From assembly GCA_013368325.1 (NCBI GenBank), contig JAACJK010000066.1, positions 1 to 64,000 of the forward strand: a stretch of DNA of 64,000 bases, read 5' to 3'. Source of the DNA: Ephemerocybe angulata. Lineage: Eukaryota > Basidiomycota > Agaricomycetes > Agaricales > Psathyrellaceae. Within the stretch, counting starts at the first letter, position 1; each line of letters opens with the position of its first letter. The notes under the pieces were generated by a model, which saw only the letters and a program-made list of their open reading frames with translations, ran no database searches and was not told the DNA's origin. Shown piece after piece: positions 1 through 64,000 of the stretch. Position numbers and translations under genes: made by a program.

Positions 1-790
1 TCGTTGAGCGGTGTCTTCAAGTTCACGATTAAAATTGACATATTCCCTTGACGCTGTGGGCGGCGGTCCAGGGTGAGGGCCGGTTGGACGCAATGTAGGA
101 CGTGGTGTCAGGGAAAGTGGCGGCACAGTGCCGGGGGTGATGTACTTGGGTTTCGTCTCTTGGGATTGAGTCGGAGAGTCGTCAAGTGCCCTGCTGAAGA
201 TATCAGCGGAAGGCAAACGCTGTTGTATCTCTTCAAGAAATCAGTATTAATATAGGAGCATTGGGGAAAAGCACAGGGGAGGCCGCGTACTGGCATTGCC
301 GTCGTTTCTAAGAGCCGTTGGGGTGTTCGACCTGACGGCGACGCTATCCTTCATCTCGAAGTCTGGTTATTAAATAGCAAAAGCCCGAATAGGTTAATAA
401 AAATGCAGCGAAGACCGTAAACCGCTAACTGACCCATGTTCTCAGTCGATGCCAATCTGCGTGAACAGGTTAATGAGGAGGAACCTAAGAAGATGTCGAT
501 ATATTATATGGATGAGGGTGGGAGGACTTGTGGACAATTATCGGAATAAGGGCGCTTCGCAAATGTGATAAATCACTAGGAGCACAGGTAGTCTTGCTCA
601 TCTTGACAGATCGAAGGCTGGATAAGGATTCCTACCATCGTTTCGCTGATAAAGAGGCCATCGATATCAGTCCATCCCTGTGTGCATTAACTAGCAAAAT
701 CTTTCACGACGCTCTAAGTTTTATCTGTCACTTAAACTTGACTTCAACCTTCGACCTCTCGTTCATCAAGCGCTTAGCCTCAACAAAGGA
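1..790. other. No convincing gene
   Basis: Only short open frames with no recognisable motif are present on either strand, and none links by plausible splice sites to a conserved segment. The left end of the KDZ/TET cluster may lie here or outside the window. I found no inverted repeat matching a segment near 17-18 kb. Confidence 0.4.
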
Positions 791-3700
791 ATGTCGAATA
801 TCCACAACGCGGAGGACGGCAGTCCTCCATTGTCAGTTGAGGAATATCAAGAAAAGATTACAAGCCTGCACAACCTGCTCGATGGTGCGGAAAGTTGGAC
901 GGGGGATACGCCGAATATTGGGAACAGACTCACTGCCATTATCCTGGACGCGGTCAGTCTGATTGAGCAGAATGCAAGCATTTGTTATTAAAGAGATTCA
1001 CTAATACATGGATTAAGGTTCCAGTCCTCGAAGGCTACGTACACTGTGGAAAGCGAAACTTCAAACGCTCGTTGCGCGTCGACGGTTGGCTCGAGGAACT
1101 TCGATTTAAACGCCTTGAATACGGTGCAGGCTTACCTGTTTCATCCTTCGATTTCTCGGTCTTCCAACGCACCCCATTCTCTATGACTCTCGGCGAGGCT
1201 TCAGGAAATGCAGAGAGTACCACCAGGGCACCAAGGGAGGCGGAGATGGGAAGGGAGAGATTGGGGACGGGAGTCGGGGTTAGTGCTATGAATGTCGGGC
1301 CCGCAAACGCTGGTGGCGATGGTATTATTGCAGGGGGCATGGGCGGAAACACGGGCGGTGAGGGTAGGGAGAGTGTCGGGTCTGTAGCGGGCGTAGGGAG
1401 TGGAGGCAAGTGGGTAGCGGGTGTCGGAGGTGTCGGAGGTGTCGGAGGTGTTGCGGGTGTCGGAGGTGTAGCGGGCGGAGAGCGTGGACGCGGGGTGTAG
1501 CGGGTGTCGGGTGTTGCGGGTGTCGGAGGTGTAGCGGGCGGAGAGCGTGGACGCGGGGGTGTAGCGGGTGTCGGAGGTGTCGAGGTGTGCGGGTGTCGGA
1601 GGTGTAGCGGGCGGAGAGCGTGGACGCGGGGTGTAGCGGGTGTTGGAGGTGTCGGAGGTGTGGCGGGCGAGAGCGTGGACGCGGGGGTGTAGCGGGTATG
1701 GGAGGTTTAGCGGGCGTCGGACGTGACGCGGATGTGGGTGTTGAAGCGGGCGGAGAGCGTGGACGCGGGGGTGTAGCGGGTATGGGAGGTGTAGCGGGCG
1801 TCGGACGTGATGCGAATGTCGGTGCCGAAGCGGGAGGAAGGCGTGAACGCGGGGTGTGGCGGGCGTTGGAGGCGTAGCGGATGTGAGTGGTGTGGCGGGC
1901 GTTGGAGGTGTGGGAGGTGTCGCGGGTCTCGGGTTGTAGCGGGAATTGGAGGTGGAGGTGTCGCGCGTGTCGGTATTGTAGCGGGCGTAGAGCATGGAAG
2001 CGGGGTTGGGGCCGCCGTTAAAGGCGTAGCGGGGTGTAGCGGGTGTGGGAGGTGTAGCGGGCATTGGCATGGGAGGTGTGGCGGGTGTCGGTATTGGGGG
2101 TAGAGGTGCTATGGGTGCTGGAGGCACGAGTGTGGACGATGCTGTGGATGCGGATGGCGATGACGATTTAGACCAGGATATGGGCGGCCTAGGACCGATT
2201 CTAAGGATTCAGAACCGTCGGAAAGGGGCTGCTGTGAACGATGAGCAGCGGGGAAAGAAGAGGAAGCCGAGGAGTGGGTCTGGGGATGAGTTGACCGCTA
2301 CCCCCAGCCAGAGGAGACCGTGGATCCAGCTCACCCAAACAAGAAACTGAAGAACTACACAAGCCCACCTAAACAGAAGCGGCGAAGTACACAGAAAATG
2401 CCAGAGACGGTTCTCGATATCTTCGAAATACCTTGCAGGATTTGTGTCGGCAAACCGACCTCCATGGATCTTGCTTTATCGACGGCGGGATCGACCAGGC
2501 TTGCTTTAACGTCTCCGGTCGCACAAAAGTGCACTTACTCTAACGGTGGGATGAAGGAGGAAGACGACGTTGGAGAGCTTCCTGATGCGGTCGAGAATCA
2601 TCATCATGCCAAGGGCGACGATGATATGCACCCCGATGGGAGGGGTGGGACTGTAAAGGTGAAAGTTCAGCGGCCGAAAGGGAAGGAGAAGGAAAAGGCG
2701 AAGGTGGTGAAGGGGCCGGGTAAGCTGAAGGTGAAGGCAGTGGGGGAGAAGCAGGCTAGGGCGGAAAGTTCAGGCAGCGGGCAAGGCTCTGTACCTGGAG
2801 GTCAGCCTGTAATCGACAGGAGTCTGTCAGGTGTGCCGATGGAGGTCGATGTACCAGTGAGGCAGACTTTTAAATCGGTACCTGGCCAGAGCGGAGTACA
2901 GGTACGTACAACATATTCTCCTAAACTCAGAGTTGTAAAGTTGACTGACCTGAGTCTTTAATCATAGCCCAAGGTTCCAACGGCTATCGGAAGTGAAAGC
3001 ATCGGGGGCAACAAAGCATTGGTGAAAGGGAAGAATAGGGAGAGCGAGCGCGTAACGCCAGCATACGAGGGAGAGGCTCCGACCAACGTTAATGTGAGCA
3101 TTGTCCATGTTTTCTCAGAGTTGAAGCGCACCTCCGTCTAATTCGCCGCATCTCGATAGACTGCGAGTAGATCCACAGAGGGACCGGTAACCGACATGCA
3201 TGGAGAACTCTCTGCCATGCGACGTGATATCGTTGCAATCTCGGCCCTACGAGCACAAGTCGAGAATCTGAGCATTGGGCATGCAAATTCCGCCGCCGAG
3301 CACAAGTTGGAGATCGATACCATCCGCGAGACCGTCAGGGAGACCGTCAGGGAGACTGGCCCAATCTCGCATCGCGTAATGGAGCTGGAGAATCGCATCG
3401 CGAGCCAGGATGGTAATGAAGGGGTACTGGCACGATTGTCGAACCTCGAAAGGGAGGTTGAGCAGAATGGGAGACGGCTTGGAGAGATGGAGCGGCGGGT
3501 AGAGGGATACTTTGGCATGAGGAAGGACGGTGAGGTCCTTGCGAAGTTGGAGGGCTTAGAGAATGTGGTTCAGGGACTCGACCGTATCTGGGGTGCAGGA
3601 CTTCAAGGTCTTGTTGGCCAACTGGGTGGTGTATTGGAGCAGCACAGGCTCGAAACCGCGGAAACCATTCAAGTTACTTTGGAGAAGGTGTTGAAAGACT

Positions 3701-4924
3701 CGCTTCGACAAGACCTTTTGCAGATGACGCCTAACGAGTCAGGTCGTATTTGGCACCAGGGATCGGCAAGCGTAGCAAGTGGAGTTAGGGAGAGTGCGAG
3801 GGCAGGCCCGTTGCCATTGACTAGAGGACGTGGTATTGAGGATGGTGGCCTCGAGACGGCAGGGGTATCTAACAGTGAAGGCGGCACACCCAGCTCCAAC
3901 ATCCCTCAACCATGCCCATGGGTTGGAATGTCGACTCACAACGTGCCCGATTGCCAGGATCCAATGCTCGAGCGGGCATGGTTGTAGGTGGAGGGATAAT
4001 CGGGCCCGACTTCCTGGATCTTATCGGATGAGCGGGGATTCTGAGGGCCCGCGTCGGCCCGACTCTTATCCGGCAGCATCAGTTTCGACCCACGGTAGTC
4101 ATATGTCGAGAGGCGGACTGGATATGTCGGGTCGAGATGTCGGGAGCGTCCCTAGTGTCGGTCAAGGATCGGGTGGAGGCATGGATGATCGGGTGGAATC
4201 AAGTCGGGGAGGGTTAGATGCGGAAGGAGCATATATGCACAGTGGCGGGGTTGGGATGGGGTTATTCACTCCAGGTAGTTCTGGCGGGGCCCTTGGTACA
4301 AGCGGGGTATCAGGATTCCGAAACAGTGGAACTGGGACACCTTCAGTGAGCTTCAATGGTGGTGTGGCGAATCGCCAACATGGGGATGAGCCGTTTGATC
4401 CATTTTCCACTTCTATGCGCGCGTTTGGTCCCGCCAGCCATGTCGGGACGTCGGGCTTTGGGATGCCGAGGAATGGGCCCACTGCGGGTCTGACAGAGGG
4501 TCAGATTACCGCCGGCAGTGTATCCGTGGCTGGTCAGAGTTATGCTGATCAGTATCAGGATACGGTGGCTACTGGGTTGGGAGTCCCAGGAGGCGGGGCA
4601 CAATCCACCGCTCAAGGTGCAGCCCAGGGGGTCGGCTCTTACCTCGATGGTCAAGGTACTATTTCTAGGCCCTCTCTAAAGTTCAGTCACTAATTTACCG
4701 ACATTTTCTTTCCAGAAATTTCATGGACTGGCAGTGTGCCATCCAATGTAAGAAACTCTTGGTCTGCGGATAACTCGCCTCTTACGACGATCTCCGATGT
4801 TCCCGCGGATGATCTAGATATTCCAACACTCCCCGCACCTGCAGATAACCCTCCGCCAGGACAGGGCGCTACCAGGCGAGACCACGCCCACCGCCTGGAA
4901 GAATACAGCCAGGCAGGGCTGTAA
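791..4924 (+). pseudogene. Degenerate multi-exon gene: Gly-rich repeats, Cys cluster, coiled coil
   Basis: I do not recognise a named family. The frame opens with ATG at 791 (MSNIHNAEDG...). A likely first intron has donor GTCAGT near 952 and acceptor near 1,024. A minisatellite at about 1,400-2,110 reads Gly/Val/Ala in the plus strand but contains frame-breaking stops. Next come a basic KKRKPR-like stretch (~2,250), a Cys cluster (2,433-2,535), a Lys-rich region (2,650-2,760), a coiled coil (3,196-3,720) and a Gly/Ser-rich tail. Introns 2902-2967, 3094-3159 and 4656-4715 are well supported, each keeping frame across canonical borders. The frame must jump twice, near 3,915 and near 4,025, and probably twice inside the Cys cluster. 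I therefore call it degenerate, although indel errors in the assembly would look the same. It sits beside an HMG-like gene and a KDZ transposase, so it is probably an accessory gene of that element. Confidence 0.5.
1400..2110. repeat. GC-rich minisatellite, ~18-nt units with higher-order structure
   Basis: Degenerate tandem copies of GTAGCGGGTGTCGGAGGT fill this stretch. They are interleaved with a longer repeated segment containing GGCGGAGAGCGTGGACGC. Unit lengths are not all multiples of three, so the plus frame of the surrounding gene is repeatedly broken. The minus strand remains open for 308 codons as a Thr/Pro/Ala-rich frame, which is best explained by repeat composition. Confidence 0.85.
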
Positions 4925-5366
4925 ACTTGAAGGATAGGCCCGAGGCCCCGCGCCGTAGTTGTCTCATTTTTTCTACATATGTTCTACTCCTGTGTGTTGC
5001 ACGTCACGATTATTAATGATTTCTTTGTTTCTCTTCTAATGATTGTGATTGAACATCCTCGCACGTTTGGCGGCTAGTCCAGTCCATTCACCAATCCACC
5101 AGGTCAGTTGTCTACGCAAAGGGGTCCTGCAATTTATTTCGAAATATTTGTGTGTATGGTGTATGCATTAATCTAATTATCGTGATTTTGGCACATATAT
5201 CATTGAAGCAGTTTTAAAAAAACCACGCTGAGGGGAGTCGGGACATGCTCAGGCTTGGTAAGCAGCGGGGCTCGGAACTTGCTTACAAATTCTGGAATCC
5301 GGTTGGGATACCTTGCTCTTGCCTGAACTTGTACGCGATCTCGCGCCCTACAACAACAATTTGTAT
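4925..5366. other. Convergent intergenic spacer
   Basis: AT-richer sequence between the 3' ends of the plus-strand gene ending at 4,924 and the minus-strand gene ending near 5,367. I see no ORF or repeat in it, and it probably holds both 3' UTRs. Confidence 0.5.
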
Positions 5367-8300
5367 CTACCTTTGGTGCGTGGTAAATAAATAAATAAAT
5401 CCTAAGAAACCTCTTAAGATATTGTACAGGTAAGTTAAAATTCCCGAGGGCCTATGTACCGTATCGTTGAACCTTTTTGACACTCGCTTACCTGTCCTTC
5501 CGACTGCCTCAGCCACCCTCAACAACTCTCTCTCCTCCGCGTTTAACCTCCTTCCACCCTGTTCACCAGAGGTACCCGGCTCCCCTTCCACATCAGTTTG
5601 CTTACTCGAACTGCCCGTCTTGGTGGGCTTAGGGCGGGGACGCGGTTTTGCAGCTGGTGCCTTCCCCGATGGACCGCTCCCTGCTGGACTGTCTGTGGTG
5701 GGTTCGACGGCTGGTGGCAATGAGGTGGGAATTGCAGCAATCCCTGCTGCACGAGTAGCTGCAAGCACCCGGGCAACTTCCCTATCTACCAGCTCTTGGA
5801 AGAGGCCCACTGTAGATTCCACATTTGCAGGAGGGGGTGCGATATGAGTCGGGGTTGGGTGTGTCGGGTGTGCGTTGTCAGTAGTCCAAGTTGGGTGAGG
5901 GCTAGGCAAATCCTCGCCCGCATTTGTTGTGGCTTCAGGATGTGCGGGAATGGCGGGACTCTGTGTCGGATGAGGGGGTTGGAGCAACGCCACCATGGCG
6001 GTGTGTGTCGGGTTCGGATCAGCAAGTGTCTGCATCGCAGGGCTCATCGGGGTCGGGTATGGATCTGCGGGTGTCTCAGTCGGAACACCCATGGGTGTCG
6101 ACTGTGTCTGCGCGGGTATCAGAGTCAGACGATGGGTGTCGGGTGTCGACTGTGGATAAGTGTCGGGCGTCGGAACACCCATGGGTGTCGACTGTGTCTG
6201 CGTGGGTATCAGAGTCGGATGATGGGTATTGGGTGTTGACTGTGGATGGGCAGGTATCGGAGTCGGACGATAAGTGTCGGGTGTCGGGGCATCCATGGGT
6301 GTCGCCTGTGTCTGCGCGGGTGCCTCAGTCGGACGATGTGGGGGCGATTGCAGCATGAGGTTCGACGCTGCCTCCACCAATCCACCCGTACCTGGTGTGA
6401 GCGTGGATAAGGAGGGTTCTAAAATCCGGGGATATAAGTAAAATGTCCTGCGTTTGGTGGGTCTCGCCTACCTTGCGTCCTCTGACTCCGACTGCCCGAT
6501 ACAACCTTAGGAGGAGTGCTGGCATGGAAATCTATGAATATGGTGTTCAGTGTCACTGTGGCCTCCCTAATTAAAAGAATGACATACCATCAACATTGTC
6601 GTTGTCGGCCCCTCCTGCGACCACACCCTCCGACCCCTCATCCACTTCGCTATCAACCATTTTACCACCTTTACCCCTCCCCTTGCCCTTCTTCGTGACC
6701 TTGCTCCCTTTCCTGCCCTGAATCCCAGAGTTCTTGACTTTCCCTCCCGTATCCTTCTTCCGTTCTCTCGGGAGATCACTCTCACTGTCCTCTGAGTCCG
6801 ACAGATCAATCTTTACCTTCGGTTTCCTTCCCCGATGACGCCTTGGGAGCGCATCCCGATCGGACTCTGACTCTCCGGTACTCCCACCGCCCGAGTTCTG
6901 GCATAGCTCCCGAGGCTCTCGAGGTGCATATTGTCCGTCCGCTACCAAGTAGTTGTGGAATTGCAATGGAATGAGTCCATCTTTTTGTCGACCATACCAG
7001 TACAGCAATATTTCCTTTGCTCGTGACACTCGGATTTTATTGGGCTCATTGAGTTGGCCAAGATGATCGGGGAAGTATTCTTTATCGATGAATTGGCGGA
7101 GATGGAGGGAGAGGGCGGTCCAGGGTGGGTGTGCAAGACTAGACGTGCTCTTTACACCACGCGCACAGGCTGGGTGAAGGTTGAGAATATTATTAATATA
7201 ATAAACAGAATATACGCACCATAGCAGCCCAGTACAAATGCTCGGATCAGCTTCACATAATACTTATTTGGCGTAAGGCGGGGCGGAATGACTTTCGGAT
7301 CGGGAAGCACTGGCTCCCCATACTCATTAACCTTGAGGACAACTTCCCCCAGTTCCTTCCCAAAGGTTTCCTCATTCCGAGCCAGCTTTGCAACAAACAT
7401 ACCATACTGGCCTTCTGGATCATGCTTCTCCCACCATCCCTTTGCCCCAGATTTAAATGTTTTCCCCCCGTCAATCTTATTATTGAAGTCCATTGTACCT
7501 TTGTATAATCATGTCAATCAAATACCCGAGAAGGTAAAGATATAGTATACGTACTGACACAGAGTCGTCCCGTGGTGTCATGGTAGCTGACAAGGCTGAC
7601 CATTCTGACGCCCATCTGGTGATAGATGTCACGGCTAAACTGCGAAAGAGTTTCGGATAGCTTTTCCTCGGCAAGTCTATGCAATATGTCAGTATGGGCC
7701 TGTGATTTTGGACAAAAGAACTTGCCTTCGCTTCTCGTCCTCGTTTGGCCCGCGTTCTCGCCACTCAATTGCCATTTCCTGGTACTTCTGTTTCTCATCA
7801 TCATCCAAAGCTCCCCATTCCATACCGAGGGCTTTCTGAAAGAAGTTGAATGGTTTCGGAGGCTTCTTAGGGTCTGTACTGTCGACCTCCGGTGTTTCCG
7901 ACTCTTGATCACCCGCCGCATCAATTTCGGCAGGCTCAATGTCAACGTCGGAGGCATGCACACCCACAGCCTCTGCGTATAGCTCAGCCTGTCTCCCCAG
8001 AACCAACCCAATATTCTCCTTGTAGAACACCTGCCTCGGAACCCACTGAATGCCCCACCGAATTTCATCCTTCCTAGATCGCGCGCGTTGCGCATACCAC
8101 GTGCGCACATTCTAGATGAAGAAGGTGATTAGATATATTGGGAAGCCGGATCACAAGTCGGACAGTCGGACCTCATTCACTGCAGCCTTGTCCTCTTTAC
8201 TGCAGGGTCGACCACCCGCTTCCATATCCTTAATGAATTTGGTGTATGTAGCTTGCGCAAGCTCCTTCCGGAGCTTGTGGGGTGAGTAGCGGTATGTCTC

Positions 8301-8453
8301 CCTGGTTTCTTGGAGATATTTGAGCTGATCGGGGGAGAAGTGGCTGTCGAGAGAAGGCCGTTTCGACTTTGGGCCATCCGCATTGTCTGGCTGCTCAGTT
8401 GATGTGTCCGAATGATCGTCGGAGGATAATTTGGAAGAGTCGTTCGGAGGCAT
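5367..8453 (-). CDS. KDZ-cluster accessory protein with HMG-box-like segment
   Basis: Seven exons (8172-8453, 7726-8111, 7555-7676, 7220-7498, 6588-7169, 6472-6531, 5367-6391) sum to 2,736 nt, giving 911 residues in an unbroken frame. The ATG is at 8,453. The intron at 7677-7725 uses a GC-AG donor (AG|GCAAGT); frame continuity requires it. Around residues 170-215 the protein reads KKPPKPFNFFQKALGMEW followed by a DDDEKQKYQ helix, which resembles the last two helices of an HMG box. A conserved-looking middle block (GWWEKHDPEGQ...) follows, then a basic GRKPKVK/acidic Ser region. The exon-7 tail has Thr/Pro repeats of roughly 25-30 residues (TPMGVPTPDTY motifs). A nuclear DNA-binding role is inferred. 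The gene is divergent from the transposase (150 bp between start codons), suggesting a shared promoter. The C-terminal end could differ if a further intron follows ~5,440. Confidence 0.75.
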
Positions 8454-8602
8454 GTTGAAAGAATTATGGAGAAATCGGGGATAAACACACGGGTTACAGA
8501 AGCAATTGTGGGTTCCTGGAGATTACAATCCAGTGGTATCCATCCCTTTTATACTCCACAATGATGAGACTAAGTATCCAGCAAATTCCCTCTTGCCTCA
8601 TC

Positions 8603-11600
8603 ATGGGTCGTAAGCTGCACCCATCTCTTGATGGCTACAGCAAACGCGAAGTGACGGTCCGAACCAACTCTCGAGGTACCAAATTCGTTCTTGTCCCCTC
8701 CAGAGCTGCTGTATCCGCCCGTATTCCGAAGCCCAAGAAAGGTGTCCAGAAGCGTCCTCGCACAGATGACTACTCCCCAGCACCAGACCAGCTCAACCCA
8801 TATCCATCTGGACCCGACAACCTGGACAACCCTCCTACCTCCATGATTAATGAGAACATCTTCACGAAGCACAATGCCAAAAAGGCACCAGGAAAGGTAC
8901 AACCCAATGTGCATCATTATCTATTGTACTCCGCAATCTCATTATGCTTTTTTTAGACGAGCCATGAGTACATGGACGAATGGGGGAAGACCAAGTGCGG
9001 GCCATATCTCGATCGCATTATCCATGGCGAAGGACTCCGAAACATCAAGTGCGACTTGTGTGGGTCGGACGATACCCGCTTTCGATGCCTGGAATGCTTT
9101 GATATCCCCCGACTTTGCGCCTCGTGCTGCAAGAATACCCATCGGAGGACTCCTTTCCACAGGATCGAACGATGGACTGGCGAGCATTGGATTCCCGCCT
9201 GGCTCTGGCATGTGGGCACGGTTCTGTGCTTGGGCCATGGCTTTGATCCCTGCCCTTCCTACAGAAGCACACTCACGGAGTTGGAAGGCAGGTGTATTGG
9301 CCTTAATGAGGTGGATGATTTCTCGGGTGACCCCACCTTCGGGTCCAAGCCCAAGAGATCTGCTGTCGGGTCCGGATCTATCATTTCGGTTGTCCACACC
9401 AACGGATTCCACCACCTCCCGGTTTTTCCCTGCTTCTGCACAGATGGTCAGCCCGACGATATCCAGTTTCTGGACAAGTCTCTATACCCCGCCACTTGGA
9501 AGGAGATCCGCACGGTGTTTTCATTTGAACTTCTCAAGCTCCTCCACCTGCTCAAGGTCCAGGCTCACATGTCTTCTGAGACGTACACGGATATCCTCCG
9601 ACGACTCACCAACTACATCTTTCCATCTCACACTCTGGTATGTCCTCTCCTCCATCAAATTTAAGCACCGATTGATGGGTTACCATAAATGGACAGAATC
9701 GAAAGCGGGAGATGGCGAGAATCTGGCAACAATGGAACCATCTCACGTCGCTCAAGAGGAAAGGGTTTGGGCACACCAGTCCTGGAGTAAGACCTGATAC
9801 AGGCCAGCTTGCGCTATTCTGTGCCACCTGTCCACAGCCTATGGTTAACCTTCCAGATGGCTGGGATCAAGACATCGACTCGTGCGTTTCTTTCTTTATA
9901 TTTAAAAAATACCGCCCTAATTTAATTACCTTCCACAGCTGGAAGTACCGCCGATATCTTGTTGCCGATGGGAACTTTGTGCTGAACCACCCTGAGAAAA
10001 AGGCGAATGAGGACCCCGTGTGGCTCACCGATGGAGCGGGATATATGGTTGAACGCGAGATGTACAGATCGCACATCGAGGAATACAAAGAAGAACAGGA
10101 GGTTAGTTATCCCTTCATATTTGCCATTGCCCCATCTGTTCGAGACCTACTCCATGCGACTTGAATATTTCTAATTTATTCCAATTTCCCCGCCGTAATC
10201 CACCGAATTCCCGACATTGACCCGCACCGCGCCCGACACAGCGCAATTATGTCCGACATGCGACACTTCCACCCTTCCGATTGAATATTTGATTGAATCG
10301 TATCTAATTGCCCCGAATATCCCCCACAGCCCCCAACCTGTTATCAACACAGGGCTGTTTCGGACAAGAACAAGCCGAAGAAGGGGTATGACTCTACAGG
10401 GCTGGTTGCAATCGCGTGCGCGCGCCATGGGTGCTTCGCACCTGGTTCTGTCGTAGACATGCAGAAGGGGGAAAGGTACGCACTGCAGTAACTTCATACT
10501 TTTCAGGTGCTGACTTGGAGTTCACCTCGCAGACAAATGAATACTGACTACGCCTTCTGTCATGCGATCGCCAATACCAACACCAAGGATATCCCAGTCG
10601 CGCTCGCCTACGATATAAACTGCCAGTATTGCATCAACTTCCGATCCCGAATTGAACGTTCCTGGCTTCTACCCGAGCTTTGTCCACCCAGTGTGCCCAT
10701 CAATTTTGTGATCGGGCTTTTTCACGTCCATGGGCACAAGGAAGACTGTCTCGTGCGCTTCGCCCCCACCTACCTACCGGGTGCAGGGGTAACAAGTGGA
10801 GAAATTCTCGAATCTTTGTGGTCGACCTTGAACGGAGCGGCCAATGTGACCCGGAGCATGACACTTGCCCATAGATCGGAGATGCTTGATGCGTGCATGG
10901 GTGATAGTAACTGGAGAAAGCTCCAGGGAATGGGTCAGATCTGGATTTTCATCCTAATGTAGCTGTATTCTCACATGTTTCTTACAAATAGTCCGCTTTC
11001 TTATCAAACAATATGCCGACGCAAGGAAGGAATCTGCGACCGCAGCTGACGGCTTCGAACAACTTGACTCAACTGCAACGGATACCCAGCGACAGGAGTG
11101 GAAATCGCTGATGCAGGAGGCCAATGATAACCGCATCGCCACAAACAATGTGTCAATGGACGTTTATAGCGTGGTTTCTCATAAAGGTGTGCTTCCTTCC
11201 CGATATATACCTTCGGGTCGTTTCCGCCGGTACTAATTCGGTGGTTATTAGTTCCACCAAAAAGCGATGCTCAAGCCCGTCTCATGAATGAAGAGCGGGC
11301 CACGAATGATCACTTGGGCATAGCGGACTGGATTGCGTTGGCCATAGAGATTGAAGAAGAGCAGTAAGTCCGTACATTAGGTCTGAAGGTCTGGCTGACG
11401 CAACAATACTGCAGAATTCGGTATCGATCCCAAATCCGCCGACGCGCACCCACCCTACCCGTTCGCAAGTCAAAGACGAAGAAGGCGCAAAAGCTTGAAG
11501 TCGCGCTTATTAGGAAGGGTCAGCATATCCTGAAGCTGATTAATCAGCTTTACGACGATGCTGATGAGCTCTTCGCATTCGATATCCGAGAACTCGTGTG

Positions 11601-12683
11601 GAGAACGAGCGCTGTGGAGGAGAATGAAGAGGTATGTGTGTGTGAGGGTGATGCGGAGGAGGAGTGTTTCTGCAAGGATTCGCTCACCCCGACAGACGAC
11701 ACCGTTTGGGACGACCTCAAGGATGAGTTATCATCTGTTCCACTTCCCTCCGACTTTGCGGAGCTTCCAAAGGGCTGGAAGCACGTTGCGGTGAAGGAGC
11801 GGGTGATGCGGGTAGCGCAAGCTGACGAAGCTGCGCAGGACGTGCGTCGTTGTATCGCGCACAAGTCTTGGCTGTATCGGGCAAACCGGGATTTAGCGGC
11901 GGGGAAGCGGGAACGAACGCGGGGATATGATGCCATCAATGAGGTCGATGGATCTCTGAGGTATCACATCGCCCGATATACCAAGGCTCGAGCTGCTCTA
12001 GAGCGTTTAGGAGTTCTTGAGCAGTATCCGAGGTTTCAAGAACTCACCAGGTCTCATACGAAGGCCGTGACGGGGATTTACAACCCCAACAAGGCAAATC
12101 CGACAAAGGAACCAATGTCGTGGATTTGGAGCATGCATAAAGAGTCGGGAATGGGCACTGAGAAGTATGTTGAAGAAGGTGAGTACCATTTTTCTTTAAC
12201 ACATGCAATATAATCTCATTTTTTACCCCCTTTATTCAAGTGTATCGGGTTAGTTGGATACGCGCAGCCTCCCGGAACGATCGATGGTCGGAGGAGGTGA
12301 CAATAATTCGGTCGGAGATGGAATGGTTCACCCGATATATGGACTTTATGGCGGATCAGGCAGCGGGTTGGGCGGAGTTAGGCCTTGGGGATGGGCACAC
12401 TGCATACGCTTATCGACAAGCGGATATGTGGCGCAGACTGGGGTCATGGGCAACGGTAATGTTTCAACAGAAGTGCGGGGTGGATCTTGCAAATACCGGG
12501 AAGTCGAAGCCAGAGCGGGCTGAGAGCGGGAGGATCAGAACCCAAGGGGGTATACAACCGCCGATTGGCTTCGAGAAGCACGAGAACGAAGACGCGGTGG
12601 GGGCGGGTGATTCAGATGGCTCCGATAAGTCACAAGATTCTGATCTTGAAGTGGAAGACTTCGAAGAAGCTGATGTGGCGTAA
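8603..12683 (+). CDS. KDZ-superfamily transposase, CxC2 type
   Basis: Ten exons (8603-8896, 8957-9637, 9697-9881, 9939-10101, 10330-10475, 10533-10933, 10992-11186, 11252-11363, 11415-12178, 12241-12683) sum to 3,384 nt, giving 1,127 residues with no stop. An N-terminal Cys/His cluster of the CxC2 kind (CDLCGSDDTRFRCLECF, then LCASCCKNTH) lies at about residues 120-165. A KDZ core follows: FCATCPQP, a W-rich block with VWLTDGAGYMVE, the ACARHGCFAPGSVVDMQKGER block, YDINCQYC, and YLPGAGVTSGE followed by LESLWSTLN, which carries the family's acidic and Cys/His positions. The C terminus is coiled coil and acidic. The family consists of cut-and-paste DNA transposases with an RNase H-like fold, so the intact frame suggests the protein could be functional. 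An upstream in-frame ATG at 8,561 is an alternative start; I prefer 8,603. Confidence 0.92.
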
Positions 12684-12748
12684 AAGGGACTTACCATGTA
12701 AAAACGGAGAATTATTGGTAGGATGGTGATCGAAATAGGACGCAATGC

Positions 12749-13618
12749 ATGTATATTGGATTAATATGTGCCTCTGCAGCACACTGGCTGTTTCTCCCTC
12801 GTCTATCCCACTACTCGCTCCCTACAACACTTGGAATGGCCTACACGACTTCAGGCAGAACGGACCGCGAATGCATAGGAGAACTGACTGGTCTCAGCAA
12901 GGATGGGTTTCTGAGCCTCATTAATTACTGCTCAAGCCGCTGCCGCGCCGCCGCCGAGACCTTGGCGTTGCGACTTCATTCGCTCGATGTCCATGGATCG
13001 AGCTCGTTCACTCTCTGTGTGCAGACCGAAATTGTGAGCTATTTGCCCAATTTGATGCGTGCACGGCAGCCGGCTGACGAGGTCTACTAGCTCGCCGCCA
13101 ACTTCATGCTGGGCGTGGCGACCAGTCTTCACGACAACACGCTCCGCTCGCCCAAAGGACTGTGCAGTCTCACCCGCGTGTGTATCCGCAACCGCCTAAC
13201 GGAGTTCAACGATGTGATGGGGGCAGTGAACGTTGACAGAGACGGTGATGATGCAATCCTGTCCTCCTATGTCGGAAACTGGTGGTCGAATTTCGTCGTC
13301 GACTCCACCGATGATCCACTCCAGGGATACGATCACATTCTGCAATGCTGGAAGACGCAGGTCACAGCGCTATCCCTGCCAACCAGTCTACTTCGCCCCG
13401 TTGTTACCAATGTCCTTGCTCTATCGGCAACTGATCTCAAGGAAGCCCTCACCATCGCAACCGAGTCTGCGCTCTTTCTCGAGGTAGAAATTCTGGACAG
13501 CGAACGACAGTTAGTTTCTCTTGCCAACACCATCAGCAAGGTCAAGACAATCCAGCAGTCCATAAAGGAAGTCCAGGATAGAGGGCTGGAGGAGGAAGTA
13601 GAGAATTTGCCACGTTAA
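12749..13618 (+). pseudogene. Unknown ORF with one in-frame stop
   Basis: One frame runs from ATG 12,749 to TAA 13,618. It is interrupted only by TAG at 13,088-13,090 (DEVY*LAANF). Both sides look like coding sequence: an N-terminal GFLSLINYCSSRC segment and a long helical C-terminal part ending in VQDRGLEEEVENLPR. The TAG could derive from CAG by a C-to-T change. I recognise no family. It lies 65 bp downstream of the transposase in the same orientation and is probably part of the same element. Alternatively a short unrecognised intron removes the stop. Confidence 0.4.
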
Positions 13619-14304
13619 TGGGGTGTCCATCGAATTAAACATGTATCTCCGTATCTAGTTCTGAGAAAGTCTGTTACCTTGCCAGAAAGCCCGACAGAAC
13701 ACCGTACCCGCGATCCGCAACCAAATATTCTGCTTTGGGAAACTCGTATCGCGTGTGCGGCACAATCAAAGAGAATCGCAAACACAGGACATTCTCACCC
13801 AATACGGAAGGTCGATCCCATTCTCTGGGTAACGTCAAGTCTATTAAACTCAGAGTATGAGGCCATGTTGGTATTCTCATCTAAATGCCGTTTCCTGTCC
13901 CCCACTTCACGTCAGGTCACCTCTGGGTATCTCTCAGCATATTTTGCGACACAAGGCGACAAAGATTTCTTCAGTACCTCAACGACAACCGACGTACGCT
14001 CAAGTACGAGCAACGTTACATTGACTTATTCTTGCGGGACCTGGTACGGAGCATTGTTTCCCATTTGACAATTATTTCCACGTTTCCGACCCAAAGCTCC
14101 CGATTTATCGGGCTGCGATATTTCGGGCTGCGCTCCCGATTTATCGGACTGCGATATTTCGGGCTGTGCTCCTGATTTATCGGACTGCGATATTCGGGCT
14201 GCGATATTTCGGGCTGCGACTTGTTTCGGGCAGCGAAATTCAGTGTTTGCGCTGCTACAGGCAGAACGGTCGGGAGTCTCACTAACATCATCATTGTCAT
14301 CTAG
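13619..14304. other. Spacer with possible minus-strand exons
   Basis: No complete gene is visible. Minus-strand frames at 13,674-13,880 and around 14,016-14,300 look mildly protein-like. The latter carries a 12-residue periodicity from the 36-bp repeat, but I could not join them into a model. Confidence 0.3.
14096..14202. repeat. Three tandem copies of a ~36-bp unit
   Basis: Copies at 14096-14131, 14132-14167 and 14168-14202 differ at a few positions, followed by a partial copy to about 14,225. Each unit contains CGATTTATCG and CGATATTTCG, two near-palindromic blocks with CpG at both ends. Because 36 is a multiple of three, a minus-strand frame stays open through it. Confidence 0.85.
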
Positions 14305-14790
14305 GATGTATCTTTAACATTGGAGGGGACCCAATGTAGTCTCACCGATTCCATGAATGTGGGCAGCTATGGGATGGAGCTGATCTGGCAAAGGCTGGCG
14401 CTCCATACAACATCCGATTCCGATCTTTGGGCGGCGCTAATGGCGGGGTCCTTCCTCGATTCGGAATTCTTCATGGATCCCCATTGTGAACCGTACCCGA
14501 CACTCGAGTGGTGGCGTCCCGAGGTCCCCTTACCTACCGTGGAAAGCGTCGTTGATGAGTGGTATAAGGCTTGCGAGGAGTTCAAGGTTCGGGAGTACAC
14601 GATATCAGAGGTACTCGCCCAAGAGGACGTGAAGCTGGTAGTCGGAGCCCTTGAAGAGGCTATGGAAATCACGGGCAAATATTTGGAGGGTTCGAAGCAG
14701 TATTTGGCAAGGATAGAGCAATCCGAGAGGATTCTACGCGATATGTCTACTAAGTTTAACGGTGTCTTGGAATCTGTCCTAAAGTTGTAA
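14305..14790 (+). CDS. Small unknown protein or terminal exon
   Basis: The open frame starts at a good acceptor (CTAG at 14301-14304) and runs to TAA at 14,790. The first in-frame ATG is at 14,353 (MNVGSYGMELIWQRL). The product (~145-160 residues) is acidic and helical in its second half (EEAMEITGKYLEGSKQYL...). I recognise no domain. It is convergent with the TET/JBP gene, whose stop is 184 bp away. It could be the last exon of a longer plus-strand gene whose upstream exons I could not identify. Confidence 0.45.
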   Translation, partial: DVSLTLEGTQCSLTDSMNVGSYGMELIWQRLALHTTSDSDLWAALMAGSFLDSEFFMDPHCEPYPTLEWWRPEVPLPTVESVVDEWYKACEEFKVREYTISEVLAQEDVKLVVGALEEAMEITGKYLEGSKQYLARIEQSERILRDMSTKFNGVLESVLKL

Positions 14791-14974
14791 ATTGTAATGA
14801 ATTGCACTGATATGTCTCTTGGCCACCAACCCAGGGGCCCGACTTAAGGACAACATCCGAAATAGCGCTCCTGACGCACAACATTCAAGGTAGGCGAAAG
14901 TCGGACGCCATCCCGACAAATATAATGAATGCACGCCGGCTATATCTCTACAGGGTACGTACGTATATTACATG

Positions 14975-16315
14975 TCACATCTCCGAGTCCGATCTCACGC
15001 CCCATCCATGCACCCTTGTCAGCTCGTCCTGCGTGGGTGGGGAGACTTCCCGATAGTCGCTACTTACTCCGTGCCCAACATTTGGTCGAAAAAAGCTAGC
15101 AAAACAAATCCTGTCACTGGTAACTTGACTGGCTCCATGCTCCAGAAGATATCCGGGGAGTATAAATGCTGTTCCTGGGTTGTACACAAAGCGCGCACTG
15201 AGAAGGGGTACTTCAAATCGGCCATCCGAGTGACTGCCGAAGACGCCCAATAGATCAAACAGGTATTTCCCACCTTTGGTGTCCCGATGATAGGGTGTCT
15301 CCCTGTTGGAGATCAATGCGAACGCGGTAAATGGACTTGACCAGTGCTTAAAAAGCTCTAGCATCACATCTCTGTGGTTCACGGGGGCACTGCCGCTATA
15401 AAGCTCAAGTAAGACGCGTACTTGCATGTCGTAGAGCCTTGGATGAACAAGCGACAGGAGCGCGCCAAAGAGGGCGTTCATCTCTGTCGATGCCTCCAGA
15501 AAGGCTGCGGTCCCATTTTTGGTGCCCTGCTGAAGCGCTGCGGATGGGCCGGGATTGCGTGTCAGGGACTGTGTTGGATATAATTATGTGAGTGCCTGCC
15601 CGAGATAGTGCCACAACCCCGTCAATAAATGTCAGAGACGCTCACCGTGTGTCCCTGATTGTACCATGCGATGCTCAGGACGACATTCCCTGGCCTCAAC
15701 TCACTGTTCGGAGTGACGGAAAATGATTCAAACCCGTCCCTCCAACTCTCCGAACCCCGGCTGAGGGTTAACGCGCTCTTTGGATGGTCCGATAGTGTCT
15801 TTACGGCGGCATTTACACTCGCCTGTTGCGCGATTTAAGGATGTCAGATCCTAATTATCAAAGGTAAAATGACGTACGCGGCGCTGAGACGTGAAGATAT
15901 CTGGTAGGTACCAGGCAATAACCTTGGACTGTTGATCCACAAAAACCATGGATTTGTCGATGAGTTGAGCGGTATTTGTTCCGTCGTCCTTTGGGGGGAA
16001 TGGGCCTTTGAATTTGCGCCGGAGAAGCTCCGCTCTTGTCCCAGACCCGCCTTTTTGTATGGCCTCCGAAAGATCTTCCAAGGCATAGTCGAGCCGAACT
16101 AGTTGCGGTACTTCAAAATGCGAGCTTTTCGGGTAGGACAGTCAATATGAATGACTCGTACCTTGTCGTTGGTACGCCATATGCACACAGTCAACCATTT
16201 TCTCAAGTTCAATTCTCATGTGAAACGGAATCAAGAATTCTGTCGGTACAGGCGGACTGGCTCCTGTACGCTCCTTCAGAAGGCATTGTGCATACTTGGC
16301 GCACAAAAGGGTAAG
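14975..16315 (-). CDS. TET/JBP-type Fe(II)/2-oxoglutarate dioxygenase (5-methylcytosine oxidase family)
   Basis: Exons 16162-16315, 15878-16110, 15646-15822 and 14975-15568 join in frame (1,158 nt, 386 codons). The fold's landmarks are present in order: MVFVDQQSKVIAWYLP, a long helical insert, FTAFALISNRETPYHRD with the metal-binding HxD (H-R-D), FVYNPGTAFILPGYLLEHG with the distal His, and DRICFASFF with the Arg expected to bind 2-oxoglutarate. All four catalytic positions are therefore intact. Family knowledge: fungal TET/JBP enzymes oxidise 5mC in DNA and are frequently found beside KDZ transposons. The N terminus is unresolved. The gene could start near 16,647, or continue through a GTGAGG donor near 16,710 into the acidic ORF upstream. 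I see no CXXC or other DNA-binding module in the part modelled. Confidence 0.88.
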
Positions 16316-16706
16316 CTGCAGACCCCGGGGGGGATGGGGGTCCATGGTGGTGGTCTAGTATTAAACAGCGTATTGATTCGGGGAAGGCTTGCATGGCCCC
16401 GCCTCAAGGCATCGCGCGTAGCGAACTTTGGGGAACAATGCCGATTTGGATTTGCGTGGGGACCGTAGTTCCGATTGTGCACATTGATCGGACGGCGGAA
16501 ACAATGGCGGGGCATGGCAATTGTGGCACCGGACTGCTGATCATTGTCGCATTCCGAATTCGTATGTCGGCGGATATTGCCCTTGCTCAGTTGACCCTGC
16601 CCGTATCTGTCATATCTCATCTCAACCGACTCTATCTTACCTGGCATGCGTCAATTGAGCCAACGCGATCCTGACAGCTAACGGATCTCAACCGATCTCT
16701 ATTGCC

Positions 16707-17654
16707 TCACCCCCAATGGGTCACATCCGGATTCTGCTGATTCATTCCCATGGCCCACCGCCGCTGAATGCCCTGGGCGTTGTCCTCGTCGAGGGCGGCC
16801 TTCGGGATGACGGGCTTGACGTCCTCGTTGGGGGTTGCCTTGGTGGTGGCGGTTGGGGTAGCATCCGCGAAGGCGCCGGCGGGGGGCTGGTATTCACGGC
16901 CCTTGCCTTTGATGTTGCCCTTGATGACCTCCATCGGGAGGTCGTCCTCGTCGATCGCAAAATCGCCGTCGTCGAAGTATCCGGCGTATTCGTCCGTCAT
17001 CTGTGTCTTGGATGAGGAGGAGGAGGAGGCCGAGCTTATGGAGCCCTGGGTGGCGAGGGCTTGCGACAGGGCCATGCCCGGGTGGTCGTCACCGTCATCG
17101 TCGTCGTCCTGGGAGCTGACGTACTGTGGGTCTCCCGCACCTCTGTTGTCCTGGTGGTTAGAGAGGGTCGTCTGGGAGTCAGTCTGGGGCACTTACGGGA
17201 GGGAGGCGGGGTGGTCGCCAGCCCCGTCAGGGGTGATGTCCATCGCGTTATCGTCGATGAATGCCCGTTTGGCGGGGACCGCGGGGGATGTGGTGCCCCC
17301 CGAAATCTCAGTTTGCTGACGTTTCTTGTTGTTGGGCGGCGCCATCTGAGAGAGAGGCGTCAGGTCCTTCTTCGCCGGTACTGGCTTCTTGAGGGCTTCT
17401 CCTTTCCCGGTAGGGGGCTTGGTGGGGGTGGAGTAGAAGCCGTATTCCGAGAGGGAGGAGGACGGTTGGATTTGATTGGCTGAGTCGGCCTGCGACGAGG
17501 TAAAGTTGGGCTTGGCTAGCAGGCCCGCCTGCGCTGCCTTCGAGTACGACACCGCCCGGGTGGACGGCCTGTTCGCCGTGGCGTCAGGGTGGTGGTACTT
17601 CGAGGCGGAACCCTTGGTCGAGGAGTTCGCTTTGTTCGCGTCGGTTTTGGCCAT
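16707..17654 (-). CDS. Acidic Ser/Pro-rich ORF, possibly the TET gene's N-terminal part
   Basis: The frame opens with ATG at 17,654 (MAKTDANKANSSTKG...). It contains RAVSYSKAAQAGLLAKP and a basic NNKKRQQ stretch, then reaches a GTAAGT donor near 17,198. A second open frame (17,192-16,707) is strongly acidic (DDDDDGDDHPGM, YFDDGDFAIDEDD) and ends NPDVTHWG next to GTGAGG. The two frames do not join cleanly with any acceptor I can see, because the phases disagree by one base. Either a small exon is missed or there is an indel. It may be an independent gene or the N-terminal half of the TET/JBP protein just downstream. No domain recognised. Confidence 0.4.
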
Positions 17655-18303
17655 TGTGAAGGGTCTGAGGTCGATCGGGAGGTTACGGTTGTTGTTGAGG
17701 TAGTAGAGCTAGTTCGTTCTGGGGGTGAGTTCTGTCGTTCTCTGAGGGGGTTATATAGGCTCACTGGGCTCGGGGGGTTCGGTCGTCACCGCTCAGGCCG
17801 TGGAGTCGTTCGACAGCTAGCGTGCTCTAGGCTGTGGGGGTTGGGCCTCGTGGTTGGGGCTTGGACCCTGTTTGGTCACTTTTGGTTGGGATGGGGGAGG
17901 GGTGTGTCGTTCTGGTTGGTAGTATCGGTCGGCCGTTGGAGTCGGCTCGCCACTGCAGGGTCTCATTGTATTGTGCGTTCGGGGTTGCGTGCCCTACCGC
18001 CTCGTTCTGGTGGTGCTCGGGAGGGGAGTGGGATCGTTTCGGGGTATTTTTTGTTTGGCGGGTGACGTGGTGTGCGATGTCTGGCCTCTCGTGTCTCGCG
18101 GCGAGGGCGCTGTAGGTAATGGTGGGGAGGTCAGGGGGGCTCGAGTGGGTCGATGTGGGGCTTACTTGCTCTCCGGTCCGTGACGTGTCCAGGGTGCGCC
18201 TTCGTCAGGCGCCCGCTGCTCTTTCTCCCGCCCAGTTTGATACACCGGGCGGTCCAGGCGCAGGTCTCGCGCTTGGGAGCAGTCGGTCGTGACTTGGGGA
18301 GGG
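17655..18303. other. G-rich spacer
   Basis: GC-rich on the plus strand, with only shadow frames. It separates the start of the acidic ORF from the truncated end of the TPR array. If the KDZ/TET cluster has a right end, this is where I would look, but no inverted repeat was recognised. Confidence 0.35.
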
Positions 18304-20028
18304 CTAGCGGTCGCCCGCCAGCCCTTCTTCCCCATCCTCGTCCTCCCGGGTCGTGGGAAACCAACCAGCTGATGGTGGTTGTGGATCAAGGAGCTCCCAA
18401 GAGAGGGATATTCCAAGGTTAATGAGGTGAATAAGTAGGCTTGAGTGACCCACGGGGGTGATGTCGACCGATCTTTGCTTGAATTCGATGGCTTCATCAA
18501 CGTCTCCGATATTCCCTGTGCGGTCGAAGCGACACTGGAGCGAGTTCCCAAGGTGGCTGAGGTATGTCGACAACTCCGTATGGTCAGCTTCAGAGGCGAG
18601 CTGAACTGCTCGCCTCCTTACCGAGACGGCTTCATTGATGTCCTCCATCGCACCTGTGCGCTCAAAGCGCCTCTGAAGTGCACTGCCGAAATTGCTGAGA
18701 CGTCCGGGCAGGTGTGGATGGCCCGAGGGCGTGCTTTGCATCGCTCTCCTCAAGGAGGCTATGGCTTCGTTGATATCTGGAAGGTCATTTGTGCGTTCGA
18801 AGCGACGTTGGAACGAAGTTCCGAGGTTGTTGAGCACCAAGGGAAGAGACGGGTGGTCGCTGGGAGTAAGATGAGCAGCGTTCTGCTGTGCGGAGATGGC
18901 TTCAGCAATGTCAGCGATATCGCCTGTGCGCTCGAAGCGATTCTGTAATGCTCCCCCGAAGCTCGTGAGAATGGTAGGGCGTGATGGACTATCTTTTGGC
19001 GTGAGCCGCAGTGCTTGTTCCAGAGAGGTGATCGCCTTGTTGATGTCGTGGAGCTCGTTCGTGGTCTGGAAGCGAAGGAGGAAGGAGGACCCAAGGTTGT
19101 GATATACAACGGGCAGGTTCTCATCGTCATCAGGAATGAGTCGAACCACCCTTTCGCCGACTGAAATGGCCTCAGCGATGTCACCGAGTTTGCCTGTGCG
19201 GCGAAACCGGGAGCGATATGCGACCGCTAGATTGATGAGGATTCTGAAGAGGGATGGATGTCCTTCTTTTATGGACTTGAGTGCTCGCTGCAAATAAGAG
19301 ATTGCTTCGACGACATCCTGGATGTCACCCGTGCGTTCGAAGCGGCGTTGCAGGGATATTGCGAGGTTGTTGAGAATGACGGGTTGGTTGAGACGGCCGT
19401 CTGGGATGAGATCTGCAGCCATCGTCTGGACAGAGACTGCTCTGGAAATGTCGTTAAGATCCCATTTGCGTTCGAAGCGAGATCGAAGTGAGTTTCCCAG
19501 CTCGCAGAGCGTCATCGGCATGTCCTCGTGTTCATTGGGAGTGAGTTGAACAGCCCTGTTTCTCGCCGATATGGCTTCGTCCAAGTCGGAAGGATCGTTC
19601 GTTCGGTCAAAGCAACGCTCGTATGACTCTCCTAGATGTCCCAGCCTCTCAGGCAGGAGCTCATCGCTCAAGGGGCTGAGACGGACTGCCTCCTTCTGTG
19701 CCGAAATCGCTTCGGGTATATCTTCGAAGTTTCCTGTGTGGCGCATGCGACACCAAAGCGATTCTCCGAGGTTATCCAGCAAGATGGGCAGCTCCTCATA
19801 GCCCACCGGGGCGAGGCGCACCGATCTTCGTTGTGCTGCAACAGATTCCTCGATATGGCGAAGGTCGTGAGTGAAGCCGTAGAGATACCTGAGCCAGCTT
19901 CCAAGGTTGTCGAGGTATTCGGGTAAGTCTGCATTGCCCTCGGAGGTGATCTTCACTCCATTCCGCTGAACGGAGATTGCCTCGGTGAGGTCAAAGACGC
20001 TGCGAGTCCTTTGAAATTGCTTTGCCAA
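18304..20028 (-). CDS. Tetratricopeptide-repeat array protein, C-terminally abrupt
   Basis: One 574-codon open stretch contains about ten degenerate TPR-like units of ~50 residues. The recurring pattern is RFxRTxDxxDIxEAISxxxxAxxLxP followed by LPxxLxNLGxSL. Coding clearly extends upstream of 20,028, because a further partial unit (RPELPRILRTNS...) is in frame up to about 20,085. The true start therefore needs an upstream exon. The last repeat breaks off after LINLGISL and is replaced by an unrelated Pro/Asp-rich tail ending at 18,304. In Agaricomycetes such arrays usually precede a C-terminal effector, often a CHAT-type peptidase, and none is present here. Probable role: protein-protein interaction scaffold; partner unknown. 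Confidence 0.75.
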   Translation of the reverse strand: MAKQFQRTRSVFDLTEAISVQRNGVKITSEGNADLPEYLDNLGSWLRYLYGFTHDLRHIEESVAAQRRSVRLAPVGYEELPILLDNLGESLWCRMRHTGNFEDIPEAISAQKEAVRLSPLSDELLPERLGHLGESYERCFDRTNDPSDLDEAISARNRAVQLTPNEHEDMPMTLCELGNSLRSRFERKWDLNDISRAVSVQTMAADLIPDGRLNQPVILNNLAISLQRRFERTGDIQDVVEAISYLQRALKSIKEGHPSLFRILINLAVAYRSRFRRTGKLGDIAEAISVGERVVRLIPDDDENLPVVYHNLGSSFLLRFQTTNELHDINKAITSLEQALRLTPKDSPSRPTILTSFGGALQNRFERTGDIADIAEAISAQQNAAHLTPSDHPSLPLVLNNLGTSFQRRFERTNDLPDINEAIASLRRAMQSTPSGHPHLPGRLSNFGSALQRRFERTGAMEDINEAVSVRRRAVQLASEADHTELSTYLSHLGNSLQCRFDRTGNIGDVDEAIEFKQRSVDITPVGHSSLLIHLINLGISLSWELLDPQPPSAGWFPTTREDEDGEEGLAGDR

Positions 20029-20085
20029 GTGGATGCTGTTCGTTCGCAGAATGCGTGGTAGTTCTGGTCGATGAATGATAATTAG

Positions 20086-21367
20086 TTGTGTAGGAAATGC
20101 TCGTGCAATGGAAATGGCATACTATCTGGATCGACGGCGCCCGCCAGTGTAAGGCTTACCACCTCAAACGAGAGAGTGAAGCAGGTTCGTCCATCCACGG
20201 CTTTCACATTTGAAGTGTGCACTGTGACGAATTATAATTCAGCTACTATTGCTCTCATTTTCACCCCTGATCGCTATTCACCTATCCCTTCAGCACTCTC
20301 TCCAAACCCCTCCTCAGTACGATCCAAGTGCATGAATCCAATACCATTCCCCTTATCACACCTGACGATGATGTCGATCCTATTCTTCGATGAGGGGCTG
20401 GAGATTTCCACTAGGTTATCTCTAAATCCAGATCGAGTCCGGAAAGGGTGCTCACTATTCAATGGGGTCGGGCGTAGTCCAATTCTTGGATGAGGTGCTT
20501 GTGAGTGTATATCGCTTTCCTTCGGGACCTACACCCCGTATGCCAAACACAACGAATTCCTTGACGCTCGGGGACTTTCCTTGGAAGAAAGTGTCGAGGG
20601 GTTTGAGTACGATATCTAGCTTGTGTTAGCTGATGCTCGCTATATCGCAGAATGACTGGAGTACTACCTGTAACGAAGAAATGACTTGGGTAGGTCAGCA
20701 ATTGGTAGACGGCGTTGTCATCTCGCTCACCTCGATAGCTGTGCGCCTCTGCCAAACTGTGAGACCGAGTGAAGGTTGATCATCCTGCTATGAGCGGTGG
20801 ACCAAACTTGTGGAAGGATCCAAACTCGAGCTCCGACCCAGTATCTTGTCAAGCTATATATGCAAGCAGTAATGAATTGTTCCTGGGCGCCTAACTGTCA
20901 AACCAATCATTCGTTCAAACCTCATCTCCTGTGTTGCGCAGGTTCCAACAGAAGACACCTTTTGCGGTGCAAAGCGGCGGATTTCACATACTCTTCCTGC
21001 AAAAATAGAACGGAGAAGTGTTGAAAGGTGTGAAAGCTTGGTCGAATCTCCCATTCATCGTTCATTCCTCCTGCCCAGCCCGCAGTGCTGTTAGACTTGG
21101 GGTCAATCCAAGCAGCATAGTTGCACAGTTATCTGCGGTAACCGGGATGGTGGGTCGAGGAAGACGGACCTTCGGGGCATCATCATGGTTGAAGGCAAGA
21201 GGCGAACTGGAGGCGGGCGAACGGTGATCGACCAAGATCTGAATATTATCTTATCTTATCTACCCTACTGTTCGTAACCTAACCGCTGAAGATGCTGGTG
21301 CTCGAATGGCTACAGGCGTATACATTATAGAACGAGACGATATGACAAAAAAAGGAGCCCAAGGAGA
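20086..21367. other. Intergenic region
   Basis: Only short unrelated frames are present. I see no conserved protein segment, tRNA-like fold or clear repeat. Confidence 0.4.
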
Positions 21368-21614
21368 TTAGAACCCAAGTTCTGGCCAAATTTCAAGAGA
21401 TTCGGGAAACTCTCCAATATATTCATCGATCCATGGGCCGGTCAAGTCAGAGAACCACTCCTCCCACAGCTCCTCTTCTTCCTCGACCTTTGCCTCGAAC
21501 CGTGGGGACAGCGCCATTTCCAAAAGCTCCTCCAAATCGCCTTCGTCATCTGCAACCTTCTCCTGCATACGCTCCCTGTGGTCTGACCTGTGGTCCGACC
21601 ACCCCTTGAGCTTC

Positions 21615-21625
21615 AGTAGCACGAG
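21615..21625. repeat. Target-site duplication, left copy
   Basis: AGTAGCACGAG, identical to 23007-23017. The bases just outside differ, so the duplication is exactly 11 bp, although the outermost two could match by chance, leaving 9. Confidence 0.85.
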
Positions 21626-23006
21626 GACACCCGGGAAACGAGATCCGCAGATTCGCAGTTCGCAATTCGCAATTCGCAGGTCGGCCACGAGCCGATCGAG
21701 GGTTCGATTCCTAGCCAAGGTGATCATTTATGTAGGGGCCGCCGAAGCCATGTCCCCGCCCTCCGCTCGCAGCCTGACCGTTGACGGCATACTCTTTGGT
21801 CGCAAGATCAATGACCTCGCCTTCGCCTTCGACCCTTTCGTTCGGTGCTGGACCCCTCGCTGTCGGCCTTGCGCTTCCAATATTTCGGTTCACAGCAAAT
21901 CGATTTTGCACACAATCTACAGGTACTAATAGGTGGCGACAAGTACTGTATCCTCACTTCTGTTTATGAGGCGTAAATCTCTTCCCGCAAGGGCAAGTAC
22001 AACAAAGGGCTAAATGATAAGGTCTGTCAATTTTGAGGCAAACACATACAGTTTGCATACAGTGACAGAGCACGTCTGGGACATCGCGTCTGCCGTGTCC
22101 CCAGGATATATAAGACAGATGTATGTGCTGTCGGAGCATGAAGGCACACAGGATAGTATGTTGATTATCGATTAAGATGTGGTTCTGGGTTACATATGTC
22201 AAAAGAATATGGGTATAGAGTCATTCAATGCAGGCGAAGTATGGACTACGGCGAATAGTAAAAGGAATGTGTACCATTGGCTCGCGAGCGCGAGTGCACC
22301 GAAGTCAAAGGCACATTGGCAGTGCCATGAGCACCGAGGGATTAGTGATTGATTAGTGACGGTATACTTCGGGATTGCCTGTAATAAATATAGTACATTA
22401 TAACCAACATAGATAGTGATTGGATGTTAATTTGCTAATAGAAAGGGACGTGACTAGTAGTGACTGCCATTGGGGAAACAGGGTGGAAGAAGCCCGTCCC
22501 ACTCAGGGAACCGTATAGGTAATACTCTGCTCTCGAGTCAATGGGCACGCTCACAATCATTGTTCTCTCAGATAGCCTCAATTTTAATGAAATTGAACAA
22601 GTCTCATCGAGAGCTACGCCACAGTATCAGTGCCGCCACAAAATCCGAACCCAGTCCTAGAGCTTCGAGTAGTGACCTCCTTGTGTACGTGGATATCTCA
22701 GCGAATGTAAATGCCGTGTTCCCATCTTTCCAAGTTGCGCCCGCAGTTGAGGAAGTAATCTGTCCCTTCATTAATTCGGCTCGATAATTTCGGCTCCTCA
22801 TGGACCATGGGTGTATAAGAGACCATCCAGAGAGAGACGTGAATTCTCGGAAACGCTGTGCCAATCAGCGCTGCCCTCTAGCCCAAGTCGAAGTTGGCAG
22901 GGCGGGGAAATTGACGATTGGCGGCGTTTGCCGGAAAGGTTCCCACAGTCGCTGACCTGCGAATATGCGGCTGCGAATTTGCGGATCTGGTTTCCCGGGC
23001 TTTTTG
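21626..23006. mobile_element. 1.38-kb non-autonomous TIR element, MULE-like by target duplication
   Basis: The left end (ACCCGGGAAACGAGATCCGC, from 21,630) and the reverse complement of the right end (CCCGGGAAACCAGATCCGC) match as imperfect inverted repeats. The match continues ~50 bp inward through ATTCGCA-type subrepeats to GCAGGTC. The flanks carry the same 11 bp, AGTAGCACGAG, at 21615-21625 and 23007-23017. The interior has no transposase-like frame. An 11-bp duplication fits Mutator-like elements (8-11 bp) better than hAT or KDZ (8 bp). Class assignment is inferred. Confidence 0.85.
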
Positions 23007-23017
23007 AGTAGCACGAG
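23007..23017. repeat. Target-site duplication, right copy
   Basis: AGTAGCACGAG, the partner of the left copy. On the minus strand both copies encode the Leu-Val-Leu-Leu codons of the interrupted gene. Confidence 0.85.
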
Positions 23018-23671
23018 TGTTAGGAACGGCAGTAATGGCATTCCGCTGTTACGCGTGTAGTGAAGGTTCTCCGCTGCGATGTATGGGATGCTTAGGAGTT
23101 CCGGTCCTGGGAGGAGTATGTCGACTTTGCATTTTTTGCGTGGTCCTACACGGTACCACAGAACCTTGAAGGTATCGTGCGGATTGCGGGCGGGGACGAG
23201 GTAGAAGTTCGAGTTTCTCCCCACGATGAGGCGTTTGATGACTTCGGTGTCGAAGTGTTCATCGTCCATTACAACGAGATCTACGTCCTGTGTTGAATCC
23301 AGTTAGCCAACCAATCCACGTTGGAGAGCTCAGCGATTACGTTGGGCACCCTGTTGCGCATCCCATAGTACCAACACGCTGCACTTCCGAACAAGCAGCA
23401 TGTGAAGCCGAGTTCCTGAACGACTTCAACTGCTGCTTTAGCGACACGCGTTATCTCGCTGCTCTGAAGTGGTTCTTGGGGCATGCTGGGAGTGAACAAG
23501 GGAAGATTATCGCTATCACCCCATTTATAAGGTGAGAACTGCGCATGGTCCCATGACACCCATCTAACCTTAAACGTCTTCTTACACTAGGAATACAATA
23601 CACTCTATGTACGACCTGACGTCCATTAGTTTACGTGACACATGGAAGCGTTGAATGGGGACGCACAAATG

Positions 23672-24811
23672 CTACTGTTTGGGTTTTCGTTCCCTTATCT
23701 TACTGACATTGTTCCGTGCGGCAGCATCCCGAAGCATCTCCCCCTCCTTCCTCCACTCCTTCTTCTCGTGCGCATCGTAAATGTCCTTGTAGTCCACCCA
23801 CCGCTCTTGAATGTCCCGCACATCGCTCCCCGGATCGCGCAGAGGGCCGGCCGCGGTCGAGAAGAGTCCCATCATATTTGGGCGACTGGATGGGGGAGCA
23901 TTCGACTCGTCGATGGTGCCAGGAGGGGCGGGGGCGTCCGGGGGTGGGACGAAGACATATCCGTTGGCCCGATCGATGGCGCGCATGAGGTGCATCATCG
24001 AGGTCTTGTCTTCGACAGCCAGGGTCTCGAATCCCACCAGGCTATAGTCTTCGACGAGCGAGATCATGGCCATGTTGAGTGCGGCGTATTTGGGAGGGAG
24101 GGAGGCGTTGAGTGAGTTTTCGAGGTAGGAAAGGTCTTGAACTTCGGTGTAAAAGTCCAGATTGAATTCTATGGGGGTGTTAGATTGAGCTTCCAGACGT
24201 ACGGTCCACTCACCCAGCTCTCCGTACTGAGAAAGAAGGTCGATCTTGGAGAGTACGTTGATATGTGGTAGTTCGAGATGCAGCATTGCTCTCAACGAGA
24301 GGAGAAGCACAGAGATGTATTTTGAGGCATCCGTGATGTAATGCGCGTCGCAGAGGTGAACTGCAGCTAACTGAATCGTTATCGCGAGTGTAGCTAGACA
24401 ATGGCAGTGAAAACGCACCCTGAATTCTGACTTGGTCAGCTTATTCATGATATGCTTGACGCTGTCGTGGTTAGTACTCAGTTCGACCTGGCCGGGGAGA
24501 TCGAACAGGACGTAAACGTCCGATCCTAGCTCCTTCAAACGTTCCTCAAGCCAGTCGAAGTTGGCTTCGAGGTACTCCATGCAGTACAGCATCCCCCCAT
24601 TGGGCCCAAGACCGTGCGCTTCCATTACACTTTCCAAGGTAATCAAGGATGAAATGTCGACTGCACAAGGGTACGGAATGTTGTCGTTTGCAGGATCCAG
24701 GTTCACGACAGCGACCGGACGGTTCAGGGCAGTGAATAGTTGGTATTTGCCATAGCAGTATGTCGACTTTCCGCTTCCAGGAGCTCCGCAAACGACTTCA
24801 CCGAATGGCAT
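23672..24811 (-). CDS. GPN-loop GTPase 2 (GPN2)
   Basis: Three exons (24419-24811, 24214-24370, 23672-24168) give 348 residues, the usual size for the family. Both introns (48 and 45 nt) happen to be in frame and stop-free, so they are easily misread as coding. Motifs in order are the P-loop GAPGSGKST (residues ~9-17), the GPN loop (GLGPNGG), G3 DLPGQVEL and SKID as the G4 equivalent. EFNLDFYTEVQDLSYL follows the second splice, and a C-terminal acidic/basic helix ends in KIRERKPKQ. GPN GTPases act as dimers in the cytoplasm in assembly and nuclear import of RNA polymerase II. This is a conserved single-copy-type gene; nothing in it looks damaged. Confidence 0.95.
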   Translation of the reverse strand: MPFGEVVCGAPGSGKSTYCYGKYQLFTALNRPVAVVNLDPANDNIPYPCAVDISSLITLESVMEAHGLGPNGGMLYCMEYLEANFDWLEERLKELGSDVYVLFDLPGQVELSTNHDSVKHIMNKLTKSEFRVRFHCHCLATLAITIQLAAVHLCDAHYITDASKYISVLLLSLRAMLHLELPHINVLSKIDLLSQYGELGEWTVRLEAQSNTPIEFNLDFYTEVQDLSYLENSLNASLPPKYAALNMAMISLVEDYSLVGFETLAVEDKTSMMHLMRAIDRANGYVFVPPPDAPAPPGTIDESNAPPSSRPNMMGLFSTAAGPLRDPGSDVRDIQERWVDYKDIYDAHEKKEWRKEGEMLRDAAARNNVSKIRERKPKQ

Positions 24812-25067
24812 GGTCTGGCGAGATGGTGGTTGAGGTGAAACCCTGCAATCAAACAAATCTGGGCGCTTAAATGATTTAAGCTCCGATAGAAATTATATAT
24901 ATTCGTCTTTTCTTGTGACTTCTTGACCAATTTACGAGAAGGAATTAATGTTTTCAAGGGAATAGTAGAGGCAAGATTGAAAGAAATATCGATACTACTA
25001 TATACTGGATGTGCACGACGCCTAGGTTAAAACTGTCCAAATATCGGGGACAGGAGGGGAGGTCGTA

Positions 25068-28000
25068 TTATCCTTCATCCACCGGTGGAGATGGGTCAAA
25101 CAAACGCGGGTTTGACGTCCTTTGGCAAGCATTCAAGGCCCTTTTCCACAGGTCGCTACCTTGGATGAGAGTCGACTCATTCCCCACGATGATCAATGCG
25201 ATCCGTGCTCGGGTCCACATAACATTCAGCCTGCGATGGTCCTCCAAGAACCCTATCTCTCCATCTGCATTGCTCCGAACCGTCGAGAAGATGATGATAT
25301 CGCTCTCTCGCCCCTGGAAGGAGTCCACTGTCGCGACTGGAATGGATGAAGGCACGCGGCTCTTGATCTTTTGAATCTGACCACGGTATGGGGAAAGGAT
25401 GGTTATAGAAGGGGTAGCATTGGACGTTGGCGCATCCTCCAGAGGTCGCAGGAGCTCTACAACTTTTAAAACGACACGACCTGGCCGTCGTTGGTCTTGG
25501 ACCGACCACCGAAGTCCTCTTCATCTGGACATTGGATGAATACAGTCGGAACAATTGATCCATCGCGGACGGGCCAAGGGAACGCCAGCCCCTTCAGGAC
25601 CTCCAGCTTACTTTCGTTGCTCTCCGAGGTTCGCAATCGTCCCTGGTAAAATTCTTGCGATGGGAAGGCGTTGAGGGCTTCCGGAGAGCGATATTGAACA
25701 TCCAACATCGTCTTCTTCAACCCGGGAACATCCTCTTGTGCGTATAGCCTCTCAAGCAGCGAAACGTCGGCTTCGAGAGCCATTCCCATCTTCCGCACCA
25801 TCGGCCTTAGCTGGACGCTGTACTTGGATTTAGTAGCGATCCTTTGCAAACTGGGGCCGTAATAGACTCACTGATCCCCAACCATTATGCCTTTCTTGAT
25901 CCCTTTGACGAAGGGTATGAGAGCGCACGGCTCGGTGATCTGGGACGCTTCGTCGATGATGGCAATGTCGAAGTTGAACTTTCGCAATATCCCAAGACCA
26001 GCACCTGCGCACGTCGAAAAGACGAGAACTGCTTTCTTCACCCGCTCCATGGCCTTTTTCTGCAACTTCTTGTTTTGATTCAGGTCGCCGCCCAGACGGT
26101 CGTTCAAGGTGTACTGATGCAGATCTTCGTTAACCTTGAGTTGATCTGTGGCCACTCGGAGTATCTCATCCTCAGACACAAGTTTATCTTGAGCATTGAC
26201 GCGAATGAACCGCTCGAGAACGTTGTCGACGGCTGTGCGGAAGTTAGTTTGAGTATTCTCGTACACAATTCTCAATTTCCTATGGTAAGAGACTGACCAT
26301 TATGCGTAGAAGCTGTCATGAGAATTCGGGGACGCTTGCCCTTATCAAAAGACATGAGGATGCTACGAAGAATCTGGACGACCACAGTCGTCTTTCCAGT
26401 ACCTTTAAGTATACGAACGGATTAGCTATGTTCCTGAAATAGTGGATGTGTCCAAGCTCACCAGGCGGGCCCCATATAAGCGAAAGTCGTGCGTCCCAAG
26501 AACCAATGGCGAGCATCTGGCTATCATTCAGTGTAACGTCAGATGGTACGACGACCTCGTGGCCCTCATCGAATTCGAACCCTTCTACGTCCTCGTCATC
26601 TGAGCTGTCGACATCCTCCTCTCCATCGGACCCGATAACCTTCTCCCGTTCCTTCCCTTTGCGCGCTCTCGGTGCTTCATCAGTCTCCTCACCATCGTCC
26701 GAGACAGATTCTGGGTGCGTTCGTTGGGAGTCATCCCCTGTGACGAGATCGTAGAAGCGACAGCAGGTCCATTTTTCAGTCATGAGAGTTTTGAGGGCAT
26801 CAAGCATCGCTTGCGATGTCGCTACACGGTCGTCATTAGAATGGAGGTAAGGGAGGGTTCAAGGCATCAGACTCACCAATACTACCTGCAGAGTACACAA
26901 GCCAGTCCATATGGTTCAACTCCGGAGGCGCGGGTTGCATGAGTTTGAAACGATACTCCCCTCTGTTGGCTACGATAACTTGGCCATCGAGTACCGGCGT
27001 GTTGATGAACTGGTTATCAGGCTTCGAAGTGGCCTTGAATCGGACATGGGAGTGAAGCCGGATCGAGTGCTTGGCGTCAACGCGAATATCGCCTTTGATT
27101 GCGTACGGAGACTCGGATGTAGATGCAAAGAACAGCGTAACCTGGGCAGGAGGTACAGCCTGTTTCGCTCTCGGGCGGCCGTCCTCGTTACATGGGCATT
27201 CGTCGGAAGCTTCTTCTGCACGATCGAAGACAATGTTTAGGGCGTGCTTGTGTACGTAAACGATTTCGTTGGGAAGGGGTTGGGGGAGGTAATTCAACCT
27301 GCTTTCGTGAAGAACCAGGAGCGCCTCTTGAACGAGAGTCTTGGCCCGAACTGAAAGTGAGGTAGTCATGACGAGGTCCATGTAATCGGCAAGCCTGATG
27401 CTCGCTATCGAGCCAGCTACCTTTTCGAGAGCAACCAGAGCAGCGATACCGGTGTCGTTCGCGGACCGTACGATGGCCTGGACAATGTTGAGGGTTAGGT
27501 CCCACTCCAACGATGCGATCTCTGGATGTAGATAGAGCTCATCCGTCGGAGGAAAGCATCTCAGAAGTACGAAAACGAGAGCGGGGGAGCGCTGCAGCCA
27601 TTTAGCAAGGAATTCTGGTTCAGGAAGCTCTCCCGATAGGGAGTGCTGAAAAACCAAGAATAGCTCGTCATCGGCGTGGTAAGCGATGCAGAACTCGAGG
27701 ATACCATCGAAATCGTCGATGGAAGCGTTGACTAAGGGTCGTTCGATGGTGTTCTCGGTGTGCTGCTTTCGCAGCTTTCCAGGAGGCAGGACGAGGTCCT
27801 TAAGGTCGGGGTAGAAAACGTCTTTGATGATACCCAGGAGTCTACGTTTCTGTCTCCATTCCTCCCTGAGCCTATGATTCTCCTCCTCGGAGATCTCCTC
27901 GCCCTCAGGCTCTGCAAACGGGGGATCCCAGTCCACATCTCGAATGTTGTTCAATCGATATGGGACCGCTTTCCTGGGAAACCGGCGAAGCTGCTCCTCT

Positions 28001-31000
28001 GTAGGGACGCTGAGAAAGGCACCCTCAGTATACCGCCGATAAATCGACTAGAATAACTCACTGGTTATACCACATATCGAAAAGCTGTTGAGCTACGCGA
28101 TCCTGGTTTGAGACGACGTGAAGTTCGATGTTCATCACTGCCGTGCGGTTGATTCTGCCAATTTGCTGAAAAGACGGGTCTTAGGTTAGTTATCGAAGGT
28201 GTGATTATCCCTGTCAAATCGGGGCATACCCTTTGTACAGTACCAGATATCTTCTGGAGAGCGATGCTGGTAACCACCTCCGATTGAAGTCCTTCTGGAG
28301 AACGCCTGATGAAGATGAAGGTATCGCCGCGGTGCTTGTTGTATAATTCCATCTTTCCGAAGCTGCAGTGCAGCTTATATCCTTTCGTGCATGGTTTCTG
28401 GTGTGGCAGGGTCGCCCCGGACTCGGAGAGAAAGGACACGACGACGACATTGTCGTTTACTTCTGGGTCTTCATCCCAGGGAATATCGCCACGCATGAAG
28501 ATCCCAACGGCGAACCTCTGATCAGTCTTTATGAAGAGCTAAGTATCAGCGACCGCCGAAAGCTAGAAGTTATGGAAAGGAAGACGCACCCGAATCAATA
28601 AGAGCTTCCTTGTATAGCTCTGTGTTGCTCGCCGAAGGTACTCGAAGAAGGTAGCTTGGCTGTGGACCGTCGACGAGTAGAGCTTTTGCAAGGAAAAGGA
28701 CGAGTCGAGTCCTTGAATCGAAAGATCAGTCGAGGAAAGTATGTCGGACTGAAAGAGGGAGTTCCAGATGTACGGGTAATCGATGCGAGATAGATAGAGG
28801 GTAGATGACATGACGTGTTTCTCCATGGCACCCAACGCCGATACATCGAGCTCGGGGAGGAAAGGGAGCAAATCAAACTTGTGCTTCCGAGAGAACCGTA
28901 GGGCGAGGTCGAAGATCTCGTACTCCGACAAAGCATTCAGCACGTTTTTGCTCTTGAGGAACATCTCCAGAAGCACTTTAGGGTCCTCAACCTCCACCTG
29001 TTGCATTATCGATATGTTTGACCGTTCCTCGAGAAACTTCGCTTCAAAGGCTTCTTCCTGCTCGCGAAGCAGGTCGATTATGAAGGGACTCGAGGGTTCG
29101 GGAGGATGCTTCAACCGCTCTGGCATTGCGATGACGGCGCCATCAACGGATTGAGAATGCAAGGCGTTGAGTTCCTGACATTCTGCGCAGAGGGCACCTT
29201 CGGGGCTTGCTATGGCCCATTTATTATGAAGAGCAGAAACACGGGCCACGCCAGAGCTAGGGAGACGTTCAGTGCGTTGATTAGTCGACAGATATGATCA
29301 TAAGAAGAGGAGTACAAACGTGTTGTATGATGCGAAGTAGGTTGCCAAATCCATCCGAGTGACAACCCTGGCCTTTCGTTCCCTATTCGGAGGGTAATCG
29401 TATGGCTATAGGGGCGTCACGGTGTGTCAGTGGTTAAACTCAGGCTTGATCTCAGCCCAACCTACCTCCAAAGTTCTCGTCGGGACAATATCCGGATCCC
29501 AGCAGACGAAGAACTCATCGCCTAGTAAGGACGTCAGCGGTGAACGCTATGAAACCAATCTATCCCATACCGTCGAGATCACCGCCACTCGTCATCGAAG
29601 GTGCAGGTTTGTGACCTGGCTTGGCCACTGAAGCGAAGACAATGCAATCCACGAGATGGGATAACTCGTCTCTGGCAACCGCGCGTAGCTTCAAAACGTC
29701 GCCTGGTTCGTTGAGGTTTGAATACTGGCAAGGCCACACTTGGAGTTACAATAGCAGAGACGTACCTGGATGGAGGCAGGGGTTCCGAACAACCAACACG
29801 TCGCCGTGAATCGGTGTCGACGGCCCCCGTCTAGCAGTTGTGATACGGATGTGAACTTGGCCCTCCTTAAGCACCTGCAGGGGATCGCATACGCCGTAAA
29901 GCCTTCGCGACTGGTGGATGAGCATGCGCGTTTTGAACTTCTTCGTCTCTTTATCGTGGTGCCTACTCAGTTCGTCCACCTGTAGCTTCTTGATTTCGCG
30001 AATATGCTGATCCGTTAGTCCATCCAAGAAAACCTGTTCCGCAAGCGTATACTTGTCTGTCGAAGAAAGGAAGTCTATCGCAGATGTCACGTTCAGCGTC
30101 GCATCTTGAATCCAATCGAAGTATGCCTGCTGCTTGGCTAAGAACTTGTCGTTGGTGACACCGAGGCTAGAGATGAGGACGACGATGTCGTTGTTGAGGC
30201 GACCGAATGAGTACGGTTTGGAATATCCGACGACTGAGAAGCTATTGTCTCCAACAGCTTTGAATTTCTTCATGCTCGCACGAAACTCGGCCAGGTGGAT
30301 GTGTTCCGTGACGCCGTCACGCATAACGTTCTCAGCGTCCATCTTCGGATGAAGCATCAGAACACCTTTGTACCCTAGGTAGCTTCAAAGGAGTCAGCGA
30401 TTTGGACTGCAGAGATTCCTCAACAACCATACCGAATCTGGACGACGGTGGGTGTGTATCGCGTCCCACGAAAGACGACCTTTTTCTTCTTCGCTACCGT
30501 TATGGCCAGTCTTTTGCTCATCAGACCGCAACCATCGGAGAACACTTCGTCCCCTATCTCAATGTCTGGTATGTCGGCGATGAACTTTGGGTCGAGCTGG
30601 AGATCGACTTGGGCTGATGAGAAGAGGAGTCCAATTCGTTTTGCGCCTGCGATAGAATGAGGTGTGTAGACGATATTGAGAAGAGTGTTCCGACGTACGT
30701 TTCGAAACGTTCATGATTCGACCGTAGTCTCCGAGCGCGTAGATACGTGCATCGAGTTCTTGATCTGAATTAGCCTCCCTCAGATAGCATGATCGTTCGC
30801 GCTGTAAAGATACGTGAGTGGATTAATTGCATCGAGTGGGAGAGACGGGAACGTGCCAGCTGGCTATTACTATGATGGTAGAATCGATATTGCACGCCAT
30901 TGAGCCAGAGGCCGGCCTTGAAAAGGCGAGTGAGGTATTCCGTGACGATCCGAGGTGGATGGTCAGGGAACCTAAACGTGCGTCTGACTCCCAAAAGGAT

Positions 31001-31318
31001 GAATTTGGTGGGGTCATCGGAATGCAGAATGCGGTTGGAGGATATCTTGTCTGTGTCGAGAACGATTCCAGCGTCAGAGAATGTCACCTTGAGCACCCTC
31101 TCGCGTCGCTGAGCGGGGGCCATATACTGGGTGGGGACGGTGAATTTCCATTCCTCATCGGTGGTAGTAGGATGCTCTCGCAGAACGAGTGCCTTCAACT
31201 TCATCTTTCTCTCGATGCTGCTGGGCGACAGAGAGCGGCGATCTGTGCAGCAGAGTCGATCGATAAGGTGGAGGAAGAGAGACCGTGAGATGGGCGCTAT
31301 TGTGGCGCCCATAGACAT
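25068..31318 (-). CDS. RNA-dependent RNA polymerase - SF1 helicase fusion
   Basis: Fifteen exons run from ATG 31,318 (30857-31318, 30699-30801, 30433-30646, 29766-30382, 29571-29702, 29466-29521, 29320-29405, 28590-29256, 28230-28538, 28062-28165, 26877-28009, 26462-26821, 26298-26402, 25872-26232, 25068-25817). Phases match at every junction. RdRP part, residues ~60-600: GVQYRFYHHSNSQL, EVFSDGCGLMS, YTPTVVQIR, YKGVLML, GDVLVVRNPCLHPGDVL, the catalytic DLDGD split by an intron, and the end block ALHNKWAIA...AVDG-like. Helicase part, ~1,380-1,819: GPPGTGKT, TASTHNAVDN, DEASQ, GDHVQLRP, VDSFQGRES, and NVMWTRA as motif VI. Exon 8 is one open frame crossing the RdRP end into the linker, so no stop separates the two. 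The first intron is GC-AG. Exons total 5,459 nt, one short of 1,820 codons, reflecting a one-base shift near 25,468. Likely role: dsRNA synthesis in RNA silencing. Confidence 0.88.
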
Positions 31319-31381
31319 ATATATAAGACGGGTGCAGGATTACGCAACTCCACAGCGTTCCCATTGCTTCCCTCTCGCAGC
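31319..31381. promoter_or_regulatory. 63-bp bidirectional intergenic region
   Basis: Only 63 bp separate the start codons of the minus-strand RdRP-helicase gene (31,318) and the plus-strand P-loop gene (31,382). Any promoter must be shared or lie within the genes. A TATAAG-like string (ATATAAGACG) sits at its left edge. If the RdRP start is further downstream (for example the Met in ERKMKLKALV near 31,205), the spacer is longer. Confidence 0.4.
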
Positions 31382-32009
31382 ATGAAGAAAGCTATCTATA
31401 TCATCGGTCCTTCTGTAAGTCAAAGGCGAACACTTATACCAGAGACTTTATCTGACTATGGCCCAGTCCACTGGCAAGACGACACTCTGCGAGGTCCTCG
31501 CTAAGCGATTGGGCCTCGAGAGCGCCGCCTACGTCAGGGAGGTAGCCCGTCGTATCATGCGCGAGAGGGGGTATAGCAGAAATACCATCGCAGACTTGCA
31601 GATGCAGCTCGACATCATGGAAGGGCATATCGAAGACGAAGAAAGAGCGATCGAAGCTGCAAACTTGGTCCTGTGCGATAGGTCGGCGATAGACCCAATT
31701 GTCTACGCCATCTTGACGGCGCCGTCAGCTGACGTTGCAAAGCAGCGCCAATCTACACTTTTCAGCCACCCAGCGTTCGAGAGAGCACTTCATCGCTATC
31801 GCGAGAGCGCATCCATATTCATCCTCCTAGCTCCCGTCAAGAGCTGGGTGGTTGACGATGGCGTGCGCTCCATCGAGAACCAAGAGAAATGCTCGGAAAT
31901 TTTCATCCAGGTCTTGAGGGACTTAGGTATACCGTACCGGGTTTTGGGCTCGGATTGCCAGAGCGTCTACGAGAGGATGGTTTTGACTCTTGGGCAAGCC
32001 TATTCTTAA
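31382..32009 (+). CDS. AAA_28/NadR-like P-loop NTPase
   Basis: Two exons (31382-31414, 31467-32009) give 191 residues. The Walker A motif is assembled across the intron: IIGPS joins STGKTTLCE to give GPSSTGKTT at residues ~9-17. The 52-nt intron therefore has to be removed for activity. LVLCDRSAIDPIVYA is a Walker-B-like/lid segment, and VREVARRIM and NQEKCSEIF helices follow. The family comprises small cytosolic ATPase/kinase-like proteins related to the NadR nucleoside-kinase domain; the substrate here is unknown. It is divergently paired with the RdRP-helicase gene. Confidence 0.85.
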
Positions 32010-32490
32010 CCTACATACAGTTTTTTGAGGTCTATCGTCGGTACCGTCGAATGGGGAAACGAACTTACCTTCCATTTTCATCAGTTTACACTTGTAATTG
32101 GCTTTGATTCGCCCATTTTGCTTGGGGGAGACTGTCAGTATGGATTTTCAATGTTTCTCGATAGATTCCTGGGCCTCTTGAACGCTTGAGCCTCAAGCTT
32201 CAAGAGGAAGAACTTAAAAGAGGAGAAGACGAAATCAACATCTGCTAGCGCAAAAATTATAAGCAATTTGTAATGTTCCCACGAATTGCCAACAAGGCCG
32301 TTACGGTTTTGCGTTCGAACAACGATGTTCACGGAGGTTGGAATAACATATGTTCCAAGCCAATCGCACTCAGGCTTTTAACATCGCACCTGCCGTCCTA
32401 ATGCCCTCCACGCTTCCTGAGTTGAAACGGCTTCACTCTGCACATCGAATTGCTCCACTACTAGTAACGGCTTCTGCACTTCGAGATGAT
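32010..32490. other. Spacer left of KDZ element 2
   Basis: No ORF of note. It contains the 3' UTR of the P-loop gene and then unique DNA up to the transposon's target duplication. Confidence 0.5.
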
Positions 32491-32498
32491 CTTCTTGG
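32491..32498. repeat. KDZ element 2 target-site duplication, left
   Basis: CTTCTTGG directly abuts the terminal inverted repeat and is repeated exactly at 41492-41499 after the right end. Confidence 0.95.
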
Positions 32499-32812
32499 CA
32501 CCTGGGCATCACTGATCGGCCGCGCATGGTGCTTGTGATAGGCCCCGGCTATCGCATGCATGGTTGCATGGATTGCGGCTATCCCCCACACTGCCAGTAA
32601 TTCCCGTCGATAATTCAGATTTGGAATAGTGGGGACTTTGGGAAATAAGGCATGAGGGGCTCTGGATGCTCCGAGGAGGGGCCGATGCCATCATGGCACC
32701 CTCGCGTGACTTCCGCCCCATCCCGACCACACGTGCCATCGCCCGCCATCGCCCGCCTTTTGATGGCTGCCCCTCTGAGTCGTTCTCAACGTCTGCGGCT
32801 GCGCTTTGACCG
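32499..32812 (+). repeat. Left terminal inverted repeat (314 bp)
   Basis: Begins CACCTGGGCATCACTGATCG and matches the reverse complement of 41178-41491 base for base in the comparison I made. It diverges after CGCTTTGACCG. Internal ATGCATG-type palindromes and a GCCATCGCCC direct repeat are present. Confidence 0.95.
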
Positions 32813-32902
32813 GCTAACTCCCAATTCTCAGCACGTATCTGGCCCTTGAGGTATTGCACTTGTATGTAATGCATTCAAGTATCATTAGTTGTAACTAATA
32901 CA

Positions 32903-35900
32903 ATGTTAAGAAACATGGGAGGTGATAAGAATAAAGGATCATCACGGTCTGTCACCGTATCGTTTGGGAGATCAAGTTATGGGAAGGGTAGTGGCAGCAC
33001 ATCTGGGATTAAGCGCCCACGTACACAGGTTCTCTCGGGCCTTGAGCGGATTTCGCAGCACCGTAAGGAGAAGGAAAAACAACGTAAACTCGCAGAACAG
33101 CGTACGTCAACAGTTGTGGTGGCTCGGTGATGTGACTGACACGACGGCAGACCTGGATGATGACACGATGAGGACCCTGGCTGATATGAGGGGAGACGGT
33201 GGATATCTCGATGGCGGAGGCGGCGGGGATGATGATATGGGAGATGGCGGGGACAGTGGCGGCCAATGGGTGAATATCAGTGACAGAATGACAGCGGAGG
33301 AATTAGCTCGCGCTGTCGATGTTGCTTTGACTGACCCTAAGTGCATAAATTTTCAGGGAGATAAGGACTGCGCTAACTTGATTCTGAACGGTAGGTACGC
33401 ACTCAGACACTACCGTGACGGGAGAACTTGGCGCAACCGAAGGCAACGCTTTGACGCGCAGTGGGGAGAACATTTCGAAGCCATGACGAGCGCCTACCTC
33501 CGTTGGCGGTACCCCGGGCCAGCTGAGGCTGACAAGTCGGCACCTGACTCATCGGCATCTCCGGAGAGTGATCTCAACATATCGATTGCAACCGTTGATC
33601 TATACACGTTGCTCACGGAAGCTGTGATACCACGTCGCGATGACCAGGTCACTGCTGTTGCTCTGGTTGAAGCCGGGTATTTGGGCAATAGTCCCGTCAA
33701 TCCAAGTCTCGCTATATCCCTCAAGACCTTGGATCTCTTCAAGATCATACGGCAGCGCAGGCCTTCGTTCAGCTTTGAGGCGTTTGCCAAGGTCCTCTGT
33801 GACCTGTATCAGGTAAGTATTGCGACCGTGATGATATTTGACATTCTGATTGATGTGATTCCAGAAGCCTTATCATCGCCAATGGCGCATCGCTCTGGCG
33901 GATGCCTTCGATGTATTTTTAACAATCAAGGGGAGGGTGGATGCTCAGATTGCAGAGGCGCTTGGTCGACAGTCTGAGAATTGGCGTGTATTGAATGCAT
34001 GTCCTCCATGCACATACGAGGTATGTTGATTCATTATACCAGGTTAAACTACTATCTCAATCCTATCTAGCTTGAGAAGGAACCAGAACTGCGCTATCGA
34101 GTTCTGATGTCAGTTGACGGAAATAACTCTGCTCGCCGCGTGGACTCGCGTTTCCGGAAGGCCGGTGACACACGTCATTTTTCCAGCGACTACTTCGTCG
34201 ATCCTGTGGAGGTGGATAAGTTCAAGTTGGAGGACATACGTTCTACGGGCCCAGAGGTACCTCCTCCTACATTGTTTGAGGAAGACAAGGATGGAGATGT
34301 CGAGGGTGAGGGAGAGGATGAAAGTGCAGTGAAAGCAGAGCTGGAGATTTCGGAGTGTGTGAAGAACTGGAAAGCTGCCCAGTCTGATAACAAGAAGCGT
34401 GTGATGGACATGTTTGATGAGACCGGGTGGTTTGCATCGGGGTGTCGTCATGGGATCATACTCTGGGTAGCAGATATGGTGCGTACCGGTGAACAGTACG
34501 TGCAAATCTATGCTTCCAATTGGCTGGCTATACTCTAACTCTCGTGCCTGGTGTAGAGCGAAGTACCCGTTGTCGATCATCAACCGGGCGCTTGAGGTGC
34601 TAGGAGACAGGCTTCTCATTGGGTATGATATCGGGTGCGCATTTGAAGGCACTATCAAGTCCACTACACTGGGCAAGAAATTTGTGGATAGTGGCTCACG
34701 GTGCTGCGTGAACGCATACCACGGCTATGCGCACAACTATGCATGCCAAGTCAAGAACCACCCTAACAACATTGAGGGAGTTGGTATTGAAGATCTGGAG
34801 ACGATGGAACGCTTCTTCTCTGCTTCCAACGCCACTGCACCCGTCACCCGCTATACATCGAAGTACCGCCGACGAATGCTCCTGGATCTGTTTCTCAAGC
34901 AACACGACCGCGACAAATACTTGACAATTGGCCTCATGATCCGTAACAACTATCAACAAGCCCTCGACATCATCAGGGATGGGAAACCACTGCTCGATCG
35001 AATATTGAGTGAGTCCGGGTACAGCAAGTCAGATCTCGACAACTGGCAGAAGGAACAGGCACAATATTTCTCAACATTGGGGAAGGAACGGGAGGAAGAC
35101 ATCTACAAAGTAGCATATGTCGAGTTGCTCCAGGAACTCAGCGAAGCGGAGTGAGTTCTGATTCCGAGATCAATTATCTAATCTCTGATCCGTTGGCCCA
35201 AATTTAGAAAGGCAGCCGCGAGCAAAACATCGGGCTTTCTCAGCATCATTCCTGAGGACTGGGACATGGCGGAGGGTGCCCCAAGTTATGAGAGTGAGCT
35301 CTCGCGCACCCGCAAGCTTGAAACCATGAGACGACATGCTCGGGAGAAGGTTGACAGACTCGCACGAGAAGTCATGGAGATGGAACTTAAGCTGGGGTTC
35401 ACCGCGCGATGGGACACGTCCACGCCAGAGTACAAGGAAACCCAGCAGTACATCAAGAATCACCAGTATCACAAGGCACTCGACGACATCCAGCGCTTAG
35501 TCGTTCAGCGTTTATTTGAACTGCATCGCCTTGGGCTCAGTGGAATAGGTGAGCGCTAATGCTCATGTCATATATGTGGGGAAATGACGTCGGTGAAGGC
35601 TATCGTGCCCGATCTCTCCTGGCCAAGGCACTCCAAACACGATCGAAGGCAATCAAAAACGCTGTGATCCGGTATAATAATGCCGCCGCGGAACTTGATC
35701 CCCCTGCACAGACGCTCGACTGGACGAAGATTGCGAAGTATAACTTCGTTGAAGAGTTTAACCTCCTCCGTCAGGCCAGAAAGGATGTGCAGCCAGGGCC
35801 TTGGAGTGATGGTGAGGTTCGGGAAGCAATGAAACTCCATCAGAAGATCAAGCGCGCAGGCGAGGAGATTGTGCGGCTCAATGTCGAGATGAGGCGCCTC

Positions 35901-36266
35901 TTCACGTCTATCCACGATGAGCACGCCCTTTTTGCGAAGGTTCAGCAAAATCTCTCAGATTCGGGCCAATACCAACTTCTCGGGGCACTGAACGACTTTG
36001 TGGTTGAGCGCAGGCGTGTCAACCGATCCTTGGTGAGCTATCTCGATGAAATCAAGACTTTTGATGGCTACACAGGCAGTCAAGATTTACTCGGTTTGCG
36101 ACGGGGTACTGTGCGGCAGGGTAGCGATGTTGTATCAGGGGATCTGGACAAGGTAGAGGAGGACACTGGCAATGAGTATATTAGTGATAGTGAGGGGGAG
36201 GACGAAGAGGAGGCTGCACAGAGAGGTGGTGTCATTGATTTTGTAGCTGAGCAGTCACTTTCATAG
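32903..36266 (+). CDS. KDZ-superfamily transposase, CxC1 type
   Basis: Seven exons (32903-33101, 33151-33812, 33865-34020, 34071-34495, 34557-35150, 35208-35548, 35599-36266) sum to 3,045 nt, giving 1,014 residues. A Gly/Asp-rich N terminus is followed by the CxC1 region: LVEAGYLGNSPVNPSLAISL, FEAFAKVLCDLYQ, then NACPPCTYELEKEPEL. The catalytic core has MSVDGNNSARRVD, a GWFASGCRHGIIL block, YDIGCAF, AYHGYAHNYACQ and GIEDLETMERFFS; the acidic residues expected for an RNase H-fold transposase are present. A long coiled-coil C terminus ends in an acidic DSEGEDEEE stretch. No stop or frameshift was found, so it is a plausible source of KDZ mobility. It differs in class from the CxC2 protein at 8.6-12.7 kb, so the two KDZ loci are independent. 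Confidence 0.95.
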
Positions 36267-37286
36267 ATTTCTAGCGACCTCTATTGTGAATGTAATGCGC
36301 TGAATGCATGAGAAACTTTCATATAGTGATTTTGGTGACTATTTATGCTTAATACCTATGATGAACACGAAGCCCGGCATACTAATAGTGTCCAAATTGT
36401 CGTAAAAACACCTCAAATTTTGTTTACCTCTCAGCGTAATCTCTGACTACAATGTCGAGGATTTGGATATAGGTAAATCGGACTATACCACATTAATGCT
36501 GCGAATCTATGGATTAGAACGAGTCCACCCTCGACCACTGAACATGCTATGCCATTGTGTGAGGAAGTTAAACTTTTTCCATACTCCATCACTTCTTTGG
36601 TCGGATTAACTTGTGAATGCATTTTCCATCTAAAGACCACGGAATGGTGTAGATATAAGTCCAGGATTCGATTTGCATGTTAAGAAATGACCATTATCAG
36701 GTATTTGGACAGCAACATTCTACACCCACGGTTCGCAGAAACATCAGTATTACATGCAAAGAGTAGGATTTGGCCAAAATTTGGCTTTGCGCAGCTATTT
36801 CACTCTAACGAAGAAAAGATACAGAAAAACTAATGGCAGAAATGGATTCAGCGACCCAAAATACACTAAATGAGTATGTTCGGAAGGGTAGTTTCCAGGT
36901 ACACTCGGGCGCAAAGAAGCAAAACATGTATTGGGGAACATGATTTGCATCAAAATCACCAAGAATCCAAGTTTGCTCGCACTTCGAAACATGTCAAATG
37001 TCGGTATTGCAACGGCACATTTGGATGACTCCGAGAAACTTTTAGTATATTGTTCCAATTTGTATACAGAGTGTATACCACCCCTTTAGACATCTATCCA
37101 ACACTTTTTTGGCATGAAATAGTGCATACAGTCGTTAAAGCAGGCGTCAAGCGCTCGTCAGCTGCATGGGCGTTACTGACATAAAGCCATCAAAATCAAC
37201 CAAAAGTCACGCGATTTTTGAATCGTGTCGCCAGTTCTCTCTCTTTCTTCTTCTCTTCATCCTCCTACTATCTACTAGTGCGTTCA
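36267..37286. other. AT-rich spacer inside KDZ element 2
   Basis: About 1 kb between transposase and cargo. Only short frames are present. It presumably holds the transposase 3' UTR and the promoter of the first cargo gene. Confidence 0.5.
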
Positions 37287-38887
37287 ATGGCTCCTCTCTA
37301 TCTCGTCGTCGGCGGAGCCCACAACTTTGAGGCTCACGAAGAGCTGAGAAACACGTACGTAACATCTCTATTCTCCTCTTTCGACATCTGACGTCTGACA
37401 TACTTCCAGCGACGGTTACGTTGTAAAGGCTGGTCCTGCGTTTCCCTTCATTCTGGAGTATGATGAGGATGCGCAGGACTCGCTTGAAGCCCTCAAGCCC
37501 TACCTCAAGGTTCTTCGAACCCTTGAAAAGCAGATTGATTTGTTTGGGCACGAGGCCGTCGTGAAATCGACGGTCGCAGCAATCGGGTCTGCAGCAGCCA
37601 CCACCTGGCCTCACCGCACGCATGTCTACGGGCTTCTGGAGTCAGCCGCCGGTGGTCGTCGTATCATTGCGATGCGCTACGCGTACGTGTATCCTGATTC
37701 TCAATCTTCTTACTGATCGATGTTGATATTCCAATAGATCGGTCCAGCCCTACCTCAATGGGACTTTCCTCATGTACACGTTCCCATCTGTAATTCATGC
37801 TATCATCTGGACTCTCGCCATTGGTAATGAGAACCTCTTGAAGTGGGGTCTGAACAGCTGGCTTGCGCAATCGCAGGCAGCTCGTTTGCAGCAGAGCCAA
37901 GCAGCGGCATCTCCATCGTCTCCTGCACCCCAAGCTATCCAAGTTTCTGACGACGAGGATAGCAACGGCAAGCGTGATGACAGCTCTGGTGTGACGGGTA
38001 AGTCACAGATCATACTTCTTTTTTCTTGTACTCATATACACCAACGGCATGGACAGCTTCGCAGAATTCTGCCCCCACCTTCCCACCTTCTGCCTCCACC
38101 CTTGGAAAAGGGAGATTGCGTACTGCAGTCGAGACTCCTACCAAGAAGCGTCGTACTGCCAATGCAGTCCCTTCGAGCACTGCAGCTCCCGCTCCCACGG
38201 CGAACGTGAGTTGGGCAAGTCGTATCGGGACTCCTTCGACCCCTCGTGCCCCGTCGACCCCTCGCGCCCCATCGACCACTGCGGCCCCCTCAACTCCTGC
38301 TGCGGCCCCCTCAACTCCTGCAGCCCCCTCGACTCTTGCGGCCCCCTCGACACCAGCTGCAGACTCCGATGGTACGTTCTCCAAATCAATATGTTTGGTT
38401 TTCCCACTAAAGGTTCCCATAGATTCCGACGAAGACGCAAACCTCCTCATCCCTACCGACGCCATTTCCAAGGTCAAGGATACTGCCACGTTCACCATCC
38501 TCTGTCAGCCCAGCCCTCCCGCGCCTTCGCTCAACGTGAAAGTCATCAAGATGTCCGATGCAGCTAAGGTCTCCGAGCTCCAGAACTCGACCATGTACCT
38601 AGACACCAACCTCCCTCGCACTGTGTCGTACTACTTGCAGTGCCACGGCTGGTTCTCTAAGCGCATGATTACGGTTATCGAGACCGCACGTGCTCTGAAG
38701 GTTGAGGAGAACGCCTTTGCCGCCCTCCTCGCGAACAACGGGATGCCACTTGCCCAGGCCTTCTGGCTTGTGGACTGCATCATCTACGAGGCTCGGAGCA
38801 CAGAGAAAGGTGAGTTACACGGTATACCCCTATTCTTGAGGCCCCACTCACCACGCGGTTGTTCTAGATGGTGTTTCGCTGGGTTGA
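37287..38887 (+). CDS. KDZ element 2 cargo protein 1 (unknown)
   Basis: Six exons (37287-37354, 37410-37682, 37738-37997, 38057-38371, 38423-38809, 38868-38887) sum to 1,323 nt, giving 440 residues. The N-terminal ~150 residues form a compact, hydrophobic-patterned domain (MAPLYLVVGGAHNFEAHEEL ... GRRIIAMRYASVQPYLNGTF). A Ser/Pro/Ala low-complexity linker follows with STPRAPSTP repeats and a KKRR basic patch that could be a nuclear signal. The C-terminal ~120 residues form a second folded part (TATFTILCQPSPPAPSLNVK ... YYLQCHGWFSKRMITVIE). I recognise no named family. Its position inside the terminal inverted repeats, in the same orientation as the transposase, makes it transposon cargo; function unknown. 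Confidence 0.8.
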
Positions 38888-39022
38888 ACTGACATGCGTC
38901 GCGATGGGTTTTTTTTGTTGATTTCACGTGCTGGTCATTGGTAGAATAAATACCCTCACACCCGTTTTTTTTATCGTTCGATATCCTCATCTCTGTCCCC
39001 GTATCGTTAAGAATTCGCATCC

Positions 39023-40806
39023 ATGGTTGTCACGTCTCTCCCTCGCATCGAGCGCATGAAGTCGAGCACCCGCCAGCCCTCCCGCAAGCTCGTTCGCCAT
39101 CAGCGTGTTCAGCGGCGCAAGCTCACCAAGGCCGAGAAGGACGCCCTCCAGGCTCGTAACCTCGACATCCGACAAAAAATCAACGAAGCCCTTGAGGAAG
39201 AACACCAGGCCCTCTGGGACCGTGCCGACGCGCTTCACGACAAGCTCGGCTGCCATACCCGCAAGTGGTGGCACTCCGCCATCATCCAGCGCGCAGCGAA
39301 GCCCAAACGCGCCAACCGTATTACTCGCTGGCGTGCCTATGTATCCAAGCGCGTCCGGGAGATCAACGATGGTAAGCTTATCCTCTCCTCAACCAGTATG
39401 GTGCTCATGTGATTACAGTTCATCGCCAGAACAGCGAGCCTTGCGTCAAGCCATCCGATGTGTCAACTGAACTTGCCGCGGAGTGGAGCAAGTTGAGCCT
39501 GGATGAAAAGGCGGAGGCGGTCGACGAGTACGCTCAAGACTTTGAAGACAAGCGCAACAACGCAACGGAGAAGGTCGCCAACGTCGACATCGCGGCCTTT
39601 CACGATGTTAGGGCAAACCTCGAGAGGCTGAAGGCTGAGGTGAGTACTATCATTCACTTATTTGATTATTCTAATGTGCTACCCACAGGCTGATGCCCTG
39701 CATGCTCGCACTGGGATCGAGATTGTTTTCGCCGCCGTTCGCACTGAATTCAACCAGTACAACAAGCCCATCATCTTTGCGACCTCCCAGCGCGTCGAGA
39801 ACTTCTTCGTCAATGTCCTCAAGACCAACCTCGCTGAGCTCGGCCTCCGCCTCGAGGCGTTCATGCTTTCCGGCATCAATGGTACGCCTTCTTGTTAATA
39901 CATGTATCATTCCATCTAATTCTCTATGAAAGGTGTTACGACAAACTACGCGCAGGGTATAACGCAACTCAAGGCCGACATTGCACAGCTCATTCATTCA
40001 AAACTCAGTACGTTGTCCTTTCCTCACGGTCATTTTCTCATCTAACCGTAGCCCTCCAAGATGAGGCTGTAGGGCACATCGTCAGCAAGATGTGCTACAC
40101 GAACTTTCACACCCGGATCACCATCCCTCATCGCCTCATCGTCGAAGGCTGGCCCCTCAAGAAGTTCGCATCACCCAGCGACATTGGGTCAAAGGCCGAT
40201 CTCGAAATCCTTCGCGGGGCATGGATGACCGGCACCGCCAAGTTCACTCGACTCGACGAGGACGCGTACAACAAGCTCTGTGCCCAGATCGCATCCGCTG
40301 CCCGCGCAGGCGCTGAGGAGGATGAGTACGACACCGACGACGATGCCAACAGCGCCGTCACCGCTCCTGCCCCTGTCAACACGACTGCTCCCGACGCTCC
40401 CTCTCCCACCGTCCCTACCGACAACACTCCCACCATCGCTGCTCCAGATGGTGCATCACCCACCGTCACTACCATCACTGCTGCCGCTCCCACTGAAGGC
40501 ACTCCTATCAGCGCTGCCGCGCCCGTTGCCCAGGCCTTCACCTTCGTCGCCCAGGCTGCCGCCCCTGCCGCTGGCACTGCGAGACCTCGCAAGCGCCGCA
40601 GGACCCCTGATGACCCTTTCATCACCGTCCAGGGCGTCAACGGCAACATCGTTGAGATGTCCACCACTGGTAGGAAGCCTCGGAGCGACAAAGGTGTGCC
40701 TAGGGGACCCAGGAAGAAGAAGGGTAAGGAGAATGCGCCTCCGGCGCCCGCCCCTTTACCCGCCGCTGCAGCCGCTGCCACCCAGCCTGAGGTCCAAGTT
40801 GACTGA
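39023..40806 (+). CDS. KDZ element 2 cargo protein 2, HMG-box-like
   Basis: Five exons (39023-39371, 39419-39639, 39689-39881, 39933-40007, 40052-40806) sum to 1,593 nt, giving 530 residues. A basic N terminus (RKLVRHQRVQRRKLTKAEKD) is followed by NRITRWRAYVSKRVREIN. After a short insert comes STELAAEWSKLSLDEKAEAV, which together resemble an HMG box (Trp-aromatic helix 1; EW-LS-DEK helix 2/3 boundary). Next come ADALHARTGIEIVFAAVRTE and GWPLKKF segments, a Thr/Pro/Ala-rich acidic linker, and a basic tail with PRKRRRTPDD and GPRKKKGKEN. The HMG assignment is by eye only. A nuclear DNA-binding role, perhaps binding transposon ends, is inferred. It starts 135 bp after cargo gene 1. Confidence 0.8.
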
Positions 40807-41177
40807 GGGATGTTTCAATTTCTTAGAGGTCTCGTTCTTCTCTAGCACCTCGTATTAATTCTACTCTTATTCAATTCTTATTCTTGCATTACTTCTTCTA
40901 TATGTCCGTATATACGTTTACTATGAATCTTACTTGTTGTCTTCATCTGCGTAAGGAGTTCCGAGTCAAAGCCAAGTCAAAGCACGATCAAAAAGTGATC
41001 CATGATTCTTATCGCAAGAGGATCACCTTAGCTAATGAAATTTGAATGTATACTGATCATAAGATAAGGCTAGGGACTACGTTAGAGAGTAGTAGAAAGC
41101 CCACTCCATGTGTAATATACAAGTTAAAGATACATTGACGGTATTGGCAACAAAGAGGAAGTAAGCCGGTCATTGCG
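40807..41177. other. 3' spacer inside KDZ element 2
   Basis: AT-rich, presumably the 3' UTR of cargo gene 2, running into the right inverted repeat. No ORF. Confidence 0.5.
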
Positions 41178-41491
41178 CGGTCAAAGCGCAGCCGCAGACG
41201 TTGAGAACGACTCAGAGGGGCAGCCATCAAAAGGCGGGCGATGGCGGGCGATGGCACGTGTGGTCGGGATGGGGCGGAAGTCACGCGAGGGTGCCATGAT
41301 GGCATCGGCCCCTCCTCGGAGCATCCAGAGCCCCTCATGCCTTATTTCCCAAAGTCCCCACTATTCCAAATCTGAATTATCGACGGGAATTACTGGCAGT
41401 GTGGGGGATAGCCGCAATCCATGCAACCATGCATGCGATAGCCGGGGCCTATCACAAGCACCATGCGCGGCCGATCAGTGATGCCCAGGTG
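41178..41491 (-). repeat. Right terminal inverted repeat (314 bp)
   Basis: Reverse complement of 32499-32812. It ends ...GATGCCCAGGTG immediately before the target duplication. Confidence 0.95.
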
Positions 41492-41499
41492 CTTCTTGG
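41492..41499. repeat. KDZ element 2 target-site duplication, right
   Basis: CTTCTTGG, identical to 32491-32498. Confidence 0.95.
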
Positions 41500-41602
41500 A
41501 CCAACCTCGCAGTCCAGCCGTCACGCTTGACCTTATCTGCCGAATGTTTCCCCCTGATAGTCATATAATACTAACTGAAACGGCATTCAATCATGTAGCA
41601 AG

Positions 41603-43180
41603 ATGCTTACGATTACACCTTTCATACTCGCAACGATATGCCTCATCTGGGCAGGGCAGGTTCAAGCTTTGATCAGATTTCATTGCGCCCAGCTCGTCAC
41701 TGAGCGCCTTGATCCGTGAGCCCTACACCCCTTTCTATTTTTCTCGCATTGGAACTGATAGGGTATGTCGATGTAGGCTTGTAACTCCCGGCGTGGTTTC
41801 ACCCCACTTGCACCAGGTCATAGGCGGCGTAGGTCTCCTTGCACCATGCCCGCCTCCTTAAACCTACACTGGACCTAACTCTCACCCATCGTGAATCTAT
41901 AGAATGCATTCAATATCACCATGCCCACAACGAACGACATCTCCAAGATTGCCACTTGCACTTCGTGTCAGGTGATAGAGAACAAGTCGAACTACTGGAC
42001 TGCTGTATTGTTTTTCAAGCACTCAAATGGATCGTTCATGAGGGTAAATTTTCGCTACGGACTCCGTCCCCCTTTACCTAATCAACCCCATGCACAGGTT
42101 CCTCATGCGCCTAACCTCAATACCGGAAAGCCAAACGGTGTACTACGTTCAGACATCGCCTAAGGTCACGGCCTTTCCGCCCGTACGTACCCTCAATACC
42201 GTCACTGTTTGGCTGGCGAAGCTAGCTTGCTTATTTGAAATGGCATATCCAGGGATTTCGAATGATCACAGGCAACCCATACCTTCGTACCTCCAATTCC
42301 AAGGGGCCACCCAAGGTTACTTCGTTCCGGTGTCTTGACCCCGATCTCACAGATCACAATGTCGGGCAACCACCAGGCGGGGGTCCCGACCCTGTTGGGT
42401 TCCCGGCACAGAGGTGTGACGGGGTAATTAGAAGCCAAACATACTTCCCCCAATGTTGGGATGGGGTCAATGTCGATAGCGAGGATCATGCTGTATGTAC
42501 TCTCCCAATTCAACCGGACCTGGTAGCATGCTCTAACTGTGTACTTCTAGAGCCACATCGTGCATCCAATAGGGCCTATCGATCCTGCAACGGGACTTAA
42601 CTTTTATCGTTCGGTATGCCCCGACAGCCACCCCATCAAAACACCCATGATTCTATTCGAAACAATCTGGGATGTTCAGCCGTTCAAGGACGTATGGCCG
42701 CAGGACGGGACTCCGCCTCTTGTTTACAGTATGGGAGATCCGTAAGCTTCCCCGCTTTGTTCTAGGTGAAATGGTGCTCATTCGATCTCTTCACTCAGGA
42801 CTGGCTTTGGCCACCACGGCGACTACATGTTCGGGTGGGAAGGCGATGCTCTGCAGCGCGCGATGGACATCTGCACCGAATTCAACGGTGATATCAGATA
42901 CTGCAAGGAACTTAGCGTACAGGGCGATGAGGGGGTCAATGGCTGCACGCTCAAGAGCGTTGTGAATGAGCCGATTGAAGGGTGTACGTCACCCTTCTAT
43001 TCGTACAGGAGGCTTAGCTGACGGATTGAAACGGCCGACTTAGATTTGGACAGGCTACCTGGGTGCAACCCGATTCAGGATGGACCACAGGATGCGACTA
43101 TGGTGGAGGGCTGCGGTGCCATATCTACAACGATGGCATTATCGGCGGCTTTGCAGACACCCATACTGACAAACGCATGA
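41603..43180 (+). CDS. Secreted DUF1996 protein, one frameshift
   Basis: Exons 41603-41715, 41777-41828, 41903-42043, 42098-42182, 42253-42492, 42551-42741, 42799-42983 and 43044-43180 rebuild the family order. These are a signal peptide (MLTITPFILATICLIWAGQV), LVTPGVVSPHLHQVIGGNAF, TCTSCQVIENKSNYWTAVLFF, a TVYYV segment, GFRMITGNPYLR, CWDGVNVDSEDH, HIVHPIGPIDPATG, DGTPPLVYSMGDPTGFGHHG and LPGCNPIQDG. All exon phases agree except that the 85-nt exon 42098-42182 starts in one frame (VPHAPNLNTGKPN) and must end in another (TVYYVQTSPKVTAFPP). The allele may therefore be dead, or the base may be an assembly error. DUF1996 proteins are extracellular, often found with wall- or lignocellulose-related secretomes; their activity is unknown. 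The start codon lies 104 bp from the KDZ element. Confidence 0.82.
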
Positions 43181-43957
43181 GGATTGGTTATCTGGATAAG
43201 GCAGCCGATTGGGTTGCAGAATCAATTCAATGCCCAGATTCCGAGCGGTTATTTCTTCAATCAATTCATTTCTTCAGGATATATCGGAGATCTCCATTAT
43301 GGCCCTTATTTAGAATCGTGTCCAACTCGGTAGGTGTCAAAGCAACTAAGGAATCCCGGGACGGATTTAAGCGCCTGGCGCTTAGATAGTCATTCGGGCT
43401 GAGAACTGCTTCCACCACATCGATCGTGATTTTGGATAAACTTGGTACGGATTTGAATAAAAGGGGAAGCTTGGGGAACATCGTACTGATCTCCTTGACT
43501 TGTGGAAAGGGTTGCTCTCTATGTCCCCAGTCGTTCGACCTAGCAACGACGAAGTACATTGTGACCAATTGCACGGCACTGACTGTCTGTTAACGCTCGA
43601 ATTCGAATAATGCAGGGATATCAAAATACATACATTTGTTCGAGCCTTTTCAGCGAGGTGTGAGTGATGCTCTATCTTGATGGCTCGCATGGACGAGAAG
43701 ATGGGTCATCGAAGTTAGCCAAGGCGGGCCCAGAGTCCAAGACCTGGCCTTCGCGCTCACTGATAAATGGGACTCAGAGTGAAGTGTGAGGTCGTAAAAA
43801 TACAACTCGGGCTCGATGAACTCGTGACAGGGCACCGGGTAGGACGGTGGGCTCGAAGGAAGCAACTTCTAAACTCGATCACGTCGATTTCAAGTCGAAG
43901 AAGGCTGGGGTTTATTCTCGGGGAAATGAACACAAAGTTCGATAACTACCCGGTAAT
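43181..43957. other. Convergent intergenic spacer
   Basis: Lies between the DUF1996 stop and the end of the first esterase gene. It contains the palindrome at 43367-43384, and nothing else was recognised. Confidence 0.5.
43367..43384. repeat. Palindrome TTAAGCGCCTGGCGCTTA, copy 1
   Basis: Two perfect arms, TAAGCGCC and GGCGCTTA, meet around a single T. The same 18 bases recur at 47628-47645 on the other side of the esterase pair. Confidence 0.8.
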
Positions 43958-45020
43958 TTACAAGCACTGGTGATGCCACGTATTGAGAACTGTGCAGACA
44001 AATGGAGACTGACAGCACGAATACCCAGGCCACCCTTGGCCCCCGCATTGACCCCAATGCGCGGCGCAGCTCACAGTTGGCTGAGGCTGCTGTGAGGTGG
44101 TCGTTGACGTGGTGCCAGTGCTCATGCTAGTGCTCGATGTAGCAGTGGGAGTAGGGTCCGAGATCCCGACGTAGATTGCCCTCGTCCAGAAGTCCCACGT
44201 GTGTTCCGCCATCCAATTCTGCCCACTGCTTGGGCCAGGGACGTGGTCGCCCCCATGCGCCATCCACCACACGGGATAGCCCGCAGTGCATGTGTATTCC
44301 GTCTTTGTGTAGTTGCTGTCGGAGCCTTTCGGGGGCTCTGGGGCATCCTTGGCCTGGCAGTCATTTACACGGAGGTAGCGGTCACGCAGGCCACGGCCAG
44401 TGCTGATAGGAAGGACAGAGTCGACGACGCCATGGATTCCGAGGTACGCGATGCGCGTCTCGCCTCCCGTACACCCGCTCAGCTCCGCCCCCGCAATCAC
44501 AGACACGGCACGGAAATCCCCTGGACATGAATCAAACGTTAAGCGGCGTAAATTAACGACACAGAGACGTACCAGGGTTGGAGCAAGCGAGCGAGTACGA
44601 CATCCCTGCGCCGTAGCTGAACCCAGTCGCAAAGATCTGTGTGTCCTCAACACATAGGCCGTCCTTAATCTCCGCCAGGATCTGGTTCACGAGGGTTGTG
44701 TCACGATCCCCTGTGTTCGCCCAACCGTTGTCGAGGCCGTTGGGGGCGACGAAGATTGCCCCCTCTTGCGCAAGTTCGCGGAGCCCGAAGTAGTTGGGTG
44801 CCACGTTGTTCATGTTTCCTCCGAGCCAGTGGAACCCAAAGATGAGCTTGTAGGGACGAGATGCGTTGTAATTATCGGGGACCTGGAGGATGTACTGGCG
44901 GCTGCCGATAGTCCTCGTCCCACTAGAGGGTGGAGTCTTTCCACACCCAGGAGTAGCCGATCCAAGAGCATAGTGGAGAGAGGCGAGGAGAATGAACCAC
45001 ACTGTCGCTGCGTACACCAT
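43958..45020 (-). CDS. CE1-family (feruloyl-esterase-type) secreted esterase with CBM1, copy A
   Basis: Two exons (44573-45020, 43958-44520) give 336 residues. A signal peptide (MVYAATVWFILLASLHYALG) precedes a CE1 alpha/beta-hydrolase domain: [52 protein letters not shown] with the nucleophile Ser around residue 134, [15 protein letters not shown] carrying the likely acid, and WWMAHGGDH with a candidate catalytic His. A Ser/Thr/Pro linker leads to a C-terminal CBM1 ([15 protein letters not shown] ... HHQCL) for cellulose binding. Proteins of this type hydrolyse feruloyl or related esters on plant cell-wall xylan. It shares intron position, domain order and promoter with copy B 1.15 kb upstream, so the two are tandem duplicates. 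Confidence 0.93.
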
Positions 45021-46174
45021 GGTGACTGCGTGGGGACGGACGGTCCAGTTCAGGCCGTCTCAACTTATACTTCGATATGGGAGAACATTCAACCATGATT
45101 ATCCGAGCTTGCACCCGTGCACTCCTACATGGGCACGAGACGCAATCACCACAGTGAGGAAATCAGTGATAGCGATATCTATGGGTAGGGTATACAGACG
45201 TACTTGCACGAATCCGATTCAGTGTTCGCCGTTTACCATGAGGACTACAATGTTAAGTTAGTCAGGGCGAATTTGAATTCCAAGTTCAGCAGAAGGTGCC
45301 TGGAGAGTTTCGATAGCCAAGGGCAGAGATGAGACCTGGTTCGTCGACATGGTTGAGGGAGATGAAGTACAAGAGTTCAGGCAAAGTTCAAGTCGCTTCG
45401 CGTCGCAAACTTTTGCGAACACGCGTTAATTACGTAATTGCTACTGTATGTCACGAAATTCCCGTCAAGATAATTGATTCCTTCGCAACCTCGTGGAACA
45501 GGCGCCTACTTAGAGGTCCCCGATTCGCATTAGAAGTGCCATGTATTTCCATCTATCTTAACCCTTACCTTTCTCTGAGGTAACAGCCTTCATTTACCCT
45601 CCCAATGAAACTGGGATAGCCCATAGAGGCACGACCTTTTGATTCCGAGTCAGCGCTTAGGGAAGAAACTATACTTTGGATCGAAGTCCCGTAGTGGTTT
45701 AACTAAGTATGAATCGTCTCTTTGGGACTTGGTTGGGATATCCTAAGGTCCTTGGACACCGCTACGCCCGTCGCGCGTCGGGAGGCCTAGAATATATAGA
45801 ATTCCATGCTGCGCTGATCGTTCCGTTTCCGCTGTCCTCGAACTTCCAAAGTCAATGTAGATCGGTCATAGTATCATACGTACGATGGGCTGATTTCTCA
45901 CTCAAAGGTGGTTACAGGGTGCATGCTTTTGCAGGGCTCGTGACCAATTAGAGACTCAACATGTCTTCTCCAAACCAAGGCTAGAACGTGTACATGATAT
46001 GTACATGCACAGGGCACAAGACGCGGTCACCCTTCAAAGGAAGCAGAGTCCAAAGTCTAAGTAGTATTCCGCAGTTTTCTGGTCGAAGATAATGACGTAA
46101 GAGGTCCCGCCGGCGCTTATACTCGGGGAATTCAAGAGACCACATGGTTTCAACTTCAAATGACTGTTTAAACT
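45021..46174. other. Intergenic region between the tandem esterase genes
   Basis: Holds the promoter of copy A (see 45059-45112) and the terminator of copy B. No other gene was recognised. Confidence 0.5.
45059..45112 (-). promoter_or_regulatory. Conserved esterase promoter block, copy A
   Basis: About 54 bp sharing GATATGGGAGAA, ATTCAA, CCGAGCTTGC and a TATA-like GTATAAGTTGAG (minus strand) with the same region upstream of copy B, at a similar distance (~40-90 bp) from the start codon. TATA box assignment is by position and sequence. Confidence 0.6.
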
Positions 46175-47232
46175 TTACAAGCACTGGTGATAAAATGAAT
46201 TGACGACCGTGCATGTCGATCCAGACTGGCAGCACGAAGCGCCATTCCACCCCTGACCCCCACATTGCCCATAGCGCGCAACACAGTTTCCAGTCGGAGT
46301 CGGCTGCTGCGTCGTCGTCGTCGAGGTGGTCGTGCTCGTGATAGACGTACTAGTGGGAGTGGGATTTTCGACCCCGACATATATAGCCTTCGTCCAGAAA
46401 TCCCACGTATGCGTCGCCATCCAATTCTGCCCACTGCTCGGGCTCCCGACGTGGTCGCCCCCGTGCGCCATCCACCAGACAGGGTACCCTGCAGTACACG
46501 AGTACTCCGTCTTCATAAAGTTGCTGTCTGCACCTCTGCCGGGCTCGGGTGCGTTCTTGGACTGGCACCCGTTGACGCGGAGGTAACGATCACGCAGCGT
46601 GCGGCCATTGCTGATATTGAGGACAGAGTCGACGACACCGTGGATACCGAGGTACGCGATGCGTGTCTCGCCTCCTGTACACCCGCTCAGCTGTGCCCCA
46701 GCAATGACCGACACAGCACGGAAGTCTTCTACGAGCTTAGAAGTTAGACCTGGTCAAAATTACCACAATTGAGAGACGTACTGGCATTGGAGCAAGCAAG
46801 CGAGTACGACATCCCGCCACCGTAGCTGAAGCCAGTAGCAAAGATCTGCGTATCGTCGACACACATGTTGTTCTTGATCTCTGCGAGGATCTGGTTTACA
46901 AGGGTCGTGTCGCGATCACCTGTGTTCGCCCATCCGTTGTCGAGGCCGTTGGGTGCCACGAAAATGGCGCCCTCCTGCGCAAGGTCCCGAAGGCCGTAGT
47001 AGCCGGGGGCGACGTTGTTCATATTTCCTCCGAGCCAGTGGAACCCGAAGATGAGCTTGTAAGGGCGAGAGGTGTTGTAGTTGGCGGGGACTTGGAGGAT
47101 GTATTGGCGGTTGCTACCGATGGTCTTCGTCCCGCTCGCGGGCGGGTTCTTTCCGCATCCTGGGGTGGAGGCCCCAAGGGCGTAGTGGAGAGCGGCAAAA
47201 AGGGTGAGCCAGAAAGATGTTGTGTAAAGCAT
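46175..47232 (-). CDS. CE1-family (feruloyl-esterase-type) secreted esterase with CBM1, copy B
   Basis: Two exons (46782-47232, 46175-46728) give 334 residues. A signal peptide ([20 protein letters not shown]) precedes the same domain order as copy [44 protein letters not shown] nucleophile elbow, [23 protein letters not shown], then a Thr-rich linker and CBM1 ([17 protein letters not shown] ... FYHQCL). The single intron sits at the same codon as in copy A. Both copies look intact, and the differences are scattered substitutions concentrated in the linker and CBM1 surface. Extracellular, acting on plant cell-wall esters; exact substrate unknown. Confidence 0.93.
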
Positions 47233-47288
47233 AGCGCTCCCTAATTTGCGTAGATGTCGGTACGCTTGGTCTAATTAGTGACGATGAG

Positions 47289-47344
47289 TTGACTTATATA
47301 ACTTGGGATATGGGAGAATATTCAAGCCCGATTTTCCGAGCTTG
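47289..47344 (-). promoter_or_regulatory. Conserved esterase promoter block, copy B
   Basis: Contains TATATAAG (minus strand, ~65 bp before the ATG) and the GATATGGGAGAA / ATTCAA / CCGAGCTTGC elements shared with copy A. Likely core promoter plus a regulator site kept after the gene duplication. Confidence 0.65.
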
Positions 47345-47627
47345 CCCCCTTTTGCACCCTTACATGTCCACGAGATACATAGTTTCCGCTGAGACAAGGC
47401 AAGGGAGCGACAGCAGCGGACGAGGAGGCACGCGAGTAATCGTGTCTGCGAATTCTGAGAGGTTAAACAATTCTTCCGATATCAGCTGCTCAAGGTTGAC
47501 TTAGGGCATGGGCAAGCATGCAAGCTTTCCGAACATTTGTTTAAGCGGTAGAAACTTGTTGGCAGGAGGGTTGATGTTGAGGTCCCCAAGAACGACGAAT
47601 GGAATATTAATGATCCCGCTTCGTTAC

Positions 47628-47645
47628 TTAAGCGCCTGGCGCTTA
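47628..47645. repeat. Palindrome TTAAGCGCCTGGCGCTTA, copy 2
   Basis: Identical to 43367-43384. The two copies bracket the tandem esterase genes 4.26 kb apart. Confidence 0.8.
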
Positions 47646-50600
47646 ACTGTATACTTCCTGGATTGGCTCTCAAACCACATCTCTAGTCAGCTCAAGGGTT
47701 ACAGCTGGCTTTCACACTTTTAGGATTGTGTTCTACAGCTCACACCGGTACTTGTGGATCTTTTGGAAGGGAGGGCGCGTTGTTCAACTGTTTTTAGCAG
47801 AGCTCCCGATGATCGCACGCACCGACCGCATGTAGCTGTGGATAGAAAGGCTTGAACCTGAGCTCACCAATTTGTCCAAGGCTTTTATGAATCATCCTCT
47901 GGGCTTTGGGTACCGACAATACTTCTTCTGAAGCGTAGTCTGGGGCAGAGAATAGCCAATAAAGCCCAGGAATTCACAAGGTCCATCTACTGAGGCTTGG
48001 CCATTTTATGGATTTGCTCGCAGACATGGAGGTCAGTGTGTGAGGGTTCAAAGGAGGTGACGGCCTCCCCCAGAATGACGTCAACGGAGAAACTTCGAAC
48101 CTCTAGAAGCCCCCTAGTAAACCCCTGCTGACCTGGTAACAGAACTGGCACTACAGCGACTACATACTCAATCTTGCTCCTCACTGGCGTCTCAGATCTA
48201 TAGGAGCCGAATCTGGCTGGGGGTTTTCTAAGGTTTTCTACTCAAGTATTACGTAATTGTTAACCCTATGCCACGTTGAGCCTAGGTACAAACTCTCTAG
48301 CCTAGCATTGAAAGTAAAAAACAAGTTTTGCACCTCTCGCAAACGAAGATGGGGATGACATGCGTGGGGCTGAAGATCCTGCTCAAATAGTATGCTTGAG
48401 TACGTCGCGCAGCTCTCAAGAGGCCAACTCAGCTGCAAGTAGGTGGGTTTGTTACTAAATTCTCGCGTCTTGCAGTAGACCCTATCCATATATTCTCAGT
48501 TTTCATTCTCTCTTCTTCAGATTGGGCAGCCACTACTACGCTATACAAGTCACAACCTGTTAAACTCGCGTTTTTTGGCGATTCCGTCGGTCCGATCACC
48601 CTACCTGCAGCCGTCTCAAAGTAGCGAGATTCATAAGTATTTCGCGGATGTGACAAGTTGTCTTCATCTATACTGTCTGACCACGGCACGCTTCGGACCT
48701 AACGTGGCTTTCAAAGCTCTCTACATAGAGTCCAGAGAATCTCTCGATGCCGGAGGTTCTCCGTCAACGAGACGGCACTCAAATCTACCCAGACAGATAG
48801 GGCTGATATCCACCAAATACGCCGTATCAACCAGTCTATTCCTTAATATCCTTATCTTTTCCAAACCCCAACGACTGGTCGCAGATCAGCAGTTGGCGCT
48901 CAGCAGGTCGCATGACGGCACCTTCGGTGATGCAGCCCAACATGCGTGTTCGGCTGTGTATCGAGTTTGGCCTCGAGACCACCGAGCGGGTGACCTCCCA
49001 TCGAGGTCATCTGAGGCTCCGAGCGCGACGAGAGGCCCGCTGGGCAGTCAGCTGGCCTCAGTGGGTACCTAAGATTATCCATTCGGGTTTGATATGATGT
49101 GCTTTAAAGAAGGCTTTGGGGGAGGGTTTTGTCTTTTCTTTCTGGGTCCCTCCCGCTTCCTCGCTCCTCGCTTTCCGTGGCCTCAGTCCGTCCCCCTTCC
49201 CCAGGGACTTCAAGACGCCGACAAACTCCCCACTCTCCCCTGTGCGGCTAGTTCCACGACGTATCTGATACTTTGCTATCCCGCCGACGATTCTGCTCCC
49301 GAATTCGCAGCCAAGAACGGGCTGCCCGAACCCTCCTTTGGCCTCAACCCGGCGCGCACCTCGTCATACCCAACGCACACGGAACCAATCCATCCCGTCG
49401 TCAAGCTCCCACAATTCAATTGATTCCTCTACCTTCCTCCTCGCCGTCCTCTAGCAATCCACGGCCGACGACGTCCGACATCTACCGCAGCCGACCATTC
49501 ACTCCCCCGACTCCATCGCCTTCGAACACGGACGGTCCCACCCCTCTCGCTCGTCGCCGCCCGAACCACTGCGCTGGGTCCTCCCTGCCCAAAAGCCTTC
49601 AAAGGTCCGTCCTTCCATTTCGCCCTTCCATATAGTTCCACATCCATTCGCGATCCTGCCCCTCCATCCGGGGCTTCATCGGATAATCCATTTACGCGTT
49701 CGTCTACTCTCCAAATCCAGCCCAAACTACCCCACATCCCCTTTCGACGTCCTACCCCGCCGCCATATGTCCACCAACTGAATGCCGATGCAACTTTGCG
49801 CGATGAACTATCGACAGTCTGACTTCGTACGCGACACTGGCAGGCAGGTTACTACATCGAGCTGGGCGATATCGATTACCCAAGTCTACAGGACCTGTCA
49901 AGCATCGATACACTCGGACTACTTACGGGACGGTCGTATGGTACGTCCTCCACGAAGCTCACGTACCATTCTGGCATTACGCCATGCATACCTCTATATC
50001 CCATTCACACTCCGACGCGAAAATGCAACGGATGCCGAGCGCATTGGAGGTCCACTCAAAGGTCTATCCAGGAACGAAAATGGTCCCAAGCCCCCCAAAG
50101 ACCACGCCAGATCGTCCCAACTTGTCCCAGCCCGTCCGTCCGAGCCTTCTCCACGATCCATCGCATGCGTCGTCTGGACCCGCCCCATCCTTCCTCGTCT
50201 TCCAACGAAAGAGTCCTCGGGGTCCGTGTAAGCGCCCGTCCAGGCATCGGCTTACACGCGCCCCGATTGGCTGGTGCCAGCCTCCTTGCGTCCCCACATC
50301 CACATCCATCTTCACATCTATCAGCAGGAGTCAGTAAAAAGACTATTACATATGTACCTTCGGCTGGTCGCTCTCCCCGCACTTAGGGAAGACTGCACAA
50401 TGCACGTTGCGCATCATCGCACATCCCCCTTCCCCACACGCTTCTTCCCCACACGCGATGTAGCTGCCGCGTCGTCATAACAGGACCCGCCTCCCTCCAT
50501 TCCCCGAATCAAATTCATTGCGATGGAGATGGTTCTTTGCACGGCCCGCGCGATCTTCCCTTCGTCATCTCGCTCTCGTGTTCAGACGCTCCTTATCTCT

Positions 50601-51093
50601 CTGTGCACCTCCTAAGTCTCGTACTTATCCTTACACGAATCGTCTCATCTCTGGCGTTCCAGGCTCTCCTCTCATTCAATCTGACTGGCCGGCTACGCAC
50701 ATACGGAAAGAGTCGACGCGAAGAGGGCTTATTGTTTCCACCACTCTGGCTACTACTTAGATCTACAATCGCCGCTGCGCTCTAAGCTTTGACTATAAAC
50801 TCTACCAGCACTCTGGCGGGAAGTAAGTAAACGGTAAGTAAGCTACCACCACTCTCTGAAAGGGAATCGATGCACCTTCTTGTCTTGCCTAGCTCCCGGC
50901 GGCCGGATCTACAGGCTTACATCTCCACATACTCTGGTCTCTACATAGCCTACTCTGGCTTACTTGGTCGATGTACTTAGCGTACTCTCGTGCAGCCGAC
51001 TGCAGCCAAGCACCCCGGTCTTCAAACGAGCTTTCAATTTGAAATACCCTGTAGATTCGAGTCATCCAGGTCCTCGCAGACCTTCCACGGCCT

Positions 51094-51160
51094 TTCGTTC
51101 ATCCATCCATCCATCCGTCTTCTCTCCCATCCATCCAATCCATCCATCCATCCATCAAGC
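51094..51160. repeat. CATC tetranucleotide microsatellite
   Basis: Two runs of CATCCATC interrupted by GTCTTCTCTC. Likely slippage-prone simple repeat with no evident function. Confidence 0.7.
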
Positions 51161-51950
51161 GTAGACCGCGACAACGATATGCAGTGTACATACATATCCG
51201 ATAATCAGAGACATGCTATTCGACAGACGTACGGTCCCCATTGCGACTAGGATGATGCTGGAGAAAGACTAACCATGTACGATGGAATTTACACGTCCAA
51301 TTCATTTCATTTCGTCGAAGTATGCGGGAGAACCGTCAGATGAAGCATTCGTTTGAATACGTACCTCGCGCACTATTCGTGAATATCGGGAACGAACTGC
51401 GCATATTCGTGGAGCCGTGGAGCACCTCAGGGGTACACGCCCAACCTAGCGCATCGCACAAAGCTAATCGCACTCTGGTGCCTGGGTCCCGGATCCTATC
51501 GCGGCCGATCTTCCTTCACCGTCTAAAGCTCCAGCGCACCGTCCCCGCCTTCGCCTATCCCGAAAATACGCAACGCAACTCCTTACTCGAACTAGAGCCC
51601 TACCGTCTCCCTCTCATCAGATAGCCAGGCAGGAGGTCGGATAGTGAAATATAGATACATTCAAACTTCGACTCATACTTGCATAATACAAGAAGACATA
51701 TACGAAACATAAAAAGCGTGAATAGACATCAGAAAGCGTTAATGAGAGGCGAAGCGAAGAATGTGATAAAGAATCGAGACTTGGATGGAAGGTGAGGAGA
51801 ACAGGTATACCGTATCATCAAGAAATCGAAAGAAACGAGCAATAAAGAAAAAACAAAAAAGAAAAAGATAGAAAGAAACTATAATACAACATAGACAGAC
51901 ATTTTAGCATTCATTCCTTCGTAACTGGTAACGGACCTCGCGTCCTTTTC

Positions 51951-54900
51951 CTACCACATCGCCCCCACACCAACCCCCATCCCCTCCCCAAACACCCCCT
52001 CCTCTCTCCTTCCCCCCGTCGACACCCTCGTCTCCGTCCTCCCCCTCTTCCGCGCATCCTCCCCCTCATCATGATCCTCACTCATCTCGCCCCCACTACT
52101 CCCAGCACTCCCCGGACTCCCCATCTCCCCCACCCCACTCCCCTGCCTCCTATGCCCCTGCCCGCCCCCGCTCAAACCCAAGTGCATCGAATGCGCCGAA
52201 TCCACTTCCATAAGTCCATTCTCATTCCCATTCCCGTTCTGCCCGCGTTGTTCTTGTTGAAGCTGCTGTTGTTGTTGAAGATGCAGCTGCACCCCGTCCC
52301 CCTCGCCCTCCTCCTCCGGCATACTAGGCAACCTCCCACTCCCACTCTTCCTCCTCGCATGCTGCAGACTCTTCCTTCTCTGATGCCCGCTCCCACCCCC
52401 GGCCTTCGCCTTCGTCTTCCCTTGCCCCTGCCCCTGCTGTCCCTGCCCCTGTCCCTGAGCTTGAGCTTGAGTATGGGGTGGAGGCTGCTGGTCAGGATGA
52501 GACGCATCGACGTCCAAATCCATCCCCTCCCCCATCCCAAAGAACTCCGCTCTTCCAAGCCCCTCAACGCCCACATCAAGCACGTCCACATCCACATCCT
52601 GCCCCTCTCCCATCATACCCCCTCCCATACCCCCACCCATCCCCCCTCCTTCTCCCATCATACCCCCCATACCGTCCCCAAAAGAAAATCCCTGTGCGGG
52701 GGAACCGCCCTCCCCCCTATACCTCCTCAACTCGCCCTCCAACTCCCTATTCCTCGCACCCTGCACAGTCACAAGCTGCTGCAAATACCTAATATACTCC
52801 ACGCTCTTCCTTAGGATCATCCCTTTGTTGGCTTTTACCACGCCTTCGGAGGCGGCGCCGCTGCCGTTGAGGAGTGCGTTGGTGTTTTCGCTGTCGGGGG
52901 TTTCTTTCTTTAGGGGGGCGTTGCTCGTAGTTCCGTTTCCGTTTCCGTTTCCACCTCCAGTCCCAGTCCCATTTCCAGTTCCAGTTCTATTTGCGTTGGA
53001 AGGACCGTGTGCATTGGCGTTGGCGTTGGCGTTGGCAGAGGCAGAGGTAGAGGTGGAGGCCGGGGGAGGATTAGACGGATCAGGCGACTCGGACAAGTTC
53101 GACGACGCAGGGAGGGGTATAGGCCCGTGCGGCACGAGCGCGTCCTCCGTAATGGGCGGCGTCGTCGACGCTCCCGTATCCTTCGCGTTCGGGGGGCCTT
53201 CCACAGACGAGGGTAGAGTGTTAGTAGTGCCGTTCTTCACTTCGTAGAATAGATGAAAGATAAAGAAAGACACAAGTAAAGTGTTGGAGAATAAGAGCAG
53301 AAACCGCGGCAAGAACACCAGCACGATAACACACACTCTCGCAGTGCGCACAAGCGGCTCCACAGCGCCGTACACGCCCCGCACTCGCCCACTCGCCCAT
53401 TCGCCCGTACACCACTGGCACTCGGCGCACTAGGCACCCCAGCCGCACCCCGCCGCACACAGCTCGCACGCCTCGACCGAGCCACCTCGCGCCCCGCGCT
53501 CACACGCCTCGAACGAACCACCCCCGCACCCCGCACCCACACCCCGCGCCCCCTCTCCGCCCGCGACGATCGACGCCCCAAAGTCTCCCGCAGCACCGCA
53601 GCCGCCACCCTCGACTGCGCACGGCACCTCGCACGCTGCACACGGCCCCACCAAGGCCTCACCCACACATCCCCGCGCCCGCGCTCGCCTCCGTCCCCGC
53701 ACACCAACCTCCTCAACGCCCCTCAAACCCCAACGCCCCTCAAAACTCAAAAGCCCCAAAAAGAAAAAACATCGAAAACATCGAAAGCTCGAAAACATCG
53801 AAAGCGAAAGATCGAAAGCACCGAAAGCGAAAGATCGAAAGCATCGAAAGCACCCAAACATCGAAAGCACCCAAACATCGAAAGGCACCAAAAGATCCAA
53901 AGCACCCAAACATCGAAAGCACCGAAAGCACCCAAACATCGAAACCCTCGAAACCCCCTACACAGAAAACCAGACCGCAAGCAAGTAAGAAAAGAAGAGA
54001 AACAAACTCACCATGCCCCTCCAACATACACTCCGGAATAAGCGTCGCAAGCTCACTAATCTTCTCATTAATATTATCCCTCCTCCGCCTCTCAACCGCA
54101 TTATGGCTCTCCCGCCTCCGCCGCCTCTTCTCGTTCGCCAGGAGCGCCTGTTTATCTCCTCCTCCTCCTCCTCCTCCCACTCCCACGTTCCCATTCACCC
54201 CTCCCCCATTCACCGCTGCATTCCCGGAAGAAACCCCGGCACCGGACGACGGAGCCGCAGCCGCAGCAGACGACGACTGAGACTGAGTAGAGGCAGAAGC
54301 CAACCCCCCCAACCCAACCCCAGCCAACGACGGCGCATGATGGTGCCCCATAAACCCGCCCCCGATACTCATACTCCCCATCCCGCCCATACCACCCATC
54401 CCCACGCCCCACCCCGCGCTCCCTCCAAACCCTCCGTCCATATACCCTCCTCCCCCACCACTTCCCCCGTGTGAGTCGATTAAAGGGCTGCCTTTCGGAA
54501 GCGACGATCCGAGCGCATGCAGCGGGGGCAGGTGCGTCCCATGCTCCCCGCCGGTGGTGTTGGCATTGGACGCACCGACATGTGAAGTGGTGGTAGAAGA
54601 CGCACTCGACCCCGGGGGCGGGGAGAGCGAGAAGGGCGTGTACCCCGATTGTTGGAAGGAGTGCGAGGTTAGGGAGTCGGGGGTTGGGAGGCTGTATTCC
54701 GAGGTCCTAAATCGTTAATCGTCAGCCCCACTCGAGATAGATAGAACCCGAAAGAAAGAATGAAAGGAAGGAAGAAAGAAGAAAGAAAGAGAGAGAGAAA
54801 CTCACGGTGGAAACCCAGGCCAATGCCCACCCGCACTCCCCGGCGCCCCTCCCCCACCCCCATTACCCCCTCCCGTCCCTCCCCCACTCAAAGGTCCCCC

Positions 54901-56139
54901 TCCATTATTATTATTCCCCCCGCGCCCAGGAATAACGATCGCACTCGGCCTCACAGGCGGTGGACTCGTCCCACTAATACTATTCCCCCTCCTCTGCCTC
55001 GTCGTCCTCGCAGGACCCACACCTCCACTTAGCTGGCTCACGTTCGGGAGGCTCCCCACTCCTCCTACCCCTACGCCGCTGAGACTGCTGACGCCGCTGA
55101 GGCTGCTTGGTGGGGGTGGGCGGGAGCGCGAGCGCGCTCGTCCGAGGGAGTTCGGGTTGGAGTTTGAGTTTGAGGTGGGGATGTTAGGGGGAGGAGGATT
55201 GGGAGCGTGGATGGTCGGGGATGGTGTGTGTCGGGGGAGTCCTCCTCCTCCTCCGTTCGCAGTGGGGGCGGGTGTACCGTTAGCATTGGTGTTGGTGGGG
55301 TTGGCGTTGAGGATGCCACCGTATTGAGAAGACGGGTGGGGCGAGCTCGGCGTCAACGGCGCATTCCCATTCCCACTGCCGTTGGGATTATTGGGATTGT
55401 TGGCGTCCGACGGGTTCTCGAAGCGCATGCTCGAGTTGAGCGCGGGGAGCGTCGAGTTGAAGTGCGATACCAGGCTATGACTGTGCCCGTGATGGTGCGG
55501 GGTATGCTGCGGGGCATGGTACCCCTGATGCGCTTGATGATGTTGATGCTGATAATCGTGGAGAGAAGAGGGGGAAGCGGGATTATTGTGGAGAGAGGTG
55601 GGCTGGCTGCCGGGCATGGAGATCGGGGAGGAGACGTCGAAGATGTTGTGCGTGCGCTGTGCTTGGGCGTAGTCGTCGTACGCCCCGCGGTGCTGTTGCT
55701 GTTGGTGGTGTTGCGGTTGTTGATGGTGGGGTTGTTGGTGGTGAGGGTGGGATTGGTTGTGGTGGTGGTGTTGGTCGGCGGAAGCCATAAGGCTCACAAG
55801 GTCGTCCTCAAAGTCGCTCGCATGCTCTGGTGCAGGAAATTTCCGGTAGCCCCCTCCAACACCGATATCGGTGGGGAACCCCGCGCCGTGGTGTCCGCCC
55901 CCACCATTGGTGGCATTGCCCGCATTCCCATTCCCATTGCCCGCATTGCCGTTGTTGGTGTGGGTGTTGGTGTTGGTGTTACTCCCGCCGGAGGAAGCGG
56001 GAGCGGAAGCGAAGATGTCTATGTCGTTGTCGACGGGGTGCGGGGGGGAGGGCGGCGAGGGCAGGTGGAAGCCCTCGACGCGCACCTGCGGCTTGTACGA
56101 CGAGGGCGGCGTGTGCGTATGCGTGTGGTAGTACGACAT
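51951..56139 (-). CDS. bHLH transcription factor with a very long HLH loop
   Basis: Three exons (54806-56139, 54012-54706, 51951-53239) sum to 3,318 nt, giving 1,105 residues. The N-terminal ~630 residues are low complexity (His-, Asn-, Ser-, Pro- and Gly-rich). The basic region and helix 1 (RRRRRESHNAVERRRRDNIN followed by EKISELATLIPECM) lie at about residues 640-675. They contain the H-E-R pattern expected for E-box binding and are closest by eye to USF/MITF-like bHLH proteins. Helix 2 and a short zipper (KANKGMILRKSVEYIRYLQQ) begin at about residue 808, so ~130 loop residues, rich in Asn/Gly/Ser/Thr, separate the helices. The 772-nt intron sits exactly at the loop start. The C terminus has Gln-, Gly- and Met-rich tracts and ends GVGAMW. 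Nuclear; target genes unknown. Confidence 0.9.
53745..53960. repeat. Intronic degenerate tandem repeat
   Basis: Inside the 772-nt bHLH intron, mixed copies of ATCGAAAG and CACCCAAAC-type units repeat about 20 times on the plus strand. The minus strand reads open as FRCF/FGCF repeats, which I attribute to repeat composition. Confidence 0.8.
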
Positions 56140-58259
56140 TACTTGCCCTTGGATCGCCGGTGTCTTCGTGGAGGTGGAGTGGTGGTTGGTGACGAGGAGG
56201 GAGAAGAGGGCGATGGTGTAGAGAGTTAGAGTTAGGGGCGATGGATGGTATGTAAGAGAGGATGGATTAGGAGGAGAGTTGGTTGGTGGTCAAGGCACAA
56301 CAGGGTCCACGCGGCCGTCGTTGGTCGACTCGGCTACCTCTGACCCGGATATATCTACCAATATCCGCCCGGTCCCGACGCTCTCGCTCTGTCTTTCAAT
56401 CGCAACTCTGCTGTTCCTCGACGTGCGATCCAATGAGATTACTTGGAGATGGGATGGATGGACTTGGGGTCTGCGATTCGAATGGTCCCTTCCCCATTCC
56501 CAGGCCCCGCTTTCGGATGGATTCCCCAGACGCAAGGGGAGTTCCCACGATCGGGTGCATTAGTGAGATCGAGATCGATCGGCCTCAGATTTAATATTTT
56601 ATTTGGGGCTCCGCGCGGCAAGCTTCGGCTGGCACCCAGGGGATGGAAACTTACTATCCATGAAACCCGAGCGTCCACAGCGCGACGTTGAGTGCAAAGA
56701 GCACTGGACGGTATCTGTGTGTCCAGGATGTGTGGAGGTGGCATTGAACGCGATAATGAATTATGATGGGACAGGGAAGGGCAGGGAGACGTTGACATGG
56801 TCTTTACCCCGCAAATGATGCGGGACCCCGCCTTCCCCACCCCCACACCGTCCCCATCACATCCTCGGGTACACTGTGTGTAAGACAGCTCTACGAACTC
56901 CCCTGTGGACAGGCAAAGTCGTGTATGACAAAGTACGGCGCAGGGACACGGCGGCGCACACCTCCCACAGCTCAACAGCTCAAAATCTGTGGGGAACGAC
57001 GAGCATGGTAGAGAGCCACAGCACATGGTGCTGAATGAGGGCTCAAGCTCGAGGGCCGTCAGCTGTACGCAGCTTGTGTATATGCCAAAGGCACGGGAGC
57101 AAGTTGGGAGCGGGATTCGCAAGGGGCAATTGAAAACGTCTCGAGCACTGCGATCTCGTCCTAGCTGTAATTGTCGGCGCGGCCGCAGCAGGCAGGCAGG
57201 CACGACAGCAAGTAGGGGGCGTCGGATTGAATCTCGAGCGCAGAGATAGGGCACACGCAAGGGCGTGGCGCAGGCGAGGGATGCGCGAGGACGACGCTGT
57301 AGGGAAGCCTGATATGCTGCAGGAAAGCACTCTCTACATCCTACACCTTTTCAGGCCAATCAACGAGTTGAAAGGATGTAGAGAATGTGCTCTGCGTAGA
57401 ATATCTGCGTCTTTGTGTCCAGAATATGCGCAGAATTCGACCAGAAACACGATTTTCAAAAAATCAACCACCACCATCGATTTTCACAAATCGTGGTTTT
57501 GGGCAGAAATTGGGCTATTCACGACATTGTGACACGAATACTGCGCGCATAAAAGATTGGCCTCCCATTTTAACTCGCTTACCGCCCTGAAAGGGGTCAG
57601 TAGTACGAGGAGAGTGCCCCGCCGCATCGTTGTTGTCGTCCCACCTGCTACTCCCCTGCGCCGCGCCCTGCGTGAGCGGCTCACCGTGATCCTGATTTAA
57701 TCCGATACCGTCACCGTATCGTACCATCCAGCGTGGTCGTTCCCGACGTGAGCTCCCGGTGCGAGACCCTGCTGTGCCTCGGTGACCCACAGCCGCCAGC
57801 TGCTTCGAATAAGCTGTGCCACGCTCTTCCTCGTCGAATTGAGCCACACACATCTGTGCTTGTGTTGTAACACTGAACAGTGCCCCTGCGCTCTGGACAA
57901 GCCTCTAGGCCTGCTGGTACCGCTGCGACCGAGCTCCTCCTCGACACCGCTCCCTTGTCCTTACGCGTCGCGTACGCGCGTACACTGCTCGATACGAGCG
58001 GACTTTCAGGCGATACGTAACGTGAGAAGTCGCCAGATCAGACAACAGCAGTCGCATCTGTCATACCTGTTTCCTTTGTGCACTCAAATTCCTGGTCGTG
58101 GACTGCTCGCGAACGAACGTTGCGCCATCCCTACTCAAAAGGGAGGAGTACTTCCATCTCCTGTATACGCTGAGCTCGTCCGAGGGGTTTATCGGCGACA
58201 GAAGTCCTTGCGAGAGCTCATAAGCCGAGCCTGGTCGTGTTCGTACGTTGCTACTCATC
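56140..58259. other. bHLH promoter and LINE 5' region
   Basis: The first several hundred bases are the upstream region of the minus-strand bHLH gene. Somewhere after about 57.4 kb the LINE 5' UTR begins, but no boundary or target duplication can be seen from one copy. No gene was recognised; the plus- and minus-strand frames here look like shadows. Confidence 0.4.
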
Positions 58260-59735
58260 ATGGCTGCCCCTGCCCCCGAGCGTATGGACGTTGACACCGT
58301 GCTCCCAGGCTCTATCACGCCGTTCGTCCCTCCTCTGTCCAGCAACGCGCTTCCCGAGCTCCCTGCATCGACGGTCAGGAACGATGCTCTTGATGGTGTG
58401 TCCATGCTCTTGGCTGCATCGTCCATGCATGACCATGTCCTTGCTCATCACGTACCGTGTACCCTAGATGCTGCAGTCCGTCTACCCGTCATTCCACAGC
58501 CTTTCCCCTCTGAAGTCGTCAATACCGCCCCTCCTCAGACCTCTCAGTCCCCCAACATGGTTCTCCCGGCCCCAACCAACGCAGGGCCGGTGACGAGGAA
58601 GAAGGGGAAGGAACCTGCGACTGCGTCATCCTCCGGATCCCTGTCCCGATCCCCATCGATTGCGACTATGTCGTCCGTCTCCGCCTCCCCCGCCTCCCCC
58701 AAGAAGAACGGAATTTGGTCATGTGCTCGTCTTGCGGAAAAGGATGCTGAGCTTGAGGACCAGATCGACACCCTGCGCTTGCAGTTTGGCTCCCTCCAGA
58801 AGGACGTCATTGGCATGTCGGACTCCCTTCGCACCACTGCCAAGAACATCGCAGCTGTGAATGTATCCGGCGTGTCGACCACCGCGATTGACCAGCTCAA
58901 CGCCAAGGTCGATCAGGTCAGCCAGCACTTCGAAACCAGGTCCGGTATGCTCCAGGAGTGGGTGAGGAGGGCGGAGCAGGTTGCAGTCGATGCGAAGACC
59001 ATTGCTACCAGCAATGCGGCCAAGCTCAAGAAGCTCCAGGTTCTAGTTGACGCCCTCAACGACACTGCTGGGCAGGCGGACCCCTCTGGTAAACGCCCTC
59101 GCCTTGACTTCCATGCGGCGCCCGGTCTTTCAACTACGTTCTCCACGATGACAACCATCCCTTCCCTGCCCAACCCCAGTGCGGCAGCCACTCATCATGC
59201 CCCTCTCCCAGCCGTCGCCGCCCCTGCTCCTGCCCAGATTGCCCAAGCCCTCGTGCCCGTGGTCACCTCCAGCTCCTCCACCTCCGCTCAGCCTATTGCC
59301 TCGTCGTCCCACTCCCCCGTGCTCGCGGCTCTCGGCCGCTCCTCTGAGCCCACTGGCGACGTCGTCCTATCGGGCGTCATGTGGAGGTCCGACGTCTTCT
59401 TCGAGTTCCACAGGTGCTGCGCTGCGCTTGGGAATCGCGCTATTCCCCGCCCTCTTGCTGCCGCCTCCATTGATCGCGCTTCCATGTGCGGTCGCTTTGC
59501 CTCTCCCGGGGAGGCGGCTGCGTTTGTCAATGCATGGCTCCTTGGCCCCATCGGAGACCCCACCATCGCCAGTGTCACCGCGTTTCACATCCCTCAGACC
59601 CACTCCCTCTTTACTGCTGAGCCGCAGGTCCAGGCCGGCGGAGGGTCTCGACGCGTGTCTGGCGGAAGCACTGGGTCCCGTACCTATCGAAGGAATGGTC
59701 ACTCGGGTGGTGGTGCTCGCAGGGGTGGTGGCTAG
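58260..59735 (+). CDS. LINE ORF1 protein (gag-like)
   Basis: ATG at 58,260 (MAAPAPERMDVDTVLPGS) to TAG at 59,733-59,735, 491 residues. The first ~130 residues are Pro/Ser-rich. Residues ~135-270 form a long coiled coil (LAEKDAELEDQIDTLRLQFG ... EWVRRAEQVAVDAKTIATSN), as expected for oligomerising ORF1 proteins. A Pro/Ala-rich linker follows. The C-terminal ~110 residues (VVLSGVMWRSDVFFEFHRCC ... FASPGEAAAFVNAWL) could be an RNA-binding fold of RRM type, by secondary-structure impression only. The tail is Gly/Arg-rich (SRRVSGGSTGSRTYRRNGHS), consistent with RNA binding. No CCHC knuckle is seen. The stop codon is in the same frame as ORF2. Confidence 0.85.
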   Translation: MAAPAPERMDVDTVLPGSITPFVPPLSSNALPELPASTVRNDALDGVSMLLAASSMHDHVLAHHVPCTLDAAVRLPVIPQPFPSEVVNTAPPQTSQSPNMVLPAPTNAGPVTRKKGKEPATASSSGSLSRSPSIATMSSVSASPASPKKNGIWSCARLAEKDAELEDQIDTLRLQFGSLQKDVIGMSDSLRTTAKNIAAVNVSGVSTTAIDQLNAKVDQVSQHFETRSGMLQEWVRRAEQVAVDAKTIATSNAAKLKKLQVLVDALNDTAGQADPSGKRPRLDFHAAPGLSTTFSTMTTIPSLPNPSAAATHHAPLPAVAAPAPAQIAQALVPVVTSSSSTSAQPIASSSHSPVLAALGRSSEPTGDVVLSGVMWRSDVFFEFHRCCAALGNRAIPRPLAAASIDRASMCGRFASPGEAAAFVNAWLLGPIGDPTIASVTAFHIPQTHSLFTAEPQVQAGGGSRRVSGGSTGSRTYRRNGHSGGGARRGGG

Positions 59736-62700
59736 GACGGGCAGGCAGGAGATCTACCGACTGCACTTGTATCCGAGACGTCCGATGTATCTAGCTCTAC
59801 TGTTCTGTGTGAATCTGATCGTCGTTACGAGGTCTCCATATTGTGTTGGAACATCCGGGGCAACACCCTGTCGAAGCTCTCCTGTCTGGAACTAAAAAAT
59901 ATTGTACAACAGCATGACCTGGTCTTCTTACAGGAGACTCATCTCCTTCAAGGCCAGGACTCTATGTTAATAGTCCCTCCGGGCTATGACGCCATCTCCC
60001 ACCCACGCCCCAAACTTAATCGCACCAAGTCGATAAAGACGATGGGTGGTGTTGCACTAATTTATCGTTCACACCTGAACGTGGCTATTCGTCGAGACCT
60101 TACGCTTCCTGATATTCTTGTGATTGAGTCTGATGACTTCTTAGTTGTGTCTGCATATATTCTCCCGGAGACGACGCGCGATGATATCTGGGAACAGTGG
60201 ACTGAGACCCACCCCTTTGACAGCCTTGTCTCTCTTCTTGCTCTTCTCGCTGAGAACCCGAAACCCGTACTCGTTATAGGAGATTTCAATGCACGCATCG
60301 GTTCTTTATCGGCGTCCGCTGAGACTGACCGTCCCTTCACCTGCGATCGTGACACTGTCACTACGCGTGGCCGTGCGCTGCATCGACATTGTGTCGATAA
60401 CCGTTGGTTAATTCTTAACGGATGTGAGGTCTATGGGGCTGATGGTGGCCGCTACACATCATATCAAGGCCGAGGGTCTACTGTCATTGACTATGCAGTC
60501 GTAAATGCCTCTGCGCAGGTCGAGGGTGCTATCACTCACTTCTCAGTTTCCCAACATCGCCCACATATCTCTGATCACGCTGCAATATGCGTCTCACTAG
60601 CCACACTTGCTGACACGCGCCCCAGCCTGCGTACGCCTCACCATGAGATGGGCGAAGATGATGTGATTCCGCTCCTCAAACCAATTGACCATATGCTGGC
60701 GGCTGCCCTTGAATCCCAATGTGATCATACCTCGCAAACGGCGCTGATAAAACTGTACGGTATATCCGCCATGCGGAGGAATCTCAATCCGATTGAGATA
60801 TACGCTGATGGTGCTTGCTTTAATAATGGACGCAAGAACGCTCGAGCAGGCAGTGGTGCGTACTGGGGCGAGGGTTGTGGTCGAAATATTTCGGCCCGTG
60901 TCCCAGACGAGCAGACAAACAACCGTGGAGAGCTATTTGCTGTTCTTGGTGTCCTCCTAACGGAGTCTCCCCAGCACACCCTTCACATTTATTCTGACTC
61001 GGAATATGTAATGGAGAGTCTAATAACTCGCGGCGCCCAGAATGCTGCCCGGGGCTGGGATATGATAAACGGGGATCTATTTCGCGACATCGCCAACCTG
61101 CTTAAGCACCGCCCTGCCCCTGTGAAATTCATTCAGGTCAAGGGTCACATCGGACTCAAACCTCACGACATGGCAGACTCGCTAGCTAAAGACGGTGCTC
61201 TCCTACCTGAAGTCACCCCATACACTCCCCTATCCGACGATGACATATCCGCCCTGATGCCCGTTTCCTCCTACACTATCCCTGGCGATGCACAGCTGAT
61301 GCTTGTTGCACATCCGAAAATTACCTATCTTCCAATGGAGAAGCTCCGACTGGAGGGGAGGGAGGATGAGCCCGTTTTTGCAGACTCGGAGAGTGATTAC
61401 TCTTCCGACTCAGAGTGGGATTCCGACTCCAGCGAGACTGTCGTACCGAGAAACTCCCACAGATCTCGTGGTCTGGTCTACGCATCTCGGAAGTCATATA
61501 AAACACGGTTGCACTCTGCTAAGACGGAGAGAGCTATGTGGAAGATTGTGCATGAGATGCTATGTGCCTGGCGTGCACTTGATATTATGCCTGTAATTCG
61601 CCTGTTTGTGTCGTTCCGACTACGCATGAACCCATCCTTCCCAATGCCGCTCGCTTATAATGAGCATGTGCTACTTTGTCAAAAGATTGCCTCTGACTCA
61701 ATGCCACTGCGTACCACCGACACAACAGTGGAACAGATTTTCTCGTCCCCAATCACGGTTGACGAGATCGCAGCTGCTAAGGCGCATATACACAAGCAGG
61801 CCACGGAGTCGTCTGCTTCCGGGCTAGACGGTGTGGGCTACGATAACCTCATGGCCATAGACAACGAGGTCCTTGCTCGAGTCTTCAACGAGTGCCTTGA
61901 CACACTGGAAGTGCCCACGCAGTGGCTTACCACAGTCCTTGCCGCAATCCTTAAAAAAGGTAAAGCAAGGGATGATCCAGACGGCTACCGAGCTATCGCT
62001 CTCGAGAGCTGCGGATTGAAATTCATGACTCTACTCATCCACAAGCGACTCACGCGATGGTGCGAAAGACACAATATCATTCCGGACTCCCAGAACGGCT
62101 TTCGCGAAGGTTACAGAACCAATAACAATGTATTTGTTCTCAGAACAGCAGTTGAACGTGCCCGCGCTGAAGGAAAGACTCTCTATGTCGCATTCGCCGA
62201 CCTGAGCAATGCTTTCCCAGCCACCAACCACGCATGTCTCTGGACTAAACTCCAGCGTCTAGGAGCGGGCGGTAAAATCTTCGACTGGCTGCGCTTGCTG
62301 TACCGCGAAATGACTTATGTTGTCAGCCACGGAGGAGAGATGTCCGAGGAATTTCAGGCTGCGATGGGTATCCTCGCTGGTGATACATCGTCTCCAATTC
62401 TGTGGACCATATATCTCTCGGACTTGATCTTTGAGCAATGCCGCGATGACATCCGTCTCTCTGGCACTCCGATCTCTAGTCTTGAACAAGCCGACGATAT
62501 TATCCTGATGTCTACGTCTCCCGAGGGACTCCAAAGGAAGATGCGTACGCTTTTCATCTGGTGTGCTGCGAATGCGATGATGGCAAATGCAACGAAATCT
62601 GCTGTGCTCATTTTTGGCACACGGCGGCCTGGCCTTGGACCATTCTATTTTGGCGACGAGACGGTCGAGGTCAAGACTCAGCAGACCTACGTGGGTATAT

Positions 62701-63815
62701 GCATCAGAACCGATAAAAGAGACATTTTCTGTGATCACTACACCTCCAAGTCTGCTAAAGCTACGACAGTTGGTAACATGGTCCTGGGTCTCCACAAAAT
62801 GCTTGGATCGCTTGATCCGTGGGATGCGCGAAAGCTGTATATGGGGCTTGTAGACCCGCACCTGACGCATGGCTGCGAGGTGATCATCGACACCGCACCG
62901 AGCGCAAAATCCCTGGCCCAACTCGAGAGTGTCTTCAATAGACTAATTCGGCGGTTTCTTGGCCTCCATGCACGAGCCTTTGTGGCTGTTCTCTCCTCAG
63001 AAATGGGTATCATACCCTTGAGGTACAGAAGACTTCTGATTGCATTGGGATTCCTCCTATATCTCCTGCGCTTACCAGATCACCGCTACGCTAAACTCGC
63101 GCTTCGGGATTCCATTGATCTCCTCGCGTCGGGGAAGTCTGGCTGGTTTTCGGACCTCCTTCACTCACTTCAGACACTCCCCATTCCCGTCAATGTGCCC
63201 GACCCTCTCAGAATCGATGTGGATATGGTTGAAGATATACGCGAACGAGTGCGCGCCTCGATGACAGCATTCATCATTCAGGAGACCAATAGGATCTCGA
63301 GTCTTTACCTCTTGAAGGATCGCTTGGAGCCTGGTGAGCGCGGAGGAGACCCACCTCGTGTTATCCCTATCAAGTTCAGACACTACCTGAGCGTTATAAC
63401 CTATCGGAAAGATAGAGTTGCCCTGACGAAAATACTCACGGGATGTCACGAGCTGGCGGTCGAGCGCTTGAAGTGGGCAAGAAATGCGGATGGTGAGAAA
63501 GTATTTGATAGACTACAAAGGCTATGTCGCTTCTGCAAACACAAAGCGGAATCCCCAGAGCATGCACTCCTGGAGTGCAATGCATGTCCGGACCTCGTCT
63601 CTGCACGTCGTCAGTTCTGGGCTAAAATGCACGAACTTCCCGCACAGCCTCTACCCCCTCTTGTTTTGCATGCGCCCACTCTAGTGAAGCAACTACAGGC
63701 AATCGTATCCCATAGACCTGCCACACGTCTCATAGCCCGATTGGCTTCTCAATCCCTCGAGATATACAATGCCCGACCCATGTATATCCCAGATGCCGGC
63801 CCAGGTCCACCGTAA
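59736..63815 (+). CDS. LINE ORF2 polyprotein: AP endonuclease - RNase H - reverse transcriptase
   Basis: The frame is open directly after the ORF1 TAG. The endonuclease's first strand (YEVSILCWNIRGN) begins 31 codons later, and no ATG precedes it in frame. Residue numbers here count the Leu of SILCWN (59,841) as 1. Endonuclease, ~1-250: WNIRGN, QETHL, GDFNARIG, YTSYQG, DYAVV, ISDHA. RNase H, ~315-450: IYADGAC, NNRGELFA, IYSDSEYV, and HDMADSLAKDG with the fourth acid. Reverse transcriptase, ~640-920: DDPDGYRAIAL, FREGYRTNN, FADLSNAF, GILAGDTSSP, and motif C as QADD. A Zn-finger-like CRFCKHKAESPEHALLEC closes the C terminus. RNase H lies upstream of RT, the reverse of the usual LINE order. Likely made by UAG readthrough or reinitiation. 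Confidence 0.93.
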   Translation, partial: DGQAGDLPTALVSETSDVSSSTVLCESDRRYEVSILCWNIRGNTLSKLSCLELKNIVQQHDLVFLQETHLLQGQDSMLIVPPGYDAISHPRPKLNRTKSIKTMGGVALIYRSHLNVAIRRDLTLPDILVIESDDFLVVSAYILPETTRDDIWEQWTETHPFDSLVSLLALLAENPKPVLVIGDFNARIGSLSASAETDRPFTCDRDTVTTRGRALHRHCVDNRWLILNGCEVYGADGGRYTSYQGRGSTVIDYAVVNASAQVEGAITHFSVSQHRPHISDHAAICVSLATLADTRPSLRTPHHEMGEDDVIPLLKPIDHMLAAALESQCDHTSQTALIKLYGISAMRRNLNPIEIYADGACFNNGRKNARAGSGAYWGEGCGRNISARVPDEQTNNRGELFAVLGVLLTESPQHTLHIYSDSEYVMESLITRGAQNAARGWDMINGDLFRDIANLLKHRPAPVKFIQVKGHIGLKPHDMADSLAKDGALLPEVTPYTPLSDDDISALMPVSSYTIPGDAQLMLVAHPKITYLPMEKLRLEGREDEPVFADSESDYSSDSEWDSDSSETVVPRNSHRSRGLVYASRKSYKTRLHSAKTERAMWKIVHEMLCAWRALDIMPVIRLFVSFRLRMNPSFPMPLAYNEHVLLCQKIASDSMPLRTTDTTVEQIFSSPITVDEIAAAKAHIHKQATESSASGLDGVGYDNLMAIDNEVLARVFNECLDTLEVPTQWLTTVLAAILKKGKARDDPDGYRAIALESCGLKFMTLLIHKRLTRWCERHNIIPDSQNGFREGYRTNNNVFVLRTAVERARAEGKTLYVAFADLSNAFPATNHACLWTKLQRLGAGGKIFDWLRLLYREMTYVVSHGGEMSEEFQAAMGILAGDTSSPILWTIYLSDLIFEQCRDDIRLSGTPISSLEQADDIILMSTSPEGLQRKMRTLFIWCAANAMMANATKSAVLIFGTRRPGLGPFYFGDETVEVKTQQTYVGICIRTDKRDIFCDHYTSKSAKATTVGNMVLGLHKMLGSLDPWDARKLYMGLVDPHLTHGCEVIIDTAPSAKSLAQLESVFNRLIRRFLGLHARAFVAVLSSEMGIIPLRYRRLLIALGFLLYLLRLPDHRYAKLALRDSIDLLASGKSGWFSDLLHSLQTLPIPVNVPDPLRIDVDMVEDIRERVRASMTAFIIQETNRISSLYLLKDRLEPGERGGDPPRVIPIKFRHYLSVITYRKDRVALTKILTGCHELAVERLKWARNADGEKVFDRLQRLCRFCKHKAESPEHALLECNACPDLVSARRQFWAKMHELPAQPLPPLVLHAPTLVKQLQAIVSHRPATRLIARLASQSLEIYNARPMYIPDAGPGPP

Positions 63816-64000
63816 AATATGCGGCCATGGCGCTCCTCTTGTCTTCCGTGAATTGCACGGTCTCATTTACTTCTTGTTGTTCTTGCTGCTTTATGATTGC
63901 CTCCTGCCTGAGAATACACCACTGGACGGCCTGAAATACGTGCGACTGCTTGGTGGTGTGTTGTAGGGCACGAGCTGGGAATTGTAGATACTTACTTGTA
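63816..64000 (+). other. LINE 3' UTR (partial)
   Basis: Non-coding sequence after the ORF2 stop, continuing to the window edge. No poly(A), simple-repeat tail or target duplication is reached. Confidence 0.6.

What the first reader, a model, noticed from the sequence alone, without database searches (positions are those of the whole stretch)
25068..31318. Single gene fusing an RNA-dependent RNA polymerase to an SF1 helicase
Seen: one minus-strand model in which RdRP signature blocks (EVFSDGCGLMS, DLDGD, a C-terminal ALHNKWAIA block) run without a stop, through one continuous exon (28590-29256), into a region followed by SF1 helicase motifs (GPPGTGKT, DEASQ, GDHVQLRP, VDSFQGRES, NVMWTRA). All 14 intron phases agree. 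Known: in fission yeast Rdp1 (RdRP) and Hrr1 (SF1 helicase) are separate subunits of the RDRC silencing complex. Inference: this fungus has the two activities covalently joined, a natural Rosetta-stone fusion. I do not recall a described fungal protein of this architecture, but cannot search.
Basis: partly seen in the sequence, partly recalled or inferred. Interest (0 to 1): 0.92.

Follow-up and report, generated by a model that had tools for sequence, protein, structure and literature searches.

The report
Fungal RNA-copying enzyme with built-in helicase
One mushroom gene encodes a single protein that joins an RNA-copying enzyme of the gene-silencing kind to a UPF1-like RNA helicase; the same fusion occurs in many mushrooms and filamentous ascomycetes, one member is already in print, and the helicase is predicted to prepare the RNA that the enzyme copies.

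The parts
25068..31204 (-). whole gene, start codon to stop codon: RdRP, TLDc-like linker, SF1 helicase; 15 exons, 1780 aa read with two unknown residues at the frame break
29136..31105 (-). RdRP domain PF05183, aa 34-558; DLDGD catalytic motif aa 468-472 split by intron 5 (29580..29517)
30802..30856 (-). intron 1, GC-AG; the public model avoids it and loses 13 residues (aa 104-116)
   Evidence: junction motif complete in 109 of 121 rows, 88 of them SNSQLR
28085..28748 (-). TLDc-like domain in the linker, about aa 688-870 (exons 8-10)
26553..27927 (-). helical region, strands before the helicase core and acidic loop, about aa 906-1345
   Evidence: predicted secondary structure of P0127; coordinates; naming of the parts is mine
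26298..26402 (-). exon 13, 105 nt, phase 1/1, completes Walker A (TGKTT) and holds the next conserved block; missing from, or at the end of, 23 of 120 mushroom models
25068..26552 (-). SF1 helicase core: Walker A 26471..26389 (split by intron 12), DEAS 25954-25943, GDHVQLRP 25879..25802, VDSFQGRES 25328-25302, NVMWTRAR 25226-25203
25472..25480 (-). frame break in the last exon, one base short of continuity
   Evidence: the public model ends at ...NDGQVVSF

Best explanation
This is one gene for a cellular RNA-dependent RNA polymerase fused to an SF1 helicase, a member of a likely ancient fungal family whose described member is Fusarium FgRdRP5, and its helicase is predicted to clear template RNA for the polymerase to copy into double-stranded RNA for gene silencing. 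Shown here: the gene model, both sets of catalytic motifs, co-linear orthologues, and trees of both halves that set basidiomycete apart from ascomycete rows. Predicted: a TLDc-like fold in the linker. Inferred: an SF1B helicase of the UPF1 type would run 5' to 3' along a transcript, strip proteins and structure and bring the polymerase to the 3' end, where copying would start; the covalent joint would keep both on one RNA. Untested: activity, partners, small RNAs, and whether this strain makes the full protein in spite of the frame break.
Against: The frame break may leave this strain without the last helicase motifs. The ascomycete rows are not a supported clade in the RdRP tree (one clade in 58% of 200 bootstrap trees), whose outgroup is thin and long-branched. 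Of 120 mushroom models, 17 show neither tested helicase motif. Listings stop at 120 rows, so absence elsewhere was not tested. PMC4870495 (passages) says that FgRdRp5 may not play a critical role in hairpin-RNA silencing, which weakens the RNAi part. No transcript, small-RNA or biochemical data here. The direction of the helicase is taken from its relatives.
Confidence: 0.6

Rival explanations
1. RDRC in one chain: Rdp1 joined to Hrr1.
For: Same two activities as RDRC; ZNFX-1 is reported to co-precipitate with the RdRP EGO-1, and Hrr1 is called its orthologue (PMC9276528, passages). The AU test does not reject fused plus ZNFX1 as one side of a branch (p 0.588).
Against: Fused and ZNFX1-type helicases are separate clades (100/99 and 100/100), and this genome has its own ZNFX1-type locus on C147; UPF1 scores higher than ZNFX1 by sequence (173 against 99 bits).
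Confidence: 0.08
2. The helicase acts on the product: it follows the polymerase along the new strand and unwinds or releases it, so that one template is copied many times.
For: The new strand grows 5' to 3', the direction expected of a UPF1-like helicase (inference from family knowledge; fold matches).
Against: Unwinding would undo the expected Dicer substrate; no data either way.
Confidence: 0.25
3. A decaying copy: the frame break is a true lesion, so this strain has an RdRP with a dead helicase.
For: The break is in the assembly and in the public model P0001, which is from the same contig and so not independent. Identity falls after the break against P0005 (66.3 to 58.6%) and P0007 (66.8 to 55.6%).
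Against: One break in a 5.3-kb coding sequence; identity to the nearest relative P0002 is 82.9% before and 81.2% after it, so it is recent or an error.
Confidence: 0.25
4. Two genes wrongly joined.
For: 17 of 120 mushroom models show neither Walker A nor motif VI; Tephrocybe has RdRP and helicase under consecutive tags on contigs of equal length (P0111, P0129).
Against: 12 of those 17 end at aa 1376-1383, inside Walker A, an unlikely place for a gene to end; mushroom and ascomycete chains agree in domain order.
Confidence: 0.02

Closest known systems
FgRdRP5 (FGSG_09076), Fusarium graminearum, PMC11237814
   Same: RdRP, then DEXDc (1277-1478), then AAA PF13087 (1475-1677) in one protein; separate branch from QDE-1, SAD-1 and RRP-3 (passages); co-linear homologue
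   Different: the two extra domains are called unique there; no TLDc-like domain in the passages seen; ascomycete side of the family
S. pombe RDRC (Rdp1 with Hrr1; PMC9276528 passages, rest recalled)
   Same: RdRP working with an SF1 helicase
   Different: separate subunits; helicase reported as ZNFX1 orthologue, and ZNFX1-type helicases are another clade here
UPF1/NAM7 and IGHMBP2 helicases
   Same: SF1B core, closest by sequence (UPF1) and fold
   Different: no RdRP; this genome has its own UPF1 (C120, 93% to C. cinerea P0217); fused helicases are their own clade
TLDc proteins (OXR1/2, NCOA7, mEAK7, Skywalker, Rtc5)
   Same: predicted fold of the linker
   Different: sequence match under the Pfam cut-off; several known ones are seen bound to V-ATPase (entry titles)
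Dictyostelium RrpA-type RdRP with helicase (recalled, no call)
   Same: helicase and RdRP in one chain
   Different: Dicer-like SF2 helicase at the N-terminus, as I recall

Membership tests
FgRdRP5-type RdRP-SF1 helicase | PF05183 with catalytic DLDGD | tested here: met
FgRdRP5-type RdRP-SF1 helicase | C-terminal AAA_11/AAA_12 with its motifs in the same chain | tested here: inconclusive
   all motifs present and both families matched, but a frame break lies before VDSFQGRES
FgRdRP5-type RdRP-SF1 helicase | groups with FGSG_09076 in both halves | tested here: met
   helicase: one fused clade; RdRP: apart from three standalone RdRPs of this genome only
RDRC (Rdp1-Hrr1) | helicase orthologous to Hrr1/ZNFX1 | tested here: inconclusive
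   separate clades and a separate ZNFX1-type locus, but deep order open and no Hrr1 sequence
RDRC (Rdp1-Hrr1) | acts with an Argonaute complex on nascent transcripts | not testable with these tools
   needs pull-down
UPF1 | falls in the UPF1 clade | tested here: not met
   UPF1 clade 100/100 without it
UPF1 | UPF1's own N-terminal Pfam domains (PF09416, PF18141) | tested here: inconclusive
   listed for named UPF1 rows, not among the 16 families (E up to 0.1); not sought by fold
TLDc domain | TLDc fold | tested here: met
TLDc domain | Pfam PF07534 above its cut-off of 24.5 bits | tested here: not met
   0 of 9 cut-outs; best 17.3 bits, E 0.0046; the window's own gives no match; window not hit in the own-genome scan

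The most novel reading that the evidence does not exclude
The family is a three-module silencing machine, RdRP-TLDc-SF1B helicase, fused before ascomycetes and basidiomycetes parted, and mushrooms switch its motor off by splicing: skipping one conserved 105-nt exon removes the Walker A lysine in frame, and keeping the intron before it gives a polymerase without a helicase.
Probability: 0.2. Interest if true: 0.72.

Novelty: new member of a known kind. Interest (0 to 1): 0.5.

Why it matters
How RdRPs of RNAi find, open and start on their templates is not settled (my own view of the field). A helicase joined to the polymerase, if the one-fusion reading holds since before ascomycetes and basidiomycetes parted, would say that the two steps are coupled, and by a UPF1-like motor in place of the Hrr1/ZNFX1 type. 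The TLDc-like domain, if confirmed, would be an unexpected part of an RNAi enzyme. Coprinopsis cinerea, a laboratory mushroom, has an orthologue with all the motifs tested (P0004).

Tried and rejected
Introns over the frame break: 22 listed; each costs the conserved N..Q motif or the residues after it, so I adopt none. ZNFX1 Pfam PF25396 in the own genome: nothing, but the control rang nowhere, so no conclusion. Deep placement of the helicase: fused+ZNFX1 (p 0.588) and fused+UPF1 (p 0.553) were not rejected, and fused+IGHMBP2 stood in the tree at support 64. hhalign of the linker with a three-sequence TLDc profile: probability 1.7, E 0.029, not significant, though of ten further windows the two that hold the region scored best (E 0.022 and 0.042). 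Pfam scan of 28 family members: TLD is not among the 25 families shown of 47. Acaulospora P0136 as proof of a still older fusion: rejected, it sits with the Serendipita row in both trees, so contamination or transfer. The alignments served the two structure jobs (and that the linker profile).

Literature: ten searches. Searches gave no paper; TLDc with RNA-dependent RNA polymerase gave two papers, of which I saw the listing only, on other subjects. Passages found by term, not whole texts: PMC11237814, PMC4870495, PMC9276528, PMC7763443, PMC4290597, PMC6572790, PMC9769868; of these only PMC11237814 describes the fusion in what I saw. Homologue listings hold the best 120 only, so Tremellomycetes, Ustilaginomycotina and Pucciniomycotina were not tested.

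Full report
Observation. The minus strand from 31204 to 25068 codes for one protein in 15 exons. Thirteen of 14 introns are GT-AG and intron 1 is GC-AG; lengths are 49-65 nt and phases agree. The GC-AG intron is backed by the junction motif: 109 of 121 aligned rows (120 homologues plus the window) have it complete, 88 of those as SNSQLR. Pfam gives RdRP (aa 34-558), AAA_11 and AAA_12. DLDGD, GPPGTGKT, DEAS, GDHVQLRP, VDSFQGRES and NVMWTRA are all there.

Frame break. After NDGQV (25492-25478) the first frame soon ends; the rest of the helicase is in another frame from 25472 on, one base short. In 93 of 93 rows with more than 40 residues there (of 121), an N..Q motif is kept, so the first frame is coding up to that point. 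The public protein of this locus, D9611_012906 of Ephemerocybe angulata (P0001), lies on a contig of the same length as C214 (368532), has 0 mismatches in 1627 aligned residues and stops at the break; it is not independent evidence. Identity before and after the break: P0002 82.9 and 81.2%; P0003 68.1 and 65.5; P0004 67.6 and 64.4; P0005 66.3 and 58.6; P0007 66.8 and 55.6. A recent lesion and an assembly error both fit.

Relatives. One search found 416 proteins (7987 candidates scored) and listed 120. The named rows are mushrooms and allies (Agaricomycetes; I assign Agaricales, Boletales, Polyporales, Russulales, Hymenochaetales, Auriculariales, Cantharellales and Sebacinales from the genera); four rows (P0008, P0042, P0052, P0110) have no name. 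Census of the 120: 67 with DLDGD, Walker A and motif VI; 18 without Walker A; 11 without motif VI; 17 with DLDGD alone; 6 without DLDGD but with both helicase motifs; 1 with Walker A alone. These are gene models, so missing motifs may be annotation faults. One search, from an alignment of nine rows (two named ascomycetes, five unnamed, Acaulospora, Tulasnella), listed 120 of 132: by hand count 62 carry both PF05183 and PF13087, among them Fusarium, Aspergillus, Chaetomium, Apiospora, Zymoseptoria, Cladophialophora, Ascobolus, Kalaharituber and lichen fungi; rows from P0324 on are other SF1 helicases. FGSG_09076 is P0262.

One fusion or several. In the helicase tree the fused rows are one clade (100; 100/99), with ascomycetes 98 and basidiomycetes plus Acaulospora 96. 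In the RdRP tree basidiomycetes are 100/100, while the ascomycete rows are one clade in only 58% of 200 bootstrap trees; three standalone RdRPs of this genome fall outside. That outgroup is thin and long-branched. This fits one fusion before the two phyla parted, and does not prove it.

P-loop exon. Exon 13 (26402-26298) is 105 nt, phase 1/1, and completes Walker A. The acceptor before it is the only AAG of 14. Of 120 mushroom models, 11 lack exactly aa 1376-1410 and 12 stop at 1376-1383; the next commonest identical gap of 12 or more residues outside the variable linkers is in 3 models. Coprinopsis cinerea shows both: P0004 with, P0027 without. Of 90 rows of the second list (P0234-P0323, against P0262), 85 run past Walker A, none stops there, and 1 (P0279) lacks 21 of 36 residues around and after it; 5 end earlier. 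A weak splice site that misleads gene finders explains this as well as regulated splicing.

In print. PMC11237814 (mBio 2024; passages) describes FgRdRP5 with RdRP, DEXDc and AAA domains and a deletion phenotype. PMC4870495 (passages) names it as a predicted target of viral small RNAs and doubts a critical role in hairpin silencing. So the architecture is known; its spread through mushrooms, its non-Hrr1 helicase and the TLDc-like domain I did not find in the ten searches made (calls listed under Tried and rejected).

Mechanism. Shown: one chain with both catalytic sets, with the reservation of the frame break. Inferred: the RdRP makes dsRNA; UPF1-type helicases move 5' to 3' on RNA (family knowledge), which would carry the complex to a transcript's 3' end while clearing it, so that copying can start there. 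The rival, unwinding of the product, has a fitting polarity too. Neither was tested.

Noticed in passing
26402-26298; P0027, P0048, P0077, P0081, P0082, P0085, P0092, P0095, P0098, P0102, P0112 (gap); P0055, P0078, P0091, P0096, P0097, P0099, P0101, P0103, P0104, P0105, P0108, P0109 (end): Conserved 105-nt exon that completes Walker A; absent from 11, and model ends at its edge in 12, of 120 mushroom models.
   Followed up: partly
28748-28085: Linker predicted to hold a divergent TLDc domain.
   Followed up: partly
23672-24892 (-) and 31419-32009 (+): Neighbours: an ATP_bind_1 (PF03029; GPN-loop GTPase type by recall) gene downstream and an AAA_28 (PF13521) frame upstream.
   Followed up: partly
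own genome C128:1290192-1292158 and 1408233-1410207: Two closely related standalone RdRPs about 118 kb apart with long open frames.
   Followed up: no
own genome C125:2473769-2483603: Four SF1 (AAA_12) helicase matches in a row.
   Followed up: no
P0136 (Acaulospora colombiana) and P0171 (Salix suchowensis): P0136 groups with the Serendipita fusion row in both trees, so contamination or transfer; P0171, named from a willow, matches the fused helicase and was not placed in a tree.
   Followed up: partly
P0001, public model of this locus: The public annotation lacks 13 residues at intron 1 and everything after the frame break.
   Followed up: yes
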